NCBI RefSeq assembly: GCF_007741475.1
Contig: NZ_CP036261.1
Span: forward strand, 1,860,001 to 1,924,000
DNA from: Rosistilla ulvae
GTDB taxonomy: Bacteria > Planctomycetota > Planctomycetia > Pirellulales > Pirellulaceae
Direction of reading: 5' to 3'
DNA length: 64,000 nucleotides
In this document: piece after piece, positions 1-64,000 of the stretch
How the letters are laid out: each line of letters opens with the position of its first letter
Position numbering within the stretch: position 1 is the first letter of the stretch
Notes under the pieces: generated by a model
The model's database searches: none
Seen by the model: the letters and a program-made list of their open reading frames with translations, nothing else
Told to the model about the DNA's origin: nothing
Position numbers and translations under genes: made by a program

Positions 1-165
1 CTTAGAGATGATCGTGAATTCCTTTAGCCTCGCAATTTTGAGTGGGCTCATCAGCAGGGATACCGCACTTCGACTTTACTTTGAGTCTAAGTGTTTCGTG
101 GAGGGTGGATGAGTCAAGATGCTTCGACGATCAGCATTGTCGCTCCTTCGTGGAGGTGTTTGTCG

Positions 166-1281
166 ATGTCTGACGCAGTTGCAATTGTTTCAAAATGCCT
201 TTGAAACATAATCGATCCGCGCGTTGATCGTGGCCACAACTATGATCTCGTGGGAATAATCTTCATCACGGTGACCGCTGCGGTCTGTGGGGCGAACGGC
301 TGGCTAAATGTGAAACGTTTTGCGAAGGCAAAAATCGATTTGTTTCGATGCTATGGCAAACTCGAAAATGGAATCCACAGTCACGATACGTTTGGCCGCG
401 TCATCTCGAACCTCGGCACCGGAGAGTTTCTCACGGCGAAGCATCATTGGGCCGATCATTTTTCCAGTTCGATGCGAGACAAAGGAGTTGCCATCGACGG
501 GAAAGTCTTGCGTAGCCCATTTGATCACGCTGCGGGCACGGGCCCATTACATACTATTACTGCCTTCTCCATCGATACAAAGCTGGTGCTACGGCAAATG
601 TCAGTCGGCGATAAATGCAACGAAGTCCTTGCCGTTCCTCCATGTCTCGATTTGCTCAACCTTTCTTGATCTGTGGTCACGCTAGACGCGATCACGGCTA
701 GGAAGAGACCGCCAGGCGGATTGTCGCCGCAGATGCGGACTATATCCTGACGGACAAAGGTAACCAAAAAAATCTTGCGACTCCATTGTTAGAACTGTTA
801 CTTGAGCATGATGAGTAGCGGTATAGCGTAGGAGGATTACGCAAGCATGTAATGGTGGAAACATCGCGTGGTCGCGACGAGCGCCGTGAGCACTACACAA
901 GTTCCGTTCCAGACGAACCGCGCTTTGCTGACTGTGAAATGATCTTCCGCGTCCGTGGCGATGGCGATGTGAGGCATTTCGAGGCGACGTACTTCATTAG
1001 CAGTCTGCCGCCCAAGGTGAAAAACGATGAGCCGGTGGAATCGGGTTCACTGGAAAGTTGAGAACAGTGGACACTACCTTTGGGATGGAACGGTATCCGA
1101 AGACGCCACTCGAATTCGCGCGGGCACTTCGCCATAAATCTCCGTTGCATTTCGCCGAATGGCGCTGACCATGTTGCAGCAGGACAAAACGCTGCAAGGC
1201 TCGATTCGCGGCAAATGACTCCGTGCGGGTAAAGACGACATCGTTCATGATGCCATCAATGTCGGTTTTAGCGAGGTTTGT
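166..1281 (+). pseudogene. Decayed ISAs1-family transposase (H-repeat type)
   Basis: Fragments in shifting frames read in order as an ISAs1/H-repeat DDE transposase. From an ATG at 166 comes MSDAVAIVSKCL, an in-frame TGA, then DPRVDRGHNYDL. Next is the longest piece (250-669), with AVCGANGW, SHDTFGRV and AIDGKVLRSPFD. After another TGA (667-669) and a frame change come IVAADADYILTDKGNQKN (from about 702), HVMVETSRGRDERRE (about 846-900), a shift to RVHWKVENSGHYLWDG and finally LQQDKTLQGSIRGK followed by a stop. These blocks match the order of the family: N-terminal DPR, IDGK catalytic block, ALKGNQ-like block, RIERRE and C-terminal KRSIRGKR. At least three in-frame stops and three frame changes make it non-functional. 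Terminal inverted repeats were not found, so the element's edges are unknown. Confidence 0.8.
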
Positions 1282-1326
1282 ACGTGCGATTGCTCTGAGG
1301 GTCAAATTGATGGATGGAAGTAGTTT

Positions 1327-2511
1327 GTGGTGAAACTAATATATATAATGACTGTCCCAGAGACAGTCCGTGGTTCGCTTGAAGGACAGCTTCGTTATGT
1401 TCAGCAATACAGCGGTTGCGATGTGATTGTAGTGTCGTCACCTGGCGATGATCTCGACTATTCCGCCTTGCGTGAGGGCGTCCAAGGATTGGCTGTCCGT
1501 ATGGAACGTGAGGTTTCCCCTTGGCGTGATGTTGTCGCGTTGTATAGACTTTGGAGGATGCTTGTACAGCAACAGCCAGGAATTGTTATCGCGGGAACAC
1601 CGAAGGCTGCTCTGTTAGGTATGCTCGCTAGTTGGTTTGCTAGAGTCCCGCGGCGAATTTACCTTCTCAAAGGGCTTCGGCTTGCCACTACAGTTGGGAT
1701 TAAGCGCAAGTTGCTTGTGTTCGCTGAAAGGTTGGCATCGCATAGTGCAACCGAAATCCTTTGTGTTAGCGATAGCTTGCGAAAGCGGTATGCGCAATTG
1801 CGGCTTGCTGATCCAAGCAAACTGATTGTTCTGGGCAATGGCACATCGAATGGCGTTTGTGCGAACAGATTTGATTATCAAATTCGAGAGTCTGAACGCA
1901 CGGATTTAATACGTAAAGAATTAGATATACCTTTAGAGGCTACAGTACTAGGATTTGTTGGGCGCCTGGTGCGCGACAAAGGTATCGCGAATCTTGTCGC
2001 GTGTTTCAAGGAAATCGTTGAGGCACGTCCGGATGCCTATTTGTTGGTCTTGGGGAAGTTTGAAGAGCTCGATCGGGTGAACGAAGAGGATCGGAAATAT
2101 TTAGCCGAGCATCCCAACGTGCGATTGGTGGGGTTTCGTCGCGATATGGAGGTGATGTACGCCGTGATGGACGTCTTGTTGTTTCCGACATATCGCGAAG
2201 GCTTTCCCAAAGCCCCTTTGGAGGCTGCGCTGATGAACGTTCCGACCGTTGCATTTGATGTTGATGGATGCACCGATGCGATTCAACACGGCGTTACGGG
2301 GATGTTGGTCCCTTTTGGCGATCAAATGCAGTTCAATAATTGTGTGATGAAATATGTTGATGATTCACGATCGCGGTTGTCCCATGGAGTCGCAGGGCGG
2401 CAGTGGGTTCTAGAAAACTTCCACCAGGATGACGTTTGGCGAAACTACGTTGATTGGTTCGTGGGCGTTGAGCCGGTATCGAAAACCGTTTCCGTTTCAA
2501 GAGATTCTTGA
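1327..2511 (+). CDS. Glycosyltransferase family 4 (GT-B), surface glycan
   Basis: A 394-residue glycosyltransferase, probably transferring a sugar from a nucleotide donor to a lipid-linked glycan at the inner membrane face. The C-terminal half carries the GT4 Rossmann domain: LGFVGRLVRDKGIANL around residue 210 and the EX7E donor-binding motif in REGFPKAPLEAAL near residue 296. The N-terminal half (to about residue 180) is the acceptor domain, resembling PglA/EpsD-like proteins. Start: GTG at 1327 (GTG repeated at 1330) after a purine-rich GGATGGAAG; an ATG lies at 1348. The gene follows a dead transposase and begins an A/T-richer stretch than the rest of the window, consistent with transfer. 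It heads a same-strand series with the sugar transferase and sulfotransferase. The exact sugar cannot be read from sequence. Confidence 0.87.
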   Translation: MVKLIYIMTVPETVRGSLEGQLRYVQQYSGCDVIVVSSPGDDLDYSALREGVQGLAVRMEREVSPWRDVVALYRLWRMLVQQQPGIVIAGTPKAALLGMLASWFARVPRRIYLLKGLRLATTVGIKRKLLVFAERLASHSATEILCVSDSLRKRYAQLRLADPSKLIVLGNGTSNGVCANRFDYQIRESERTDLIRKELDIPLEATVLGFVGRLVRDKGIANLVACFKEIVEARPDAYLLVLGKFEELDRVNEEDRKYLAEHPNVRLVGFRRDMEVMYAVMDVLLFPTYREGFPKAPLEAALMNVPTVAFDVDGCTDAIQHGVTGMLVPFGDQMQFNNCVMKYVDDSRSRLSHGVAGRQWVLENFHQDDVWRNYVDWFVGVEPVSKTVSVSRDS

Positions 2512-2551
2512 TTAACTTCCCTAAGCTCTGCCCGCAAACACGAACATCGAG

Positions 2552-3196
2552 ATGTTTCGAACGATTCAAAGACAGCTGAAATCCATACTTGATTTTGGTG
2601 TCTCTCTTATCGCACTAGCTGTGTTGCTGCCACTTTTTGCAATTGTCGCGGTAGCGATCAAGATTGATGATGGAGGGCCAGTGTTCTTCCGACAGCAGCG
2701 TTTGGGCGGGGGGGCGAAGCCGTTTAGTATTTGGAAGTTTCGATCCATGGTCGTTGATGCTGATGAGCAATTACTATGTAACGATGGTATGCCCAGCGGG
2801 AATCGAATCACGCGGGTTGGCTCAATTATACGCAGACTCAGCATCGACGAATTGCCACAGCTAATCAATGTTGTTCGGGGAGAAGTTTCGTTTGTTGGGC
2901 CACGCGCTGTGTTGCCATCTCATTGGCAGCGTTACGACGATTTTCAACGCCGACGTTTCGAGGTCCGGCCAGGAATTACTGGCCTAGCACAGGTCAACGG
3001 TCGTAATACGCTACCCTGGACAAGGAGGTTAGAACTTGACGTTCAATATGTGGACCATTTTTCCCTTGTTCTTGACCTGTTGATAATTTTAAAGACGTTT
3101 TACGTGGTCATTCGAGGCGATGGTTTTGTTGCGGACCGCAATCCTCTAGACGTCGATGACTTACCAAAATCTGCTTCGCAACAAGCATCTGAATAA
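2552..3196 (+). CDS. PglC/WcaJ-type sugar-phosphate transferase (PF02397)
   Basis: 214 residues, the size of small monotopic phosphoglycosyl transferases, which move a sugar-1-phosphate from a UDP-sugar to undecaprenyl phosphate and so start glycan assembly. Seen: one hydrophobic re-entrant/membrane segment (residues 11-38), the PVFFRQQRLG and WKFRSM blocks, the Asp-Glu catalytic dyad in LSIDELPQL, VGPRAVLP, and PGITGLAQVNGRN. The gene starts 40 bases after the glycosyltransferase and is followed almost directly by the sulfotransferase, so the three probably share a transcript. Codon use is A/T-leaning like its upstream neighbour. A second, more G/C-rich member of the same family lies at 6491, so the locus has two alternative initiating enzymes. 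Confidence 0.9.
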   Translation: MFRTIQRQLKSILDFGVSLIALAVLLPLFAIVAVAIKIDDGGPVFFRQQRLGGGAKPFSIWKFRSMVVDADEQLLCNDGMPSGNRITRVGSIIRRLSIDELPQLINVVRGEVSFVGPRAVLPSHWQRYDDFQRRRFEVRPGITGLAQVNGRNTLPWTRRLELDVQYVDHFSLVLDLLIILKTFYVVIRGDGFVADRNPLDVDDLPKSASQQASE

Positions 3197-3200
3197 CGTA

Positions 3201-4178
3201 ATGCAGATAAAAGCAAAGTATTCAGCTCAATCCGACGATGAGCTTTTCTTGCAGGAACTCAATCAGTTGTTGAAGCCAGCACACGATGCTCATTTGATAG
3301 AACCAGCCTGCGAAAAGCATGCAACGATTCACGTTATCGGTTCCCCGCGATCTGGAACGACTTTGCTGACACAACTGGTTGCCAGTGAGTTTAATGTGGG
3401 CTTCATCAATAACCTTTCCGCAGCGTTCTGGCTTGCTCCAGCGTATGGAATTCGCCTAGCGAGAAAGCTGAATCGCTATCAGTTTGAATCTAACTTGCGA
3501 TCCGATTTTGGCCAGACAAACGCCATCGGTGAGCCTCATGAATTCGGACGGTTTTGGCGTGAATTGCTTGGCTACTCAGACATGTCTGAGCCGTGTGAAT
3601 CCCACGAAAAAGCGATTGATTGGAACCGGGTGAAAGCCGTTCAAGCAAGCATGTTAAACGCCAATGATGGTCCAATGCTGTTTAAGTCATTCCTGGTGGC
3701 GTGGCATCTCAAGAAATTCAGCGAGGTGATGGAGAAGTCGTTGTTCGTTTGGATTCGGCGTGACTTGCTGGAGAACGCTCTTTCGCTCTTGAAGACACGA
3801 CGTGACTACGCTGCGTCTTTGGATGAATGGGTAGGTCTACGGCCTAAGGCATGCAGCACCAATGATTTTCCAACGGTGCATCAACAGGTTGCTGCTCAAG
3901 TCTATTTCGTGAACTCACGTATCGAACAGCAACTCAATGATATCGATGTGTCACGTTGGGCCTTAGTCGACTATGCCATGTTGTGTAGTGATCCAAATAG
4001 TGAGTTGGATCGAATCTTTCTGAAGGCGCAAGGGCTCGATGCAACCATAAAACGGCGCAGTCTATCGATATTGGCACAGCGTGAAAGCAAGCCTTCCAAC
4101 GATGCAGATGTTGGAGATATTGTGAAGCTTCAGGCAGCGTTCGATGAGATCCGCGACAATCAAGAAAGCGTTAGCTAA
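3201..4178 (+). CDS. Sulfotransferase-family protein
   Basis: Likely a PAPS-dependent sulfotransferase, transferring sulfate to a glycan or other hydroxyl acceptor. The nucleotide-binding 5'-PSB loop is seen as GSPRSGTT at residues 47-54 of the 325-residue product, after a short beta strand (IHVIG). A later LFVWIRRDLLENALSLL block fits the 3'-phosphate-binding strand with Arg and Ser; this is the PF13469-like variant. The ATG at 3201 lies four bases after the upstream stop. An in-frame ATG at 3156 would add 15 residues but overlap the upstream gene by 41 bases. The stop at 4176-4178 overlaps the next ATG by one base (TAATG), so translational coupling to the fusion gene is likely. Acceptor unknown. 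Confidence 0.82.
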   Translation: MQIKAKYSAQSDDELFLQELNQLLKPAHDAHLIEPACEKHATIHVIGSPRSGTTLLTQLVASEFNVGFINNLSAAFWLAPAYGIRLARKLNRYQFESNLRSDFGQTNAIGEPHEFGRFWRELLGYSDMSEPCESHEKAIDWNRVKAVQASMLNANDGPMLFKSFLVAWHLKKFSEVMEKSLFVWIRRDLLENALSLLKTRRDYAASLDEWVGLRPKACSTNDFPTVHQQVAAQVYFVNSRIEQQLNDIDVSRWALVDYAMLCSDPNSELDRIFLKAQGLDATIKRRSLSILAQRESKPSNDADVGDIVKLQAAFDEIRDNQESVS

Positions 4179-6439
4179 TGACCACTTTAGAGTTTCTCTC
4201 TGTCCAGCAGGCGACCGTTGCAGACTTGCGGTTTCCAGATGTGTATTTCTCTCCGCAGTATGGCCACGCCGTTGAGGCGAGCGATCAGGCGTCCTGGGAA
4301 GTTGCTGTCTGGAAGGAGGGCGTAATTCTTTATCCGTTCCTTAGACGCCCAACCTCCGATGACGCGTATTTTGATATTGTGTCACCCTACGGTTACGCCG
4401 GCACTTGGGGCGCGAGCGACACGACGGTTGCTGAATGGAGAGAGTTTCGATTTCAAGTGCAAGAAGTCCTCCGCGAACGTGGATGCATTGCGGAATTTCA
4501 AAGAATCGGATCTTTAGTTCCCGGTGCCGAAAGTTTAATTCAAAGCGATAGTGCGATAGTCGTCCGTGAGCATAACCAAACCATTCGCATTCCGCTTTTC
4601 AATGGATACGAAAGTTGCTGGGGCAACGCCGAAAGTCGTAATCGCACAAAAACTCGTAAAGCTATTCGGCAAGGATACACTTGGCAGTGTCGAAACTCAG
4701 AGTCGATGGATGTTGCGACGGGATCGACTTTCCGAAGGCTTTACACGGATACAATGAAACGAGTAGGCGCTTCCGACTACTATTTGTTCAATGATAGATA
4801 TTTCCAGCGTTTGGTGGACGGATTTGGTTCTCGCTTTAAAATTTTGGAGGTGTTGGACTCTCAGCAGCAAGTCCAGGTGTCAGGTGTTTTCTTCGAATAT
4901 GACCGTCTACTACACCTTCATTTGGTAGGAAGCCAGTCTTCAGCACTTCGAGAAGGCGCAGGCAATCTTGCGTACGACGGACTGATCCGATGGGGATGTG
5001 AGCAAGAGTGTTTTGATTATCTTCACATCGGTGGCGGCATGTCAGTGGGTGACGGCATGTATAAATTTAAACGAAGTTTCGGTGGTCAGTCGATTCCGTT
5101 TTACATCGGCAGATCTGTCCTAGATCAGCAAGTTTACGATCAACTTGTAGCGAATCACGCCTATTCCCACGCTTGCAATATTGATGATCTTCGCTCGGAT
5201 ATCTTTCCTTTGTATCGAAGCCGGCCGCGAGTCGATCCCATGCTTACTGATCAATCCGTTTCTGAACGTGTCTATTTGTCTTCGCCTCAAATGTCGACGA
5301 ACGAACGCAACCTGTTGTTGGATGCTTTTGATTCCAATTGGATTGCGCCGTTGGGGCCGCATGTCGATGCGTTTGAGCGGGAGTTTGCCGCGAAAGTACA
5401 GGTGGAGCATGCGGTGGCGCTGTCGAGTGGGACGGCGGCGTTGCATTTGGCTTTGCGGTTGCTCGACGTTGGGGCTGGGGATCGCGTGCTCGCTTCGTCG
5501 TTGACCTTTGCTGCGACTGCCAACGCGATTACTTATGTGGGTGCGAAGCCGGTGTTTATCGACAGCGAACGGGCGACTTGGAATATGGACCCCGATTTGT
5601 TGGGGGCAGAGCTTGAACGGGCTGCCAAGGCGGGTGAGTTGCCCAAAGCGATGATCGTTGTCGATGTGAATGGTCAGTGTGCGGACTATGAACCGATATT
5701 GAAGTTGGCTCGATTCTACGAAATCCCTGTCATCGAAGATGCGGCCGAGGCGCTGGGGGCGATGTATCAAGGGGGCCCGGCGGGGACGTTTGGCGACATC
5801 GCTTGCTTTTCGTTCAACGGAAACAAAATCATCACGACAAGCGGCGGCGGGATGCTGGTTTGCAAGCGAAAAGACTGGGCCGATCGGGCTCGATATCTCG
5901 CGTCTCAGGCGCGGCAGCCCGCGGCGCATTACGAACATACCGAGGTCGGTTACAACTATCGGATGAGCAATCTGTTAGCTGCTGTAGGTCGCGGGCAGTT
6001 GCGAGTCCTGGATGATCGCGTGAAAGCTCGCTGTCAGAACTTTGAGTTCTATCGAGAGCAATTGGGCGACTTGCCCGGGATCGAATTCATGCCGGAACCG
6101 GACGATTTTCTGTCGACTCGTTGGCTTACGAGTTTCACTGTCGATCCCGAGGTTTTTGGCGCCAATCGTGAAGAGATTCGCTTGGCGCTGGAAGCTGAAA
6201 ATATCGAAGCCCGCCCGGTTTGGAAGCCGATGCATTTGCAGCCGGCCTTTGCGGGGTGTGACGCAATGACCAATGGTGTCTCCGAATCACTGTTTCAGAA
6301 CGGACTCTGTCTGCCCAGCGGATCGAGTCTCACCGAATCTGATTTGCATCGAGTGGTGAAGGTGGTTCGCAGTCAGCATCGCGGTGCAGCAAGCGTTGAG
6401 AAGCCAGTTGTCAATGGAGTTGTTGGCAACAAGAGATGA
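4178..6439 (+). CDS. FemAB/GNAT-like domain fused to DegT/DnrJ/EryC1 PLP aminotransferase
   Basis: 753 residues, about twice the length of either parent family. Residues 1 to about 345 look like the FemAB/'BioF2-like' GNAT fold found in exopolysaccharide loci (aminoacyl or acyl transfer; motifs SRNRTKTRKAIRQG and YLHIGGGMSVGDGMYKFKRSFGG). From about residue 360 the protein is a complete nucleotide-sugar aminotransferase: YLSSPQMS, SGTAALHLALRLL, FAATANAI, VIEDAAEALGA, and the PLP lysine K550 in SFNGNKI; RPVWKPMHLQPAF near the end is typical of PglE/LegC-like enzymes. Residues 357-368 (SVSERVYLSSPQ) resemble the N-terminus of a stand-alone aminotransferase, so the fusion keeps that domain whole. 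Base composition changes near the junction (about 5290-5340), from A/T-leaning to G/C-rich. It is coupled to the sulfotransferase by a one-base overlap. The amino sugar made is unknown. Confidence 0.85.
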   Translation: MTTLEFLSVQQATVADLRFPDVYFSPQYGHAVEASDQASWEVAVWKEGVILYPFLRRPTSDDAYFDIVSPYGYAGTWGASDTTVAEWREFRFQVQEVLRERGCIAEFQRIGSLVPGAESLIQSDSAIVVREHNQTIRIPLFNGYESCWGNAESRNRTKTRKAIRQGYTWQCRNSESMDVATGSTFRRLYTDTMKRVGASDYYLFNDRYFQRLVDGFGSRFKILEVLDSQQQVQVSGVFFEYDRLLHLHLVGSQSSALREGAGNLAYDGLIRWGCEQECFDYLHIGGGMSVGDGMYKFKRSFGGQSIPFYIGRSVLDQQVYDQLVANHAYSHACNIDDLRSDIFPLYRSRPRVDPMLTDQSVSERVYLSSPQMSTNERNLLLDAFDSNWIAPLGPHVDAFEREFAAKVQVEHAVALSSGTAALHLALRLLDVGAGDRVLASSLTFAATANAITYVGAKPVFIDSERATWNMDPDLLGAELERAAKAGELPKAMIVVDVNGQCADYEPILKLARFYEIPVIEDAAEALGAMYQGGPAGTFGDIACFSFNGNKIITTSGGGMLVCKRKDWADRARYLASQARQPAAHYEHTEVGYNYRMSNLLAAVGRGQLRVLDDRVKARCQNFEFYREQLGDLPGIEFMPEPDDFLSTRWLTSFTVDPEVFGANREEIRLALEAENIEARPVWKPMHLQPAFAGCDAMTNGVSESLFQNGLCLPSGSSLTESDLHRVVKVVRSQHRGAASVEKPVVNGVVGNKR

Positions 6440-6490
6440 TCGATCCAATGGTGACTCTGGCAAAAGACTGTCCTGTAAACTCACTGACAG

Positions 6491-7165
6491 ATGAGGCGTA
6501 GATTCATTCGATCGCTGTTCGATCGCGGCACTGCGATCGTATTGCTAATTCTGTTCGCGCCTTTTCTGGCCACGATCAGCCTGTTGATCGCTGCATTTTT
6601 GGGAGCTCCGGTTCTGTTCCGGCAACCGAGAACCGGATTGGATGGCACGCCGTTCACGCTACTTAAATTCCGTACGATGCGTGATGCAACGGATGCCAAT
6701 GGGAATCCGCTGTCCGACGACCAGCGGATGACGCGGTTGGGGCGACTGCTGCGAGCGGCCAGTATCGACGAACTGCCAGCGCTGTGGAATGTGATCCGCG
6801 GTGAGATGAATCTCGTGGGACCACGCCCGCTACTGTTGGAATATCTTCCTCGCTACAACCCCGAGCAGGCGCGGCGGCATCTTGTGAAACCTGGTATCAC
6901 CGGATGGGCGCAGGTCAACGGACGCAATGCCATCGATTGGGACCAGAAGTTTGTCTTGGATGTTTGGTACGTCGACCATCAATCGTTTTGGCTCGACCTA
7001 CACATCTTGTTCTTAACTATCTGGAAAGTGGTGCGACGCGATGGCATCAGCGCTGCGGAACACGCGACGATGCCCAAATTTCGCGGCAACCAGAAACCGG
7101 TGGCATGTAGCCATCACGATGGCAGCGCTGGTGCGGACGCGACGGCTGGCCAAACCGTTGCGTAA
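6491..7165 (+). CDS. PglC-type phosphoglycosyl transferase (second copy)
   Basis: 224 residues. A hydrophobic segment (residues 12-38) is followed by VLFRQPRTGLDGTPF, LLKFRTM, the catalytic Asp-Glu in ASIDELPALWNV, VGPRPLLLEYLP and PGITGWAQVNGRNAIDWDQK. This is closer to Campylobacter PglC (undecaprenyl-phosphate bacillosamine-type phosphotransferase) than the paralogue at 2552. It follows the aminotransferase half of the fusion gene by 51 bases, recalling PglE-PglC pairing in which the aminotransferase makes the 4-amino sugar that PglC loads on the lipid. No PglF dehydratase or PglD acetyltransferase is in the window. The last 20 residues (ADATAGQTVA end) are low-complexity. Codon use matches the bulk genome. 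Confidence 0.9.
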   Translation: MRRRFIRSLFDRGTAIVLLILFAPFLATISLLIAAFLGAPVLFRQPRTGLDGTPFTLLKFRTMRDATDANGNPLSDDQRMTRLGRLLRAASIDELPALWNVIRGEMNLVGPRPLLLEYLPRYNPEQARRHLVKPGITGWAQVNGRNAIDWDQKFVLDVWYVDHQSFWLDLHILFLTIWKVVRRDGISAAEHATMPKFRGNQKPVACSHHDGSAGADATAGQTVA

Positions 7166-7345
7166 GATCGGATCTCTTGATCCCTGACGACCGACACTGC
7201 CTCGGTCTCTCTACAATTCTCGCCGAACTAGGCCTCGCGGATCATTGCCGCGAGTGACTTGTTCGTGCGACTCTCTCGGCATAGCTGCCAACGCCGCGTT
7301 CCTTCGCCGGCCCTGCACGTTGAAACGCCTCGCAGAAGACAGCGA

Positions 7346-7371
7346 GCGGCAGCACTCTTATTCGCTGCCGC
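7346..7371. terminator. Hairpin between convergent genes, possible terminator
   Basis: GCGGCAGC (7346-7353) pairs with GCTGCCGC (7364-7371) around a 10-base loop. It lies in the 239-base gap between the plus-strand sugar transferase and the minus-strand DUF1080 gene, where a bidirectional terminator would be expected. There is no clear T tract, so this is a weak call. Nothing else was recognised in 7166-7404. Confidence 0.3.
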
Positions 7372-7404
7372 GGAATCTTAACACGGGGCATCACTAGGCC
7401 GGGT

Positions 7405-8082
7405 TTATTTTCCTGCGAGTTCTTTGACGCGGATGTTGCGCCAGGCAACTTTGTAGGGACCTTTGTCTTTGCCGATCCCGTGAACTTGCAGGCCGATGAA
7501 ACCGCTGGAGTGTGTTTCAAAGATTGGTTTGTCGGTCAAGTCTTCGATCATCTCGCCGTTGATCCAAGTTTGGATCCGCGGTCCATTGGCGACGATCCGG
7601 AATTTATTCCAACCTTCGTTGTCGAAGTGGTCGTGTGGCTTGAGCCGTTCTGCAGGAGTCAACCAACCGCGGCCGGTCGCTTCACCGTAAACATAACCCG
7701 CTTCGGCCGGTCCGCTTTCAATTTCAACTTGAGGTCCGTTGACCCGCCCAAAACCCTTTTTATTATCCGCTTGTTCCTTTGTTTGTGAACGAATTTGCAC
7801 TCCGGAGTTCAAGCCCTTGTCGACCTTGACTTCAAACTCGAGTTCAAAGTTTCCGTAGTCTTTGTCGCTGCACAAAAACGAATTGGGGCTGCCCACGGCG
7901 GTTCGGCCAACGATCGTCCCGTCTTCAACCGCGTACGTGGCGGTGCCATTTTTCTGGGTCCAGCCGGACAACGATTTGCCGTCGAACAACGATACCCAGC
8001 CGTCATCCGCCGAGGCGGTTGTGGGTGCGACGCTGCAGGTGGCGAGCATCAACAGGAAGGCGGAGGTGAACAGTTTTCGCAT
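7405..8082 (-). CDS. DUF1080 (3-keto-disaccharide hydrolase-like) secreted protein
   Basis: 225 residues with a Sec signal peptide (about 1-25, ending TTASA), then a single PF06439 domain with a concanavalin-like fold: WVSLFDGKSLSGW, YAVEDGTIVGR, FELEFEVKVDKGLNSGVQIRSQ, WNKFRIVANGPRIQTWINGE and FIGLQVHGIG. Planctomycetes carry many such proteins. Some relatives hydrolyse 3-keto-glycosides, but most are uncharacterised, so glycan binding or cleavage in the periplasm is inferred. The gene stands alone, convergent with the glycan locus and 270 bases downstream of rpoD on the same strand. The ATG at 8082 gives a normal signal peptide. Confidence 0.88.
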   Translation of the reverse strand: MRKLFTSAFLLMLATCSVAPTTASADDGWVSLFDGKSLSGWTQKNGTATYAVEDGTIVGRTAVGSPNSFLCSDKDYGNFELEFEVKVDKGLNSGVQIRSQTKEQADNKKGFGRVNGPQVEIESGPAEAGYVYGEATGRGWLTPAERLKPHDHFDNEGWNKFRIVANGPRIQTWINGEMIEDLTDKPIFETHSSGFIGLQVHGIGKDKGPYKVAWRNIRVKELAGK

Positions 8083-8130
8083 GATGGAAATACTCTTGTG
8101 TTGAGGGAATCAAGGGGAGTCGATAAGTCG

Positions 8131-8178
8131 CCCGTTTTTATGATGGTTACCGAGTCGAAACTCAGTAACCGTAACGGG
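8131..8178 (-). terminator. Two-part hairpin downstream of rpoD
   Basis: Outer stem CCCGTT (8131-8136) with AACGGG (8173-8178) encloses an inner stem GGTTACcGAGT / ACTCaGTAACC with loop CGAA (8145-8170). It lies between the rpoD stop and the DUF1080 start and could end the rpoD transcript or be an mRNA 3' structure; no strong T run follows. The rest of 8083-8351 shows nothing recognisable. Confidence 0.4.
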
Positions 8179-8351
8179 AACGACGAGATGACCATTGTGA
8201 TAGATCCGCCCTGGCAATCCAAGGCTGGAAGAAAAGAAAGCGGCCACGCCTGCAATGTTGTCCCACAAGCAGACGTGGCACGTTCCGGGAAAGGAGAGTT
8301 GACGAGAGGGCGTTTGAAATGAAACCCTCTTGAGCGATTCGCTTTTGATTT

Positions 8352-9914
8352 CTATTTCGAAGCCGATTGTTCGACCAAGATTGGATCGATGCCATCGACA
8401 AAGCTGATCAGCGAGCTCGAACGATAAGGTTGTTGCAGCTTTCGAACCGCCTTGCTCTCGATCTGACGGACGCGTTCACGAGTCACTTGGAAGATCTTGC
8501 CGACCTCTTCCAATGTGTAGGTGTAGCCGTCGGCCAAACCGTAACGCAGACGCAAGATTTCGCGTTCGCGGTAGTTCAACGTCTCCATCGCTTGTTCGAT
8601 CTGTTCTTTCAGGGCATCGCGATTGGTTTCGTGCAACGGATCGTCGTCGCGATAATCTTCCAAAAACTCACCAAACGCACTGTCCTCGTGATCTCCCAAC
8701 GGTTGGTCCAACGAAAGTGGTTGGCGACTCATCTTTAAGATCACGCGAGCGTCGTCCAGCGACAATCCAGCTCGATCGGCAATCTCTTCTGCCATCGGTT
8801 CGCGTCCGAATTCTTGCACCAGGTCGCGAGTGATCTGACGGACTTTGTTCATCGTGTCGATCATGTGAACCGGCACACGGATCGTGCGGCTCTGGTCGGC
8901 GATCGCTCGTGTGATCGCTTGGCGAATCCACCACGTCGCGTAAGTGCTGAACTTATATCCGCGGGCGTGCTCAAACTTGTCGACAGCTCGCATCAAACCG
9001 GTGTTCCCTTCTTGAATTAGATCCAAGAAGCTGAGTCCACGGTTGCGATACTTCTTGGCGATCGAAACGACCAGACGCAGATTGCCAGCCGACAACACGC
9101 GTTTGGCTGCATCGTAATGTTCGCGGTGAGCTTCGGTTCGGACGACGCGACGGTTCAGCGTTGCCGAGCTTTCAAAAGTCAAACGCATCAAGTAGTGCAA
9201 CTCTTTGCGAAGTTCGGCATGCGACCGAACGCCCGGCATATCCTCAACCGATGGTTGCAGTAGTTGTGCTTGGATCTCTTGCATTCGCGAGTTGATGTCG
9301 GCCAGTTTTTCAAACAACGGCTGCAGGCGGTTGGTGCGAAGATCCATCTCTTCTACAAGTCGAACGATCTTGTTGCGACGTTGTACCAGTTTCTTCCAAG
9401 CGGCTCGCCGTGTCGCTTCGCTGTTGCGAACGCTGATTGCGGTGAGGTAGTCGGCGCGATTCAACGACAGCAGGTGGCGAATCGTTTGGACGTTGGGGCC
9501 GATGCGACGCAATATGTCTCGTTTGCCGATCGCGTTGGTCACGCTGACCTCGATCGTTCGGTCGAGTCGCAATTGGCCATCGCGAACTTGTTCCAACAAT
9601 TTGCAGGCCCCTTGCAGGATGAAATCGGTGGCCAGCATCCAGTGGCGATACTTTTCACGCGTTTCTTCGATGTTGATCGCGGCTTCCACTTCCTCGTCGC
9701 GTGTCAGCAACGGGATCTGACCCATCTGCATCAGGTACATTCGCACGGGGTCGTCGATCGTGTCGGTTTCAACTTCCGAAACCAGATCGCCGCTATCATC
9801 GCGATCTTCATTCTCTTCGCTTAGGTCATCCGATGTGGCCCTGCTGGTGAACTCTTCGGTTTCGTCGATGAAGTCCAAGTTGTCGTTGCGGCTGCGGGTG
9901 CTTTTCTTCGCCAT
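8352..9914 (-). CDS. rpoD: Primary RNA polymerase sigma factor (sigma-70)
   Basis: Housekeeping sigma factor that directs RNA polymerase to -10/-35 promoters. From the ATG at 9914 it is 520 residues. In order: an acidic, disordered N-terminus (about 1-60) in place of a full region 1.1; region 1.2 ([21 protein letters not shown]); a long non-conserved region; region 2 with [26 protein letters not shown] and the -10-recognition block [14 protein letters not shown]; region 3 ([14 protein letters not shown]); region 4 with [13 protein letters not shown] and the -35 helix-turn-helix [20 protein letters not shown]. The start at 9914 has GAGAGGAAAA just upstream; a longer reading frame to 9992 lacks family similarity in its extra 26 residues. 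It is transcribed away from a 536-base intergenic region. Confidence 0.96.
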
Positions 9915-10450
9915 GGTGTTTTCCTCTCTCCCGGTGCGTTGGATCGTGTGTGGGACGCAGGGTGACAAAAGCACTCGGGGTGCCAGACGCACGGAATAGA
10001 GCCATTCAAGTTGTCTAAGTCCCTTAGATGTCAGGGGTTAGGGAAATGTTCCAGCAATCGACGAGAATTCTTTTGATGCCCCGATGCAACGAAAACGTTG
10101 CGATTTCACCACTTCGATTTCGCCGTGGTGACACAAAACATCACCCGCATCAGTGAAAACGGAGGTTCGATTGGGAATCGTTGGAATGGCCACCACCGTT
10201 CCCCAAGACGACTGAGTAGCTACAGGGGCTGCAGCAATGCCCCCCGAGAAGATGGCCGTGTGGGAACAGCAAGTTCCAACGCGTTCTAACCTGTATCACC
10301 CTCTTTTTCGGAAAAAACGTGGCGATCGTCCCCATATTTTTAGGATTACCAAGCATCGGTAACCAAGATGGCGACATCGCAAGAGGCCTGGATAATTCTG
10401 TGTGCATGGAGGCGGATTCGCTCCCCATTTACGTTACAAGATCCAAAACA
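9915..10450. other. Divergent intergenic region; possible structured element at 10180-10280
   Basis: A 536-base gap between divergent rpoD and the repeat-protein gene, so promoters for both should lie here; no confident -10/-35 pair is claimed. Within it, GTTGGAA (10180-10186) pairs with TTCCAAC (10274-10280), GTTCCC (10198-10203) with GGGAAC (10262-10267), and GGGGC (10225-10229) with GCCCC (10239-10243), giving three nested stems. This could be a small RNA or a leader structure of the downstream gene. No match to a known RNA family was recognised. Confidence 0.3.
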
Positions 10451-11845
10451 ATGAATTTCTCCAAACGCAATAACCGACTCCGTCGCGCAAACAGTGAAAC
10501 GCTCGAGCCACGCACGCTATTGAGCGCGTCGGCCTGGGGCTCGGCGCAGTCGACCAGTTCTAGCCAGGAGTCGGGCGAAACAAGCAGCGAACAAGCAGCT
10601 GAAGAAACCACGGAAACTCAGGCCTCCACCTCGGCTGTTGTTTGTGCGCGCGCCGCCCAAGATGGATCAAACGCAGACGAAACACAAGAAACTTCGGCTG
10701 ATGACAGTCAGGTCGTTGCGTCCGAAACCGATTCCTCCGATGCGGAAGACGCGACTGTCGCGGGCGATGAAAGCGCCGATGGTGAGGTTGCTGTCGACGA
10801 CGGATCGGGCGAAAACGAAACCGCTGACGACAGCGAAGTCTTGGTCTCCGAAACCGATTCCGCCGATGCGGAAGACGCGACTGTCGCGGGCGATGAGAGT
10901 GCCGATGGTGAGGTTGTGGCCGATGACGGATCGGGCGAAACCGAAACCACTGACGACAGTGAAGTCTTGGTCTCTGAAACCGAATCCGCCGATGCGGAAG
11001 ACGGGACCGTCGCGGGCGATGAGAGTGCCGATGGTGAGGTTGTGGCCGACGACGGATCGGGCGAAACCGAAACCACCGACGATAGCGAAGTCTTGGTCTC
11101 TGAAGCCGAAACCTCCGATGCGGAAGACGCGACTGTCGCGGGCGATGAGAGTGCCGATGGTGAGGTTGTGGCCGACGACGGATCGGGCGAAACCGAAACC
11201 ACTGACGGCAGCGAAGTCTTGGTCTCCGAAACCGGTTCCGCCGATGCGGAAGGCGAGTCGGTCGCGGGCGATGAGAGCGCCGATGGTGAGGTTGTGGCCG
11301 ACGACGGTTCGGGCGGAACCGAAACCACTGACGACAGCGAAGTCTTGGTCTCCGAAACCGCTTCAGCTGATGCGGAAGACGGGACCGTCGCGAGCGATGA
11401 GAGCGCTGCCGGTGAGGTTGCTGTCGACGACGGATCGGGCGAAGCTGAGGCTGCGGACGACAGTCAAGTGTTAGTGGCCGAAGGTGATGCTGGCGCGAGC
11501 GGTTCGAGCGACGTTCTATATTGTGAGTCGGATGGTTCGTCTGGCGTTGCCGGTGAAACCGAAACCAGCGACGCAACGGCAACCGTCGACCAAGATGCCG
11601 TCGTTACTCAGGAGACAACATCGAGCGATGAGGCTCAGGCAACGGCCAGCGCCTCGGCATCGACCGCTGTTCAAAACGAGAGTTACGCCACCCGGAATCA
11701 TCAGGGGCAGCATGGCAAAAGTCATTCTCGAGGACACGGAGTTCACCGAAAGCATGCCAGTCATGGGAAGCATGGAAATTGGTACGCCAATGCGAAGGTA
11801 TCCAAATCCCAACGTTCCGCTGGCAAGATCAGCCGATCGATTTAA
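10451..11845 (+). CDS. LEPR-xLL motif protein with acidic tandem repeats
   Basis: 464 residues from the ATG at 10451; a longer frame to 10319 adds residues with no family signal. The N-terminus is basic (MNFSKRNNRLRRANSE), followed at once by LEPRTLLSA, the LEPR-xLL motif that marks a class of large, probably exported planctomycete proteins. Next come a Ser/Glu/Thr-rich stretch and six 42-residue repeats plus a degenerate seventh, rich in Asp, Glu, Ser and Ala and very acidic (core SADAEDATVAGDESADGEV). The last 60 residues switch to strongly basic, His/Lys/Arg/Gly-rich sequence (HGKSHSRGHGVHRKHASHGK). No catalytic domain is seen. The charge layout suggests a surface or cation-binding protein, but function is unknown. 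It ends 43 bases before the polyketide synthase on the same strand. Confidence 0.8.
   Translation: MNFSKRNNRLRRANSETLEPRTLLSASAWGSAQSTSSSQESGETSSEQAAEETTETQASTSAVVCARAAQDGSNADETQETSADDSQVVASETDSSDAEDATVAGDESADGEVAVDDGSGENETADDSEVLVSETDSADAEDATVAGDESADGEVVADDGSGETETTDDSEVLVSETESADAEDGTVAGDESADGEVVADDGSGETETTDDSEVLVSEAETSDAEDATVAGDESADGEVVADDGSGETETTDGSEVLVSETGSADAEGESVAGDESADGEVVADDGSGGTETTDDSEVLVSETASADAEDGTVASDESAAGEVAVDDGSGEAEAADDSQVLVAEGDAGASGSSDVLYCESDGSSGVAGETETSDATATVDQDAVVTQETTSSDEAQATASASASTAVQNESYATRNHQGQHGKSHSRGHGVHRKHASHGKHGNWYANAKVSKSQRSAGKISRSI
10700..11455 (+). repeat. Six tandem 126-bp (42-codon) repeats
   Basis: Six in-frame copies starting at 10700, 10826, 10952, 11078, 11204 and 11330, each encoding a unit that begins DDSEVLVSET (or a close variant) and ends DDGSGETETT. 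A seventh, strongly diverged copy runs to about 11581. Units 2-4 are nearly identical, suggesting recent copy-number change; length stays a multiple of three, so the frame is preserved. Confidence 0.9.
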
Positions 11846-11888
11846 CTAGACCTATTTTCTCTTTTCGCATCAGGATCCACCCGGAAAT

Positions 11889-14852
11889 ATGAACAATGAT
11901 TCGGAACCACACTCCGCTCAAGCAACCGAAGCTGTTGCCATCATTGGTCTCGCCGGGCGGTTTCCTGGCGCGGACGATGCTCCAACGTTCTGGAACAATC
12001 TGGCGGCGGGACTCAGCGGCGTAACCGACGTCCCGGCGGGGCACAACCCGAACAGCAGCCTGCCGTCGCATCCGAATTACGTTCCGCGAGCCGCGGTCGT
12101 CAAAGACGCCGACTTCTTCGACGCCCAGTTCTTCGGCATCTATCCCAAGCAAGCTGTCGACATGGATCCGCAGCATCGCTTGTTCTTGGAGATGGCCTGG
12201 CACGCGATGGAAAACGCCGGCTACGTCCCCGATGCAGCTCCCGGCCGCGTCGGTGTGTTTGCCGGTTGCCACATGAACACTTACATCTTCACGCGACTGG
12301 CTGCCGATGCGGAGTTCCGCGAGTCGTTGGCCGATTCGTATCCCGGCGGCAGCTTGACCGCGGAGATCTCCAACGACAAAGACTATCTCGCCACGCGAGT
12401 CGCCTACCAATTGAACTTACGTGGCCCAAGCGTCGCCGTTCAGTCGGCTTGTTCGACTTCGCTGGTGGCGATCTCGCAAGCTTGCGAAAACCTGATGGCC
12501 CGTTCGTGTGACATGGCGATCAGCGGCGGAGTGACCGTCACGTTTCCGCAGCAGCAGGGGTATCTGCACACCGAAGACTCGATCCTTTCACCCGATGGAT
12601 CGTGTCGCACCTTCGACGCCGACGCCTGCGGGACGATCTTTGGCGACGGAGTTGGTGCCGTCGTGCTGAAACGGTTGAGCGATGCGATCGCCGATCGCGA
12701 CGACATCTATGCCGTGATCCGCGGCTGGGGAGTCAATAACGACGGCGGCGATAAAATGGGCTACACCGCGCCGAGCGTCTCCGGACAATCGACAGCGATC
12801 AAACTGGCCCATCGCCGCGCGGGGATCACCGCCGATACGATCAGCTACGTCGAAGCTCACGGCACCGGCACTCTGGTCGGCGATCCGATCGAAGTCAACG
12901 CGCTCACCGAAGCGTTTCGCGAGACGACCGACAAGAAGCAGTTCTGCCGAATCGGATCGCTGAAAACCAACGTCGGGCACCTGGATGTCGCGGCGGGCGT
13001 CAGCAGCGTGATCAAAACCAGTCTGGCGCTGCGGCACCGTCAGATCCCGCCGATGCTGCATTTCAAATCGCCCAACCCTAAGATCGATTTCGCCAACAGC
13101 CCCTTCATCGTCAACGACAAACTGACCGACTGGGAATCCCCGACGGGGCCGCGCCGCGCCGGGGTCAGCGCCTTTGGTGTCGGTGGAACCAATGCCCACT
13201 TGGTGATCGAGGAAGCTCCCGCTTCCGAATCGCTGGCGTCGCCGCGTCCCTGTCATCTGATCCGACTATCGGCTCGCTCGCTGGCAGCGCTCGATCAAAT
13301 GAGCGACGACTTGGCGCAACACCTTGCCGACAACAACGATCTGAATCTGGCCGACGTCAGCCACACGCTGCAAGTTGGTCGCAAGACGTTCCGCCACAAA
13401 CGTGTCGTCGTTGCCAGCGACCTGGCCGAAGCTGTTGAAACGCTCCGCTCGCGCAGCCCCAAGCAGGCGCCGACCGTCGACAATCGCGCCACCGCGACAC
13501 CGATTGCGTTCCTGTTCCCCGGCCAGGGATCGCAGCACATCGACATGGCCCGCGCCCTCTACGAAACCGAACCGGTCTTCGCTGAACATCTCGATGCCTG
13601 TGCAGAATGCTTGACGCCGCATCTGGATCTCGACCTTCGCACGCTCGTCTTTCCCGCCGCCGACGCCCCGCCGACCGATCGCTTGGATCAAACTGAAATC
13701 GCCCAACCGGCGCTCTTCATGATCTCTTGGGCGTTGGGAAAATGGTGGCAATCGTTAGGCGTCCAGCCGACGACGCTGATCGGGCACAGCGTTGGCGAAT
13801 TCGCCGCCGCCGCCTTGGCCGGCGTGATGTCGATGGAAGATGCCGCTCGATTGGTAGCCCTTCGGGGCCGGTTGATGCAGTCGCTGCCAGCGGGTTCGAT
13901 GATGGCGGTCCAATTGTCAGAGGAGCGTTTGCAGCCGTTGCTGTCAGAATCGCTCGAGATTGCGGCGATCAACGGCCCCGCGTTCTGTGTCGTTTCGGGC
14001 CCAAGCGAAGCCGTCACGGCTTTCGCCGCCGAGATCGAAGCGGGCCGGCACGGCGAAGGCATCGCCTGTCGCACGCTGCGAACCTCTCACGCATTCCATT
14101 CCCGCATGATGGACGCGGCGATCGAACCGTTCGAACAGGAAGTCCGAAAAATCGAGTTGCATCCGCCGACGATCCCGATCGTTTCTTCGGTGACGGCGCT
14201 GCCGATGGATGCCGCCACCGCGACCGATCCGGTCTATTGGGCGCGTCAGATTCGCGAACCGGTTCGCTTCTCCGACGCCTTGGCCGCATTGATCGCACAG
14301 CATTCGGGCGATTTGGTCCTCTTGGAAGTTGGCCCCAACCAAGCCTTGAGCACCTTGGCGCGGCAGCAACCGTTGGACACGAACCGCCAACATGTGCTTT
14401 CGTCGTTGCCTCATGTCAGCCAGACGGCGACCGACACAAGGTTTACGGTTACAACGATTGGACGGTTGTGGCAACAAGGCGTAACGCTCGATTGGACAAA
14501 AGTCTACGCGGGCGAATTGAGGTCGCGATTACACTTGCCTATGTATCGCTTTGAACGCCAACGGTATTCGTTCGAAACCGACTTGCAGCGTGGCAAAACC
14601 GATCGCGAACAGAGTCTTGCTGCGTCGACCGAAAAGCCAGCGACATCGGATCCCAAACCGCAACCACAACCGTCGCCGCAACCGGCCGCGAAAGTGGCTG
14701 CCGAACCGCCGGTCGCCCAACAGGCCGCCACGGCGGTTCCGCAACAACCTTTACCAACTCACACGACCAGCGTTGCCCAAACGGTGATCCAACAGCAGAT
14801 GCAGTTGATGAACCAACAGATGGCGCTGCTAAACCAAACACGACGCACCTAA
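11889..14852 (+). CDS. Type I polyketide synthase, KS-AT
   Basis: 987 residues. Ketosynthase (about 15-440): catalytic Cys188 in SACSTSL, His324 in EAHGTGT, His364 in KTNVGHLD, plus GVSAFGVGGTNAHLV. Acyltransferase (about 535-850): FPGQGSQ, nucleophile Ser634 in GHSVGEF, and HAFH at 734-737, which predicts malonyl-CoA rather than methylmalonyl. A post-AT block (LPMYRFERQRYSFE) ends the module. The tail is Pro/Gln/Ala-rich, then QQQMQLMNQQMALLNQ, a short helical end that could dock to the next protein. There is no ketoreductase, dehydratase or enoylreductase. The carrier protein needed for elongation is at the start of the next gene, 25 bases downstream, so the two proteins form one split module. 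Start: ATG at 11889. Confidence 0.93.
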   Translation: MNNDSEPHSAQATEAVAIIGLAGRFPGADDAPTFWNNLAAGLSGVTDVPAGHNPNSSLPSHPNYVPRAAVVKDADFFDAQFFGIYPKQAVDMDPQHRLFLEMAWHAMENAGYVPDAAPGRVGVFAGCHMNTYIFTRLAADAEFRESLADSYPGGSLTAEISNDKDYLATRVAYQLNLRGPSVAVQSACSTSLVAISQACENLMARSCDMAISGGVTVTFPQQQGYLHTEDSILSPDGSCRTFDADACGTIFGDGVGAVVLKRLSDAIADRDDIYAVIRGWGVNNDGGDKMGYTAPSVSGQSTAIKLAHRRAGITADTISYVEAHGTGTLVGDPIEVNALTEAFRETTDKKQFCRIGSLKTNVGHLDVAAGVSSVIKTSLALRHRQIPPMLHFKSPNPKIDFANSPFIVNDKLTDWESPTGPRRAGVSAFGVGGTNAHLVIEEAPASESLASPRPCHLIRLSARSLAALDQMSDDLAQHLADNNDLNLADVSHTLQVGRKTFRHKRVVVASDLAEAVETLRSRSPKQAPTVDNRATATPIAFLFPGQGSQHIDMARALYETEPVFAEHLDACAECLTPHLDLDLRTLVFPAADAPPTDRLDQTEIAQPALFMISWALGKWWQSLGVQPTTLIGHSVGEFAAAALAGVMSMEDAARLVALRGRLMQSLPAGSMMAVQLSEERLQPLLSESLEIAAINGPAFCVVSGPSEAVTAFAAEIEAGRHGEGIACRTLRTSHAFHSRMMDAAIEPFEQEVRKIELHPPTIPIVSSVTALPMDAATATDPVYWARQIREPVRFSDALAALIAQHSGDLVLLEVGPNQALSTLARQQPLDTNRQHVLSSLPHVSQTATDTRFTVTTIGRLWQQGVTLDWTKVYAGELRSRLHLPMYRFERQRYSFETDLQRGKTDREQSLAASTEKPATSDPKPQPQPSPQPAAKVAAEPPVAQQAATAVPQQPLPTHTTSVAQTVIQQQMQLMNQQMALLNQTRRT

Positions 14853-14877
14853 TCAAAGAACTGTCTCGAGAATAGCA

Positions 14878-17800
14878 ATGGATCGACTTGACCCCGGTTT
14901 TACCCACGTTGAAAACACGCTTTCGACACTGCTGCGCGAGCGGACCGGTTATGAAATCGCAGATCTCGATCGCGACGCGACCTTCATGGAACTCGGCTTC
15001 GATTCGTTGTTCCTGATCCAGTTGAGCCAAGAGATCAAACAGCGGTTTTCGGTCAAGGTTTCGTTCCGCCAGTTGATCGAAGAGGTCACGTCGGTCGATG
15101 CGTTGATCGCCCACTTGGTCGATCAAATGCCTGCCCCCGCAGCAGCTCCCGCTCCCGAAACGCCGGCGCCAGTCGCCGCAGAACCAGTCGCGGAACCAAC
15201 GCCACAACCGGAACCTGTGGCGACACCTCCCGCCCCGGTGGCCGAAGCACAACCTGCCGCGCCGACGGCTCCTGTGGTTGCCGCGGTAGCGCCGCCGCAA
15301 CCTGCCACGGCGATGATCCCAGCGCCACCGCAACCGTTGCAAGCGGCTCCCAGCACGCCGATCGCAGCCCCTGCCGCACCGGTCGCCTACAGCGGACCAG
15401 TGGCCAGCGTCAGTGGAGTCGAACAGATCATCCTGCAACACAACGCATTGATGGCTTCTCATTTGGCGATGCTCACCGGGCAACCAATGCCCGCCAGCCC
15501 CGTGATGCCGGCGGCAACGATTCCCGCGCCGCAGCCCATCGCGGCGCCGCAGCCCGCATCACAACCGATCGCCGCCGCACCGGCAGCCCCCGCTCCATCG
15601 CCAGTCGCCATCGACGCCGGTGCCAGCCAAAGCTGCGCGTCTAACAACGGGCAATCTTGTGCTAGCGACGCTACCGCGGCGATCGCCCCGGCTCCCAAGC
15701 CTGTCAACAAATTCGAACGCTTTGGTCCCTACAAACCGGTTCGCAAAGGGACCAACAACGGTCTGACAGACCAACAGCAACAGCACCTGAATCAATTCAT
15801 GGACCGCTTCACGCGGCGGACCGCCAAATCACGCCAGCACGCTCAAACGCACCGCGATCACTTTGCCGATCCGCGCGGCGTGGCGGGATACCGCCGGATC
15901 TGGAAATCGATGGTCTATCAGATCGCTGTCGAACGCTCCAAGGGTTCCAAGCTGTGGGACATCGACGGAAACCAATACGTCGACATCGCGATGGGCTTTG
16001 GATTGAACCTGTTCGGCCAATCCCCCGACTTCGTCACCAAAGCGTTGCACGAACAATTGGATCGCGGAGTGGAAGTTGGCCCGCAGTCGGCGATCGCTGG
16101 CGAAGTCGCTCAATTATTGTGCGACTTCTCGCGTAAAGAACGCGCCACGTTCTGCTGCACCGGCTCCGAAGCGGTCATGGCAGCGCTGCGATTGGCTCGG
16201 ACGGTGACCGGCAAATCGAAGTTCGTCTACTTTAATAAGGACTACCACGGCAACTTCGACCAAGTCTTGTGTCGATCCAGCCGGATCGGCGACCGCCGAA
16301 TCTCCTCCCCCGCCGCTCCCGGAGTCCCTCAAACGTTTGCCGACAACGCGATCGTGCTGGATTACGGAACGCCCGAAGCCCTGCAGGTGCTCGAACAGCG
16401 ATCCGATGAGATCGCCGCGGTCCTGATCGAACCGGTCCAGAGTGCCGATCCGTTTTTGCAGCCCAAGGAATTCCTGCAAGCGATTCGCCGGATCACTCGC
16501 GAAAAGAACATGGCGATGATCATGGACGAAGTGATCACCGGATTCCGAGCCGCTCAAGGCGGCGCTCAAGAATGGTTCGATGTCTGGGCCGACATGTCGA
16601 CGTACGGCAAGATCCTCGGCGGCGGGATGCCGATCGGTGCATTGGCCGGTTCGCGGAAATACATGGACGCCCTCGATGGCGGCACGTGGAAGTTCGAAGA
16701 CGATTCGGAACCCGAAGCCGACATGACCTTCTTCGCCGGTACATTTGTCCGGCACCCGCTGGGGCTGGCTGCGGCGCACCAGGTGCTGATGAAGCTGAAA
16801 GAGGAAGGGCCCGCGCTGCAACGCCAGTTGACCGACAAGACAACGCGTCTGGTGCAAACGTTAAACGCATTTTTTGAACGCGAACAGTTCCCGATCCGCG
16901 TCGCTCAATTCGCTTCGCAGTTCCGATTCATGTTCCCGCCCGATCTGGAATACGCCGACATGTTGTATTTCCACATGTTGGATCGCGGCGTCTTCACTCG
17001 CGGCTGGGGAGACAATTGTTTCCTCTCGACCGAACATTCCGATGAAGACATCGCGCACGTGATCAATGCGGTTCAGGAGAGCTGCTTGGAGATCCGCCGC
17101 GGCGGTTTCTTCCCCGATCCCGTTGCCGCGTCGGACGTTTGCGAATCCGACGAAAAAAAAAAGTCGATAGCGACGCAGGCTAGCAGCGTCGCTTTACCTG
17201 CGGTCAGCTCGCCCGCCAGCGATTCTTGGATCTCGACGCTCGTCGAGATCCAGCCCGAAGGCGATCGCACGCCGCTGTTCTGCACTCCCGCCGCCGATGG
17301 ATTGACGATGATCTACCACGCGTTGGCCGATCATTTGGGAGAAGACCAGCCGCTGTATGGACTCAATTCGCCCGGCGTCTTGGGGCTGCCGATCGCCGAT
17401 ACGTTGGAAGAGTTTGCCGCCGGATTGGTGCGGGAAATTCGCGAAGTCCAACCGCACGGGCCCTATCTATTGGCCGGCTATTGTTCCGGCGGCACCGTCG
17501 CGCTCGAAATTGCGCAACAATTGACCGCCGCTGGCGAACAGGTCGCGATGCTGGCGATGATCGAGACCTACAATTGGATGACCGCTCCATCGACCAATCC
17601 GACCACGGCGACGAAACTCAGCTACGGCCGCCAGCGCGTCGAATTCCACCTGCGGAACTTCCTGCTGCTGAATTCGCAGGAAAAACGGCTGTTCCTATCG
17701 TCCAAGCTCCATTCGCTGGGCGTCCGCACCAAGGTTTGGCGGGGTTCGATCGCTCGAATGTTCTCGAAAAAGAAACCGCGGCGGATCGGGGCGACGGTCA

Positions 17801-18105
17801 ACATGGCCGATCTGTGGCGACAGCACGACGCGATTTGCGAGGCGTATGTTCCCAAGCCCTACCCGGGGCGGATCGTTCATTTCCGGCCCCGCCGCGATTA
17901 CAAATGCCATCTCGGAGCGGAACTGGAAGCTGTCGAAGGGGCGGAATATCACCGCATGGAAGCTTACCCGGCCGGCCTGATGGTCGATCCGTTCGTGCGG
18001 CAATTGGCAGTAAAAATCGAGCAATCGATCGACGAAGGTCTCGCGATGCTGCAACCGCCGCAAAGCACTCCCGCCCCCGAATATGCAGCCATCGGCCAGC
18101 AATAG
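14878..18105 (+). CDS. ACP - class III aminotransferase - thioesterase PKS subunit
   Basis: 1075 residues. Residues about 5-85 are an acyl carrier protein with phosphopantetheine site Ser43 (LGFDSLF). A 200-residue Pro/Ala/Gln linker follows, containing a helix-like IILQHNALMASHLAMLTGQ. Residues about 290-745 are a class III PLP aminotransferase of the glutamate-1-semialdehyde type: YVDIAMGFGLNLFGQSP, CTGSEAVMAALRLAR, MAMIMDEVITGFR, and PLP lysine K578 in YGKILGGGMPIGALAG. Residues about 790-1050 are a thioesterase with Ser870 in GYCSGG. Such aminotransferases inside PKS modules (mycosubtilin and iturin types) convert a beta-keto thioester on the carrier to a beta-amino thioester. With the preceding KS-AT protein and no ketoreductase, a beta-amino acid released by the thioesterase is the simplest product. 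The starter acyl chain is unknown. Confidence 0.92.
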   Translation: MDRLDPGFTHVENTLSTLLRERTGYEIADLDRDATFMELGFDSLFLIQLSQEIKQRFSVKVSFRQLIEEVTSVDALIAHLVDQMPAPAAAPAPETPAPVAAEPVAEPTPQPEPVATPPAPVAEAQPAAPTAPVVAAVAPPQPATAMIPAPPQPLQAAPSTPIAAPAAPVAYSGPVASVSGVEQIILQHNALMASHLAMLTGQPMPASPVMPAATIPAPQPIAAPQPASQPIAAAPAAPAPSPVAIDAGASQSCASNNGQSCASDATAAIAPAPKPVNKFERFGPYKPVRKGTNNGLTDQQQQHLNQFMDRFTRRTAKSRQHAQTHRDHFADPRGVAGYRRIWKSMVYQIAVERSKGSKLWDIDGNQYVDIAMGFGLNLFGQSPDFVTKALHEQLDRGVEVGPQSAIAGEVAQLLCDFSRKERATFCCTGSEAVMAALRLARTVTGKSKFVYFNKDYHGNFDQVLCRSSRIGDRRISSPAAPGVPQTFADNAIVLDYGTPEALQVLEQRSDEIAAVLIEPVQSADPFLQPKEFLQAIRRITREKNMAMIMDEVITGFRAAQGGAQEWFDVWADMSTYGKILGGGMPIGALAGSRKYMDALDGGTWKFEDDSEPEADMTFFAGTFVRHPLGLAAAHQVLMKLKEEGPALQRQLTDKTTRLVQTLNAFFEREQFPIRVAQFASQFRFMFPPDLEYADMLYFHMLDRGVFTRGWGDNCFLSTEHSDEDIAHVINAVQESCLEIRRGGFFPDPVAASDVCESDEKKKSIATQASSVALPAVSSPASDSWISTLVEIQPEGDRTPLFCTPAADGLTMIYHALADHLGEDQPLYGLNSPGVLGLPIADTLEEFAAGLVREIREVQPHGPYLLAGYCSGGTVALEIAQQLTAAGEQVAMLAMIETYNWMTAPSTNPTTATKLSYGRQRVEFHLRNFLLLNSQEKRLFLSSKLHSLGVRTKVWRGSIARMFSKKKPRRIGATVNMADLWRQHDAICEAYVPKPYPGRIVHFRPRRDYKCHLGAELEAVEGAEYHRMEAYPAGLMVDPFVRQLAVKIEQSIDEGLAMLQPPQSTPAPEYAAIGQQ

Positions 18106-18221
18106 CGAATTCCTCCGCCACAATTTCGGAACTCTGCGGCCCGACCAGGGTTAAAATCGGTGGCGTCCTGCGCCTTGGTTGTGGGATCGTCCAGTTTTTT
18201 GTTGCCCTTAGGATTTTCAGC

Positions 18222-19538
18222 ATGTTCTCTCGACAAGCTCTCATCGGTTCGTTGGCTTGCCTGCTCGCCATCATCGCCTCCGACGGATGGTCTCAACCGC
18301 CGTTTGGTCGAGGCGGTGGCGATCGTGGTGGGGACCGCGGTGATCGAGGTGGTGACCGCGGCGGACGTGGTGGCCGAGGCGGCGGCGATCCCTCCAGCTT
18401 CATCGACCGGCTCGATCGCAACGGCAACGGGATGATCGATACCGATGAAATGCAGGGCCCTGCGAAATACATGATCGACCGGATGGCTCGCGAGAATCCC
18501 AAGATCGATTCGTCCAAACCGATTTCGTTGGACGCGTTAAAACAGGGCTTTGAAAAGATGCGCGGCCAGCGTGATTCGGGGCGTGGCAGCGACCGTGGCA
18601 GCGATCGCGATCGCGGAAGAGACCGCGACCAAGAACGCCGCGAAGTCGATGAGGCGATGGAAGTCGATCAGCTGGTGATGGGGTTCGAACCCGAAGCTCC
18701 CGCCGATCCCGTGCCAGGATTTGGTAGCGTGGGCGAATTATTTGCCGTCCGCGTGACTCCCGGCGATGAACGGACCGCGGCCGAACGGATGGGACGCTAC
18801 GACCGCAACAAAAACGGCTACCTCGACAAAGAGGAGATGAGCGGAAACTGGTTCGGCAATCCGCTGGACTTCGACCGCAACGGCGACGGCCGCCTTTCCC
18901 CCGCGGAACTTGCCGTTCGCTACGCCCGCCGACGCGTGGCCGAAGAGGAGGTGAAGGAGGAACGAAGTCGCAGGGAATCGAAGCGCGAACCGGAAAAGAA
19001 ACCGGCCAGCGACGAAGATCCCTTCGGCGGCCGGAAATCCTATCGCCGGATCGCTGCCGAATCCGATGCCGGCCTGCCCGGCTGGTTCAATGAACGCGAT
19101 AGCAATCGCGACGGGCAAGTCATGATGGCCGAATACGCTTCGGTCTGGAACGACGATCTGATCAGCGACTTCTTCAAATTCGACCTCAATTCCGATGGCG
19201 TGATCACCGCCAGCGAATGTTACAGCGCCGTCGAATCGGGAGTGTCGCCAGGGAGCAGCGTCTCCAGCAGTTCCAGCCCGTCGTCCCGTTCGGAGTCCGC
19301 GATGACGTCGACCACCAGCAAACCTGCCGCCACTGGTTCCGGCGCCGCGTTGGATCCCAAATATGTCGGCTATGCCAAACGGATCATCGAACGCAGCGAC
19401 AAGAACAAAGACGGCGTGCTGACGGCGGCGGAATGGAAGGACATGCTGTTGGACATCTCCCCCGCAGACGCCAACAAAGACGCCCGGATCACCGTCGAAG
19501 AATATGCCAGCTGGTTGAAGGCGAAGTCGACGCGTTAG
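18222..19538 (+). CDS. Secreted EF-hand calcium-binding protein with RGG-like N-terminus
   Basis: 438 residues from ATG 18222. A signal peptide (about 1-22, ending DGWSQ) is followed by a Gly/Arg/Asp-rich segment of repeating GGDRGGDRGDRGG type. Seven EF-hand-like loops can be read: DRNGNGMIDTDE, DRNKNGYLDKEE, DRNGDGRLSPAE, DSNRDGQVMMAE, DLNSDGVITASE, DKNKDGVLTAAE and DANKDARITVEE, spaced through charged linkers and a Ser-rich stretch (about residue 345-365). Calcium binding is well supported by the loops; the role outside the cell (matrix, adhesion or signalling) is not known. The same frame runs open upstream to 17226, but that part is a shadow of the PKS gene. It starts 117 bases after the PKS stop. 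Confidence 0.87.
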   Translation: MFSRQALIGSLACLLAIIASDGWSQPPFGRGGGDRGGDRGDRGGDRGGRGGRGGGDPSSFIDRLDRNGNGMIDTDEMQGPAKYMIDRMARENPKIDSSKPISLDALKQGFEKMRGQRDSGRGSDRGSDRDRGRDRDQERREVDEAMEVDQLVMGFEPEAPADPVPGFGSVGELFAVRVTPGDERTAAERMGRYDRNKNGYLDKEEMSGNWFGNPLDFDRNGDGRLSPAELAVRYARRRVAEEEVKEERSRRESKREPEKKPASDEDPFGGRKSYRRIAAESDAGLPGWFNERDSNRDGQVMMAEYASVWNDDLISDFFKFDLNSDGVITASECYSAVESGVSPGSSVSSSSSPSSRSESAMTSTTSKPAATGSGAALDPKYVGYAKRIIERSDKNKDGVLTAAEWKDMLLDISPADANKDARITVEEYASWLKAKSTR

Positions 19539-19625
19539 TCCGGCCGAAGCGGTGCATTGCTCAAAGAGACGCCCCGTCGATCTGCGTTCAAGCTACCGAT
19601 TCGCCGAGCAATTTGGAGTCTTCAG

Positions 19626-20489
19626 TTGCGTGCACGGATTACGTCCATCGTTTGGCTCATCGCGGTCTGCGGTGCCGGCTTGGCAGCGGGAGCAAACGAC
19701 GATCTGATCACTCCTGCGATGGAAGACGGTTCACCCGCGGCTGGTAGACGAGTCCGCCAAGTCGCCGCGGAATATGCTGGCACAAACGTCCATCACGCTT
19801 TGTACCTGCCCGTCGATTGGAAGCCCGGCGGCCGATATCCGGTGATCGTCGAATACACCGGCAACAAATTCCCGCCGTCGCATTCCACCGGGCAAGTGAA
19901 AGATGCGAACCTCGGATATGGGATCAGCGGTGGCGAAGGATTCATCTGGGTAGTCATGCCCTGCGTCGCAGTCGGCGGGCAAGAGAACGCGGTGACCTGG
20001 TGGGGCGATCGCCAGGCGACGGTCGACTACTGCAAGACGAACCTGCCTCGCGTGTGCGCTGAATTCGGCGGCGACCTCGAAAACTTGTTCATCTGCGGAT
20101 TCTCACGCGGCGCGATCGCGGCTAGCTACATCGGACTCGCCGATGATGAAATCGCCAGCTTCTGGAAAGGGATGTTCACCCACGACCACTTTGACGGCGA
20201 GCGGCAATGGAATTATCCCGACAGCGACCGCGAATCGGCGCTGCAGCGATTGGCCCGCCTCCGCGGCCGCCCCGTTTTAGTCAGCAGCACGCGGGCCAGC
20301 GCGATCCGCGACAACTACTTGATCGATCATCGCGATCTAGCGGCGTTCACGTTCCTCGACGTGCCGACCAAACAATTGTTCGCGATCCCCGAAGGTCCCT
20401 ATCGGCATCCACACATGGACCTTTGGATGCACCGCGAGAGTCGCTATCGACAGCGGGCCCGCCAGTGGCTGAAGCTTGCATTACGGTAG
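19626..20489 (+). CDS. Secreted alpha/beta-hydrolase-like esterase
   Basis: 287 residues with a probable signal peptide (RITSIVWLIAVCGAGLAAGA). The core fits an alpha/beta hydrolase: ALYLPVDWKPGGRYPVIVEYTGN, an oxyanion-type loop, and the nucleophile elbow LFICGFSRGAIAASY (GxSxG variant GFSRG). The acid could be the Asp of PILVSST/DYLIDH; the catalytic His is probably in HPHMDLWMHR. The TTG at 19626 is chosen because GGAG sits seven bases upstream and the signal peptide then starts at residue 1; a TTG at 19557 would add 23 residues. Substrate unknown; a sugar ester is plausible from the secreted glycan-degrading neighbours. It converges on the carboxypeptidase gene 28 bases away. Confidence 0.72.
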   Translation: MRARITSIVWLIAVCGAGLAAGANDDLITPAMEDGSPAAGRRVRQVAAEYAGTNVHHALYLPVDWKPGGRYPVIVEYTGNKFPPSHSTGQVKDANLGYGISGGEGFIWVVMPCVAVGGQENAVTWWGDRQATVDYCKTNLPRVCAEFGGDLENLFICGFSRGAIAASYIGLADDEIASFWKGMFTHDHFDGERQWNYPDSDRESALQRLARLRGRPVLVSSTRASAIRDNYLIDHRDLAAFTFLDVPTKQLFAIPEGPYRHPHMDLWMHRESRYRQRARQWLKLALR

Positions 20490-20516
20490 CTGCCAGCCTT
20501 CGCGGCGGCCACGCGC

Positions 20517-22028
20517 TCAAAGGTTGTACAACGCGCCGAACTTCTGTTTCAGGTAGCCGACCAACGGTTGCGATGTGATTGGTTTGCCGGTCGCTCGTTG
20601 GACCAATTCGTTTGGCGAATAGACGCGTCCGTGGCGATGGATGTTTTCGTTCAGCCAACTTCGCAACGGCGTGAACTCTCCCTTGCCGAACATCGCGTCG
20701 AGATCGCCGAGCGCTTCCCCCGCGGCGTCGAACAACTGGGCGGCAATCAGATTGCCCAACGTATAGGTTGGGAAATATCCGAGCAGCCCGGCGCTCCAGT
20801 GAACGTCTTGCAGTACGCCATCGGCGTTGTTTGGCGGCGTGATCCCCAGGTATTCCTGATACTTCTGATTCCAAGCGTCGGGCAGATCCTTCGGTTTCAG
20901 GTCGCCGGAGATCAATGCCTGTTCCAGTTCAAAGCGGATGATGATGTGTAGGTTGTAAGTCACTTCGTCCGCTTCGACGCGGATCAAGCTAGGCTCGACC
21001 GTGTTGACGGCGAAGTGGAAGGCGTTGACGTCGAAATCCGACAACGCTTCGGGAAACGTCCGCTGCAGTTCACCATAAAAGTGCTGGCAGAAAGGCAGGC
21101 TGCGTCCGACCATGTTCTCCCACATCCGCGATTGCGATTCGTGGATTCCTAGCGAGACATACGTTCCCGGCGGCAAACCGAATTGGTCACCACGCAGTCC
21201 CTGGTCGTAGATCCCGTGTCCCGCTTCGTGCAGCGTTCCGTACAGTGCTCCCGGAAACCAGTGCGCGTCGTAACGCGTTAGGATTCGGCAATCGCTTGGT
21301 CCCAGGCTGGTGCAGAACGGATGCGAGGTCTCGTCCAACCGGCCTCGGGTGAAATCGAAACCGACAGCTTCGGCAGCCTGCTTGCAAAACGCACGCTGTG
21401 CGTCGACGGGAAAGTTTCGTCGCAGCAGATCGGTGTTGGGTTGAGTCTTCGAGTCGCGGATCGCCGCGACTAACGGAACCAATTCGCTGCGCAGGTCGCG
21501 AAAGACTTCGGTCAATTGTTCCGACCTAGCGTCTTCTTCGTATTCATCCAACAGCGCGTCGTAAAGATTACCGCCGTCGGCCAATCGCTCGGCCGATTCG
21601 ATCTTGAGGCGAATGATCTCTTCCAAGGCGGGCAAGAACGCTGCGAAGTCGTCCGCTTTGCGAGCATCTTCCCATCGCTGCTGCCCGACAACGGTGGCTC
21701 GCGAAAGCGCTTCGACCAGATCCTGCGGCAGCTTGCACGCCCGCTCAAAATCGCGACCGATGCGATGGATCGTCGCCCCCGCGTCGCTGTGTCGATCGCT
21801 GGCCAGTTCACTCTGCTGCAATTCCGCAATCCAATCTCCCATCTGCGGATCGGTGCGGCGACGATGCGTCATCCCGGCCAGATACGTCACCTGATCGGCG
21901 CGGTAGGCTCGGCCACCGGTCGGCATGTACGTTCGCTCATCCCATTCCAGGTTGTAGCTGATCGATTCGAGCAGTGCGGTTTCACGTGTGAATTTCGCAA
22001 GTTGATCAAAGGTTTCGTTGCCATTCAT
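20517..22028 (-). CDS. M32-family metallocarboxypeptidase (thermostable carboxypeptidase 1-like)
   Basis: 503 residues from ATG 22028. Family M32 enzymes remove C-terminal amino acids using one metal ion. Seen: the HEXXH metal site in LHEAGHGIYDQGL, the preceding SDCRILTRYDAHWFPGALYGT block, and the downstream HESQSRMWENMVGRS, which supplies the third ligand Glu. DETSHPFCTSLGPSDCRI and IIRFELEQALISGDL are also typical. Length equals the family norm. No signal peptide, so cytoplasmic. A longer frame to 22106 adds 26 residues unlike the family. The gene is divergent from the sulfatase at 22271, sharing a 240-base upstream region. Confidence 0.93.
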   Translation of the reverse strand: MNGNETFDQLAKFTRETALLESISYNLEWDERTYMPTGGRAYRADQVTYLAGMTHRRRTDPQMGDWIAELQQSELASDRHSDAGATIHRIGRDFERACKLPQDLVEALSRATVVGQQRWEDARKADDFAAFLPALEEIIRLKIESAERLADGGNLYDALLDEYEEDARSEQLTEVFRDLRSELVPLVAAIRDSKTQPNTDLLRRNFPVDAQRAFCKQAAEAVGFDFTRGRLDETSHPFCTSLGPSDCRILTRYDAHWFPGALYGTLHEAGHGIYDQGLRGDQFGLPPGTYVSLGIHESQSRMWENMVGRSLPFCQHFYGELQRTFPEALSDFDVNAFHFAVNTVEPSLIRVEADEVTYNLHIIIRFELEQALISGDLKPKDLPDAWNQKYQEYLGITPPNNADGVLQDVHWSAGLLGYFPTYTLGNLIAAQLFDAAGEALGDLDAMFGKGEFTPLRSWLNENIHRHGRVYSPNELVQRATGKPITSQPLVGYLKQKFGALYNL

Positions 22029-22270
22029 TCGGAAGTGACTCGTTGGACAAGAGGCTCGAAAATCAGTGTGGAAAGCATCCGGCGCCGCCGGTGGATCGAT
22101 GCGCAAGTCTAAAACCTGGCTCGCCCGCTGGCAATCGAGATGCGATCCGTCGCATCAACAACTATGCTAGACTGGGCAATTATCAGTGGCCCCGTCTGGT
22201 ATCAGTCAATGTCGGTTCGCGGTGGCCATCGCGATCGGAAATTTTTTTGTATCACCCCACGAAATTCTTC

Positions 22271-23665
22271 ATGCCGATGAAAACTCGCCCTCTTTTTTTG
22301 CTGCTGACACTTTGGATCGTCCCTCTCGCAGCGCTCGCCGCAACGGCTGATCAGCCGCATCCCAACATCGTCTACATTTTGTTGGACGATGCGGGCTACG
22401 GCGATCTTTCCTGTTATGGGCAAAAAAAATTCGAAACGCCTAACATCGATCGACTGGCGGCTGAGGGGATGAAGTTCACGCAGCACTATTCCGGAAGCAC
22501 GGTCTGCGCTCCGACGCGTTGTTGCCTGATGACAGGTGTTCACACGGGGCACGCTTATGTGCGTGGGAATCGCGAGATCAAGCCGGAGGGCCAAGCGCCG
22601 ATGCCAGCCGATATCGTGACGCTGCCGCGTTTGTTGAGTGCAGCTGGATACGAAACCGGCGCGTTTGGAAAGTGGGGACTCGGCGGGCCGGGATCGGCGA
22701 GCGATCCGGCTGAACATTTTGATCTGTTCTACGGCTACAACTGCCAGCGGGAAGCTCACAACTATTATCCCGATCATCTCTGGAAGAATCGCCAACGCGT
22801 TCCCTTGGACGGCAAGGCCTATACCGCCACGATGATCGGCGACGAGGGGCTCGACTTCATTCGCGAGAACAAAGACCTGCCCTTCTTTGCGTTTTTTCCC
22901 GTCGCGATCCCGCACGCTGCGATGCATGCGCCGGAGTCCTATATCGCTCCGTTCCGCGAGAAGTTTCCTGAGTTTGAAAACAAGATCGGCAAGTATGCCG
23001 GTCCCGAAGTGAAAAATCCGATCGCTGCGTTTGCTGGCATGATGACGCTGGTCGACGAACAAGTCGGACAGATCATCGCGCTATTGAAAGAACTCGATCT
23101 GGACGAGCGGACGATCGTAATGCTCAGCAGCGACAACGGTCCGCATCGCGAAGGCGGTCACGATCCCGACTTCTTCGACAGCAACGGACCGTTCCGCGGA
23201 TACAAACGCGACCTGTACGAAGGAGGCATCCGCGCTCCGCTGATCGCCCGTTGGCCCGGCAAGATCTCGCCCGGTTCGACCTCCGATCTCATCTCCGCTC
23301 ACTGGGATATGTTGCCAACCTTTTGCGAGCTTGCCGGAGCCAAGACTCCCGACGGGATCGATGGTATTTCGCTGGTTCCCACGCTGTTAGGCGATGACGA
23401 TAAACAAGAACCTCACGAATTTATGTACTGGGAATTCCATGAGCGTGGCGGCAAGCGAGCGGTTCGTTTTGGCGACTGGAAAGCTGTCCAGTTGAACCTG
23501 AACAAGAAGCAGCGAGGCGAGATCGAGCTCTACCATCTACCTAGCGATCGCGGCGAACAGAAGAACGTCGCCGCAGAGCATCCCGAACTCGTCGCCAAAG
23601 CGAAAGCGATCATGTTGTCGGCGCATCAGCCATCGGAACATTGGAAGTTCAAAGGAGGCAAATAG
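22271..23665 (+). CDS. Secreted sulfatase (arylsulfatase family, formylglycine type)
   Basis: 464 residues with a signal peptide (about 1-24, ending ALAA). Sulfatases cleave sulfate esters using a formylglycine made from Cys in CxPxR: here Cys79 in VCAPTRCCLMTG, so the anaerobic/FGE-type maturation site is present. Metal-binding residues are in NIVYILLDDAGYGDLSCYG and MLSSDNGPHREGG; GKWGLGG and RWPGKISPGS are also typical. Start ATG 22271 (a second ATG at 22277 also works); the longer upstream frame has no RBS or family signal. Likely substrate is a sulfated marine polysaccharide. A 1-kb repeat array follows. Confidence 0.93.
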   Translation: MPMKTRPLFLLLTLWIVPLAALAATADQPHPNIVYILLDDAGYGDLSCYGQKKFETPNIDRLAAEGMKFTQHYSGSTVCAPTRCCLMTGVHTGHAYVRGNREIKPEGQAPMPADIVTLPRLLSAAGYETGAFGKWGLGGPGSASDPAEHFDLFYGYNCQREAHNYYPDHLWKNRQRVPLDGKAYTATMIGDEGLDFIRENKDLPFFAFFPVAIPHAAMHAPESYIAPFREKFPEFENKIGKYAGPEVKNPIAAFAGMMTLVDEQVGQIIALLKELDLDERTIVMLSSDNGPHREGGHDPDFFDSNGPFRGYKRDLYEGGIRAPLIARWPGKISPGSTSDLISAHWDMLPTFCELAGAKTPDGIDGISLVPTLLGDDDKQEPHEFMYWEFHERGGKRAVRFGDWKAVQLNLNKKQRGEIELYHLPSDRGEQKNVAAEHPELVAKAKAIMLSAHQPSEHWKFKGGK

Positions 23666-23702
23666 TTTCGGCGACATGGCAAATCGCTCGTCAAACGAAG
23701 TT

Positions 23703-24641
23703 GGAACACTAATCTTCGCTGATATTCACTGATCCCGATACGAACGGTTTAGGGGGACCAACAAGCTGAACAAGCAATTTCAATAGTTGAGGCTATGTTG
23801 TTAGTGTCGATCAGTGAAGATCAGCGTTTGTAAAATGCAGCTGGTTCGGTTCCTCGAATCCGCGTTGCTCGAATGCAAGACGCTTCGGTCAGCGGGCAGG
23901 CCAGTCGGCGTGTCTTTTCATCGCGTTCGCTATACGCGTTGATTGTTCGAGGCGTGTGGGGGGCGAACAGCGGAACACTAATCTTCGCTCATCTTCACTA
24001 ATTCAGATGCATGTGGTTTAGAGGGGTCAGCGATCTGAATAAACAAGTGCAAATAGTTGAGGCCATGTTATTAGTGTCGATCAGTGCAGATTAGCGTTTG
24101 TAAAATGCAGCTGGTTCGGTTCCTTGGATCCGCGTTGCTCGAATGCAAGACGCTTCGGTCAGCGGGCAGGCCAGTCGGCGTGTCTTTTCATCGCGTTCGC
24201 TATACGCGCTGATTGTTCGAGGCGTGTGGGGGGCGAACAGCGGAACACTAATCTTCGCTCATCTTCACTAATTCAAATTCAAACGGTCTTGAAGGGCCAG
24301 CGATCTGATTTAGACGGTTAAGGCAGTGCTGTTAGTGTCGCTCAGTGAAGATCAGCGTTTTCAAAGTGCAGCTGGTTCGGTTCCTTGGATCCGCGTTGCT
24401 CGAATGCAAGACGCTTCGGTCAGCGGGCAGGCCAGTCGGCGTGTCTTTTCATCGCGTTCGCTATACGCGCTGATTGTTCGAGGCGTGTGGGGGGCGAACA
24501 GCGGAACACTAATCTTCGCTGATCTTCACTGATCTTCACTGATTCAGATGCACGTGGTTTTGAGGGGCGAGCGATCTGAATAAACAAGTGCAAATAGTTG
24601 AGGCCATGTTATTAGTGTCGATCAGTGCAGATTAGCGTTTT
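23703..24641. repeat. Tandem array of about 265-bp non-coding units
   Basis: Each unit starts with GGAACACTAATCTTCGCT; copies begin at 23703, 23972, 24242 and 24503 (spacings 269, 270 and 261), with the last cut short. Every full unit holds a highly conserved core from GCAGCTGGTTCGGTTCC to GGGGGGCGAACAGC. Segments CGCTGATCTTCACTGAT and its near complement ATCAGTGAAGATCAGCG recur in opposite orientation within units, so each can fold. Small open frames inside repeat with the unit and are not taken as genes. This explains the 1031-base gap between the sulfatase and the LRR gene. Confidence 0.88.
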
Positions 24642-24696
24642 CAAAAAAACGGCTCGCTGCTTCTCCCGTCGAGGTCCCGCTGGAGTACTCGTTGCC

Positions 24697-25599
24697 TTAC
24701 TTCAGATAGGCGTCGAGTTTTTGACGGTCGTCTTCGGTCAATGGCGCAAATCGAATCTGAACCCTTGGCAGAGCTGCCTTCAGTGTTTCGATATCCGCTG
24801 CCGAAAGATAGGTCCGATCGATCTTTAGCCGCTTCAGGCGAGGCAGTTTCGCCAACTGTCGCAGCGCCGGCAGATGGAAATCAGCTTCACCGATCTCCAG
24901 CGTTTCCAGCGTCTTGATACTCGACAATGCATCCAGCGATGCATCGCTCAAACTCAGCGGCGCATCACCTCGCTGTGGCAAACGTTGTCCTAAGTTCAGG
25001 GTCGTCAGGTGAGGTAGCTTGGCGATCTCCGCATTGCTTGATTCGGTCCGGTAGGTATGCCAGGTTCGCAGCTGACGCAGGTTGGTCAGCGTGGCGATGG
25101 CGCGGAAACCGTCATCTCCCATCGACATCCCCGCCACGGTCAGGCTCTCCAGATGGGGCAGCTCGGTCCAAGCAGAAAACCCTTCTCCCGTGAAGCCTTT
25201 CTTTCGAAACGAAAGATGAAAGAAGCTAACACGCTTGAGTCGTTTTAACTCGGCAAGCTTCGCCAGTCCCGCGTCGCTCAACTGTGCTCCGTCGAGCGAC
25301 AGCGACTCCAATTCCTGCAGCCCCACCAAAAATCCAACGGTCTCATCGTTCAAACCCTTTGCTCCGCCGTAGGCAGTCAACTTTTTCAAGTGCGTCAGGC
25401 TGCCGATCTCCTGCCATTGCTGGCTCTCCAATCGCTTGCTGTCGCGAAACGTTAGTTCCACGATCCGATCGGCATTCAGCACGACGCTCGCTCCCAAAGC
25501 TTCCAGCCGACGTGCGGTGGCCGCTTCGGTGTCGGCGTGCAATGGAGTCGATTGAGCAAGCAAAATAGCGACAAACATCGCCAAGCAATGGAGTTTCAT
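24697..25599 (-). CDS. Secreted leucine-rich-repeat protein
   Basis: 300 residues: signal peptide (about 1-22, ending PLHA), then a run of leucine-rich repeats, for example LTHLKKLTAYGG, LQELESLSLDGAQLSDAGLAKL, LPHLESLTVAGMSMGDDGF, LTNLRQLRTW, LPHLTTLNLGQ, IKTLETLEIGEADFHL and LPRLKRLKIDRTYLS. The LSDAGL/D-x-G-L spacing is the cysteine-containing LRR subtype common in planctomycetes, usually a protein-binding scaffold. ATG 25599 is preceded by AAGGCGG; an ATG at 25614 would add five residues. It follows the SGNH hydrolase gene by 34 bases on the same strand, so they may be co-transcribed. Partner unknown. Confidence 0.85.
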   Translation of the reverse strand: MKLHCLAMFVAILLAQSTPLHADTEAATARRLEALGASVVLNADRIVELTFRDSKRLESQQWQEIGSLTHLKKLTAYGGAKGLNDETVGFLVGLQELESLSLDGAQLSDAGLAKLAELKRLKRVSFFHLSFRKKGFTGEGFSAWTELPHLESLTVAGMSMGDDGFRAIATLTNLRQLRTWHTYRTESSNAEIAKLPHLTTLNLGQRLPQRGDAPLSLSDASLDALSSIKTLETLEIGEADFHLPALRQLAKLPRLKRLKIDRTYLSAADIETLKAALPRVQIRFAPLTEDDRQKLDAYLK

Positions 25600-25633
25600 T
25601 GTCCGCCTTTTCATTGAGCGAACCTTGATGAGC

Positions 25634-26776
25634 TTATTTTGAATCGACCAGCAGCGCCGATAGGACTTGGGCGTAGACGCGGTGCCCGAAATCGTTGGGA
25701 TGGTTGACTCCGTTGCCCGTCAGGTCGGCGTCTTTTTTGCGTTTGAAAAACTCTTCCCAAACGCTGGTCATGTCGGCAAGTGCGACTCCGGGTTCGCAGA
25801 GCGATGCCAAGGTGTCGCGGTATTGCGGGAAGACATCGTGGTTCAACCGGATCCAGTCGCGATTGCCCAGCATCGTGGCGACCAAAATGAACTCGGCCTC
25901 GGGCAACTGGGCTCGCGTCTTGGCAATCATCTCGGCCGTGTTCTTGCCGTAATTTTCCGCGGAGATGCCGGCCGAATCGTTCATCCCAAAAGCGATGATC
26001 ACTAGATCGGGCTTGTGCGATGCGACCTCATCGATCATCGACACGCCCCACGGCGTCGCTTTGCCGCCGATCGACAGATTGGTCAATGTGATGTTGGGCG
26101 AATAGTGCGTCTTCAGGTGTTGCAGCAACAGATCTTGGTAAGCGGGTTGAAACGGCGCGCCCCCTCCCCAGCCCGAAGCGTTGCAGCCGGTCGAGATGCT
26201 GTCGCCAAGCAACACGATCGACAACGGTTTTTCATCGCGCAGCTTTCCGATCGTGGTCGGCAGCGCCGCCGGATCGAACTTCGGCGCCGCCACGGGCCAG
26301 TTCTTCTCCGAGGCTTTGTAAGTCACCAGGGTTTGCATTTGGTGATATTCCAATGTGGCACCAAACAGGATTTCGCCGTTGCCATCGCGATGCGTTAGTT
26401 GATGACGTTGCGATTTCGCCGGCCGACGCAGTTCTTCGGGGAGCGTCGTGACGATCCGCGATCCGGCGGGAACAACGATCTCGCGCGTGCCCGGTTTGAA
26501 GTGATAATCGGTTCCCTCGCGATAGGTGATCTCGCCCGATGAACTCTTCACCGATTCGATCTCCGCGATCGGAAACAGCAGCGAACCGCGAGCCTCTCCC
26601 GTTTTCGCGTCGCGAACAAACAGCACCGACTCTCCTTCGATTCGGTCGCCAACCCAAAACGGTTGCAGCGCCGCGGGAGTATATTTCCACGTCGACGTCT
26701 CTTCCGCCGAAGTCTCGCCGGTCCGAAATGGATTGCAAACAAGAAGGATAACGATTGGCAGCAGCTTGATTTTCAT
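25634..26776 (-). CDS. Secreted SGNH/GDSL-family hydrolase
   Basis: 380 residues with a signal peptide (about 1-24). Residues about 25-165 form an N-terminal beta-rich domain seen in planctomycete SGNH esterases. The SGNH blocks follow: block I VLLGDSISTG (nucleophile Ser), block II LSIGGKAT (Gly), block III IIAFGMNDS (Asn) and block V NHPNDFGH (catalytic Asp/His). The family includes acetyl-xylan and other carbohydrate esterases, so periplasmic deacetylation of glycans is the likely role, but the substrate cannot be read. It is transcribed just ahead of the LRR gene. Confidence 0.88.
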   Translation of the reverse strand: MKIKLLPIVILLVCNPFRTGETSAEETSTWKYTPAALQPFWVGDRIEGESVLFVRDAKTGEARGSLLFPIAEIESVKSSSGEITYREGTDYHFKPGTREIVVPAGSRIVTTLPEELRRPAKSQRHQLTHRDGNGEILFGATLEYHQMQTLVTYKASEKNWPVAAPKFDPAALPTTIGKLRDEKPLSIVLLGDSISTGCNASGWGGGAPFQPAYQDLLLQHLKTHYSPNITLTNLSIGGKATPWGVSMIDEVASHKPDLVIIAFGMNDSAGISAENYGKNTAEMIAKTRAQLPEAEFILVATMLGNRDWIRLNHDVFPQYRDTLASLCEPGVALADMTSVWEEFFKRKKDADLTGNGVNHPNDFGHRVYAQVLSALLVDSK

Positions 26777-26919
26777 CGGCTCTCAAAACGGTTGGATCGC
26801 CAGCGACAGCGGTGTCTAATCGCCCACTGGCAGCGTTGGGGGTGGGGGAAAGTGTCGACGATTATCGTAACTACAAATCGCGCGACGTGCCGCATGCAGC
26901 GGAGGAGAGGTTCCTGAAG

Positions 26920-27002
26920 CGTTTAGTCGCGTGCCGCCCGTTGAACGGCCAGTTCCCATCGTCGGAAGTCACGCGGGGCGTTGCCCACGCGGTTAAACGA
27001 TT
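26920..27002. repeat. Solitary REP-pair remnant related to the 41.5-43.6 kb arrays
   Basis: The right arm at about 26970-27000 (GCGGGGCGTTGCCCACGCG, then GTTAAACGAT) is identical in its core to the right arms of the large arrays. A degraded left arm (CGTTTAGTCGCGTGCCGCCC, from about 26920) lies upstream in opposite orientation, with a much shorter interior. It occupies most of the 284-base gap between the SGNH and HEAT-like genes. Confidence 0.75.
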
Positions 27003-27060
27003 TATGTTTGGCGGCGCTGGAGTCGAGGCTTCAGCCGACCGCGTGCGGAACGGGGAAACA

Positions 27061-28278
27061 CTATTCAAACGAAACGTGGGCCTCTTGCCACCAAGCTGTC
27101 CATTTTTCGGTGTCGTCACCAAAGTTCTGTTGAGTCAGTTTCTCGAGTCCGGCAGCTGCGGCGGCGCGGACGCGGGCGTCGCGATCTTGCAAGGCGACCA
27201 ACAGAGCTTCGACCGCGACGGGATCTTTTACGTTTGCTATCGCTCGCGCCGCGGCGATCCTCAACAGCGGCAGCCGCGCCTTTAGCCCCGCCAGATGCGG
27301 CAGCAGTTTCAGGCTCGCCAGATCGGCAATCTTATCGCCAGCCTGTCCGTCGGCGGCCTGTTGGCGGATCGCATCGACCATCACCATGATGTCGTTGACC
27401 GACTGGGGAATCTCGAGTTTTGGCAGCTCGATTCCCGCCGGGATCAGACTCTCCAAAGTGCTCCCCGCACGCAGCTCCTCCGCCGTCGGCAGTTTGCCGC
27501 CACGCAACACGTTCAGTTTCAGCAAGGCATCGAGCTTGGCGCGATCGGCGGGGTCCAAGGTTTGCACCTCCGCATGGGCCTGAGCCCGAACGGCGGGATC
27601 GGCGGAGAAGATGCCGCGAGCGGATGCTTTTGCTTCGACCGATACATCGACCTCTGCAAGCGACGCCGCGCCGGCCGCTTCGGCCTCTTTCAATAGATCG
27701 GCTGCGGCTTGCAGGTCGGTGCTGGCGACTTGGAATGTCGCTTGCAATTTGCTAGGGGAGACTCCTGCCCGGTCGATCCAGATCGCCGATTGGTAGGCCC
27801 AAATCGAAAGGTCGCCACGAACCGATAAGATCCGCTGGCAGCGTGGTTCGACAGCGCCGATGATAAACGCCTGACCGGCCGGCGGTGAATTTTTGTGGTA
27901 GTCGATGCAGACGACTTGAATCAGAAAGCCCTGCTCGCTGGAGTCGTTCAGTTCGATCGCGGCGGTGCGGCGATAGGTTCCCTGAGCCGTTAGCTTTCCC
28001 TTCAGTCCAACCGCCGCCAGACGCTGGACGTCGCCCCCTTGAGGCAGAAAAAGCGTACCGGGCGTGACCTTCAGTTGCAGGTCTCCGGCAGTTTGCTTCC
28101 GCAGATAGAGCTTCATGCGATCCCCCATCGCGCCGCCGAGAAAATCGATCCGGACACTCACCGCTCCCGATTCGATAGCGGCGTGCAATTCCAGTTGTCG
28201 CGTCTCGGCAGACGCTGGCAATGCGAAAAGTCCAAGCCATGCCAAGGCGAAACGGATTACAAACTTGATCGAAAACAT
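27061..28278 (-). CDS. Secreted protein with C-terminal HEAT-like repeats
   Basis: 405 residues from ATG 28278 with a signal peptide (about 1-25, ending ASA). Residues 26 to about 170 are a beta-rich region with no recognised domain (RQLELHAAIESGAVSVRIDFLGG). A helical, Ala/Leu/Glu-rich middle follows (TDLQAAADLLKEAEAAGAASLAEV). The last 90 residues carry HEAT/PBS-like repeats: LPHLAGLKARLPLLRIAAARAI, VAVEALLVALQDRDARVRAAAAAGLEKL. The end (TEKWTAWWQEAHVSF) is the Trp-rich finish common to planctomycete HEAT proteins. It is probably a protein-interaction scaffold in the periplasm. It diverges from the esterase gene at 28516. Function not known. Confidence 0.75.
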   Translation of the reverse strand: MFSIKFVIRFALAWLGLFALPASAETRQLELHAAIESGAVSVRIDFLGGAMGDRMKLYLRKQTAGDLQLKVTPGTLFLPQGGDVQRLAAVGLKGKLTAQGTYRRTAAIELNDSSEQGFLIQVVCIDYHKNSPPAGQAFIIGAVEPRCQRILSVRGDLSIWAYQSAIWIDRAGVSPSKLQATFQVASTDLQAAADLLKEAEAAGAASLAEVDVSVEAKASARGIFSADPAVRAQAHAEVQTLDPADRAKLDALLKLNVLRGGKLPTAEELRAGSTLESLIPAGIELPKLEIPQSVNDIMVMVDAIRQQAADGQAGDKIADLASLKLLPHLAGLKARLPLLRIAAARAIANVKDPVAVEALLVALQDRDARVRAAAAAGLEKLTQQNFGDDTEKWTAWWQEAHVSFE

Positions 28279-28515
28279 CGGTTCACTCGGTGTTGGAAGA
28301 TTGGAATTCGGCGGCGATCGATTGTACCGCATATCGGTGGGTTGCCAAACATCCGCAATAGGTAAACGCAGCGTCGGCAATCACGCTCGAATCCAGGTTG
28401 TCGCGGAAGAGAAAATTTGCACGGCCGCGATACTGCCACGATTCGCTGGCTATAATCGACCACCCGCAAGAAAAATCTTCCCACCACCATCACTCAACCC
28501 ACCTGGAACTACGCC

Positions 28516-29862
28516 ATGCGTCGATTTTCTGCTCTCCGCAGCCATGCCATGCTGCTCGCGTTCGCTCTACCCATTTTTCTCTCCACCGCTTCGCTTGCTG
28601 CCGCCGAAGGTTACGCCGTAAGTGTCGCCGCCGATCGCGACGATGCGATCTACGATTCGGGAGAGGCGGCTGCGTTTGTGATCTCCGTCACACGCGGCGA
28701 CCAGCCTGTCACCGACGGCAAGCTGACCTATGTTGTCGACGATTTTTTGCGGAGCGGCAAAAGCGGAGGTTATCCCGAAGGCGAGGCTTCGCTCGATGGA
28801 AAGCCAGTTCGCGTGGCGGTGAAGTCGGACAAACCGAATGTCTTGCGTTGCCAAGTCACCTACACGCCAGCCGAGGGCAAGCCGATTCGCAGATTGGCGG
28901 GGCTCGCGTTTTCGCCGACTGAGATCGAGCCGAGCATGCCGGTCCCGGATGACTTCGACGCCTTCTGGGCCGACCAGAAACGTCAGCTAGCCGAAGTTGA
29001 GATCACGCCGACGCTGACGCCAGTCGAACAGAAGAACAACAAAATCGCCTGCTTTGACGTTCAAGTTCCCTGCTTGGGCGGCGCTCCGGTCTCGGGATAT
29101 TTTGCCAAACCGGTAGCGGCGGAAGAGAAGAGTTTGCCGGCGATTCTGTGGGTTCATGGAGCGGGCGTGCGAAGTTCGTCGCTGTACGCCGCAACCAAAG
29201 GGGCCAACGCGGGGATGCTGTCGATGGACATCAATGCTCACGGAATTCCCAACGGCAAGCCCGCTGAATTCTACGCTCAACAGAGCGGCGGTCCGCTGAA
29301 GAACTATCGTTTTGCTGGCCGCGACAGCCGTGACACCATCTACTTTCGCGGGATGTTCTTGCGACTGGTTCGCGCGATCGACTTTCTGACGATGCAACCG
29401 GAATGGAACGGCCGCGAAGTGATCGTGATCGGTCACAGCCAAGGGGGCGGCCAAGCGTTGGTCGCTGGCGGATTGGATCCACGCGTGACCTTGATCGCGT
29501 CGGGCGTGCCGGCGATCTGCGATCACACCGGAAACGTCGCCGACCGCGTCAACGGCTGGCCGAAACTGGTTCCCAACGGGCCCGATGGAAAGCCTGAACC
29601 GGCGGCACTGGAAGCTTCTCGCTACGTCGACTCCGTCAACTTCGCCTCGCGCTGCAAAGCCGACGCGATCATGAGCGTCGGTTTTGTCGATGTCACCTGT
29701 CCGCCGACTAGCTGTTACGCGGCGTACAACGCCTTGTTGGGCGAGAAGACGATGATCAGTGAACCTTTGATGGGGCACAACGCTCCGAAACATATCCACA
29801 AAGCGTTCTTCGATCGCGTGCTCCAGCACGTCGAACAAAGCCAACCCGCAGCGGCCAAGTAG
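28516..29862 (+). CDS. Acetylxylan esterase-type (AXE1/cephalosporin-C deacetylase) hydrolase
   Basis: 448 residues. After a signal peptide (about 1-30, ending SLAAAE) an N-terminal beta domain (about 31-135) precedes an AXE1-like alpha/beta hydrolase (about 135-440). Motifs: SMPVPDDFDAFWADQK, ILWVHGAGVRSS, the nucleophile elbow VIVIGHSQGGGQALVAGGLD, IMSVGFVDVTCPPTSCYAAYNAL (catalytic Asp region) and MGHNAPKH (catalytic His). Members deacetylate xylan or small acetylated sugars. This agrees with the neighbouring carbohydrate-active genes but is inference for this protein. Start ATG 28516. Confidence 0.87.
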   Translation: MRRFSALRSHAMLLAFALPIFLSTASLAAAEGYAVSVAADRDDAIYDSGEAAAFVISVTRGDQPVTDGKLTYVVDDFLRSGKSGGYPEGEASLDGKPVRVAVKSDKPNVLRCQVTYTPAEGKPIRRLAGLAFSPTEIEPSMPVPDDFDAFWADQKRQLAEVEITPTLTPVEQKNNKIACFDVQVPCLGGAPVSGYFAKPVAAEEKSLPAILWVHGAGVRSSSLYAATKGANAGMLSMDINAHGIPNGKPAEFYAQQSGGPLKNYRFAGRDSRDTIYFRGMFLRLVRAIDFLTMQPEWNGREVIVIGHSQGGGQALVAGGLDPRVTLIASGVPAICDHTGNVADRVNGWPKLVPNGPDGKPEPAALEASRYVDSVNFASRCKADAIMSVGFVDVTCPPTSCYAAYNALLGEKTMISEPLMGHNAPKHIHKAFFDRVLQHVEQSQPAAAK

Positions 29863-29922
29863 ACCGCCGCGGGCAATCGGATCGATCGTCTGGCGTTTAC
29901 CACCAATGCCGTTCAACGAAGC

Positions 29923-29942
29923 GTAGTGGACGAGGTTACGAG
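29923..29942. repeat. Left arm of a palindrome split by the IS element
   Basis: GTAGTGGACGAGGTTACGAG at 29923-29942, continued after the element by TCC (31497-31499), forms a 23-base arm. It is perfectly complementary to 31523-31545. Confidence 0.8.
29932..29942. repeat. Left 11-bp target-site duplication of the IS4 element
   Basis: GAGGTTACGAG directly abuts the left inverted repeat and is repeated exactly at 31486-31496, next to the right inverted repeat. Confidence 0.92.
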
Positions 29943-31485
29943 CTGTCGATTACCCACAAGTCATTGGTCTGGTCCGAAGGCTTGCCAGCAGAGGGCGAAG
30001 TCGAGCATTCGCCGCGTGCCTCGCCAGATCACTTCGGCTCCCGGCGGACCGTCGCCTTCGCGGTGATTGTAGCCGCCAAGGGTCGCAAGGACCGGGATGA
30101 ATTGTGACAGCTCAGGAGCTTGCTTTGGGGGAGCCGTCTTTTCCACCACTTTCCAGACCGACTTCCATTCCGCTTCGCTGAAGACGACATCACAGGGAAG
30201 CTCTGGACACTCGCGGCCTAAGAAGGTCACAAACATGATCCGCCATGCGATCACTTTGTAAAACATCAACGCGCGGATCAGTCGGTCTCTCGCTTCGAGT
30301 TGAATCTCTTCGACCCGGCAGCCAGTTTTGAAAACTCGAAAGAATACTTCGATTGGCCAACGAGCCACATACAAATCCACAATCCGCAGCGTCTGGGAAA
30401 TCGTGTCGACCGGCAGAGAACTCAGTAACAGCCAGTCGACTTCGGTTCCGTCGCCTGGGCCATCGATCTCGCTCACCCAAACGACACTGATCTCGACCGG
30501 CGGCATCGAAGACTGCTTGTTGTGTGGCGCACGAAGAGTCATCCGCTTCGCTCGAATTTCTAACTTCGCAGTGCGTGCTTCACGGCCGGGGTGTTGTTTG
30601 TTTCCTGATCCTTTGGTTCGCTCGGGCGTTTGGGGAAGCTGGACTTCGCGGTAAGCGACCGGCTGGGCGGATGCGATTTCGGCACGCATTTTCTTATAAG
30701 CCGCAGGCCCGCCATCGGGGTCTTTCTCCGGCAACGAGCGTTTTCGCTGCGAGCGAATGACGAACTGAGCCGGTGTTTCATGCTGATCGGCTTCGACGAA
30801 AATGTCGTAGATGTCTCCTTCGCGATCGGCCAGCGAAACGATCTGAGTTTCAGGACATTTTCCGGCGATCTCGCAGGCCTTGCGGTAACCATCGAGCCAT
30901 CGTTGCCCTTCGCCGGTGTGTAGGGGTTGGCCTTCTCGCTTCTTGCTGGTGCCGAGCGCTTCTTTGTCGCGATCGTAGAACTTAACACCGACCACCCCGA
31001 GACAAAGTTTCTCCGGCGTGAAGGCGATGTGGGAATGATCGTAAAGTCCACGGCGGCCTAAGCGATCGAGATTGCGGACGCCTTCGGGCGGATGCGCGGT
31101 GTAGTCCAGTTCGGTGGTATCTTGTGCGATGCAAACGGTGTCTTGGGCTTTGATTCGTTGGAGTGTCTTTTCAGCGTGAGCCCCGAGAATGGCTTCGGGA
31201 TCGACGTTGGGGTTATCCAATAGACGGTAGGCGGCTTTGGTTTCGTCCCAGCCACTGCAAGCTTCGTTGATACTGGCCGAAGGGTTGGCCGCCAGCGAGG
31301 CGAGCAACGCTTCGGCTCGATCGTTGAGACGTTTGTCTCCAAGTTGAATATCTTGAAATTCGTATGCGATACTGGTCGGTTGCATGCTTTCACCTTGAGA
31401 TTTCATTGTGCAAAATGAAATACTACAAGCGCAAATACCGTGCCAAAACGAGCTATTTTTGCGGCGACTTGTGGGTAATCAACAG
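29943..31485 (-). mobile_element. Complete IS4-family insertion sequence, 1543 bp
   Basis: Ends are 19-base inverted repeats: CTGTCGATTACCCACAAGT at 29943-29961 and ACTTGTGGGTAATCAACAG at 31467-31485, matching at 18 of 19 positions as inverted copies. Flanks are an exact 11-base direct repeat. A single transposase gene on the minus strand fills the element, with its stop codon touching the left repeat. The intact open frame and perfect target duplication point to a recent, possibly still mobile insertion. Confidence 0.93.
29961..31406 (-). CDS. IS4-family transposase (Tn5/IS50-like)
   Basis: 481 residues catalysing cut-and-paste transposition with a DDE active site: Asp96 (IAQDTTELDY), Asp194 (SLADREGDIYD) and Glu353. 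The IS4-defining Y-x2-R-x3-E-x6-K signature is exact at Tyr346, Arg349, Glu353 and Lys360 (YVARWPIEVFFRVFK). The N-terminus has the Tn5-like LGDKRLNDRAEALL block and CSGWDETKAAYRLLDNP. The C-terminal part (QFIPVLATLGGYN) is also typical of Tn5-type proteins. Length is close to Tn5 transposase (476). ATG 31406 is used; a second ATG lies at 31385. The frame is intact, so the enzyme is probably functional. Confidence 0.95.
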   Translation of the reverse strand: MKSQGESMQPTSIAYEFQDIQLGDKRLNDRAEALLASLAANPSASINEACSGWDETKAAYRLLDNPNVDPEAILGAHAEKTLQRIKAQDTVCIAQDTTELDYTAHPPEGVRNLDRLGRRGLYDHSHIAFTPEKLCLGVVGVKFYDRDKEALGTSKKREGQPLHTGEGQRWLDGYRKACEIAGKCPETQIVSLADREGDIYDIFVEADQHETPAQFVIRSQRKRSLPEKDPDGGPAAYKKMRAEIASAQPVAYREVQLPQTPERTKGSGNKQHPGREARTAKLEIRAKRMTLRAPHNKQSSMPPVEISVVWVSEIDGPGDGTEVDWLLLSSLPVDTISQTLRIVDLYVARWPIEVFFRVFKTGCRVEEIQLEARDRLIRALMFYKVIAWRIMFVTFLGRECPELPCDVVFSEAEWKSVWKVVEKTAPPKQAPELSQFIPVLATLGGYNHREGDGPPGAEVIWRGTRRMLDFALCWQAFGPDQ

Positions 31486-31496
31486 GAGGTTACGAG
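31486..31496. repeat. Right 11-bp target-site duplication of the IS4 element
   Basis: GAGGTTACGAG, identical to 29932-29942, immediately outside the right inverted repeat. Confidence 0.92.
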
Positions 31497-31545
31497 TCCT
31501 TTTGCATCAGGCCAAATCGCTGGGACTCGTAACCTCGTCCACTAC
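31497..31545. repeat. Remainder of the interrupted palindrome
   Basis: TCC (31497-31499) completes the left arm begun at 29923. A 23-base loop follows, then the right arm GGACTCGTAACC...CCACTAC at 31523-31545. Before insertion the locus was a 23-bp perfect stem, possibly a terminator for the esterase gene or the sialidase-like gene, or a dispersed palindromic repeat. Confidence 0.75.
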
Positions 31546-31601
31546 ATCCCGCCGCTAATTCTTTCGACGGTCCGAGGCTCCTTCGTTGAACGGTATTGCG
31601 T

Positions 31602-32867
31602 TTACCACAGCGGCAGACGGTTCGGGCGGGACCAACGGATGCGAGCCAGCAGCACATCGCCGCGGTAGCCGTTCCACGGCATCCATTCGCCGACAGTGAT
31701 CCACGATTCGTCGGGGCTGGCGTGGGTTACGTGGAAGTTGCCCATCAAAGCAACTTTTTTGGGATCGTTCACTCCATCGCCGACCAGCGGCAACGCAACT
31801 TGTTCGGTCTCTCGGATCAGACATTGTCGCTCGACATCGACCTGAGCGACCCACAGCGGTGCACGCCAACGCATGACGTTAGCGTTGGAATCGTCCTGGC
31901 GAGTGTAGACAAGAAACAGTCCGTCGCTGTGTGTCAGCCAGTGTTGTTGCGTCGTCGACATTCCGATCGGCGTGCCGTCTTCCCATGCCCACGCCTTTTT
32001 AGGCGACCAGTTCAGCCCGTCTTCGCTGCTGCTGACATATCCGTGATCGTCTTCGGCGCGGATCGTCATCCAGAACTTGCCATCAAACTCGGTCACGCTT
32101 GGTTCCAGCAGTCCGCGGCCGTGGCGGTTCTCTAGCGGCGGGCCGATTTCACGCATCGTCAGTTGGTCGCCGTCGTAAGCCGCGTGGACACCAGCGACCA
32201 TCCGGTTCATCTCTCCGGGCCCAAAGGTGAACGACATCTGGACGTCGCCGTTGGGCAACACGACGCGTTGACCACATCCATTGGAGTAGATGGAGGTGTT
32301 GCGTGGATCCTCCCATTCGAGGATCTTGCGTTGCGACCAAGTGCCATCGGCGGCGCGGGTGGCATAAACGGGATAGCGCGACAGCTGCTCCTTCCGAGCA
32401 AAATATTTGCCTTTGTAAAAGACGACGTGCCCAAGGGCGAGGACCGAATTCGATTGTGGGTGGTACTGCGGAACGACGTCGCAGACCGCAGCTTTCAAGT
32501 CGTCGCTACGGCCGGGAATTGGATCGCGTCCCAACGCTGGAATCGGTTCGGGATCGCTCCACGTCTTCCCCAGATCGGTCGACGTCGACCAACAGACAGG
32601 GCCGAAATAGTCCGACCCGCCGATCTCTTGAATCGTCATCAGCGCGATCGGTTTGCCATCGGGGCCCGGCATCATGCAGACTCGAGGATGAAACCAAGTT
32701 GCTCCCTTGCCATCGCGATTCTCCCACAGGGTTTGCTTGGAGATCGAAGCGATCAGCGGTTCGTCGGCGCGGGCAAGCGTCGCCAAGTTCGCTCCCATGC
32801 AAATTGCGATTATGATGGCAATCCGCAGATAGTGCTTGGGGAGAACGGATAAACTTTCGGTAGACAT
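31602..32867 (-). CDS. Secreted sialidase-like BNR-repeat protein
   Basis: 421 residues with a signal peptide (about 10-35, ending ARA). A six-bladed beta-propeller of the sialidase/neuraminidase superfamily is suggested by an Arg in TWFHPRVCMMPG, an Asp-box (STSTDLGKTWSDP) and a second Asp-box-like SSEDGLNWSPKKAW. Also seen are SNGCGQRVVLPNGDVQM, RGLLEPSVTEFDGKFWMTIRAEDDHGYVS and LVYTRQDDSNANVMRWRAPLW. Planctomycete proteins of this type are often annotated as exo-alpha-sialidase, but true sialidase activity is not assured; the fold binds or cleaves many glycans. It lies between the IS element and the divergent pectate lyase gene. Confidence 0.8.
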   Translation of the reverse strand: MSTESLSVLPKHYLRIAIIIAICMGANLATLARADEPLIASISKQTLWENRDGKGATWFHPRVCMMPGPDGKPIALMTIQEIGGSDYFGPVCWSTSTDLGKTWSDPEPIPALGRDPIPGRSDDLKAAVCDVVPQYHPQSNSVLALGHVVFYKGKYFARKEQLSRYPVYATRAADGTWSQRKILEWEDPRNTSIYSNGCGQRVVLPNGDVQMSFTFGPGEMNRMVAGVHAAYDGDQLTMREIGPPLENRHGRGLLEPSVTEFDGKFWMTIRAEDDHGYVSSSEDGLNWSPKKAWAWEDGTPIGMSTTQQHWLTHSDGLFLVYTRQDDSNANVMRWRAPLWVAQVDVERQCLIRETEQVALPLVGDGVNDPKKVALMGNFHVTHASPDESWITVGEWMPWNGYRGDVLLARIRWSRPNRLPLW

Positions 32868-32925
32868 CTTGTGTTCCTCATAGTTGTTTTGGTCATCGGC
32901 AATCCAACGTTGGACGTTTTAAATT

Positions 32926-34416
32926 ATGGCAACATTGTATCGAATGATTTTGGTTAGTAGGTCGTTTCGTGGATCGATGGTTTGGAGTCTCGCGGCGGCA
33001 ATCGCGATCGTTGCCGCGCCGATTCCTCGGGGCTACGGCGACGAACCGCCAACGCGCGAAGAGGCGGTGGAAGCCATGCATCGCGCCGTTGCCTTCTTTC
33101 GCGATCAAGCATCGGCAGGGGGCGGGTATGTGTTTCGTTGGAGCGAGGATCTTTCGCTGCGAGAAGGCGAAGGCAAGGTTGGCGATTCGACAGCCTGGAT
33201 CGAACCGCCGGCAACGCCTGCGGTTGGGCTGGCCTATCTGAACGCGTACCGTTTGACCGACGATCCGATCCTGTTGGATGCGGCGCGGCAAACCGTTGCG
33301 GCTTTGATCCAGGGACAAATGGTTTCGGGCGGATGGGGCGAAAAGATCGAGTTCGCACCGCGCGATCGGGCTCGATATGCGTACCGTGTCGATTCGAAGG
33401 ATGTTGGCAAGCGACGCAACACCAGCACGCTGGACGATAATAAAACGCAGTCCTCGTTGCGATTCTTGATGCAGTTGGACAGCGCGCTGGAATTCCGCGA
33501 TGCCAAGTTGCACGAAGCAGCTCGGTTCGGCTTGGACCGCGTCCTGGACGCTCAGTATCGCAACGGAGCGTGGCCCCAGCGATTCGATGGACCAAACAAT
33601 CAGGCCGAAGTTCCTATCGTCCAGGCGAGCTATCCATCTCAATCGCCCAAGACATATCCCAAACAGAAATACGATTCGTTCTACACGCTCAATGACAACA
33701 CGCATTGCGACGTGATCGCCACGATGTGGGAGGCTTGGGATACCTACCAAGATCCGCGTTACAAAGAGGCAGCGGTGCGCGGCGGCGACTTCCTACTGCT
33801 TGCTCAGATGCCGGAACCACAGCCCGGTTGGGCGCAACAATACGACTATCAGATGCATCCGGTTTGGGCTCGGAAATTTGAACCGCCATCGATCTCCGGG
33901 GGCGAGTCGCAACGAGCGATGCAAATGTTGTTGCACCTGTTTCGTCGGACTGGCGACAAGCGTTATCTGCAAGCGGTGCGGACCGCCCTGCCCTACTTCA
34001 ATCGCTCGCTGCGCGAAGACGGGCGGTTGCCGCGATTCTTGGAATTGCAGACCAATCGTCCGTTGTATCTGACCCGCGATTACGCGGTAACCTACAACGA
34101 CAACGATCTGCCAACGCACTACAGTTTTGTTGTGAAGGCGAGGCTCGATTCGATCGAAAAGGAACTTAACAGGCTGGAATCGTTGCCGCCGGACCAGCTA
34201 TGGCCCCCCGGCAAAAGGAAGTCGCCTAAGATGAGCGACGCCTTGGCGAAGGCGGCATCACAACGGATCGATTCGCTTGACCAACGTGGAGCCTGGGTGG
34301 AGAAGGGGAAACTAAAGACGCACGCCCAGACGCCTGGGGGGCGGATTATTTCGAGCGCAACGTTTATCAAGAATCTGAATGTGTTGGCGGAATATGTCGC
34401 CGCGGCCAATCGCTAG
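32926..34416 (+). CDS. Secreted pectate lyase (PL10-like)
   Basis: 496 residues. After a signal segment (about 18-38, ending GYGDE) the protein follows the PL10 pectate lyase pattern. It is an alpha-barrel with ASAGGGYVFRWSEDLSLREGEG, STAWIEPPATPAVGLAYLNAY, LDAARQTVAALIQGQMVSGGW, TSTLDDNKTQSSLRFLM, NGAWPQRFDGPNN, YDSFYTLNDNTHCDVIATM and PGWAQQYDYQMHPVWARKFEPPS. The enzyme cleaves polygalacturonate by beta-elimination with calcium; the conserved Asp/Arg-containing blocks are present, but activity on another uronate is possible. Several possible starts lie in the first 18 residues (32926, 32944, 32977). It sits beside other polysaccharide-active genes. Confidence 0.87.
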   Translation: MATLYRMILVSRSFRGSMVWSLAAAIAIVAAPIPRGYGDEPPTREEAVEAMHRAVAFFRDQASAGGGYVFRWSEDLSLREGEGKVGDSTAWIEPPATPAVGLAYLNAYRLTDDPILLDAARQTVAALIQGQMVSGGWGEKIEFAPRDRARYAYRVDSKDVGKRRNTSTLDDNKTQSSLRFLMQLDSALEFRDAKLHEAARFGLDRVLDAQYRNGAWPQRFDGPNNQAEVPIVQASYPSQSPKTYPKQKYDSFYTLNDNTHCDVIATMWEAWDTYQDPRYKEAAVRGGDFLLLAQMPEPQPGWAQQYDYQMHPVWARKFEPPSISGGESQRAMQMLLHLFRRTGDKRYLQAVRTALPYFNRSLREDGRLPRFLELQTNRPLYLTRDYAVTYNDNDLPTHYSFVVKARLDSIEKELNRLESLPPDQLWPPGKRKSPKMSDALAKAASQRIDSLDQRGAWVEKGKLKTHAQTPGGRIISSATFIKNLNVLAEYVAAANR

Positions 34417-34491
34417 GTTCCCACGCTGCAGCGATGGTTTGCTATAACGTCCATCGCACGGATGCGTGCGTTTGATCTCCGACTAAACTTG

Positions 34492-35163
34492 ATGAAAACA
34501 ATGCCCGACGCTTCCGAACCGATCGATCCGTATCACAAGTGGTTGGGGATTCCCAAGTCGCAACAGCCGCCGACGCATTACCGCTTGCTGGGGATCGAAC
34601 CGTTTGAGGATAACCCCGACGTGATCGACGCGGCGGCCAGTCGCCAGGTCGCCTATCTGCATCAGCTGACTTCGGGGCCCCATCGCCGCTTGACTCAGAA
34701 GTTGATGAACGAGATCGCTCAGGCGCGTCGCGTGCTGATGGATGATGAGTCGCGGGAGAATTACGATGCGCAGCTGCGCGATCGCCCGGCGGAGAATCCT
34801 GCGTCACCAAAGCCAGAAAACAAGATCGACTTTGGCACCTTCCCCGCGATCGACTTCGGCGAGAAGAAGACGCGAAAGCCTATCGATACGGATTCATTTG
34901 CGGTCGTCACCGACCAATCGAGCGAAGAACCAGCGGCCAGCATTGGCGATTCGGGGTCGCCACGTCCGCGAGGCGGAAGAGCCCCCAAAGCGTGGTGGCA
35001 GAAGAATGATTGGCGGATCCATCTGGGGATCTCCGCCATTTCCGTCGCGATCTTCGTCGTCTATCTGCTGTTCTGGGGCCCTGGATCGAACAAGCGGTTT
35101 GTTCCCGAGGGAAGCTTTGAACAACCCAAGATCCAAAACTTCGACGACAAATTTATCGATTAA
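34492..35163 (+). CDS. J-like domain protein with one C-terminal membrane segment
   Basis: 223 residues. Residues about 10-95 are the planctomycete J-domain-like module (DPYHKWLGIPKSQQPPTHYRLLGI, FEDNPDVIDAAASRQVAYL, MNEIAQARRVLMDDESRENYD). It keeps the helix layout of DnaJ but lacks the HPD tripeptide needed to stimulate DnaK, so co-chaperone activity is doubtful. A charged, Pro/Ser-rich linker follows, then one transmembrane helix (ISAISVAIFVVYLLFW, about residue 180-196) and a short tail. It is thus a membrane-anchored cytoplasmic protein. ATG 34492 or 34501 fits the domain start; an ATG at 34462 adds ten residues. Role unknown. Confidence 0.75.
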   Translation: MKTMPDASEPIDPYHKWLGIPKSQQPPTHYRLLGIEPFEDNPDVIDAAASRQVAYLHQLTSGPHRRLTQKLMNEIAQARRVLMDDESRENYDAQLRDRPAENPASPKPENKIDFGTFPAIDFGEKKTRKPIDTDSFAVVTDQSSEEPAASIGDSGSPRPRGGRAPKAWWQKNDWRIHLGISAISVAIFVVYLLFWGPGSNKRFVPEGSFEQPKIQNFDDKFID

Positions 35164-35206
35164 CGCGGCGACAGACTTCTCGCCGCGTCGTTAAGTGTCG
35201 CTTGGT

Positions 35207-36133
35207 CTATTTGAGCTTCAGTTGATCGATCGAACGGGCGGCGACGGAGGTCTTCGTTTCGACCAGCGTCTCGTTCAGCCGAGCGCGATATTCCATCATG
35301 CTCTCAGCACCTTCGAAGCCGACGACGGTCTCGTCCCAGTCCAACTGCTTGCTGAGTACGCGGCCGGCATCGATGTCGAACTTGATCGTGCCGTTGCTCA
35401 ACTGTTGAACGACTTGCGATTTGACTTTGGGATCGCTGATCGGCGTGATCGGTTGCGATTGGACGGTGATCGTTGCGACGCCGGTTTGCACTTTTTTAAG
35501 TGTATAGAGTTCGCGGACGTCGATCCGTTTGACCTGGCCGCCGGCGAGACGCGCGTGCGTTTGGCGTGGCACAGCCCAGGTATCGCCAACTTTGATCGCC
35601 TTAGGTGGCAGCGGCATGGTCAAACCTCCCATGCCCAAATTGGCTTTGGTGCCAGCGTGACTCTCGCGTTCTTTTTCCTGTCCCTGCCCGTTGATGCTAA
35701 CGGTGGTCAACGGTTTGCCCAACGTCGCTTTGACAGCTTCGAATTGGTAGGGTGGATCCTCGCCCGACTTGCTGTCCCAACGGACCTCGTCGGCCTCGCC
35801 GATCTTCTGGCTCAGTTCGGTGTCTTGAACCATGTGGACAAAGGTCATTTGGCCGGTTGCCGGATCGACCGATTCGACGTTCCAGACCTTGGTGCTCAGA
35901 CTGCGGACATTGGTCAATTCGTCTTTGCCACGAATCCGCGTCTTCGTCTTGGCGACGTGGGTGACTTGGTACTGCAGCGTCTCGCCTGCTTTTAATTGGT
36001 AGTGCAACAGATAGGCTGGTTCGGCTTGCACCGCGGGGCTCGCGTTGTTGGTCTGTTGAGCACCAGCAGATCCAACGAGCACGGCCAACAACAAAGTCAT
36101 TGGGAGGCTGGCGGAAAAGGCGGTTCGAGTCAT
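35207..36133 (-). CDS. Secreted protein of unknown function, beta-rich
   Basis: 308 residues from ATG 36133, which has AAGGAA eight bases upstream; the longer frame to 36439 lacks a signal peptide. Signal peptide about 1-24 (ending GSAGA). The mature part resembles the planctomycete proteins sometimes labelled DUF6263: YLLHYQLKAGETLQYQVTH, a WNVESVDPATGQMTFVHMVQ strand pair, a central MPLPPKAIKVGDTWAVPR and ITVQSQPITPISDPKVKSQ, ending in a hydrophilic helix. No active-site motif is visible. It may be a lipid- or ligand-binding beta-barrel-like protein; this is a guess from strand content. It is convergent with the J-like gene and divergent from the sulfatase. Confidence 0.65.
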   Translation of the reverse strand: MTRTAFSASLPMTLLLAVLVGSAGAQQTNNASPAVQAEPAYLLHYQLKAGETLQYQVTHVAKTKTRIRGKDELTNVRSLSTKVWNVESVDPATGQMTFVHMVQDTELSQKIGEADEVRWDSKSGEDPPYQFEAVKATLGKPLTTVSINGQGQEKERESHAGTKANLGMGGLTMPLPPKAIKVGDTWAVPRQTHARLAGGQVKRIDVRELYTLKKVQTGVATITVQSQPITPISDPKVKSQVVQQLSNGTIKFDIDAGRVLSKQLDWDETVVGFEGAESMMEYRARLNETLVETKTSVAARSIDQLKLK

Positions 36134-36380
36134 GAGTGCATTCCTTGCAAAGCAATTGAGGCGGGAAACATCCAATGTTTTCAGTTGGGAAGCATAATGA
36201 AAATGGCCGATTTTGGGCAACCCAGATCTGTGGAACGCCGCGTCGCAGGTCGGCGACCATCCGACGATCGCATCACGCAACGATGAACGATCGGGCAACC
36301 ATGCGTCCCGGCGGGAGTGGTTATACTGGCCGCCGGCCCCCTTCACGTTTCCCCTTCCGACACAGCGGAGCACTCTCCCA

Positions 36381-37772
36381 ATGCTATCTCGCACTTGCAA
36401 TGTGGTTTTTCTTACCTGGCTGCTCGCCTCTGTTGTCAACGCGGCCCAGCCAAACGTCGTGATCCTGTTGGCCGACGATCTTGGGTTTCGCGACGTCGGT
36501 TGTTACCAGGGGCCAGTGCAAACGCCGACGATCGATTGCTTGGCCGCTGGCGGAGTGCGGTTCACCGATTTCTATTCCGGCTGTGCTGTCTGTTCCCCGT
36601 CGCGAGCGACGCTGTTGACCGGACGCCATCACATCCGCGCCGGGGTTTACAGCTGGATCCACGATGAGAGTCAGAACTCGCATCTGCGAACCCGTGAGGT
36701 CACCCTGGCCGAAGTGCTTCGCGAAGCCGGCTACGCGACAGCCCATGTGGGCAAATGGCACTTGGGGCTGCCGACCGACCAACGGAAGAAACCGACGCCA
36801 GACGAGCACGGTTTTGATCATTGGTTCGCGACTTGGAACAATGCTAGCCCTAGCCATCGCGATCCCGACAACTTCATCCGCAACGGTAAACCGGTTGGGA
36901 AATTGGAGGGGTATTCGTGCCAATTGGTCGCTGACGAAGCGATTCGCTGGCTCGACGAACGCCCCGATGCGAAGCGTCCATTCTTTCTGAACGTCTGGTT
37001 TCACGAGCCTCACGCACCGATCGCTGCACCGCCAGAGCGTGTCGCGACGTATGGCGAACCGAAAGACCGAGCGGCCGTCTACTCTGGCACGATCGACAAC
37101 ACCGATCGTGCGATCGATCGGTTGCTGAAGAAACTTGCCGAGGTCGACGCGGTCGAAAACACGTTGATCATCTATGCGTCGGACAACGGCAGCTATCGCG
37201 ACGATCGCACCGGCGGGCTCCGCGGTCGCAAGGGAATGAACTGGGAAGGCGGGATTCGCGTGCCGGGAATCTTTTCTTGGCCCGGAAAGATAAGCTCAGG
37301 TGTGACGAGTGAACCCGCTGGTTTGGTCGACGTGTTGCCGAGCGTTTGCGGATTGTTGGGCCTGCACCCACCGGCCGGCGTGCATCTGGATGGCACCGAT
37401 CTTTCGCCACTGTTGACCGGCAAGACCGACGCGATCGCGCGGCAGCAGCCGCTGTTCTGGCATCTGCAGAAATCGCGTCCGATCGTCGCGATCCGCTCGG
37501 GAGATTTCAGCCTCGTCGCCGACCCGGCCTACGACCTGCCGACGACGAACATGTTCCAGGAGAGCTGGATTCCGCAAATCCGCAGCGGTGGGTATACCAA
37601 TTATCGGCTGTACCACCTGCGGCGCGATCCGGGGCAAACGACCGACGTCGCCGCCGAACACCCGGAAGTGTTTGAATCGATGCGCCGGCAATTGCTGCAG
37701 ATCAATCGCAGCGTGATGGCTGACGGAGCGGATTGGCATCTGGGGCCGGTCGACGACACCGCGGCCCGATAA
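36381..37772 (+). CDS. Secreted sulfatase (formylglycine type)
   Basis: 463 residues from ATG 36381 with a signal peptide (about 1-20, ending VNA). The metal site is in NVVILLADDLGFRDVGCYQG; Cys71 in VCSPSRATLLTG is the formylglycine precursor, in the Cys-x-Pro-Ser-Arg form. Also seen: AHVGKWHLG, LIIYASDNGSYRDD, IFSWPGKISSGVTSEP and ALRRDP-like end YHLRRDPGQTTDVAAEHPE. It differs from the sulfatase at 22271 in length and inserts, suggesting a different sulfated sugar. It precedes the large cytochrome-type gene by 223 bases on the same strand. Confidence 0.94.
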   Translation: MLSRTCNVVFLTWLLASVVNAAQPNVVILLADDLGFRDVGCYQGPVQTPTIDCLAAGGVRFTDFYSGCAVCSPSRATLLTGRHHIRAGVYSWIHDESQNSHLRTREVTLAEVLREAGYATAHVGKWHLGLPTDQRKKPTPDEHGFDHWFATWNNASPSHRDPDNFIRNGKPVGKLEGYSCQLVADEAIRWLDERPDAKRPFFLNVWFHEPHAPIAAPPERVATYGEPKDRAAVYSGTIDNTDRAIDRLLKKLAEVDAVENTLIIYASDNGSYRDDRTGGLRGRKGMNWEGGIRVPGIFSWPGKISSGVTSEPAGLVDVLPSVCGLLGLHPPAGVHLDGTDLSPLLTGKTDAIARQQPLFWHLQKSRPIVAIRSGDFSLVADPAYDLPTTNMFQESWIPQIRSGGYTNYRLYHLRRDPGQTTDVAAEHPEVFESMRRQLLQINRSVMADGADWHLGPVDDTAAR

Positions 37773-37995
37773 CGTTTGTCATGAGATCGATTTCGTGAAA
37801 TGGGGCCCTAGTTATGAGTGGCTCTTTGCCGCGCACTGTCTGCTCGACAACCGCTGTGTGAGATTCGACGACATGGTTTCACGCTGCGAACCGGCTTTTT
37901 TTCGCGTCGTTGAGGCATCGGCCGCAAGCTTGCATTAGAATGGCAGCACTCCCCCCTGTTCTCCGTCCCACCTCTCCCTTTGTGATGCCACTGCC

Positions 37996-40900
37996 ATGCG
38001 TTTTGTCCCGCATCTTGTCGTGCCGTTGCTGGCTCTTCTGTTTCTCACCCCGCCTGCCCTCGCTCAATCGGCTGCTGAATCCTCGGCCTGGAAGGTCCAG
38101 CAGGTGCCAGCGATTTGGAAGAAGGCGGCCGGCGGTCGCGATGCCTATTCTTGGTATCGCTGTGCCGTCGAAGTCCCCGAATCGTGGGCCGACCAAGAAT
38201 TGACGCTCTTTATCGAAGGTGTCGACGACGCCCGTGAGGTCTTCTTCAATGGAACTTCGATCGGTCTGGTCGGTACGCTGCCGCCGGAATATCGCAGCGG
38301 ATTGGGAGCGACGATGCGATTCCCGATCCAAGCCAATCTGGTTTCGCCGGGAGCCGCAAATGTTGTGGCCGTTCGCGTCTACCAGAACCAGGGACGCGGC
38401 GGGTTCAACGTCGCCGCACCGGTACTGTTCGGCAACGACAAGGCGATTCGGATGGCGGGCGACTGGGAGACACGCGAAGGCGATGACCTCAGCTGGGGCA
38501 AGCTGTCGACGCGAGATGAGATCGCCAAAACCGCGCGGTTCGCAAAACTGGAATCGGCCGCCGACGTCGAAGCTTCGCTGAAGAAGCTGGATGACGACGC
38601 GGGGCGTCAATCGATCGCCGACACGCTCAAGCAACTGACCCATCCCGACGACCTCGCCTTAAATGTCGCTGTGGGTGAACCGAATATCGGCCAACCGCTT
38701 TCGATCAAATGGGACGCCCGTGGGCGGATGTGGGTGATTCAGTACCTGCAGTATCCGACGATCGCGGGGCTGAAGATGATCAGCCGCGACAAGTTTTTGC
38801 GAAGCGTTTACGACAAAGTTCCGCCGCCGCCACCGCATCACTTCATCGGTGCCGACAAGATCACGATCCATGAAGATACCGACGGCGACGGCGTCTACGA
38901 CAAACACAAACCATTTATCGAAGGGCTCAATCTCGCCTCGTCGGTCGCGATCGGCCGCGGCGGCGTCTATGTGCTCAACCCGCCTTACCTGCTCTTTTAT
39001 CCGGATGCCGACGGCGACGATCTTCCCGATGGCGATCCCGAGGTGCTGTTGGAAGGTTTCGGTTTAGAGGATTCGCACTCGGTCGCCAACAGCTTGCGAT
39101 GGGGCCCCGATGGCTGGCTCTATTCGACTCAGGGAAGCACCGTCACCGGGCATGTTCGCAAGCCGGGATCGGCGGAAGAACCGATCCACTCGATGGGCCA
39201 AGTTGTCTGGCGTTATCATCCCGAATCGGCTCGCTACGAGATCTTTGCCGAGGGAGGCGGAAACTCGTTTGGCGTCGAATTTGACTCGCAAGGACGGCTC
39301 TACTCCGGCCACAACGGCGGCGATACTCGCGGCTTCCACTACGTCCAAGGCGGTTATTATCGCAAGGGTTTTGGCAAGCACGGATCGCTCTCCAACCCCT
39401 ACACCTACGGCTATTTTGAAGCGATGGGGCACGCAAAAGTCGCCCGCTTCACCCACACCTTCGTGATCTACGAAGGAGACGGATTGCCCGCGAAATATCA
39501 AGGCAATCTGTTTGGATGTGGTCCGTTGCAGAGTCATATCGTCCGCAGCGAAGTCCAGCCCGATCGATCGAGCGTACAGACGGTCGACCTTGGTTTTGCC
39601 TTGGAAAGCGAAGATAAATGGGTCCGCCCTGTCGACATTCAAGCCGGCCCTGACGGCGGGCTTTACGTAGTCGACATGTACGAGCAACGGATCGATCACG
39701 CTAGCCATTATCAAGGCCGGATCGATCGCGAGAGTGGCCGTGTGTATCGGCTGCAGGCTCCCGCTGCGAAGCCGTTCAAGATGGGAGACCTCAGCAAGTT
39801 GTCGACGGCTGAATTGGTCGACCTGCTGAAACATCCTAACAAGTGGCATCGGCAGACCGCTTTGCGCCTGTTAGGCGATCGTCGCGATGCTGCCGCCCTG
39901 CCGCTGCTGAACCAGGTGTTGAAGCAGTCCGAAGGTGTGGATGCGCTGAATGCTCTCTGGGGCCTGAATCTGTCGGGCGGATTTGACGATGCGACCGCGT
40001 CGCAGTTGTTGGGACATTCCGAACCGCTGGTTCGCGAGTGGACGGTTCGTTTGTTGGGCGACCGGTTGGTGCTGAGCGACGCGTTGGCGAAGCAACTCGC
40101 TTCGTTGGCGGCAAGCGAATCGGACGTCCGCGTTCGCAGCCAATTGGCTGCGTCGGCGCGTCGAATGCCCGCCGCCCAATCGCTGCCGGTGATCGCAGGG
40201 TTGCTGACTCACGATGAAGATGTAGACGACATCCACGTGCCGCTGTTGATTTGGTGGGCGCTGGAGGCACATTGTGAAGCTGACGGCCAGCAGGTGTTGG
40301 CGATGTTCAACGATTCCAAGATCTGGACGCGCCCGATCGTTCAACAGCATGTGTTGGAGCGATTGATGCGACGGTATGCATCGACGGGAACGCGAGGCGA
40401 TCTGCTGAAGTGCGCCACGCTATTGAATCAAGCTCCCACCGCCGACCAGCGAGCGACGCTGTTGGTTGGATTCGAGAGTGCCTTCGAAGGCCGTTCGCTC
40501 TCCGGCTTGCCAAGCGAATTGTTGGATGCGTTGGCAAAATCGGGAGGTGGTTCGCTGGCGCTGCGACTGCGTCAAGGGAATGCCGAAGCGATCGAAGAGG
40601 CGTTGGCTGACATCGCCAACAAAAAGGTTCCCGCTGCGAAACGGATCGAATTGATTCGCATCTTCGGCGATATTCGCAACCCCGCGGCGCTGCCGGTACT
40701 GTTGAAAATGGCGAACCAGGAGAGCGACGAAGCGTTGGTCGGTGCGGTCTTGGCGACGTTGCAGTCGTACGATGCCGCCGAGATCGGCGAAACGATCGTC
40801 GCCGGCTTGAATAAGTACTCCGACGCCGCGACCGAAGTGGCGTTGTCGACCTTGGCATCGCGAGCGATCTGGTCGCAACAGCTGTTGTCGGCGGTCGCGT

Positions 40901-41490
40901 CGAAACAGATCGAAAAGGATCAGATCCCGACGGCGATCTTGCGGAAGATGTTGCTGCATCAAAACGCGGAGATTTCCGAAGCGATCGGCGACACCTGGGG
41001 CGAGATCTCGGGCGCGTCGACGGCGAACATGTTGGCCGAAATCACCCGGATCAGCGAAGTCTTGTCGCATGGGACGGGCAATCCTTATGACGGCAAGCTG
41101 CTGTACAAAGAGAGCTGTGGGAAGTGCCATCAATTGTTCGAGCAGGGAGGGGAGATCGGTCCCGATCTGACCGCCTACAAACGCGACGATGTCCGTCAGT
41201 TGTTGGTCAACGTGGCGAATCCGAACTTGGAGATCCGCGAAGGCTTTGAGAACATGATGGTGCTGACCTTCGACGGCCGGGCGCTCAACGGATTTGTCGA
41301 GGATCAAGACAATCAAGTTGTCGTGATCAAAGGTGCGGATGGCCAGCGAACGGTGATCGAGAAAGAGAACATCGATCTGATGCAGGCGAGTAAAAATTCG
41401 CTGATGCCCGAGGATCTGCTGGCCAAGATGAGCGATCAACAGCTGCGCGATCTCTTCGCCTACCTCCGCTCGACTCAGCCGCTCCCCTAG
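37996..41490 (+). CDS. PVC-type heme-binding CxxCH dehydrogenase with HEAT repeats
   Basis: 1164 residues, secreted (signal about 1-26). Order: an N-terminal jelly-roll sugar-binding-like domain (about 30-150; WADQELTLFIEGVDDAREVFFNG); a beta-propeller 'membrane-bound dehydrogenase' domain (about 215-590; PLSIKWDARGRMWVIQYLQYP, ASSVAIGRGGVYVLNPPYLLFY, NSFGVEFDSQGRLYSGHNGGDTRGFHY, QAGPDGGLYVVDMYEQRIDH); a HEAT-like helical region (about 605-1000); and a C-terminal cytochrome c domain with one heme site (CGKCH) and EIGPDLTAYKRDD, about residue 1035-1160. This TIGR02604/TIGR02603 layout is a planctomycete hallmark. It is probably a periplasmic electron-transfer dehydrogenase acting on a sugar or alcohol; substrate unknown. 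Confidence 0.92.
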   Translation: MRFVPHLVVPLLALLFLTPPALAQSAAESSAWKVQQVPAIWKKAAGGRDAYSWYRCAVEVPESWADQELTLFIEGVDDAREVFFNGTSIGLVGTLPPEYRSGLGATMRFPIQANLVSPGAANVVAVRVYQNQGRGGFNVAAPVLFGNDKAIRMAGDWETREGDDLSWGKLSTRDEIAKTARFAKLESAADVEASLKKLDDDAGRQSIADTLKQLTHPDDLALNVAVGEPNIGQPLSIKWDARGRMWVIQYLQYPTIAGLKMISRDKFLRSVYDKVPPPPPHHFIGADKITIHEDTDGDGVYDKHKPFIEGLNLASSVAIGRGGVYVLNPPYLLFYPDADGDDLPDGDPEVLLEGFGLEDSHSVANSLRWGPDGWLYSTQGSTVTGHVRKPGSAEEPIHSMGQVVWRYHPESARYEIFAEGGGNSFGVEFDSQGRLYSGHNGGDTRGFHYVQGGYYRKGFGKHGSLSNPYTYGYFEAMGHAKVARFTHTFVIYEGDGLPAKYQGNLFGCGPLQSHIVRSEVQPDRSSVQTVDLGFALESEDKWVRPVDIQAGPDGGLYVVDMYEQRIDHASHYQGRIDRESGRVYRLQAPAAKPFKMGDLSKLSTAELVDLLKHPNKWHRQTALRLLGDRRDAAALPLLNQVLKQSEGVDALNALWGLNLSGGFDDATASQLLGHSEPLVREWTVRLLGDRLVLSDALAKQLASLAASESDVRVRSQLAASARRMPAAQSLPVIAGLLTHDEDVDDIHVPLLIWWALEAHCEADGQQVLAMFNDSKIWTRPIVQQHVLERLMRRYASTGTRGDLLKCATLLNQAPTADQRATLLVGFESAFEGRSLSGLPSELLDALAKSGGGSLALRLRQGNAEAIEEALADIANKKVPAAKRIELIRIFGDIRNPAALPVLLKMANQESDEALVGAVLATLQSYDAAEIGETIVAGLNKYSDAATEVALSTLASRAIWSQQLLSAVASKQIEKDQIPTAILRKMLLHQNAEISEAIGDTWGEISGASTANMLAEITRISEVLSHGTGNPYDGKLLYKESCGKCHQLFEQGGEIGPDLTAYKRDDVRQLLVNVANPNLEIREGFENMMVLTFDGRALNGFVEDQDNQVVVIKGADGQRTVIEKENIDLMQASKNSLMPEDLLAKMSDQQLRDLFAYLRSTQPLP

Positions 41491-41508
41491 CCCGGCAGAA
41501 AGCCGACT

Positions 41509-42095
41509 TCGTTTAACCGCGGCCCATCGGGCCGCGCGTTTGTGTGTGGCGTGTTATGTGTTGCCCGAGTTGTTGATGGTGCGTTGCGCTTGGACGCGCG
41601 GGGCGTTGCCCACGCGGTTAAACGATTGGGATGAGGCCGCTTCGTTTAACCGCGTGCCCATCGGGCCGCGCGTTTGTGCGGCGTGTTATGTGTTGCCCGA
41701 GTTGTTGATGGTGCGTTGCGCTTGGACGCGCGGGGCGTTGCCCACGCGGTTAAACGATTGGGATGAGGCCGCTTCGTTTAACCGCGTGCCCATCGGGCCG
41801 CGCGTTTGTGTGGCGTGTTATGTGTTGCCCGAGTTGTTGATGGTGCGTTGCGCTTGGACGCGCGGGGCGTTGCCCACGCGGTTAAACGATTGGGATGAGG
41901 CCGCTTCGTTTAACCGCGTGCCCATCGGGCCGCGCGTTTGTGCGGCGTGTTATGTGTTGCCCGAGTTGTTGATGGTGCGTTGCGCTTGGACGCGCGGGGC
42001 GTTGCCCACGCGGTTAAACGATTGGGATGAGGCCGCTTCGTTTAACCGCGTGCCCATCGGGCCGCGCGTTTGTTGCCCCTGCGGTTAAACGATTG
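41509..42095. repeat. REP-pair (REPIN-like) array 1, left of the tyrosine transposase
   Basis: Units repeat every 132 bases (left arms begin at 41509, 41642, 41774, 41906 and 42038). Each has a left arm CGTTTAACCGCGTGCCCATC then GGGCCGCGCG, about 55 bases of interior, and an inverted right arm CGCGCGGGGCGTTGCCCACG then CGGTTAAACGAT. The first four units are nearly identical. The fifth (42038-42095) has lost its interior, so the arms almost touch. Each arm folds as a G/C hairpin with a one-base bulge. The array ends about 6 bases from the stop codon of the transposase. Open frames through the array come from the 132-base period being divisible by three. Confidence 0.9.
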
Positions 42096-42101
42096 CCTGC
42101 G

Positions 42102-42716
42102 TTAGTGATACGTAGTCCATCCGGCCTCCAAACCTGCAAATGGTGTTACAAACTTCCAGGTTTGCTTTTTCTTTCCCTCCTTGATCGGGTTCTCCAGCAC
42201 GTATGCAATCGCATCTTCGATCTCCTGCTCGGACTCTAGGAAACCGCGATACGATTTCGTATTCCATGGAGTAGGAGTGTTACCGTCGTGGCGTTTGTAG
42301 TCTGCCAGCGGATGAAGTGAGGACTGATTGAGCGATTTCGTCGCTTCACCTTTGAGAAGCCCGGCAATGTATTCCACCTTGAAACGGTGGCGGGCGATGA
42401 CGAGATGGACGTGCTGAGGCAGAATTGAGCAGGCCCAAATCGTGAAGCGACTCTTATCAATCGCAACCCCAAAACCTTCTGCGACAGCCATCGCTTGTTG
42501 TCCCGACAAGATGACCTCGGGGTATTTCAATTTTGCCTTCGTTTGGTGCTGCCACCGACGTTGTGGCTGGGTTAGTTCCGTACGCTCGATCTTATTCGTC
42601 AAAGACCCCATGCGATACAGTTCCCAGGCCGCAACAAATTCCGACCAAGACCCGCGTTGGTCATTCGGGAGCCAAAAAACATACGTGCCGAAAACAACAT
42701 GATATCCGTGTACCAT
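42102..42716 (-). CDS. REP-associated tyrosine transposase (RAYT, IS200/Y1-like)
   Basis: 204 residues from ATG 42716, chosen because AGGGGA lies eight bases upstream and the family motif starts at once (YHVVFGTYVFWLPNDQRGSW); frames to 42734 and 42824 add non-family residues. The Y1/HUH nuclease features are seen: the metal-binding His-hydrophobic-His in LPQHVHLVIARH (about residue 105) and the helix with the candidate catalytic Tyr in DAIAYVLENPIKEG near the C-terminus. Such enzymes cut and rejoin single-stranded REP hairpins. Supporting this, the gene is bounded on both sides by arrays of paired hairpins. Its start is about 160 bases from array 2 and its stop adjoins array 1. It is not part of an operon. 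Confidence 0.86.
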   Translation of the reverse strand: MVHGYHVVFGTYVFWLPNDQRGSWSEFVAAWELYRMGSLTNKIERTELTQPQRRWQHQTKAKLKYPEVILSGQQAMAVAEGFGVAIDKSRFTIWACSILPQHVHLVIARHRFKVEYIAGLLKGEATKSLNQSSLHPLADYKRHDGNTPTPWNTKSYRGFLESEQEIEDAIAYVLENPIKEGKKKQTWKFVTPFAGLEAGWTTYH

Positions 42717-42875
42717 GCGAAACGTCCCCTGCATTCGCGTTGAGACACACTTCGCGTCCGACGACGGCAGAACAAAAGGTTGTTTCACGTGTCTCGATGC
42801 TTGTAATTGTAGCGCGCCTAGCAATGGGTAGCTACGACAAGGAGTGCTGTTTGTGTGAACATGCAGTCGCTAGGT

Positions 42876-43574
42876 GGGACGCGCGGGGCGTTGCCCTCGC
42901 GGTTAAACGATTGGGATGAGGCCTTGCTTCGTTTAACCGCGTGCCCATCGGGCCGCGCGTTAGTGTGTGGCGTCGCGTGGAGCCCGAGCTGTTGATGGTG
43001 CGTTGTGCATGGACGCGCGGGGCGTTGCCCTCGCGGTTAAACGATTGCGATGGGGCTCGCTTCGTTTAACCGCGTGCCCATCGGGCCGCGCGTTAGTGTG
43101 TGGCGTCGCGTGTGACCCGCGTTGTTGATGGCGCGTTGCGTTTGGACGCGCGGGGCGTTGCCCGCGCGGTTAAACGATTGGGATGAGGCCGCTTCGGTTA
43201 ACCGCGTGCCCATCGGGCCGCGCGTTTGTGTGGCGTGTTATGTGTGGCCCGAGTTGTTGATGGTGCGTTGTGCTTGGACGCGCGGGGCGTTGCCCTCGCG
43301 GTTAAACGATTGTGATGGGGCCGCTTCGTTTAACCGCGTGCCCATCGGGCCGCGCGTTTGTGCGGCGTGTTATGTGTGGCCCGAGCTGTTGATGGCGCGT
43401 TGAGCTTGGACGCGCGGGGCGTTGCCCTCGCGGTTAAACGATTGCGATGGGACGCTTCGTTTAACCGCGTGCCCATCGGGCCGCGCGTTTGTGTGGCGTG
43501 TTATGTGTGGCCCGAGTTGTTGATGGCGCGTTGTGTTTGGACGCGCGGGGCGTTGCCCACGCGGTTAAACGATT
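42876..43574. repeat. REP-pair (REPIN-like) array 2, right of the tyrosine transposase
   Basis: The array begins with an unpaired right arm (42876-42912), then five pairs with left arms starting at about 42929, 43062, 43194, 43326 and 43457 (spacings 133, 132, 132, 131). Arms match array 1 except the bulged base of the right arm, which is T or G in several copies (GCCCTCGCG, GCCCGCGCG) where array 1 has A. One left arm reads TCGGTTAACCG. The interior is more diverged between units than in array 1. The array ends 16 bases before the next gene's stop. The 160 bases between it and the transposase start show nothing else. Confidence 0.9.
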
Positions 43575-43589
43575 GCGATCGGGGACGTC

Positions 43590-44024
43590 TTAGATGTCGG
43601 TGCCGGCCAACGAGACGTCGCTCTTTTCTGCGTAGGGGTTGGTGCGAACCAAGCCGTTCTTGCGCGTCATCTTGCTCGCGGGGACGGTGGAAGAACCTGC
43701 GGTGCAGCTGTTGCAGTAAGGGTTTTGCTGCGGTGGGTTTACAAAGTCCGGCGCGAGTCGCCCTTGGTAGGTGCTCGGCGCGGCGACCTGTGGCAGCGAT
43801 GCGAAGGGGCTAATTCCATAGGGCCGGGTGTGGCGGTTGCCATAATAGACCGGTGGGTGGAGAGCGAAGTAGGGTGGGGTCGCCACGCTGGATCGGCTCT
43901 GGATGCCGTAGGGTTGGTAGCTGCCGAAGTAGCCCAGGTTGGGATAGCCGACGGCGGATGCTGGGATCGCGATCGACCCCAACAAGAGGAACAACGCGGC
44001 GGTGAAGGTGGATTGTCGAGTCAT
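43590..44024 (-). CDS. Small secreted Tyr/Pro-rich protein, unknown function
   Basis: 144 residues with a signal peptide (about 1-23, ending PASA). The mature protein is rich in Tyr, Pro and Gly (VGYPNLGYFGSYQPYGIQ, FALHPPVYYGNRHTRPYGISPFAS) and has one Cys pair (NPYCNSC). The ALHPPVYYG...RPYG pattern recurs in short planctomycete proteins of unknown role. No catalytic motif is seen; an exported structural or wall-associated role is possible. The gene's 3' end abuts REP array 2. Its upstream region (299 bases) is shared with the divergent oxidoreductase. Confidence 0.7.
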   Translation of the reverse strand: MTRQSTFTAALFLLLGSIAIPASAVGYPNLGYFGSYQPYGIQSRSSVATPPYFALHPPVYYGNRHTRPYGISPFASLPQVAAPSTYQGRLAPDFVNPPQQNPYCNSCTAGSSTVPASKMTRKNGLVRTNPYAEKSDVSLAGTDI

Positions 44025-44323
44025 GGTGGAGAGTTTCCTGTTGCGATACCAATGGAGAGGTCCAAGGACGCACAGCCCTTGCTTTCCTTCACGTTAGTTA
44101 CGGTGGGGCCGCAATTGAAGCTTCCACCGACGATTCTGCTCTCCTTTGCCTCGATCGACCGTTGGGGTTGTAGCGATTGTGCCAAATGCATCGCGCCGCG
44201 CGGGCAGGTATACTGCAAATTCTTGCAAGTTCGACTGGCCAGTCGCCATTTGATTCTCGGGTTCCCCGAACATCAACGCTTCGTTTTTCCTACCACGCTC
44301 CCGATCCCAAGACATCCCACGCC

Positions 44324-45400
44324 ATGAATACGACTCGACGAAGTTTGCTCACGACGACCGCTGCCGCAGCGGGTGCCCTTGCGTTTCCGCATGTCGCTGG
44401 TGCCGCGGAGCCCGCAAAAATTCGAGTCGGCCAGATCGGCACGAAGCACGCTCACGCATCGGGCAAGCTGGCTGCGATGCGGAAATTGAGCGACCTGTAC
44501 GATGTTGTGGGCGTTGTCGAACCCGATGCAAAACGTCGGGAAGCGATCGCAAATACCGAAGCCTATCGCGGGCTCCGGTTCCTGACCGCGGAAGAGTTGT
44601 TGAACGATCAAGGCGTTGCCGCGGTGGCGGTCGAGACGTCGGTCGACACTTTGGTGCCGACGGCGATTCAATGTCTGCAGGCTGGAAAACACATCCATCT
44701 CGACAAGCCCGCCGGTTCGTCGATGTCGGCTTGCCGCGCGATGCATGCCGAAGCCGATCGTCGCGGGCTGACGATTCAGATGGGCTACATGCTGCGATAC
44801 AACCCCGCCTTCGAGCTGCTATTCCAAGTCGTCCAAGACGGTTGGCTGGGACCGATCACCGAGATCAGCGGAATGATGGGCAAGATGGCGAGCGATCCGC
44901 TGCGGAAGAGCTTGGCGGCCTATCCCGGCGGCGGGATGTTTGAACTGGCTTGCCATCTGATCGATGCGGTGGTCACGGTTCTTGGCAAGCCCGACCGCGT
45001 GACGGCTCACAATCGCCAGACCTTTCCCGAGAAAGATAGCTTCGTCGACAACCAGTTAGCCGTCTTCGATTACCCGGCGGCGATCGCCACAATCCGCTGC
45101 AACCACCTGGATCCACTGGGCGGTCCGCGGCGCGGATTCGAGGTCGCGGGGCAGCAGGGAGCGTTTCAGATCAATCCGTTGGAACCGCCCGCGGTCCGCT
45201 TGGGACTGGACCGTGCGAGAGGTTCGTTTACCCAGGGCTTCCAAGACGTGAAGCTGGAACGGAGCAGCGGCCGCTACGACGACGAGTTCCGCGACTTGGC
45301 CAAGGTGATCCGCGGCGAAAAGGCCCTGCGATGGGATTCATCGCACGACCTGGCGGTTCATGAAGCGGTGCTTTTGGCCAGCGGCCTGCCGTTGAATTGA
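44324..45400 (+). CDS. Gfo/Idh/MocA-family oxidoreductase, Tat-exported
   Basis: 358 residues. The N-terminus MNTTRRSLLTTTAAAAGALA carries a twin-arginine motif (TTRRSLL), so the folded protein is probably exported by Tat. NAD(P)-binding residues are in IRVGQIGTKHAHASGKLAAM, a variant of the usual GxGxxG, which weakens the cofactor call. The domain continues with VAVETSVDTLVPTAIQCLQAGKHIHLDKPAG (EKP-type motif as DKP) and the C-terminal sheet with GGMFELACHLIDAVVTVLG, where His is the usual active-site position. Family members oxidise or reduce sugars and inositols. Start ATG 44324; the longer frame to 44177 has no Tat start. It converges on the hydrolase gene 12 bases away. Confidence 0.88.
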   Translation: MNTTRRSLLTTTAAAAGALAFPHVAGAAEPAKIRVGQIGTKHAHASGKLAAMRKLSDLYDVVGVVEPDAKRREAIANTEAYRGLRFLTAEELLNDQGVAAVAVETSVDTLVPTAIQCLQAGKHIHLDKPAGSSMSACRAMHAEADRRGLTIQMGYMLRYNPAFELLFQVVQDGWLGPITEISGMMGKMASDPLRKSLAAYPGGGMFELACHLIDAVVTVLGKPDRVTAHNRQTFPEKDSFVDNQLAVFDYPAAIATIRCNHLDPLGGPRRGFEVAGQQGAFQINPLEPPAVRLGLDRARGSFTQGFQDVKLERSSGRYDDEFRDLAKVIRGEKALRWDSSHDLAVHEAVLLASGLPLN

Positions 45401-45412
45401 CGCCTGGTGTGG

Positions 45413-46150
45413 CTAGCTCGCGTTGGCGGCGACACGTCGCAGCAGTTCGGCGGTCGCTTGCAGCGATTCCATCGGGATCGTGTGCGGTCCGTCGAATTGA
45501 ATGAACTCAAAATTTGCCGACGATTCGTCGAGCAATTCGCTGAGCCACTGAGCTCCGATCATCGGCAGCACAAAATCGCTGTGCCCGTGGCTCTGCAGCG
45601 CGTCGACAGATTTCAGTCGATCGGCCGCGACGGCTTTCCACTGGGCTTCGCAGATCAGAGTCCCCGACCACTGGATCAGGCCGGCTGGCGGATTTTTTAG
45701 GCCGCGAAGCGCGACGTCCAGGGATACCATCGCGCCTTGCGAAAAGCCGCCGATCACCAAGGGAGCGTCCTTGTCGAAGTCGCCGGCGACAGCTTCGATC
45801 GTTTCGGTCAGCATCTGGCGAGCTTCTTCGATCCCCGGCGGTTCTTGGCGTCGCAGTTCGCTGAAGTCGTTCGTTTGGAACAACTCCATCAATCGCTGCA
45901 TGTTCAGCGGCCACCAGGCTCGGCCGCCGGGCATTCCTTGATCGGCGAGCGAGATCGGAGCGGTCGGGAAGACAAAGCGGAACTTTTCGGCGTCATCGCC
46001 CAGCATTTCCAGGAGGTATTGTCCCAGCGGGACCAGGTCGTCGCCGGGGGCTCCAAAACCATGGCACAAGACGACGGGAATGGTTGGGGCTTCGCCACCA
46101 TCGATCACGACGCACTGCAGCGGACCGATTTTTTGTTCAAGAGCTGACAT
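45413..46150 (-). CDS. Alpha/beta hydrolase, phospholipase/carboxylesterase type
   Basis: 245 residues, no signal peptide. Seen: VVLCHGFGAPGDDL (oxyanion loop), FPTAPISLADQGMPGGRAWWPL, nucleophile Ser in VIGGFSQGAMVSLD (GxSxG), and the catalytic Asp and His in HGHSDFVLP and FDGPHTIP. The pattern fits the YpfH/acyl-protein thioesterase-like group that cleaves short acyl or thioesters. ATG 46150 overlaps the TGA of the upstream Rdx gene by one base, so the two are translationally coupled; an alternative TTG at 46153 is less likely. Substrate unknown. Confidence 0.85.
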   Translation of the reverse strand: MSALEQKIGPLQCVVIDGGEAPTIPVVLCHGFGAPGDDLVPLGQYLLEMLGDDAEKFRFVFPTAPISLADQGMPGGRAWWPLNMQRLMELFQTNDFSELRRQEPPGIEEARQMLTETIEAVAGDFDKDAPLVIGGFSQGAMVSLDVALRGLKNPPAGLIQWSGTLICEAQWKAVAADRLKSVDALQSHGHSDFVLPMIGAQWLSELLDESSANFEFIQFDGPHTIPMESLQATAELLRRVAANAS

Positions 46151-46461
46151 CAATGATTATCTGGGGATTTGGGCAAGGGATCGGGTTTGGCGCGGTCCAG
46201 ATGGCCCAGGTCACGCCCTTGGGCAACGCGGTCGCGGACCAACTGTTTTAGCACTTTAATCTCGGGAAAACCGTGATCTCGGTGGCGATCCCAGATCATA
46301 TCGCCATTGAGCTCGATCACGAAGCGGCCTCCATCGGTCGGCGCCAGGGCGACTTCGTCCAATTCAGCTTCGAAGGTTGTCAGTAGTTCCTGGGCCATCC
46401 AGGCGGCTCTCAACAGCCACCGACAGCCGGTGCAGTAGCGAATTACGATACGATTATTCAT
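46150..46461 (-). CDS. Rdx-family (SelT/SelW/SelH-like) thioredoxin-fold protein
   Basis: 103 residues. The N-terminal beta-strand and redox motif IVIRYCTGCRWLLRAAWMAQEL has CxxC (selenocysteine replaces one Cys in selenoprotein W relatives; here both are Cys). It continues with LDEVALAPTDGGRFVIELNGDMIWDRHRDHGFPEIKVLKQLVRD, the usual thioredoxin-like end. Members are small redox proteins of uncertain partner. It is the first gene of a two-gene unit with the downstream hydrolase (one-base overlap) and diverges from the DUF1549/DUF1553 gene. Confidence 0.88.
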   Translation of the reverse strand: MNNRIVIRYCTGCRWLLRAAWMAQELLTTFEAELDEVALAPTDGGRFVIELNGDMIWDRHRDHGFPEIKVLKQLVRDRVAQGRDLGHLDRAKPDPLPKSPDNH

Positions 46462-46579
46462 GATAGGTCCGGTCCTTTGAAAAACTCTTTATCCGAAAGA
46501 GCTATGATCCGAAGGGATTATGTTATAGTGTAAGCCCCTGTTTTATGATCGATTCCGACGCGTCAACGCGAGCCCACCG

Positions 46580-49500
46580 ATGAAACACCTGCCCAGCATT
46601 CCTCTTTTATTTTTGCTGTTATGCGTGCTAGCGGGCCCTGCCAATGGGACCGAAAAAGATCGCCAGGCGATCAAGTTCTTTGAGACTTCGATCCGCCCAT
46701 TATTGGCGAAACACTGCTACGATTGCCACGGCGATGCCGAGCAAGAGGGCGGTCTGCGATTAGATCACATCTCGTTTATCGAATCCGGTGGCGATTCGGG
46801 ACCCGCATTGGTTGCTAGCGAGCCGGACGAATCGCTGCTGATCGAAGCGATCCGCTACGATTCGGGCCTGGAAATGCCGCCGGATGAGAAGCTGGCTGAC
46901 GAGGAGATCGAGCTGCTGGAACGCTGGGTCGCGATGGGGGCTCCATGGCCCGAAGAGGCGGCTGCGGCGAGTTCTCGCGACGAGTTCGGATTCACCGAAG
47001 AGGATCACAAGTGGTGGGCGGTTCAACCGGTCGCCGATCCCGCGGTTCCGAAGACTGGCGACGCTTGGGCGACCACGCCGATCGATCAATTTATCGCGGC
47101 GAAATTGAAGCAAGCCGATTTGACACCCGCCGCCAAAGCGGATCGCTATGAATTGATTCGCCGGGCGACATTTGATCTGCACGGTTTGCCGCCGACCCGC
47201 CAACAGATCGACGATTTTGTCAACGACGATTCTCCCCAGGCTTGGGAGCGGTTGATCGATCGTTTGTTGGAGAGTCCGCGGTACGGCGAACGCTGGGCCC
47301 AACATTGGCTGGACGTCGTCCGGTATGCCGAAAGCGATGGCTATCGTCAGGACGCATTTCGGCCCAAAGCGAGCCGCTATCGCGACTACGTCATCCATTC
47401 ATTCAACGACAACAAACCGTACGACCAATTCGTTCGTGAACAATTGGCCGGCGATGAGATCGATCCGGACAATCCCGATGTCCTGATCGGGACCGCATTC
47501 CTGCGGCACGGGATCTACGAATACAACCAACGCAACGCGCGGATGCATTGGGAATTGATCGTCAACGAGATGACCAACGTCACGGGAGAAGTCTTCCTGG
47601 GCTTGGGAATCGGTTGTGCCCAGTGCCACGATCACAAGTTTGATCCGATCCTGCAGAAAGACTACTTCGCTTTGCAAGCGTTCCTCGCGTCGACCTGTTG
47701 GCCAACCGATATGCCGTTGGTCGATGGCCAGACGAAAGAAAAACACGATCGGATGCAGGCGGAGTGGGAGCAGGCGACGGCGTCGATTCGCGAGCAGATC
47801 GATGCGATGTTGGAGCCAACCTACAAGAGCCGCACCAATGCCGCGGTGAAAATGTTCCCCGAGGACATTCAGCAGATGTTCGCCAAGCCACGCGAGGAGC
47901 GAACCACGTACGAGCAGCAGATGGTGATGCTGGTCGAACGTCAGGTGACGCGGAAAAACGCCGCCGCCGATGGGAAAAAGGTTTTCGCCAAAAAGCCGGA
48001 AGAGCTAGCGAAATTCAACGATTTGCAAGCTCAACTGAAAGCCTTCGACCATCTGAAGCCCGAGCCGTTGCCCACGGGGTTTGTTGCGACCGACGTCGGT
48101 CCTGAGCCTGCGGAGACGATCTTGGTTTCGCGGACTGGCAAAACGAATGTCGATCCCGCCTTTTTGACTTTGCTGGGGCAACCGGCACCGGTGATCAAAC
48201 CGACCGAAACGACGACTGGTCGTCGCCGTGCGTTGGCTGATTGGATCGCGCAGCCCGACAATCCGCTGTCGACGCGTGTGATCGTCAACCGAATCTGGCA
48301 GCATCACTTTGGTCGCGGTATCGTCTCCACGCCCAACGATGTTGGGATGTTGGGAGAACCGCCGAGCCACCCCGAGTTGTTGGACTGGTTGGTCCAGCGG
48401 TTCCTGGAAAACGGTTGGCAGTTCAAACCGCTGCACCGAATGATCATGACCAGCGCCGCCTATCAACAGACGGCGCGGCGCGAGGCGACCGAGCATGAAG
48501 AAGCTGTCGACATCGAGAACCGATTGCTGTGGCGATTCCCGCCGACGCGATTGGATGCCGAACAGGTCCGCGACGCGATGCTGGCCGCTTCGGGCGAACT
48601 GACTCACCGCGATGGTGGCGGATCGGTCAGCGGAAACACTCCCGTGCGAAGCATCTACGTGAAGAAGATTCGCAACACGCCCGATCCTCAATTGGGTGCG
48701 TTGGATGCGCCGATGGGATTCGAATCGGCACCGACGCGTCCGCAAACGACGACGCCAACTCAGGCGTTGACTTTGGTGAACGGCGATTGGACGTTGAAGC
48801 GAGCTGAAGCGATGGGCAAGCGTTTGCTGGCCGGAAAGGATTCGATCAGCGCGACGGAGATCGACCAAGCGTATTGGACTGTGTTTGGCCGCCCCGCGTC
48901 CGACGCGGAACTAAACATGGCGTTGGAATTCACGCAGAGTTTGGTTGAGCAGGAATCGCCCACGCCAGAGCCAACCAAAAACGAAAACGATCCGTATCCG
49001 GGGGAAACGGGTTTGCGAAGCATTCAAAATGCGTTCGCCAGCGTGAATGGTGTTTCGCTGGGAAGCGGTGCGTTGTGGATCCAACCGGGCAGCCGATTTG
49101 AGCGACTGCAATTGAAGGACCTTCCGCTGGGCAGCCGGTTCACGATCGAAGCGATTGCGACTCTCGACCGAATCTATCCCGATGCGAGCGTCAGCACGTT
49201 GATTTCGGCTTGGAATAGCAACAACAAAACGCCGGGCTGGTCGCTGGGAGTCACCAGTGCCAAGTCGGGTTATCAGCCGCGAAACCTGATCGTCCAATTG
49301 ATCGGTCACGATGCTGCCGGAGCTGTGAAGTACGAAGTTGTCGCTTCGAACCTCCGCTTCCCGCTGAACAAGCCGGTCTATGTTGCCGCGGCCGTCAACG
49401 CACGGCCTAGCGGCGATGGCAAGTCGGCTGGAACGGTTACGTTCTACATGAAAGACCTGTCCGATCCCAAAGCGAAGATGCGAACCGCAACGATCCCGCA

Positions 49501-49846
49501 TTCGATCGTTGGGAGCATCAACAACAAGTCGCTGCCGGTTTTGGTTGGCGGACGCCAGGGGAACGGTCATCGCTGGGACGGTCAGGTTGCACGCCTGGCG
49601 ATCGCGGACAACGAGGTTCCTCAAAACCGTTTGATCGTCAACGCAGCCGCTGAAGGAGGCCCGGTCGAACACCTACTGGACTTCGATTTCAGTGGCGAAG
49701 ACGGCCAGATGCCAGCTCCGGGAACCGCTTGGGTGACCAGCGAAGCGGCCTTGAAGAAGTCGGAACCGCCGTCGAAGGTCGTCGCTGCGATGCGTGACTT
49801 CTGCCACGCGTTGTTCACGTCGAACGAGTTCCTGTATCTGCACTGA
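46580..49846 (+). CDS. PSCyt1-DUF1549-DUF1553 protein with LamG-like insert
   Basis: 1088 residues, signal peptide (about 1-23). Domains: PSCyt1 cytochrome-type (about 32-125; one heme site in HCYDCHGD); DUF1549/PSCyt2 (about 165-375; IDQFIAAKLKQADLTPAAKADR, ATFDLHGLPPTR, WAQHWLDVVRYAESDGY and a second CxxCH, CAQCHDHKFDPI); a helical linker; and DUF1553 (about 545-800; GRRRALADWIAQPDNPLSTRVIVNRIWQHHFGRGIV, MTSAAYQQTARRE, RFPPTRLDAEQVRDAML). A concanavalin/LamG-like stretch (about 815-1050) is inserted before the short final MRDFCHALFTSNEFLYLH. Such proteins usually pair with a DUF1501 gene, but none follows here. Role is suspected in polysaccharide or sulfated-glycan metabolism, not proven. 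Confidence 0.92.
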   Translation: MKHLPSIPLLFLLLCVLAGPANGTEKDRQAIKFFETSIRPLLAKHCYDCHGDAEQEGGLRLDHISFIESGGDSGPALVASEPDESLLIEAIRYDSGLEMPPDEKLADEEIELLERWVAMGAPWPEEAAAASSRDEFGFTEEDHKWWAVQPVADPAVPKTGDAWATTPIDQFIAAKLKQADLTPAAKADRYELIRRATFDLHGLPPTRQQIDDFVNDDSPQAWERLIDRLLESPRYGERWAQHWLDVVRYAESDGYRQDAFRPKASRYRDYVIHSFNDNKPYDQFVREQLAGDEIDPDNPDVLIGTAFLRHGIYEYNQRNARMHWELIVNEMTNVTGEVFLGLGIGCAQCHDHKFDPILQKDYFALQAFLASTCWPTDMPLVDGQTKEKHDRMQAEWEQATASIREQIDAMLEPTYKSRTNAAVKMFPEDIQQMFAKPREERTTYEQQMVMLVERQVTRKNAAADGKKVFAKKPEELAKFNDLQAQLKAFDHLKPEPLPTGFVATDVGPEPAETILVSRTGKTNVDPAFLTLLGQPAPVIKPTETTTGRRRALADWIAQPDNPLSTRVIVNRIWQHHFGRGIVSTPNDVGMLGEPPSHPELLDWLVQRFLENGWQFKPLHRMIMTSAAYQQTARREATEHEEAVDIENRLLWRFPPTRLDAEQVRDAMLAASGELTHRDGGGSVSGNTPVRSIYVKKIRNTPDPQLGALDAPMGFESAPTRPQTTTPTQALTLVNGDWTLKRAEAMGKRLLAGKDSISATEIDQAYWTVFGRPASDAELNMALEFTQSLVEQESPTPEPTKNENDPYPGETGLRSIQNAFASVNGVSLGSGALWIQPGSRFERLQLKDLPLGSRFTIEAIATLDRIYPDASVSTLISAWNSNNKTPGWSLGVTSAKSGYQPRNLIVQLIGHDAAGAVKYEVVASNLRFPLNKPVYVAAAVNARPSGDGKSAGTVTFYMKDLSDPKAKMRTATIPHSIVGSINNKSLPVLVGGRQGNGHRWDGQVARLAIADNEVPQNRLIVNAAAEGGPVEHLLDFDFSGEDGQMPAPGTAWVTSEAALKKSEPPSKVVAAMRDFCHALFTSNEFLYLH

Positions 49847-49960
49847 GTTTGCGGCGAGAAAGCCTGTCGCACCTTGGGTGCGATAGGATGCGTTAGCCGT
49901 GGTTTCCCGCGTAGCCTCGTATCTGCCGCCCACTTCGGGGCTTTGTTTTGGTTTTGGATT

Positions 49961-50312
49961 GCGATCCTGCGGCTCGCGCCGCAGGCTTTATGCGACCGCC
50001 GCATCCGCGGCTTGGAGTGTTCCTGCGGCATTCGCGGCGGGCAAATTGCGATCGCCGCATCCGTTCCTGCGGTTGGCACCGCAGGCTTTATGCGATCGCC
50101 GCATCCGCGGCTGGGAGTGATCCTGCGGCATTCGAGGCGGGCAAATTGCGATCGCCGCATCCGGTCCTGCGGCTTGCGCCGCAGGCTTTATGCGATCGCC
50201 GCATCCGCGGCTTGGAGTGTTCCTGCGGCATGCGCGGTGGGGAAATTGCGATCGCCGCATCCGTTCCTGCGGCTTGCGCCGTAGGCTTTATGTGATCGCC
50301 GCATCTGCGGTT
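49961..50312. repeat. Tandem array of 100-bp hairpin units
   Basis: The marker AGGCTTTATGCGA (and close variants) occurs at 49983, 50083, 50183 and 50283, an exact 100-base period; about three and a half units are present. Each holds a perfect hairpin CCTGCGGC-ttgc-GCCGCAGG (seen at 50166-50185) and a second, GCCGC-atcc-GCGGC. The 478-base gap between the DUF1553 gene and the lipoprotein is mostly this array. Open frames through it arise from the repeat and are not genes. Confidence 0.88.
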
Positions 50313-50324
50313 TAAAGATGAGAC

Positions 50325-50831
50325 TTAGTTCGATTCGCCGGTCGCTGGTTCGGTGGCTGCGGTGTCGGCGGTGGGCTCGGGGAGCTTGTCGATCGCTGCC
50401 GACAACTCGTCGGAGATTGCATGGTAGCCTTGTTGCGGCGCAAAGGCTTCGGTCATCTTGACTGTCACTTCGCGGATCGGCATGGAATGAACAATGATGC
50501 CATCGCGAATCTTGCCCGAGGTTTTCAATTCCCAGCTGGCCATTTCTTTTGCACCGGCGTTGTCGGTGCCTGGAAAGGCGATTTCGACACGATAGCTGTG
50601 CGATGGTTTGCCGGCAACAAATTCATATTGCACCTCGAAATAGCAGATGTTTGGCTCTTCAAACCAAGCTTTTAGATCGTGCAATTCGACTCGGCTCTCC
50701 TCTGTCGGTTCCGCTGCGGCCGAGACAGTTTCCTGGTTCGTCGTCGGCTTGGATTCCGATTCACATCCCAGCAGCGGCACAAAGAACCCCAGGCAAAGCA
50801 GCAGGTGATGTGACAAACGGAGCGATGGCAT
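50325..50831 (-). CDS. Putative lipoprotein, unknown function
   Basis: 168 residues. A Sec/lipoprotein signal (LLLCLGFFVPLLGC, lipobox PLLGC with Cys about residue 23) is followed by an acidic Ser/Thr/Glu linker and a small beta-rich domain: VELHDLKAWFEEPNICYFEVQYEFVAGKPSHSYRVEIAFPG, then strands WELKTSGKIRDGIIVHS and REVTVKMTEAF, ending in an acidic tail. The layout suggests a membrane-anchored periplasmic beta-sandwich. It precedes another lipoprotein-like gene on the same strand by 99 bases. No family name is recognised. Confidence 0.7.
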   Translation of the reverse strand: MPSLRLSHHLLLCLGFFVPLLGCESESKPTTNQETVSAAAEPTEESRVELHDLKAWFEEPNICYFEVQYEFVAGKPSHSYRVEIAFPGTDNAGAKEMASWELKTSGKIRDGIIVHSMPIREVTVKMTEAFAPQQGYHAISDELSAAIDKLPEPTADTAATEPATGESN

Positions 50832-50930
50832 AATTCTCTCTATGCGTTCGAGATGCGAAGGATGAATCGAGGCAAGCTCAGTGAGAAGAGATCGCCTTGC
50901 GGTCCAGACTCAAGCAATGCTTGGATTCGC

Positions 50931-51380
50931 TTATTTCTTCCGCGGTGCTGAAGGCAGCGCAATGATTATGTCTTCATCATCCTCGGTAACCGTGACTTCT
51001 AACGGAGAGTTGGGAGTTGAATAGGGAGCTGGAATCCCCTCACGCGAATCGGGGAATTCCGCTTGAGTTGCCTCAGCTGGCAACACTATGCCATTCCCAT
51101 CGACCATCTGGCTGATACGAACCCGGTAGTTCCCCGGAGGCAAGCCGCTGGCGGCGTCGCGTGAACTGATGACGGTGAACTTCCCTTCGGCATCGGACAT
51201 CCCCAAGGCGCCGTCTCCCGTCGTTCCCGCTTCTGGAATGAACTGCACCGAAGCGTTGGCAATCGGTCCGTCGTCCGATTGCAATTGACCGTTGATCGCT
51301 ACGCGATGCACACCGTCGCCACCGCAGCCGATGCAGAAGAGGTAGCTTAATACGAATAGACTCAGATGCAGTTTTTGCAC
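50931..51380 (-). CDS. Small lipoprotein with carboxypeptidase-regulatory-like domain
   Basis: 149 residues from the GTG at 51380, preceded by AGGACG and giving a clean lipoprotein signal (LSLFVLSYLFCIGCGG, Cys about 17). A TTG at 51419 would add 13 residues. The rest is a single beta-sandwich of the Gly-x-Pro type: GQLQSDDGPIANASVQFIPEAG, GMSDAEGKFTVISSRDAASGLPPGNYRVRISQ. Planctomycetes have many such proteins beside DUF1559 genes, as here (the DUF1559 gene is next upstream). Likely an outer-surface or periplasmic structural protein; function unproven. Confidence 0.75.
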   Translation of the reverse strand: MQKLHLSLFVLSYLFCIGCGGDGVHRVAINGQLQSDDGPIANASVQFIPEAGTTGDGALGMSDAEGKFTVISSRDAASGLPPGNYRVRISQMVDGNGIVLPAEATQAEFPDSREGIPAPYSTPNSPLEVTVTEDDEDIIIALPSAPRKK

Positions 51381-51536
51381 TTTGGGATCGTCCTGGTGTT
51401 GAAGTTCTCTACGAAGCAATCGAAAGTTGACATCGCGATTTATGTAGGCGCTGCGAGCAGAATCGCCTCCCGTTATGTAGGGAGTTCGCTTTCAAGAGAA
51501 TCGCGATGCTTCAGGTCATGAGAGTTAGGAGAGCGG

Positions 51537-52559
51537 CTAGAAGTCTCCCTCGATCACTTGACCATCCGCGATCCGGCTCAGGTTCGTTAGGCTGGTCGTG
51601 TCGATGGTTTCGGAGATTAAGCGAACCGAACCATCGGCGAGGACAAACATGCATCCGCCTGGGTGCAAGCTTGCGACGCTATACCAAGATGCACGTCGGC
51701 CTCGTTTGTTGTTTAACGGGCTCGAATTGTTGCCGTAGTTCCAAACGTTCAATCCACGCGCGGGAAAGGTGCTGTTAAACGCACCGACGGGATCGATTCC
51801 GACCGACAGCCAACCAGCGTAAGACCAGGCCGAAGTGTCACCATTGAAGGTTTCCAGCGTCAGTTCACCCATCGCCAGAGTGTTGCTTGTGCCATCTTGG
51901 ATTCCGCTGATCGGTGTGTAGCTGTTTTCACCAAACAGATAACGTGTGCTGATCGAGACACCGCGGTGGTAGTTGTAGCTGTTCAACGTGCTTGCGGGCA
52001 TCAAGAAATCATAGTTGGTTTTTTGCGCCGCAATGCCGGCTCCGCGATCGGGACTGTAATATCCGCTGAGCTCGATGGTTTCGGCTCCACCGTCCGACGG
52101 GCAACGGAAACTGGTGACCAGTATTTCCGATAGCGCTGCGTTTCCAGAGTCGACCGCGTTGGGAGTCGTCAGTGGAGCACCGCCTGGCCGGACGTAGTCG
52201 CCATACGCGCAGGAGTGATTGAATTGGTCGTAGAGAGGTTGTTGTTCCATGAACGGCAGGAGCGAAGTTAAGCCCTGGCCGTTTTTCGCCAAAGGATCGG
52301 GAAGGTATGGCGATGCGGGGCTGGACGAGTTCAAACCTCCTAAACTGAATCTCCCCGCAGGAAACTTCTTGTAGGTGCTTTCGTAATTGTGTAAGGCCAG
52401 GCCCAACTGCTTCAGGTTGTTGCTGCACTGCATGCGGCGTGCTGCCTCGCGTGCGGCTTGAACTGCAGGTAGCAATAGCCCGACGAGAATTCCGATGATG
52501 GCGATCACGACTAGTAGTTCAACCAGGGTGAATCCATTTTTGTTTCTTCGTTTTTGCAT
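51537..52559 (-). CDS. DUF1559 protein with type II pseudopilin-like N-terminus
   Basis: 340 residues from ATG 52559. The N-terminus carries the prepilin signature: basic leader KRRNKNG then FTLVELLVVIAIIGILVGLLLPAVQAAREAARRMQ, with Phe/Glu5 as in type IV pilins, so it is cleaved by a prepilin peptidase and can enter a pseudopilus or T2SS-like assembly. The mature DUF1559 domain follows (NNLKQLGLALHNYESTYKKFP, ... FRCPSDGG, TLAMGELTLETF, ... HPGGCMFVLADGSVRLIS). This family is greatly expanded in planctomycetes; individual functions are unknown. The longer frame to 52694 adds residues before the prepilin leader and is rejected. Confidence 0.93.
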   Translation of the reverse strand: MQKRRNKNGFTLVELLVVIAIIGILVGLLLPAVQAAREAARRMQCSNNLKQLGLALHNYESTYKKFPAGRFSLGGLNSSSPASPYLPDPLAKNGQGLTSLLPFMEQQPLYDQFNHSCAYGDYVRPGGAPLTTPNAVDSGNAALSEILVTSFRCPSDGGAETIELSGYYSPDRGAGIAAQKTNYDFLMPASTLNSYNYHRGVSISTRYLFGENSYTPISGIQDGTSNTLAMGELTLETFNGDTSAWSYAGWLSVGIDPVGAFNSTFPARGLNVWNYGNNSSPLNNKRGRRASWYSVASLHPGGCMFVLADGSVRLISETIDTTSLTNLSRIADGQVIEGDF

Positions 52560-52990
52560 CAAAGCTGTTTCTGCGAGGGATGAGGAGGTAGGACATTCAG
52601 AGGTGGGAGGAACCTGGATCGCCCAAGCTCCTGTTGTCACCCTTCGGTAGCAACTCGCATGCCAACATCGTGCGTTGACGGGATCAAGGGGCACGTCGTT
52701 TCAGCGCGAGCATCCCCATCGCACGCCTGCAGGATTAGAGGAAACGAGCCAACGGTGTCACAACCTCCACAGCCCGTGGCTCAGCGGGAGCACTGTATCC
52801 GGCACAATCCAAGCCTCTTCGTTTGGCAACAGGATGTTGTTTTGAGAACTCTGTGCCTTTTCGTCAGATCAACATGCCAACCGGCGAGTCTGTGCCAAAA
52901 GGATGTAAAACAAGCAGGCACATGATGCCCGGTCTCTAGGCAAACAGGATCGCGAATTGCGAACGCCCTTCTGGAATGACCGAGCAATAA
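52560..52990. other. Intergenic, no recognised feature
   Basis: 431 bases upstream of the DUF1559 gene and downstream of the RNase gene. Two short overlapping frames lie here on opposite strands, but neither has a signal, motif or convincing start. Nothing else was recognised apart from the terminator that ends it. Confidence 0.4.
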
Positions 52991-53030
52991 AAAAAGCTCG
53001 CCGAGAGCGGAATGTCTCGGCGAGCTTTTT
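52991..53030 (-). terminator. Intrinsic terminator of the RNase E/G gene
   Basis: AAAAAGCTCGCCGAGA (52991-53006) pairs perfectly with TCTCGGCGAGCTTTTT (53015-53030) around an 8-base loop. The A run on one side and T run on the other make it bidirectional. It lies 30 bases past the RNase stop, so it ends the hpf-to-RNase series. Confidence 0.93.
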
Positions 53031-53059
53031 ACTTTTGGGTTCGTCTTTTTCAGCTTAGA

Positions 53060-54661
53060 TCAGCTGTCGACTTCGACCGATTCGCCGTGTTTGTCGCGGC
53101 AGTCCATTTCCATGTGCTCGGGGAACAAGCCCTCGCTGCCAAGGATCTGAACCGTCATCTCGCCGGCCTCTTCCATGTGCATGATCTCACGGCGTTTCTT
53201 GTTGTTCAGATACGCTGCGACTTCATCGTTCACCCGGACGGTGATCCGTTGAATGTGCTCGTTTCGCGACGCCAGTGCCAGCATCCGGATGACTTCGATC
53301 GACATGCTCTCGCCTGTCTTAACCACACCGCGGCCGCTGCAACACGGGCAATCTTTGTAGACGCTGCGCTTCAGGCTTGGGCGAATTCGTTGACGAGTCA
53401 TTTCAACCAGACCGAAGGGGCTGGTTCGCAAGATCTTGGTGCGAGCCCGATCGCGAGCCATCGCATCGTGCAGAGCGCGTTCGACCTTACGGCGATGGCT
53501 CTCCTTACGCATGTCGATGAAGTCGTTGACGATCACGCCACCAAGATCGCGAAGTCGCAATTGGCGAGCGATCTCGCGGGCGGCGGCCAAGTTGACTTGC
53601 AACGCGTTCTCTTCGGCGTTGCTGTCGCTGCGGTGGCTGCCGCTGTTGACGTCGATCGCAACCAAAGCTTCGGTCGGATCGATCACGATCGAACCGCCCT
53701 TCGGCAATGGCACGGTGCGGCCTTGGATCTTGCGGATCTCCGATTCCAGCTTGTAGTGATGGAACAGCGGTTCGGTTCCTTCGTAGAACTTCAGCTGTTC
53801 GGCGGCACGCGGCATCACCAAGCGGATGAAGTCCTTCGCCCGTTCGTAAGCTTCGCGTTCATCGATTTGGATCGCATCGATATCGCTGGTCAGCATATCG
53901 CGGATCGTGCGGATGATCATGTCGCTTTCTTCGTAGATCACGCCCGGCTGCTCGCTCTCGGTCAAGCGACGGTGGATCGCTTTCCAAAGACGCAGCAGGT
54001 AGGCGAGATCGCGCGACAGATCCTGCTTGGTTCGTCCGGCACCGGCGGTGCGAACGATGAAACCGAGACCCTTGGGAGGGCTGAGTTCCAGCAGAGCTTT
54101 CTTCAGTCGTTTGCGATCGTCGTCGTCTTCGATCTTGCGGCTGACGCCAACGCGAGCCAAGGCTGGCATCAAGACCAGGAAGCGACCGGGGATGCTGATG
54201 TAAGTCGAAAGGGTTGGTCCCTTGGTGCCGATGCCTTCTTTGATGCACTGGACGAGAATGCTGTCGCCGCGCTTCAGAACATCTTGGATCGGAGGTTTGA
54301 CGCGAGGTCGGCCCCCTTTGAAGACGCGTTGGTTGCGGCCTTGTTCGCGGGCTCGCTTGGCCGCTTGTTCGGCCAGTTCGTCCGATTCCCGCATGATCTC
54401 TTCGGGGTCGTAACCACCCTGTCGAAAGTACTGCGGTTCGACATCGCTGATGTGCAGGAAGCCGTTGCGTCCGACGCCGAAGTCGACGAAGGCGGCTTGG
54501 ATGCTAGGTTCGAGGTTAACGATCTTGCCTCGATAGATGTTGCCAACATAGTTGTCGGCACTTGCACGCTCGGTATAGAGCTCTTCAAGCTGACCATCCT
54601 CAAGAATCGCGATGCGACTCTCTTCGGGCTGGGCAACGTTGATAAGCATTTCCTTCTTCAT
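53060..54661 (-). CDS. rng: Ribonuclease E/G family endoribonuclease
   Basis: 533 residues. Cleaves single-stranded A/U-rich RNA and processes rRNA. Order: N-terminal INVAQPEESRIAILEDG, S1 domain (NYVGNIYRGKIVNLEPSIQAAFVDFG), a charged insert, the 5'-sensor/RNase H-like part, and the catalytic core with Asp in ALVAIDVNSGSH and Asp in GGVIVNDFIDMRKE, matching RNase E D303/D346. The zinc-link CPCCSGRG follows, as in RNase E; the C-terminal scaffold of RNase E is absent, so RNase G-like. ATG 54661 has AAAGG upstream. It is the last gene of the same-strand cluster and is followed by a strong terminator. Confidence 0.95.
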   Translation of the reverse strand: MKKEMLINVAQPEESRIAILEDGQLEELYTERASADNYVGNIYRGKIVNLEPSIQAAFVDFGVGRNGFLHISDVEPQYFRQGGYDPEEIMRESDELAEQAAKRAREQGRNQRVFKGGRPRVKPPIQDVLKRGDSILVQCIKEGIGTKGPTLSTYISIPGRFLVLMPALARVGVSRKIEDDDDRKRLKKALLELSPPKGLGFIVRTAGAGRTKQDLSRDLAYLLRLWKAIHRRLTESEQPGVIYEESDMIIRTIRDMLTSDIDAIQIDEREAYERAKDFIRLVMPRAAEQLKFYEGTEPLFHHYKLESEIRKIQGRTVPLPKGGSIVIDPTEALVAIDVNSGSHRSDSNAEENALQVNLAAAREIARQLRLRDLGGVIVNDFIDMRKESHRRKVERALHDAMARDRARTKILRTSPFGLVEMTRQRIRPSLKRSVYKDCPCCSGRGVVKTGESMSIEVIRMLALASRNEHIQRITVRVNDEVAAYLNNKKRREIMHMEEAGEMTVQILGSEGLFPEHMEMDCRDKHGESVEVDS

Positions 54662-54830
54662 ATCGCTTGCCTTTCATGGGTATCTGCATCCTTAATCTGG
54701 GCATCAGTTAGTGTTGTGGCTGTTGGCACGATGTGTGCCGTTGAAACTATGAAACGCATACGATGCGAACATTTTGTGTGTTGCCATCGGCTGGTCTTGG
54801 CGATCACTTCGCCCTGCCAGCGCTAACGAT

Positions 54831-55502
54831 CTAACTGGTCATCTGCCCCGTGACGCATTTGGATGATTCAAATTCGTGTTCCAGTTCGACGCGCGTTCGC
54901 GTCAGAAACTGGCCACTGTCGGTAACGTGTGTAATCTTCAATTCTTCGATCAGGTCGGTTGGTCGCAGCGATGCGCCTTGATCCGGCGTGCAGCGAAATA
55001 CGAGCACGCCATCTTCTACCGCCAAGTGTTCGATCTCCGCTGCAAGACTGAACACCAATGTCTTGTCTTTCCGTTTTATTTCGATCGTGTCGCAGCTGCG
55101 CAGCGCCTCGATCTCTGCGAGTAGAGCCGCCCGATCGGATTCGGGAATGGGCAGATTGTACGTTGTTGACTTCAGCTTTGCCTTAGCCGAGCCCTCGGGA
55201 ACCGCAGTTACTTGCAAAATTCCTAAACCGGGCTGTTGGTCGGCTCGCAGTCGCTGGCCCAGTTCTTCGGGATCCAACGGTTCGGCAAGTTCCAGTTCGA
55301 GCAGTTCGTCGAGGCTTGCCGTGCCGAGCGCGAGCGCCGAGGGGAAGTTCATCCGCGGCTTGGGGTGAAAGCCTTCGGACATCGCCAGCTTCAGATCGAT
55401 GCGGTGGAACAAGCGTTCCCACAATCGCAGCAGGTCGCGATGGCTGATCCAACGCAATGGGCCGGTTTTCGAAAAGCGGATGTGGTACCGCGCTCGTGTC
55501 AT
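54831..55502 (-). CDS. TIGR03936/DUF2344 radical-SAM-associated protein
   Basis: 223 residues from ATG 55502 (ARYHIRFSKTGPLRWISHRDLLRLWERLF). The family is usually fused to, or adjacent to, a B12-binding radical SAM protein (TIGR03960) that is not in this window. Other blocks: LKLAMSEGFHPKPRMNFPSALALGTASLDELLELEL and a C-terminal part ending in VTDSGQFLTRTRVELEH. Function is not established; co-occurrence with RNase E/G suggests RNA modification or processing. It starts four bases after the ptsI stop and precedes rng by 169 bases on the same strand, so a shared transcript is likely. Confidence 0.9.
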   Translation of the reverse strand: MTRARYHIRFSKTGPLRWISHRDLLRLWERLFHRIDLKLAMSEGFHPKPRMNFPSALALGTASLDELLELELAEPLDPEELGQRLRADQQPGLGILQVTAVPEGSAKAKLKSTTYNLPIPESDRAALLAEIEALRSCDTIEIKRKDKTLVFSLAAEIEHLAVEDGVLVFRCTPDQGASLRPTDLIEELKITHVTDSGQFLTRTRVELEHEFESSKCVTGQMTS

Positions 55503-55506
55503 AAGG

Positions 55507-57252
55507 TTATTGCACAACCAATTCAGGGACCAGATCGCCTAAGCGATCGAGCAAATACAAATCGACTTCGCGGGCGCTTTCCAGTTGCATCACGCGATCG
55601 GCAATCTCTTCGCAATCGGCAATCGTCACGCTGCGGATCACCTTCTTGATCCGCGGGATCGCCAGTGGCGGTACGCTGAAGCTGCGAACGCCCAGCCCTA
55701 ACAGCAACAGCACCCGAGCCGGATTGGAACTCATTTCGCCGCAGATGCCGACGGGCGTGTTGGTCTTGTTGGAAACATCGACGGTTTGTTGGATCAACCG
55801 CAACACGGCCGGATCGCTCGACTGGTACAGTTCGGCGACGCTTTCGTTGCTGCGGTCGACCGCCAACGTGTACTGCACCAGGTCGTTGGTACCGATGCTG
55901 AAAAAATCGACCTCTTCGGCAAAGCGATCGATCATGATCACCGCGGCGGGAACTTCGACCATCATCCCGATCGGGATGTCGCTGCGGAACTCGGCCCCTT
56001 CTTCGCGGAGATCATCGATCACGATGTTGACCAACATTCGCGCCGTGCGCAGTTCCTGCAGGGTCGAGATCAGCGGGAACATCATCCGCACGTCGCCATG
56101 CACCGCAGCTCGCAGTACGGCGCGGATTTGGGTGCGGAACAGGTCCTGATTCTTCAGCGACAAGCGGATGCTGCGAAGACCCAGGAAGGGATTGTTCTCG
56201 GGTTCGGTCAATGAGGTGTGCCCCATTTTGTCCGCCCCCAGGTCGAGCGTCCGAATCACGACCGGGCGGCCTTGCAGCGCTCCGATAACTTCGGTGTAAG
56301 CTTCGTAGTGGTCTTCTTCGCTCGGTTCTTCGTTGCTGCTGAGATACAAAAACTCTGTGCGATAAAGGCCGATACCGTCGGCACCACGCTGCAGGCATGC
56401 GTCCACTTCATGTGGGAACTCGATGTTTGCCGAAAGCGTTACGCGCTGTCCGTCGACCGTTTCCGCCGGCAGGTCGCGAAGTTCCGCCAATCGCAGCGTC
56501 AGCTTTTGGCGAATCTGGGCTCGTTCTTCATACCGATCGATCGTCGCTTGGTCGGGATCGACGATCATGCAGCCACGATCGCCATCGACGATGACTTGCG
56601 ATCCTTGCCCGATTCGGTCCAGGAACTGGCCGATACCAACCACGGCAGGCAACTCAAGTCCCTTGGCGACGATCGCAGTGTGTCCGCCGGGGCCACCGAT
56701 CTCCGTGCAAAAACCGCGGACGTATTGGCGGTCGAGGTTTGCCGTTTCGCTGGGGGTCAGATTGCGGGCCAGCAGAATCACCGGCTCATCGAGATTGCTC
56801 AACGGGTCGCTGGTCACCGCCCCCATGCGATGCAGCAATTGTTTTTCGATATCCAGCACATCCTCGGCTCGTTCGGCCAAAAACGGGCTGTTCAACTTGC
56901 CAAGCGCTTCGGCGTAGCGGTGCAAGACACGGCTGACCGCATAGGCAGCGCTCTGCTGTTGTTGGCGAACGCGGCCCTCGAGTTCGGCCAGCAGTCCCGG
57001 ATCGCTGAGCATCTGCTGCTGCGCCGAAAAGATCCGCCCAGCCTCTTCGCCCAACCGTTCAGCGGTCTGTTTGCGATTTACCTCGAGCTGTTTGGCGACC
57101 TTGCCAAAGGCAGACAACAATCTCCCCCACTCGGCCGTTGTGTCGGCCGCGGGAATAAGGCACCTGGGGATGCGATAACCTTCATCGTCCAGAACTAGGG
57201 CTGGACCGATCGCAACGCCGGGTGAAACCGGGATTCCTTGAAGTTCGAGCAT
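55507..57252 (-). CDS. ptsI: Phosphoenolpyruvate-protein phosphotransferase (PTS enzyme I)
   Basis: 581 residues. Transfers phosphate from PEP to HPr. Order: N-terminal HPr-binding/phospho-His domain with His191 in GGPGGHTAIVAKGLELPAVVG, then the PEP-binding TIM barrel: GADGIGLYRTEFLYLS, VIRTLDLGADK, NPFLGLRSIR, MFPLISTLQELRTA and VDFFSIGTNDLVQYTLAVDR, plus ICGEMSSNPA. Length fits a standard (not NTR-GAF) enzyme I. It lies downstream of ptsH on the same strand. No sugar-specific EIIBC is nearby, so a regulatory or nitrogen-type PTS is inferred. ATG 57252 fits the family start. Confidence 0.96.
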   Translation of the reverse strand: MLELQGIPVSPGVAIGPALVLDDEGYRIPRCLIPAADTTAEWGRLLSAFGKVAKQLEVNRKQTAERLGEEAGRIFSAQQQMLSDPGLLAELEGRVRQQQQSAAYAVSRVLHRYAEALGKLNSPFLAERAEDVLDIEKQLLHRMGAVTSDPLSNLDEPVILLARNLTPSETANLDRQYVRGFCTEIGGPGGHTAIVAKGLELPAVVGIGQFLDRIGQGSQVIVDGDRGCMIVDPDQATIDRYEERAQIRQKLTLRLAELRDLPAETVDGQRVTLSANIEFPHEVDACLQRGADGIGLYRTEFLYLSSNEEPSEEDHYEAYTEVIGALQGRPVVIRTLDLGADKMGHTSLTEPENNPFLGLRSIRLSLKNQDLFRTQIRAVLRAAVHGDVRMMFPLISTLQELRTARMLVNIVIDDLREEGAEFRSDIPIGMMVEVPAAVIMIDRFAEEVDFFSIGTNDLVQYTLAVDRSNESVAELYQSSDPAVLRLIQQTVDVSNKTNTPVGICGEMSSNPARVLLLLGLGVRSFSVPPLAIPRIKKVIRSVTIADCEEIADRVMQLESAREVDLYLLDRLGDLVPELVVQ

Positions 57253-57468
57253 TCAATGGCGGCATGCGCAACCTTCTTGCCATCGTCGCATCGCTTCGGG
57301 CGAACGAGTCGCCGGTGGCTTGCGAGGAGGGATCGAAGTGGCCTTGCCATTTCTTTTTGTACGGTTTGAAAGTTCAATACGGGCGGTGCCAGGCCGGTTT
57401 GGCTTGGCAGCCCTGCCGCGGCCGGTATCGGCTTGCGGCGTCGGAGTCTTATTCCGAGTCGAGTTCAT
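57253..57468 (-). CDS. Candidate small basic protein between ptsH and ptsI
   Basis: 71 residues exactly filling the gap: ATG 57468 overlaps the last 20 bases of ptsH and the TGA at 57253-57255 is directly followed by the ptsI ATG. The product is strongly basic and low-complexity (TRNKTPTPQADTGRGRAAK, NRTKRNGKATSIPPRKPPA) with a Cys-Cys end (EGCACRH). No family is recognised. The tight spacing favours a real gene, but composition could also arise by chance in G/C-rich DNA. Could instead be a spacer with an mRNA role. Confidence 0.25.
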   Translation of the reverse strand: MNSTRNKTPTPQADTGRGRAAKPNRPGTARIELSNRTKRNGKATSIPPRKPPATRSPEAMRRWQEGCACRH

Positions 57469-57736
57469 GGAAACCTTGGTCGAATAATTCGGCGACAGCC
57501 GAAAGCGCTTCGGCTGCGTCGCTGCCCTCGGCCGAAAGTCCCAGTTGAGTTCCTTGGACGGCGCCGAGCGTCAATACCGAGAGCATGTTTTTGCAGTCGG
57601 CAGATTGGTCATCTTTGGTCACCATGACGGTCGAATCAAACTGCATCGCCAGTCGCGCCACCAGTTCCGCCGGGCGCAGATGCAGCCCTTTCTCGTTCTT
57701 GACGACGACGGTTTGCTGGCAGGATGGATTGGACAT
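57449..57736 (-). CDS. ptsH: HPr-family phosphocarrier protein
   Basis: 95 residues from ATG 57736; a GTG at 57766, touching the stop of the upstream IIA gene, would add ten. HPr passes phosphate from enzyme I to IIA proteins. The active-site His19 is in NEKGLHLRPAELVARLA. The segment that normally holds the regulatory Ser46 reads CKNMLSVLTLGA, with Asn at the Ser position, so HPr kinase control through that residue is unlikely. QGTQLGLSAEGSDAAEAL is typical of the C-terminal half. Between the IIA gene and ptsI on one strand. Confidence 0.94.
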   Translation of the reverse strand: MSNPSCQQTVVVKNEKGLHLRPAELVARLAMQFDSTVMVTKDDQSADCKNMLSVLTLGAVQGTQLGLSAEGSDAAEALSAVAELFDQGFHELDSE

Positions 57737-57765
57737 GGCTTGCATTTGTAGTGCGGAATTGGCCA

Positions 57766-58242
57766 CTAAGAGGCAAATTGGTTGTTGTCAGCCTCTTCGA
57801 GCAGTTGGTTGATATCGTCGACCGTCTTGCTCTGCTTCAAGAAGCGGCAGAAGGTATCGTCGCGCAACTGACGAGAGATGTTTTCCAGGGCCCGCAGGTG
57901 GTCGCCGGGGCGTTCGGGAGGGCTGATCAGCAGGAAGAAGAGTTGTACTTTTTCGCCATCGAGGCTGTTGAAGTCGACGCCGTCGACGCTGACACCGACG
58001 GTGCCGACCAGCTTTTCAACGCTGGGGTGCTTGGTGTGGGGGACGGCGACGCCACGGCCGATGCCGGTGCTGCCAAGTTCTTCGCGCTTCATGACAGCAG
58101 CGATGATGTCCTCTTTGTCGGCCGCCTTGATCTCACCGGCGCTAACCAAACTTTCCACCAATTCCGTGACGACCGCTTCCTTGTCGTAAGACGCCAAGTC
58201 GGGCTTGATCGCTTTGACGCAAATAAAGTCTGCGAATTTCAT
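57766..58242 (-). CDS. PTS IIA-type (EIIA-Ntr/fructose-like) phosphoprotein
   Basis: 158 residues of the PTS_EIIA_2 family. The phospho-accepting His69 is in GIGRGVAVPHTKHP; VGVSVDGVDFNSLDGEKVQLFFLLISPPERPGDHLRALENISRQL follows the family. In E. coli the equivalent PtsN is regulatory (potassium, nitrogen), and the absence of a permease here suggests the same. The order hpf, IIA, HPr, enzyme I recalls the rpoN-hpf-ptsN-npr region of proteobacteria without rpoN. Start ATG 58242. Confidence 0.93.
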   Translation of the reverse strand: MKFADFICVKAIKPDLASYDKEAVVTELVESLVSAGEIKAADKEDIIAAVMKREELGSTGIGRGVAVPHTKHPSVEKLVGTVGVSVDGVDFNSLDGEKVQLFFLLISPPERPGDHLRALENISRQLRDDTFCRFLKQSKTVDDINQLLEEADNNQFAS

Positions 58243-58503
58243 TACCTATCCTTTGATTTTAAAAAATTCAGCCTCGCCGTGATCGTCTCGCGACGCCCCA
58301 CGTCGGGGCTGGGGGGATTTCATGGAGCCACCGGTGCTCGTCGAGGGGGGACGGCTTCCAGGTGGCTGTGCGGTCTTGCATCGGTGTATCGCATGTTCGA
58401 TCGGCCGCAATGTTGTCGAGTGTAGCTGAATTCCGGCTGCTTGGCGGCGTGGCAGTCCACCGCCGTCGATCTTCGTCTGGTATTGCTCGCGGTAGGGATC
58501 GTC

Positions 58504-58866
58504 TCAGACTTCGTCCGTCGATTCCACTTCGTCGGCAACATCGTTTGGTTCCAAGTGCTTCAAGCCTGTCGCCCGATGTTCTGTTCGCTTTTCTTTGGCG
58601 CGTCGCAATTGTTTTTCCAGCTTGGGAATGACAACATCCAGAGCTCCGATAACCGTCGTGGCCGAGGCAGACGCGATAAAGTCTTCCTCGTGTTCCACCG
58701 AGACCTTGGCCTCGAGTGCCGGTGATTCGAGCTTCTCCAAGTCGACAATCACTTCAATCGCGTTCACTCGATCATATAAGCGACGCAGTTTTCCAACTTT
58801 GTCTTCGATCAGAGATTGATCGCCCGTTCCAAGATTGCCGTGTCGGGCAGAGACGCTCACTAGCAT
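58504..58866 (-). CDS. hpf: Short ribosome hibernation promoting factor / RaiA-like
   Basis: 120 residues. Binds the 30S decoding region in stationary phase, blocking tRNA and mRNA and helping 70S inactivation or 100S dimer formation. Seen: VSVSARHGNLGTGDQSLIEDKVGKLRRLYDRVNAIEVIVDLEK and a VSVEHEEDFIASASATTVIGALDVVIPKLEKQLRRAKEKR block typical of the family, then an acidic tail. There is no long C-terminal dimerisation domain, so this is a short-type HPF. It is first in the minus-strand cluster leading to rng. The 261-base gap to the IIA gene shows nothing recognisable. Confidence 0.93.
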   Translation of the reverse strand: MLVSVSARHGNLGTGDQSLIEDKVGKLRRLYDRVNAIEVIVDLEKLESPALEAKVSVEHEEDFIASASATTVIGALDVVIPKLEKQLRRAKEKRTEHRATGLKHLEPNDVADEVESTDEV

Positions 58867-59217
58867 TGATTGCTCCTTAGAATGATTGCAGCATCGAAAC
58901 GGCTCCCGTTTCTAGCGAGTAGCATACGCCGAATCACGCGTTTAGGTAAGCGTTACTGTAAACGCGTGCACATGATTCGGCGGTATTTTCGTTCCAAATG
59001 TTCGGCTTACCGGACCATAAGTTCTTCCCAAACAATACCTTACGATACCCGTAAAGGACTGTTCGCGTCACCCTCAATTGACGCTTTTTCGGGTCCAGCT
59101 CGCTTCGCGTTCCAGCTTTTTGGGAATTGATTGTTAAAGTTCTTCTGGGCCCGTTCGCACGCCTGATGCGATCGTTAACTTGCCCCTAATCGCTCGTTGG
59201 ATGGGTGCCGTTGCCGC
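58867..59217. promoter_or_regulatory. Upstream region of hpf with long inverted repeat
   Basis: A 351-base gap. CGCCGAATCA + CGCGTTTA (58927-58944) pairs with TAAACGCG (59-66 of that block, i.e. 58959-58966) and TGATTCGGCG (58973-58982): 18 paired bases with a 14-base loop and a 6-base bulge. It could be an operator or an RNA structure for the hpf transcript, or a terminator of the opposite gene. No promoter boxes are claimed. Confidence 0.35.
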
Positions 59218-60525
59218 TCATTTGGCTGTGGCCTGGTCCATCAAGCAGTACACATATTCTTGTCGTTTCCCGTCGACAGGCAACGACACACGCGTGAAAA
59301 TTTGACCTCCGCAAATCGCGGGGGATGCAAATACCTCGGTTCCGAGCGAGTTTGTCGCCACGCTTTGGTATTCCTGGACATTCGCTTTAAAAATGTGAGT
59401 GGTCCCCGATTCGCTAGTCACATAAATGTTATCCCCGACCAGGACGGGGGAGCAGCTGAAGGTCTCGCCCAGCCGCTTTTTCCACACCTGGTCTCCCGTG
59501 CGAACATTCAGGCAGGTGGCGATGCCGGCATCCAGAATGGCAAATACATGCCCCTTGGCGATCAGCATCGATGGCACGTAATCGCGGTCGGTGTTTTCCC
59601 AGACAACCTTTCCCGAACCGTCCGCTGCGACCGCGGCGATGTGATTGTCGGGGTATCCGCCGCTGGTCAAAACGACGTTTCCATCGGTCACCGTCGTCGT
59701 CACGCATTCGGTTGTCGCTCCTTCGATTTCCCAGATCGTTTCCCCTGTCAGCGGGGCGAGGCTGGTGACCAGTTCACAACCGGTCATGATCAATTGTTGG
59801 CGACCCGCCGCCTCGACGATGACGGGGGAGGGGTAGTTCGGCATTTCGGGCCGCTTGCGTCGCCAGACGACCTCGCCGTTGGCCCGGTCCATCGCCACGA
59901 TCGCTCCCCCCGCTTTATTGTCAGCCGATGAGATCACCAGGTTTTTGTAGATCGTCGGCGACGAACCGTATCCCTGGTGGACCTGGTAATCGGTAAGCCG
60001 CGTTTGCCAGAGCTGTTTGCCGTCCAGATCGAGCGCGGTCGTCCAGACGGCGTTGTCGTTGAGGAAGTTGGTGAACAGTCGCGTGCCATCCGAGGCGATC
60101 GTCGACGATGCCAGCGTTGCCTTCAGATTCATCTTTTTTCCGCGGGTCTCGAATCCGCCACGGTGGACGATCGTTTCCCATAGCTGTTTTCCGGTCGCGC
60201 GATCGAGCCCGAGGACGATCTGGACTTCGCGTTCGTGATCGGCTGAGGTGATGAAAACGCGGTCGCCGATCACGACGGGGGAACTGTGACCGCGGCCGGG
60301 CACCTCCGTTCGCCACAACACATTTTCGGTCTCGCTCCACGATGTGGGAGGCGTTTGCTTTGGCGAAGCGACTCCGTTTTGATCCGGGCCGCGCCAGAAG
60401 GGCCAGTCGCTGGCGGGGAACTGCAATCCGCTGAGTCCAGCCGGTTCGAGCGCCGCCGCGGGCTGGCTGATCAGGGAAAGCGATATCAACAGACAAATAG
60501 GAGCGAAGTTCTTCAGTCGACCCAT
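59218..60525 (-). CDS. Secreted PQQ-like beta-propeller (BamB-like) protein
   Basis: 435 residues from ATG 60525 with a signal peptide (about 1-27, ending PAAA). The longer frame to 60594 lacks it. An eight-bladed propeller is implied by repeated strand motifs: WPFWRGPDQNGVA, VLWRTEVPGRGHSSPVVIGDRVFITS, VLGLDRATGKQLWE, TTALDLDGKQLWQTRL, VVWRRKRPEMPNYPSPVIVEAAGRQQLI, and TCLNVRTGDQVWKKRL. Such proteins act as outer-membrane-assembly scaffolds (BamB) or, with PQQ, as dehydrogenases; no PQQ-binding cluster is visible, so a scaffold or sensor role is more likely. Planctomycetes have many such paralogues. Confidence 0.88.
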   Translation of the reverse strand: MGRLKNFAPICLLISLSLISQPAAALEPAGLSGLQFPASDWPFWRGPDQNGVASPKQTPPTSWSETENVLWRTEVPGRGHSSPVVIGDRVFITSADHEREVQIVLGLDRATGKQLWETIVHRGGFETRGKKMNLKATLASSTIASDGTRLFTNFLNDNAVWTTALDLDGKQLWQTRLTDYQVHQGYGSSPTIYKNLVISSADNKAGGAIVAMDRANGEVVWRRKRPEMPNYPSPVIVEAAGRQQLIMTGCELVTSLAPLTGETIWEIEGATTECVTTTVTDGNVVLTSGGYPDNHIAAVAADGSGKVVWENTDRDYVPSMLIAKGHVFAILDAGIATCLNVRTGDQVWKKRLGETFSCSPVLVGDNIYVTSESGTTHIFKANVQEYQSVATNSLGTEVFASPAICGGQIFTRVSLPVDGKRQEYVYCLMDQATAK

Positions 60526-60692
60526 AGCGGTGCGTCTCGGTAGGTTGGTGGAGCCGGAGGGGGCGACCGGAACGCTTTCGGGTCGCGCTCTCATTATCGA
60601 TCATGCCGCGCCGCAACGCAATCTTTGCGCACCCTCAGCCCAGGGCGGGCGTGCCAGGTTCGGTGGGGGCTGCAATGGAGAGCCGCGGGCTG

Positions 60693-61349
60693 TCAGCTGA
60701 TCTGATCGCTCGACAGGTGCGTGATCGAATTCAGGATATCCAACCGCCAAGCGTCTTCGGAAACGGTAAACTTCGTCAGTCCGGTGTTCAGCATCGGGCC
60801 GATGTGTCGGCGGGTGAAATCGTTGCCAAGGATCTGTCGCAGCATGCAGACTTTAAAGTCGGCGTGGATCACCGCCACGACGACCTTGTCGGTCGCCCCG
60901 AACTGTTCGGCAAATCGAGCCAGCATTTGTTCGCTGCGGAGCGTCGCTTGGGCTTCGGTTTCATAGGGACGACAGCCCCACCAGCCCTCGGTGCCGATCG
61001 ATTCATCGACCGTTGTACCGGGATATTTGGCGAGGATCGCGTCGCGGTTCATCCCCGGCGCCCCCTGCTCTTCCCCGGGAATGTAGCCTCGGTAACATCC
61101 GCCGACCTCGTGCAGATCGCGCCAGACATGGATTGGCATCCGCAGAGAATCGGCCAGGTACTGGGTCGTCTGCAGCGTCCGGAGGAATCCGCTGGTGACC
61201 AGGAAATCGACGTTTTGATCGGCTATCGATTTTGCGATCGCCGCAGCCTGCTGGTGTCCCAGTTCGGTGATCTCGGGATCTTCGACACGCTCCGCTTCGG
61301 GATTGCTGTTGTTGGCGCTTTGCGCGTGGCGGATCAGGTACAGCTGCAT
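60693..61349 (-). CDS. Histidine phosphatase (phosphoglycerate mutase-like)
   Basis: 218 residues from ATG 61349. The RHG-type active site is LYLIRHAQSANNSN (His9), with a second His in VAVIHADFKV and Arg in FLRTLQTTQYLADSL. The family dephosphorylates small molecules or proteins. The start is chosen because it begins the family motif at residue 3 and lies two bases after the TGA of the small membrane protein upstream; a longer frame to 61733 overlaps that gene and adds nothing family-like. They are thus a coupled pair. Substrate unknown. Confidence 0.9.
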   Translation of the reverse strand: MQLYLIRHAQSANNSNPEAERVEDPEITELGHQQAAAIAKSIADQNVDFLVTSGFLRTLQTTQYLADSLRMPIHVWRDLHEVGGCYRGYIPGEEQGAPGMNRDAILAKYPGTTVDESIGTEGWWGCRPYETEAQATLRSEQMLARFAEQFGATDKVVVAVIHADFKVCMLRQILGNDFTRRHIGPMLNTGLTKFTVSEDAWRLDILNSITHLSSDQIS

Positions 61350-61351
61350 CG

Positions 61352-61663
61352 TCAAACTTTCGTCGAATCGGCGCGATCCGAATCGATCGCTTGGGAGGAA
61401 GGAGATGTCTCGCTGCCGCGATCGCGACCGACCCAGTCGATCATGGTCCATTGCAGGATCAGCAGCAGCACGGGGCCAACATACAGTGCGAATTGAGAAA
61501 GGCTGCGATTGCGCATCCACTGCGGGCCATTTTCGGCAATCGCAAAATAGATCGCCGCGACGACGCCGCCATTGAGAACCAGCAACAGGCAGCCGAACAG
61601 AGCGCTGGCCACGGCGAACCCGCAGGTTCCCAGGCCGCCGCGAAGTCTTGCCGATCGTCTCAC
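61352..61663 (-). CDS. Small membrane protein, two transmembrane segments
   Basis: 103 residues with two hydrophobic segments (about 15-42, FAVASALFGCLLLVLNGGVVAAIYF, and about 61-76, VGPVLLLILQWTMI) joined by a short polar loop (AENGPQWMRNRSLSQ). The C-terminus is polar and acidic. No family is recognised. Its TGA lies two bases before the histidine phosphatase ATG, so the pair is probably co-translated and may work together at the membrane. Confidence 0.65.
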   Translation of the reverse strand: MRRSARLRGGLGTCGFAVASALFGCLLLVLNGGVVAAIYFAIAENGPQWMRNRSLSQFALYVGPVLLLILQWTMIDWVGRDRGSETSPSSQAIDSDRADSTKV

Positions 61664-61835
61664 TGAAGCTCCCAGGTTGATTCAAACGCTTCGCACGAAA
61701 GGCTCGCGGCGGCTCGCGCGTTGCACGCCGCAAGATACTCTCCCCGTTGTAGTCGCCGCTGCGGTAAGTGCAACCGGCCCGGACGGCTTTGGGAGAGGCT
61801 TCGTCGCCGTTTCGAAACCGATCAACATCGCTGCG

Positions 61836-62867
61836 TCACGGAATCCGCAGCGCCGAAAACTGTCGATGCGCTCGCTTTCCCTTAGAGACTTCGAATCCCT
61901 TGCGAGCTGCAAACTGCTTGTGAGCCGCGGTCGCAACCTGTTCGTCGTAGGGGCCAGCGTGGACCAACAATAAGTACCGCAGGCGGAGCGGTTTTTCAGA
62001 GGTGATCTCGAACGCTTCGTGCATTCCAAACGAAGCGCCCATCCAGCCATCGGCTCGGACGTGCCAGTGCGTTGGGTAGCGAGGGTTCTCGGGATGGTCA
62101 AAGAAGGTGATTCCTTCGATCTGCGTCGTCCGGTCGGGGCCGCTGCCGACAGCGACCGGGCCGCTGTAATCGACCCAACGAGCTGGCTTGCCGAAAATCT
62201 CCGGCTCCCCTTCCCCACCCTCGCTGTTGGTCAATCGCCCGCCGCCAAAATGAGTCGAGATCGTCTTGGCGACTCGCACGGCGAGAAACCCAAAATTGGT
62301 TTTCCCCAGCTGAACCGAATCGCGGCCCTCGCCCGGTTTGAATTCGGCCTGCAGTTCCAATGCGTATTGTCCTGCTTCGCCGGGAATCAACGCGGCGACA
62401 AGGTCCTGCTGCATCAATTCGTTCCCCTCGGGATCGAACCAGCCGCAGGTCGACGCCATCACGGATTCGTCGTTGCCGTCCTCGTAGGCATACCAATTCT
62501 TCTGTCGGATCGAGGTCCCTTTGCCATCGGCCCAAAAGGTGAATCCGTCGACATCGTGATGCGCAAACCAAACGCTGCGATGATGATCGTGGTCCGCCGC
62601 GCCGGGGTGTCCCATGCGAGTCAGCGACGTTCCCGATGGTCCAACTAACGGATAGAAGAATGGACGCGGGTATTTGGCGTCGTAGTGCCACCGCGTTCGC
62701 TGCACGCCATCGATCTGGAAGTCGACCTGGTGGTCGGGCAGCGGAATCAGTTCGCATCGATCCAGTTGAAACGCGCCTGCGGCGGCAGGCTCTTCTGCCA
62801 ACAGCGGAGAGGCGGCGGCTAGCAGTAACAAAACGCAGGCGGCGGATCGGATTAGGCGGGAGCGCAT
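61836..62867 (-). CDS. Secreted DUF6807 (PmoA-like) protein
   Basis: 343 residues from ATG 62867 with a signal peptide (about 1-24, ending LLAEE). Motifs of the DUF6807 family: YPRPFFYPLVGPSGTSLTRMGHPGAADHDHHRSVWFAHHDVDGFTFWADG, AYEDGNDESVMASTCGWFDPEGNELMQQDLV, PARWVDYSGPVAVG and ITFFDHPENPRYPTHWHVRADGWMGASF. The His-rich HDHHRS suggests a metal- or sugar-binding site. Function unproven; related proteins are found near carbohydrate-degradation genes. The longer frame to 62933 adds no signal. Downstream neighbours are the histidine-phosphatase pair. Confidence 0.87.
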   Translation of the reverse strand: MRSRLIRSAACVLLLLAAASPLLAEEPAAAGAFQLDRCELIPLPDHQVDFQIDGVQRTRWHYDAKYPRPFFYPLVGPSGTSLTRMGHPGAADHDHHRSVWFAHHDVDGFTFWADGKGTSIRQKNWYAYEDGNDESVMASTCGWFDPEGNELMQQDLVAALIPGEAGQYALELQAEFKPGEGRDSVQLGKTNFGFLAVRVAKTISTHFGGGRLTNSEGGEGEPEIFGKPARWVDYSGPVAVGSGPDRTTQIEGITFFDHPENPRYPTHWHVRADGWMGASFGMHEAFEITSEKPLRLRYLLLVHAGPYDEQVATAAHKQFAARKGFEVSKGKRAHRQFSALRIP

Positions 62868-63003
62868 GCGGAACCTTTGCAAAATCAGCGGTGAGAGAGT
62901 TGGGGGCAGGCGGGATGTTCGCCATCTTCCCATGCTCGCGACTACGCTGCAACTTGCTGCTTCAGGACTAAGACGCGGCGGCTGATTTGCCTACGCAGAA
63001 ACT

Positions 63004-63131
63004 GTTAACGGCCTGTCGATTTAATCAGCCGTTTGGTCGTTAGCCCCGGTTCAAGCACTGCTACACCGGGGCTAACGCCCAAACGGCTAATTCAAGGAAA
63101 CTCGTTGTGACTAAACCGACAAGCCGTTAAC
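63004..63131. repeat. Nested long palindrome
   Basis: Inner arms AGCCGTTTGG-TC-GTTAGCCCCGG (63027-63049) and CCGGGGCTAAC-GC-CCAAACGGCT (63066-63088) pair around a 16-base loop. Outer arms GTTAACGGCCTGTCG (63004-63018) and CGACAAGCCGTTAAC (63117-63131) pair with one mismatch. The whole lies in the 307-base gap between the methyltransferase and DUF6807 genes. It could be a terminator for the methyltransferase or a dispersed palindromic repeat. Confidence 0.75.
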
Positions 63132-63174
63132 AGCCTTGGCTGCATGCGCGTCGCCGCTGATGTTACTAGCGGGA

Positions 63175-64000
63175 TCAGTTCAGCGTTTCGGGACGCGTTC
63201 CCATCAGGAGCCCCGCGTTTTGAGGAGCGTTGGTTAGCGGTGCGTAGAGGGCGGAGGTGAGGCCTGCGCCGACCATCAACTGGCTCGCTTCGGGAGCGGT
63301 TCGCAAGCGTCCCAGCGGAGTCCGCAAACCGAGTTCCAAGTTCTGCACGGCGGTCGCCAACGATCGCTTTTTGGCATCGATTGGATCGAAGAAATCGATC
63401 ACCGCAACTTCTCCATCGGGCCGCGTGACATCGGCGGCGCGGCCGAGGATCGTGACGGCAAGGGCATCGTCGATCGTTTGCAGCAGTTCGGGGATCACGA
63501 CCAGATCGAATGGTCCCTCGGGCAGTTCGCCGCTGGTCGGATCGCCTTCGATCCCCTTCCAGCGATTCTGCAGATCGATGCTCTCGATCATCGTCTTCGC
63601 TTCGCCCAACGCGTCGGCATGATCGATGGCGACGATCGTGGTGCCGGGATCGCGAAACGCAAGCGTCGACGTCCAGACGCCCGAACCACAACCGATCTCC
63701 AGGATCCGCAGGTCGCGACGTTTCTGGCCGATCTCCAACACCGCGGCGGCTTGCATTGCCAGTGGTGTCCGCGTCCATCCGCGAGCGACTTGGTGACGTC
63801 GATACGCATCGCCGTTTCCGGCGGGAAGATCGCATCGCAGTTGGCCGACCATGCTGTCCAAGTAGTAGTCGCCGAGGTCGGAATCGTATTGGGCCAACAG
63901 TCCCAGAGTTTGCGACGCGGCGTAGTGCTCGGCGTATTGTTCGATCAGACCGCTCGCGACCAAGACGTCCAAGATCCGCGTGGTCAGGTTGGGCTGGATG
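63175..64000 (-). CDS. Class I SAM-dependent methyltransferase, partial (5' end outside window)
   Basis: At least 275 codons remain. The Rossmann SAM-binding motif is LRILEIGCGSGVWTSTLAFRDPG (GxGxG), followed by TIVAIDHAD (acidic motif II) and PFDLVVIPELLQTI, DGEVAVIDFF. A helical N-terminal region (LDVLVASGLIEQYAEHY) resembles the dimerisation domain of O-methyltransferases. Reading back past the in-frame TTG at 63972 to the window edge continues as IQPNLTTRILDVL, so the true start is probably outside. Substrate unknown. Confidence 0.82.
   Translation of the reverse strand, partial: IQPNLTTRILDVLVASGLIEQYAEHYAASQTLGLLAQYDSDLGDYYLDSMVGQLRCDLPAGNGDAYRRHQVARGWTRTPLAMQAAAVLEIGQKRRDLRILEIGCGSGVWTSTLAFRDPGTTIVAIDHADALGEAKTMIESIDLQNRWKGIEGDPTSGELPEGPFDLVVIPELLQTIDDALAVTILGRAADVTRPDGEVAVIDFFDPIDAKKRSLATAVQNLELGLRTPLGRLRTAPEASQLMVGAGLTSALYAPLTNAPQNAGLLMGTRPETLN

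Follow-up and report, generated by a model that had tools for sequence, protein, structure and literature searches.

Tandem clusters of REPINs with flanking sequence, three adjoining RAYT genes, have been described for P. fluorescens SBW25 in the accessible part of PMC3116915. According to the excerpted text of PMC8266576, TnpA-REP cuts single-stranded REPs near the foot, and changes in the foot of one REPtron shifted the cut predictably. In IS608, ISDra2 and one REPtron, a tetranucleotide 5' of the hairpin picks the cleavage dinucleotide by base complementarity, and the GTAG foot of E. coli TnpA-REP was described as crucial, with no change being tolerated (same excerpts of PMC8266576). For class 2, the accessible passages of PMC6006769 give L, V, I, F, Y or M as the middle residue of the HuH motif; TnpA-Y1 class 3, known there from Planctomycetes, Acidobacteria and Proteobacteria, carries Y....Q and a CnGA foot.

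The window, i.e. the 64,000-nt stretch of DNA that was analysed, lies in a genome consisting of one 7.48-Mb contig (G000). Two arrays of paired hairpins and a HUH/Y1 gene had been reported from this stretch by the initial annotation, and all three were found in their place. The arrays contain 20 arms plus one truncated arm, arranged as tandem inverted pairs around the gene of a 204-aa HUH/Y1 protein. The features were located as follows:

41509-42092, no strand: left tandem array, made up of four complete REPINs plus a fifth whose right arm is truncated
41509-41625, 41642-41757, 41774-41889 and 41906-42021, no strand: full pairs of the left array (arm positions)
42038-42092, no strand: fifth unit of the left array, left arm intact, right arm truncated
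41626-41641, no strand: linker of 16 nt between two REPIN units, recurring along the left array
41642-41673, plus strand: example of arm A, foot TCGTTTAAC and bulged hairpin with GCCC-ATC-GGGC core
41726-41757, minus strand: example of arm B, foot TCGTTTAAC and bulged hairpin with GGGC-AAC-GCCC core
42102-42716, minus strand: window-type RAYT gene, 204 aa, HVH at residues 102-104, catalytic Tyr172 assigned from the motif
42879-42910, minus strand: lone arm B upstream of the RAYT gene, enclosing the gene together with the arm A at 42038
42929-43572, no strand: right tandem array, made up of five complete REPINs
42929-43044, 43062-43177, 43194-43309, 43326-43441 and 43457-43572, no strand: full pairs of the right array (arm positions)
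26969-27000, minus strand: isolated arm B away from the arrays, from the arm search of the window

Including the lone right arm (arm B), the right array spans 42879-43572. The arrays take up the gap between the convergent ORF stop codons 41490 and 43590 and are thus extragenic. The core GCGGTTAAACGA was present without any change at 20 of the 21 arm places and with one change at the remaining place. When two mismatches were allowed, 30 places were found in the whole window; 100 shuffled sequences gave 5.8 on average and 11 at most. The start-to-start spacing inside the arrays was 131 to 134 nt. Two details of the initial annotation had to be adjusted. The distance between the stop codon of the gene and the array was 9 bases instead of about 6. 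Five units had been counted on each side; the left side has four and a truncated one and the right side five and a half. Units 2 to 4 of the left array were 99 to 100% identical to each other, and unit 1 was 97 to 98% identical to them, while the units of the right array shared 77 to 94% identity. Because of the near identity of units 2 to 4, the sequence fits a recent amplification or homogenisation of most of the left array.

As single-stranded DNA, a single window arm was predicted to fold into a bulged hairpin with an unpaired foot. The folding energies of two single arms were -9.5 and -8.7 kcal/mol (z of -1.8 and -1.5), which is a modest gain over shuffled sequences. The whole arm pair at 41642-41757 folded strongly, with a z of -3.8 and none of 200 shuffles folding equally well. 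In some relatives the hairpin of the single arm was weak (z of -0.7 and 0.4).

Two checks named together with the initial annotation, a search for arms elsewhere in the genome and a count of paired versus single arms, were carried out on G000. The core CGCGGTTAAACGA, with at most one mismatch, occurred at 193 + 180 places, and its reversed control at 6 + 2. A fuller arm pattern matched 119 + 120 places (239), while its control matched none. The 1.06 Mb surrounding the window contained 78 arms, grouped into 20 clusters, when at most 9 mismatches of 32 were allowed; the reversed-sequence control gave 0 matches at 8 mismatches and 2 at 10. In this sample 64 of the 78 arms belonged to outward-facing pairs, and in all 32 of these pairs arm A was joined with arm B. 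The spacers varied from locus to locus, and so did the length of the linker (about 8 to 34 nt). The window-type RAYT was present in G000 as one copy.

The window locus is very probably a RAYT-REPIN system of planctomycete type, and the initial annotation, which had proposed such a system, is supported by the presence of arms throughout the genome and by their tracking of the RAYT among 48 chosen family genomes. Judged from sequence, this reading draws on genome-wide arms, the A + B pairs of the sample, arms which follow the RAYT, and a foot and hairpin which follow its lineage. The substrates would be REP arms with an unpaired foot (TCGTTTAAC in the window lineage) followed by a short bulged hairpin, and the unit, the REPIN, would consist of two different arms, A and B, with their feet outward. 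By analogy with the biochemistry of TnpA-REP, the RAYT would nick single-stranded DNA near the feet and move or copy REPINs in trans. A second, local step would give the tandem arrays: the REPIN would be repeated along with a little of its flank, through slippage, unequal recombination or strand transfer of the RAYT itself. REPINs can persist where the RAYT is absent.

Two genomes of the same genus, the close relative G006 and G072, both assembled as single contigs, were compared with G000. The window-type RAYT was not found in either genome by a profile search at E ≤ 0.001. G006 contained about 200 arms; 24 of 38 sampled arms were paired, and 11 of 12 pairs were of type A + B. When the samples of G000 and G006 were aligned, stretches longer than 1500 nt added up to 632 kb with a mean identity of 92%, compared with the 99 to 100% among units 2 to 4 of the left array. 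At the window locus G006 had one REPIN where G000 has the array, and in G072 neither a REPIN nor shared downstream sequence was found in the 5.2 kb compared. Ten loci were bracketed by aligned flanks in the samples of both genomes; 9 of the 20 G000 clusters could not be bracketed. Arm numbers were equal at five of the ten loci and differed at the other five, the direction of change not being polarised. More arms were detected in G000 at the window locus (20, compared with 1, or 2 by eye, in G006), at 1335565 (10 and 2) and at 1554851 (12 and 3), and more in G006 at 1356881 (5 in G000, 6 in G006) and at 1708930 (1 and 2), the latter being bracketed with G006 1656422. At none of the ten loci were arms present in G000 but absent from G006, and two lone degenerate G006 arms (9 mismatches) had no G000 counterpart above the cut-off. 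REPINs would be mobile by analogy with the known systems; the ten bracketed loci gave no present/absent site with intact arms. Decay of arms in the RAYT-less G006 was considered as well. Arms with at most 3 mismatches to the consensus made up 64 of 78 in G000 and 24 of 38 in G006 (P of 0.037), but P rose to 0.16 once the window arrays were left out, and therefore no decay is claimed.

Instead of general recombination, the RAYT itself could have built the arrays, by excising single strands and transferring them repeatedly at neighbouring feet. Both RAYTs found in G000 sit inside tandem REPIN arrays, the window linker appears by inspection to combine parts of the two flanks that the REPIN has in G006, and the three largest differences in arm number (20 vs 1, 10 vs 2 and 12 vs 3) favour the RAYT-bearing genome. 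However, only three bracketed loci were larger in G000, two being larger in G006 and five equal, tandem arrays also occurred in the RAYT-less G006, the linker length differed between loci, and slippage predicts the same picture. An origin of the arrays from the RAYT is thus considered rather unlikely. The initial annotation had called the local amplification unusual, and this does not hold, since P. fluorescens SBW25 is described as having tandem clusters of REPINs next to RAYT genes (accessible part of PMC3116915), so that the local array is the part of the system which was already known. When feet within 1 kb were counted, 20 of 58 loci had at least four on a single side and 5 had at least six, the window being included and some sequences being counted twice.

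Two further observations were made on the G000 and G006 samples. At G000 C1:1714731 the collinearity with G006 stopped about 15 nt or less from a REPIN, and for this reason breakpoints of rearrangements may be marked by REPINs. Positions 29904-31545 of the window contain an insertion sequence, presumably IS4-like, whose open frame has 505 codons. Nine ends of this element were found in the two samples taken together; four of them were flanked by GGTTAAAC, and two further, orthologous ends by ATTTAACCG or GTTTAACCG, so that the element may target REP feet. The window copy was not at a foot.

Arms around relatives of the window protein started with TCGTTTAAC or GTTTAGC. A search of genome contigs with the single protein found no relatives; a profile search yielded 377, of which the best 80 were analysed. 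Except for one Vicinamibacteraceae MAG, these 80 were titled planctomycetes, three of them as the anammox genus Kuenenia. To count 6-mers with no prior motif, 70 loci were used (10 of the 80 with short flanks were left out) and compared with control sequence 600 to 1300 nt away. Among the most enriched 6-mers, CGTTTA was repeated beside the gene at 44 loci and in 2 controls, GTTTAA at 35 and 2, TTTAAC at 34 and 2, TCGTTT at 38 and 7, and TTTAGC at 26 and 0; the count is not fully independent, as several of the 80 loci have the same sequences as members of the discovery set. A TTTAAC or TTTAGC foot was present at 63 of the best 80 loci, and 17 remained unlabelled. Five of these 17 (L289, L302, L300, L286 and L268) were inspected, and all had arm pairs with variant feet. 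At L302 (around 1260-2091), the arms beside a window-type RAYT start with GTGTAGC, which stands between TTTAGC and the canonical GTAG foot.

The initial annotation had described a HUH/Y1 protein of 204 residues; its HVH occupies residues 102 to 104, and Tyr172 lies within YVLENP. In the comparison with known RAYTs, likewise named as a check, the protein showed the class 2 signature Y...NP, and the NCBIfam RAYT model NF047646 matched all 15 aligned members at E below 0.001. The window protein reached 42 bits with this model, under the curated cut-off of 80, and is therefore assigned to an outlying branch, neither a standard RAYT nor an equivalog. Among 107 rows of window-type members, Y...NP was present in 102 and LPND near the N-terminus in 96. 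The middle residue of HuH was Val in 52 rows, Thr in 39, Ala in 4 and Ile in 3, while the pattern found none in 9. By analogy with the biochemistry of TnpA-REP, this RAYT-type protein would act as a Y1 nuclease on single strands and cleave its repeats. Membership in TnpA-Y1 class 3 was rejected because this class needs Y....Q and a CnGA foot, whereas the window type has Y...NP and TTTARC.

An autonomous insertion sequence of the IS200/IS605 type, with its subterminal hairpins tandemly duplicated and the genome-wide arms being MITEs, was considered as well. With the AlphaFold model of the window protein (mean pLDDT of 83), Foldseek returned IS200/IS605 transposases, those of ISDra2 and IS608 (best match 2xm3 at 8.8e-6) ranking ahead of E. 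coli TnpA-REP (4er8 at 1.8e-4); the protein thus has a Y1 fold, as expected of a RAYT. The IS200 model also matched 11 of the 15 members, and one genome, G345, had five profile matches. Nevertheless, this explanation is improbable. The window protein scored 42 bits with the RAYT model compared with 23 bits with the IS200 model, and its family carries Y...NP instead of the Y...Q of class 1, to which it was thus not assigned. Moreover, G000 has one such copy, most matching family genomes have one match each, and of the 58 labelled loci with flanks of 1 kb, 55 had feet on either side of the gene.

For the RAYT-REPIN reading, the association between arms and gene was determined in the family. The window protein was searched in 149 family genomes and matched 30 at E ≤ 0.001, 17 of them at E < 1e-30, including G136, in which the gene is interrupted. 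Arms were counted in 48 genomes chosen from the 149 (matches and some non-matches), a genome being positive with at least 10 hits of two patterns summed. The initial annotation had named as a check whether the arms follow the transposase. Of the 16 genomes whose window-type RAYT is intact, 15 had arms, compared with 7 of the 32 others (Fisher P of 2e-6 for the 48 chosen genomes), and 25 of these 32 had no arms. G135 had an intact gene and no excess of arms. The seven arm-positive genomes without an intact window-type gene were G006, G072, G014, G016, G003, G015 and G009, of which G006, G014 and G016 contained 190 to 250 arms. Five of the seven are assembled in 280 to 710 contigs, so that a gene flanked by repeats may have escaped detection; in the fragmented assemblies of G014 and G016 the gene may thus lie in a gap between repeats.

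The hairpin of the G000 type was found 239, 196 and 27 times in the three genomes of the window genus, 1 to 12 times in five genomes and not at all in 40. The AGCCG type occurred 0 to 1 times in the window genus and 12 to 424 times in 13 of the remaining 15 genomes that have an intact gene. In genus g51, TCG-type heads numbered 9 in the genome with the intact gene and 19 in a relative with a broken gene, while the other arm count was 12 and 0, respectively. The hairpin type thus goes with the RAYT lineage. The nearest relative of the window protein (L255, 62% identity) belongs to a MAG titled Fuerstiella from another family, for which binning errors are possible; its gene is accompanied on one side by two tandem REPINs, whose arms show the A and B hairpins of the window. 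That the arms are host repeats such as terminators or supercoiling sites, amplified by recombination beside a transposase that is adjacent by chance, is highly improbable: the arms remain in the RAYT-less G006 and G072, and recombination or slippage alone would suffice for the growth of arrays, but the foot was recovered beside window-type RAYTs of many planctomycete lineages, the hairpin type follows the RAYT lineage, and most sampled genomes without the intact gene (25 of 32) lack arms.

RAYTs scoring higher with NF047646 were also collected from the same phylum, giving 30 loci whose tags were assigned by inspection. Inverted pairs tagged with GTAG were present at 9 loci (L218-L221, L223, L224, L226, L227 and L233) and pairs with a GGGTG tag at 3 (L234, L235 and L237); 6 had other inverted pairs, and at 12 none were found. 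A second RAYT of G000 (L245, C1:764451-764918) scored 82.7 bits, over the NCBIfam cut-off of 80, and was located between tandem arrays of paired palindromes with a period of about 151 and the tag GGGTGGCAC. The planctomycete RAYTs with the GGGTG tag (L234, L235, L237 and L245) may represent another group without GTAG; in the tree of 78 rows, the three of them that were included did not form one clade. For this tree, 5 partial or duplicate proteins were removed and feet were labelled by inspection, with E. coli GTAG taken from the literature, L203 (CTTAGC) counted as TTTAGC and L237 (GGGTGCC) as GGGTGG. A branch with a support of 100/100 parted 33 rows of the higher-scoring RAYTs, E. coli RayT included, from the rest, and the 16 TTTAAC rows grouped as a single clade (99/99). 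A quick, larger tree of 109 rows did not unite the TTTAAC rows in this way; a branch with an SH-aLRT of 98 held 36 TTTAGC rows, 11 unlabelled rows and no TTTAAC, and the foot needed 3 changes among the 89 foot-labelled rows. Residues splitting TTTAAC from TTTAGC RAYTs (e.g. at positions 43, 51, 52 and 168) are confounded with the clade split and were set aside.

Window-type REPs do not carry the GT[AG]G foot of the canonical subclasses. By these sequence comparisons, what is new is the foot, TTTAAC or TTTAGC in place of GTAG, together with the RAYT branch. The non-GTAG foot, which the initial annotation had not recognised, is the most novel. No earlier description of the TTTAAC/TTTAGC foot was met in the RAYT, REPIN and planctomycete literature outside figures, supplements and most subscription texts, and the letters TTTAAC were absent from the REP/RAYT papers among the matches listed.

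Sequence conservation dropped sharply outside of T-C/T-G-TTTAAC. At the REP boundary the last conserved base outward is position -3, and the fourth base of the foot is A (TTAA) or G (TTAG). At position -3 from TTTARC, the base was T at 44 of the 52 loci with TTTAAC and C at 23 of the 37 with TTTAGC; Fisher values for this comparison ignore relatedness, and a tree-aware test has no power as there were only 2 to 3 independent changes of the foot. The -3 base matches the prediction of A-T/G-C pairing, while the base at -2, mostly C, misfits a simple TT/CT cleavage rule. It is conceivable, although doubtful, that the foot is a guide to the cleavage site which was switched in nature. If so, RAYTs would have been retargeted naturally in planctomycetes, with foot, boundary and protein co-evolving from a GTAG-like foot.

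Planctomycete RAYTs with TTAG/TTAA feet beside GTAG RAYTs of the same phylum would provide a natural series for studying REP recognition and the choice of the cut. With the RAYT present in one of three genomes, one genus offers a natural comparison for asking if REPINs decay or cease amplifying when the RAYT is absent.

With the REPINs of P. fluorescens SBW25, as far as described in the accessible part of PMC3116915, the window locus shares the unit of two inverted REPs and the tandem clusters; it differs in its foot, in having two distinct arm types and in the position of the RAYT within an array of 20 arms. The GTAG and CGTC REP super-families are likewise short tagged palindromes, often in dimers or clusters, with planctomycete hosts, whereas the window repeats carry neither tag. 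In the excerpts of that source (PMC3733652) the CGTC repeats were reported to be unassociated with transposase genes, while the window repeats are associated with one. TnpA-Y1 class 3, in the accessible passages of PMC6006769, resembles the window type in phylum, atypical foot and repeats that can be high-copy, and is set apart by Y....Q and CnGA in place of Y...NP and TTTARC. The REPtrons of E. coli, Stenotrophomonas and Marinomonas (excerpts of PMC8266576 and PMC6006769) also have a low-copy Y1 HUH nuclease with Y...NP and flanking REPs of foot plus hairpin dispersed in the genome, with a bulged stem like that of the E. coli REP. In comparison with the GTAG REPtrons of these sources, the window type has the foot TTTAAC or TTTAGC and lies on the other side of the 100/100 branch. 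LPND (96/107) and Thr as the HuH middle residue (39/107) further distinguish the window type from REPtrons.
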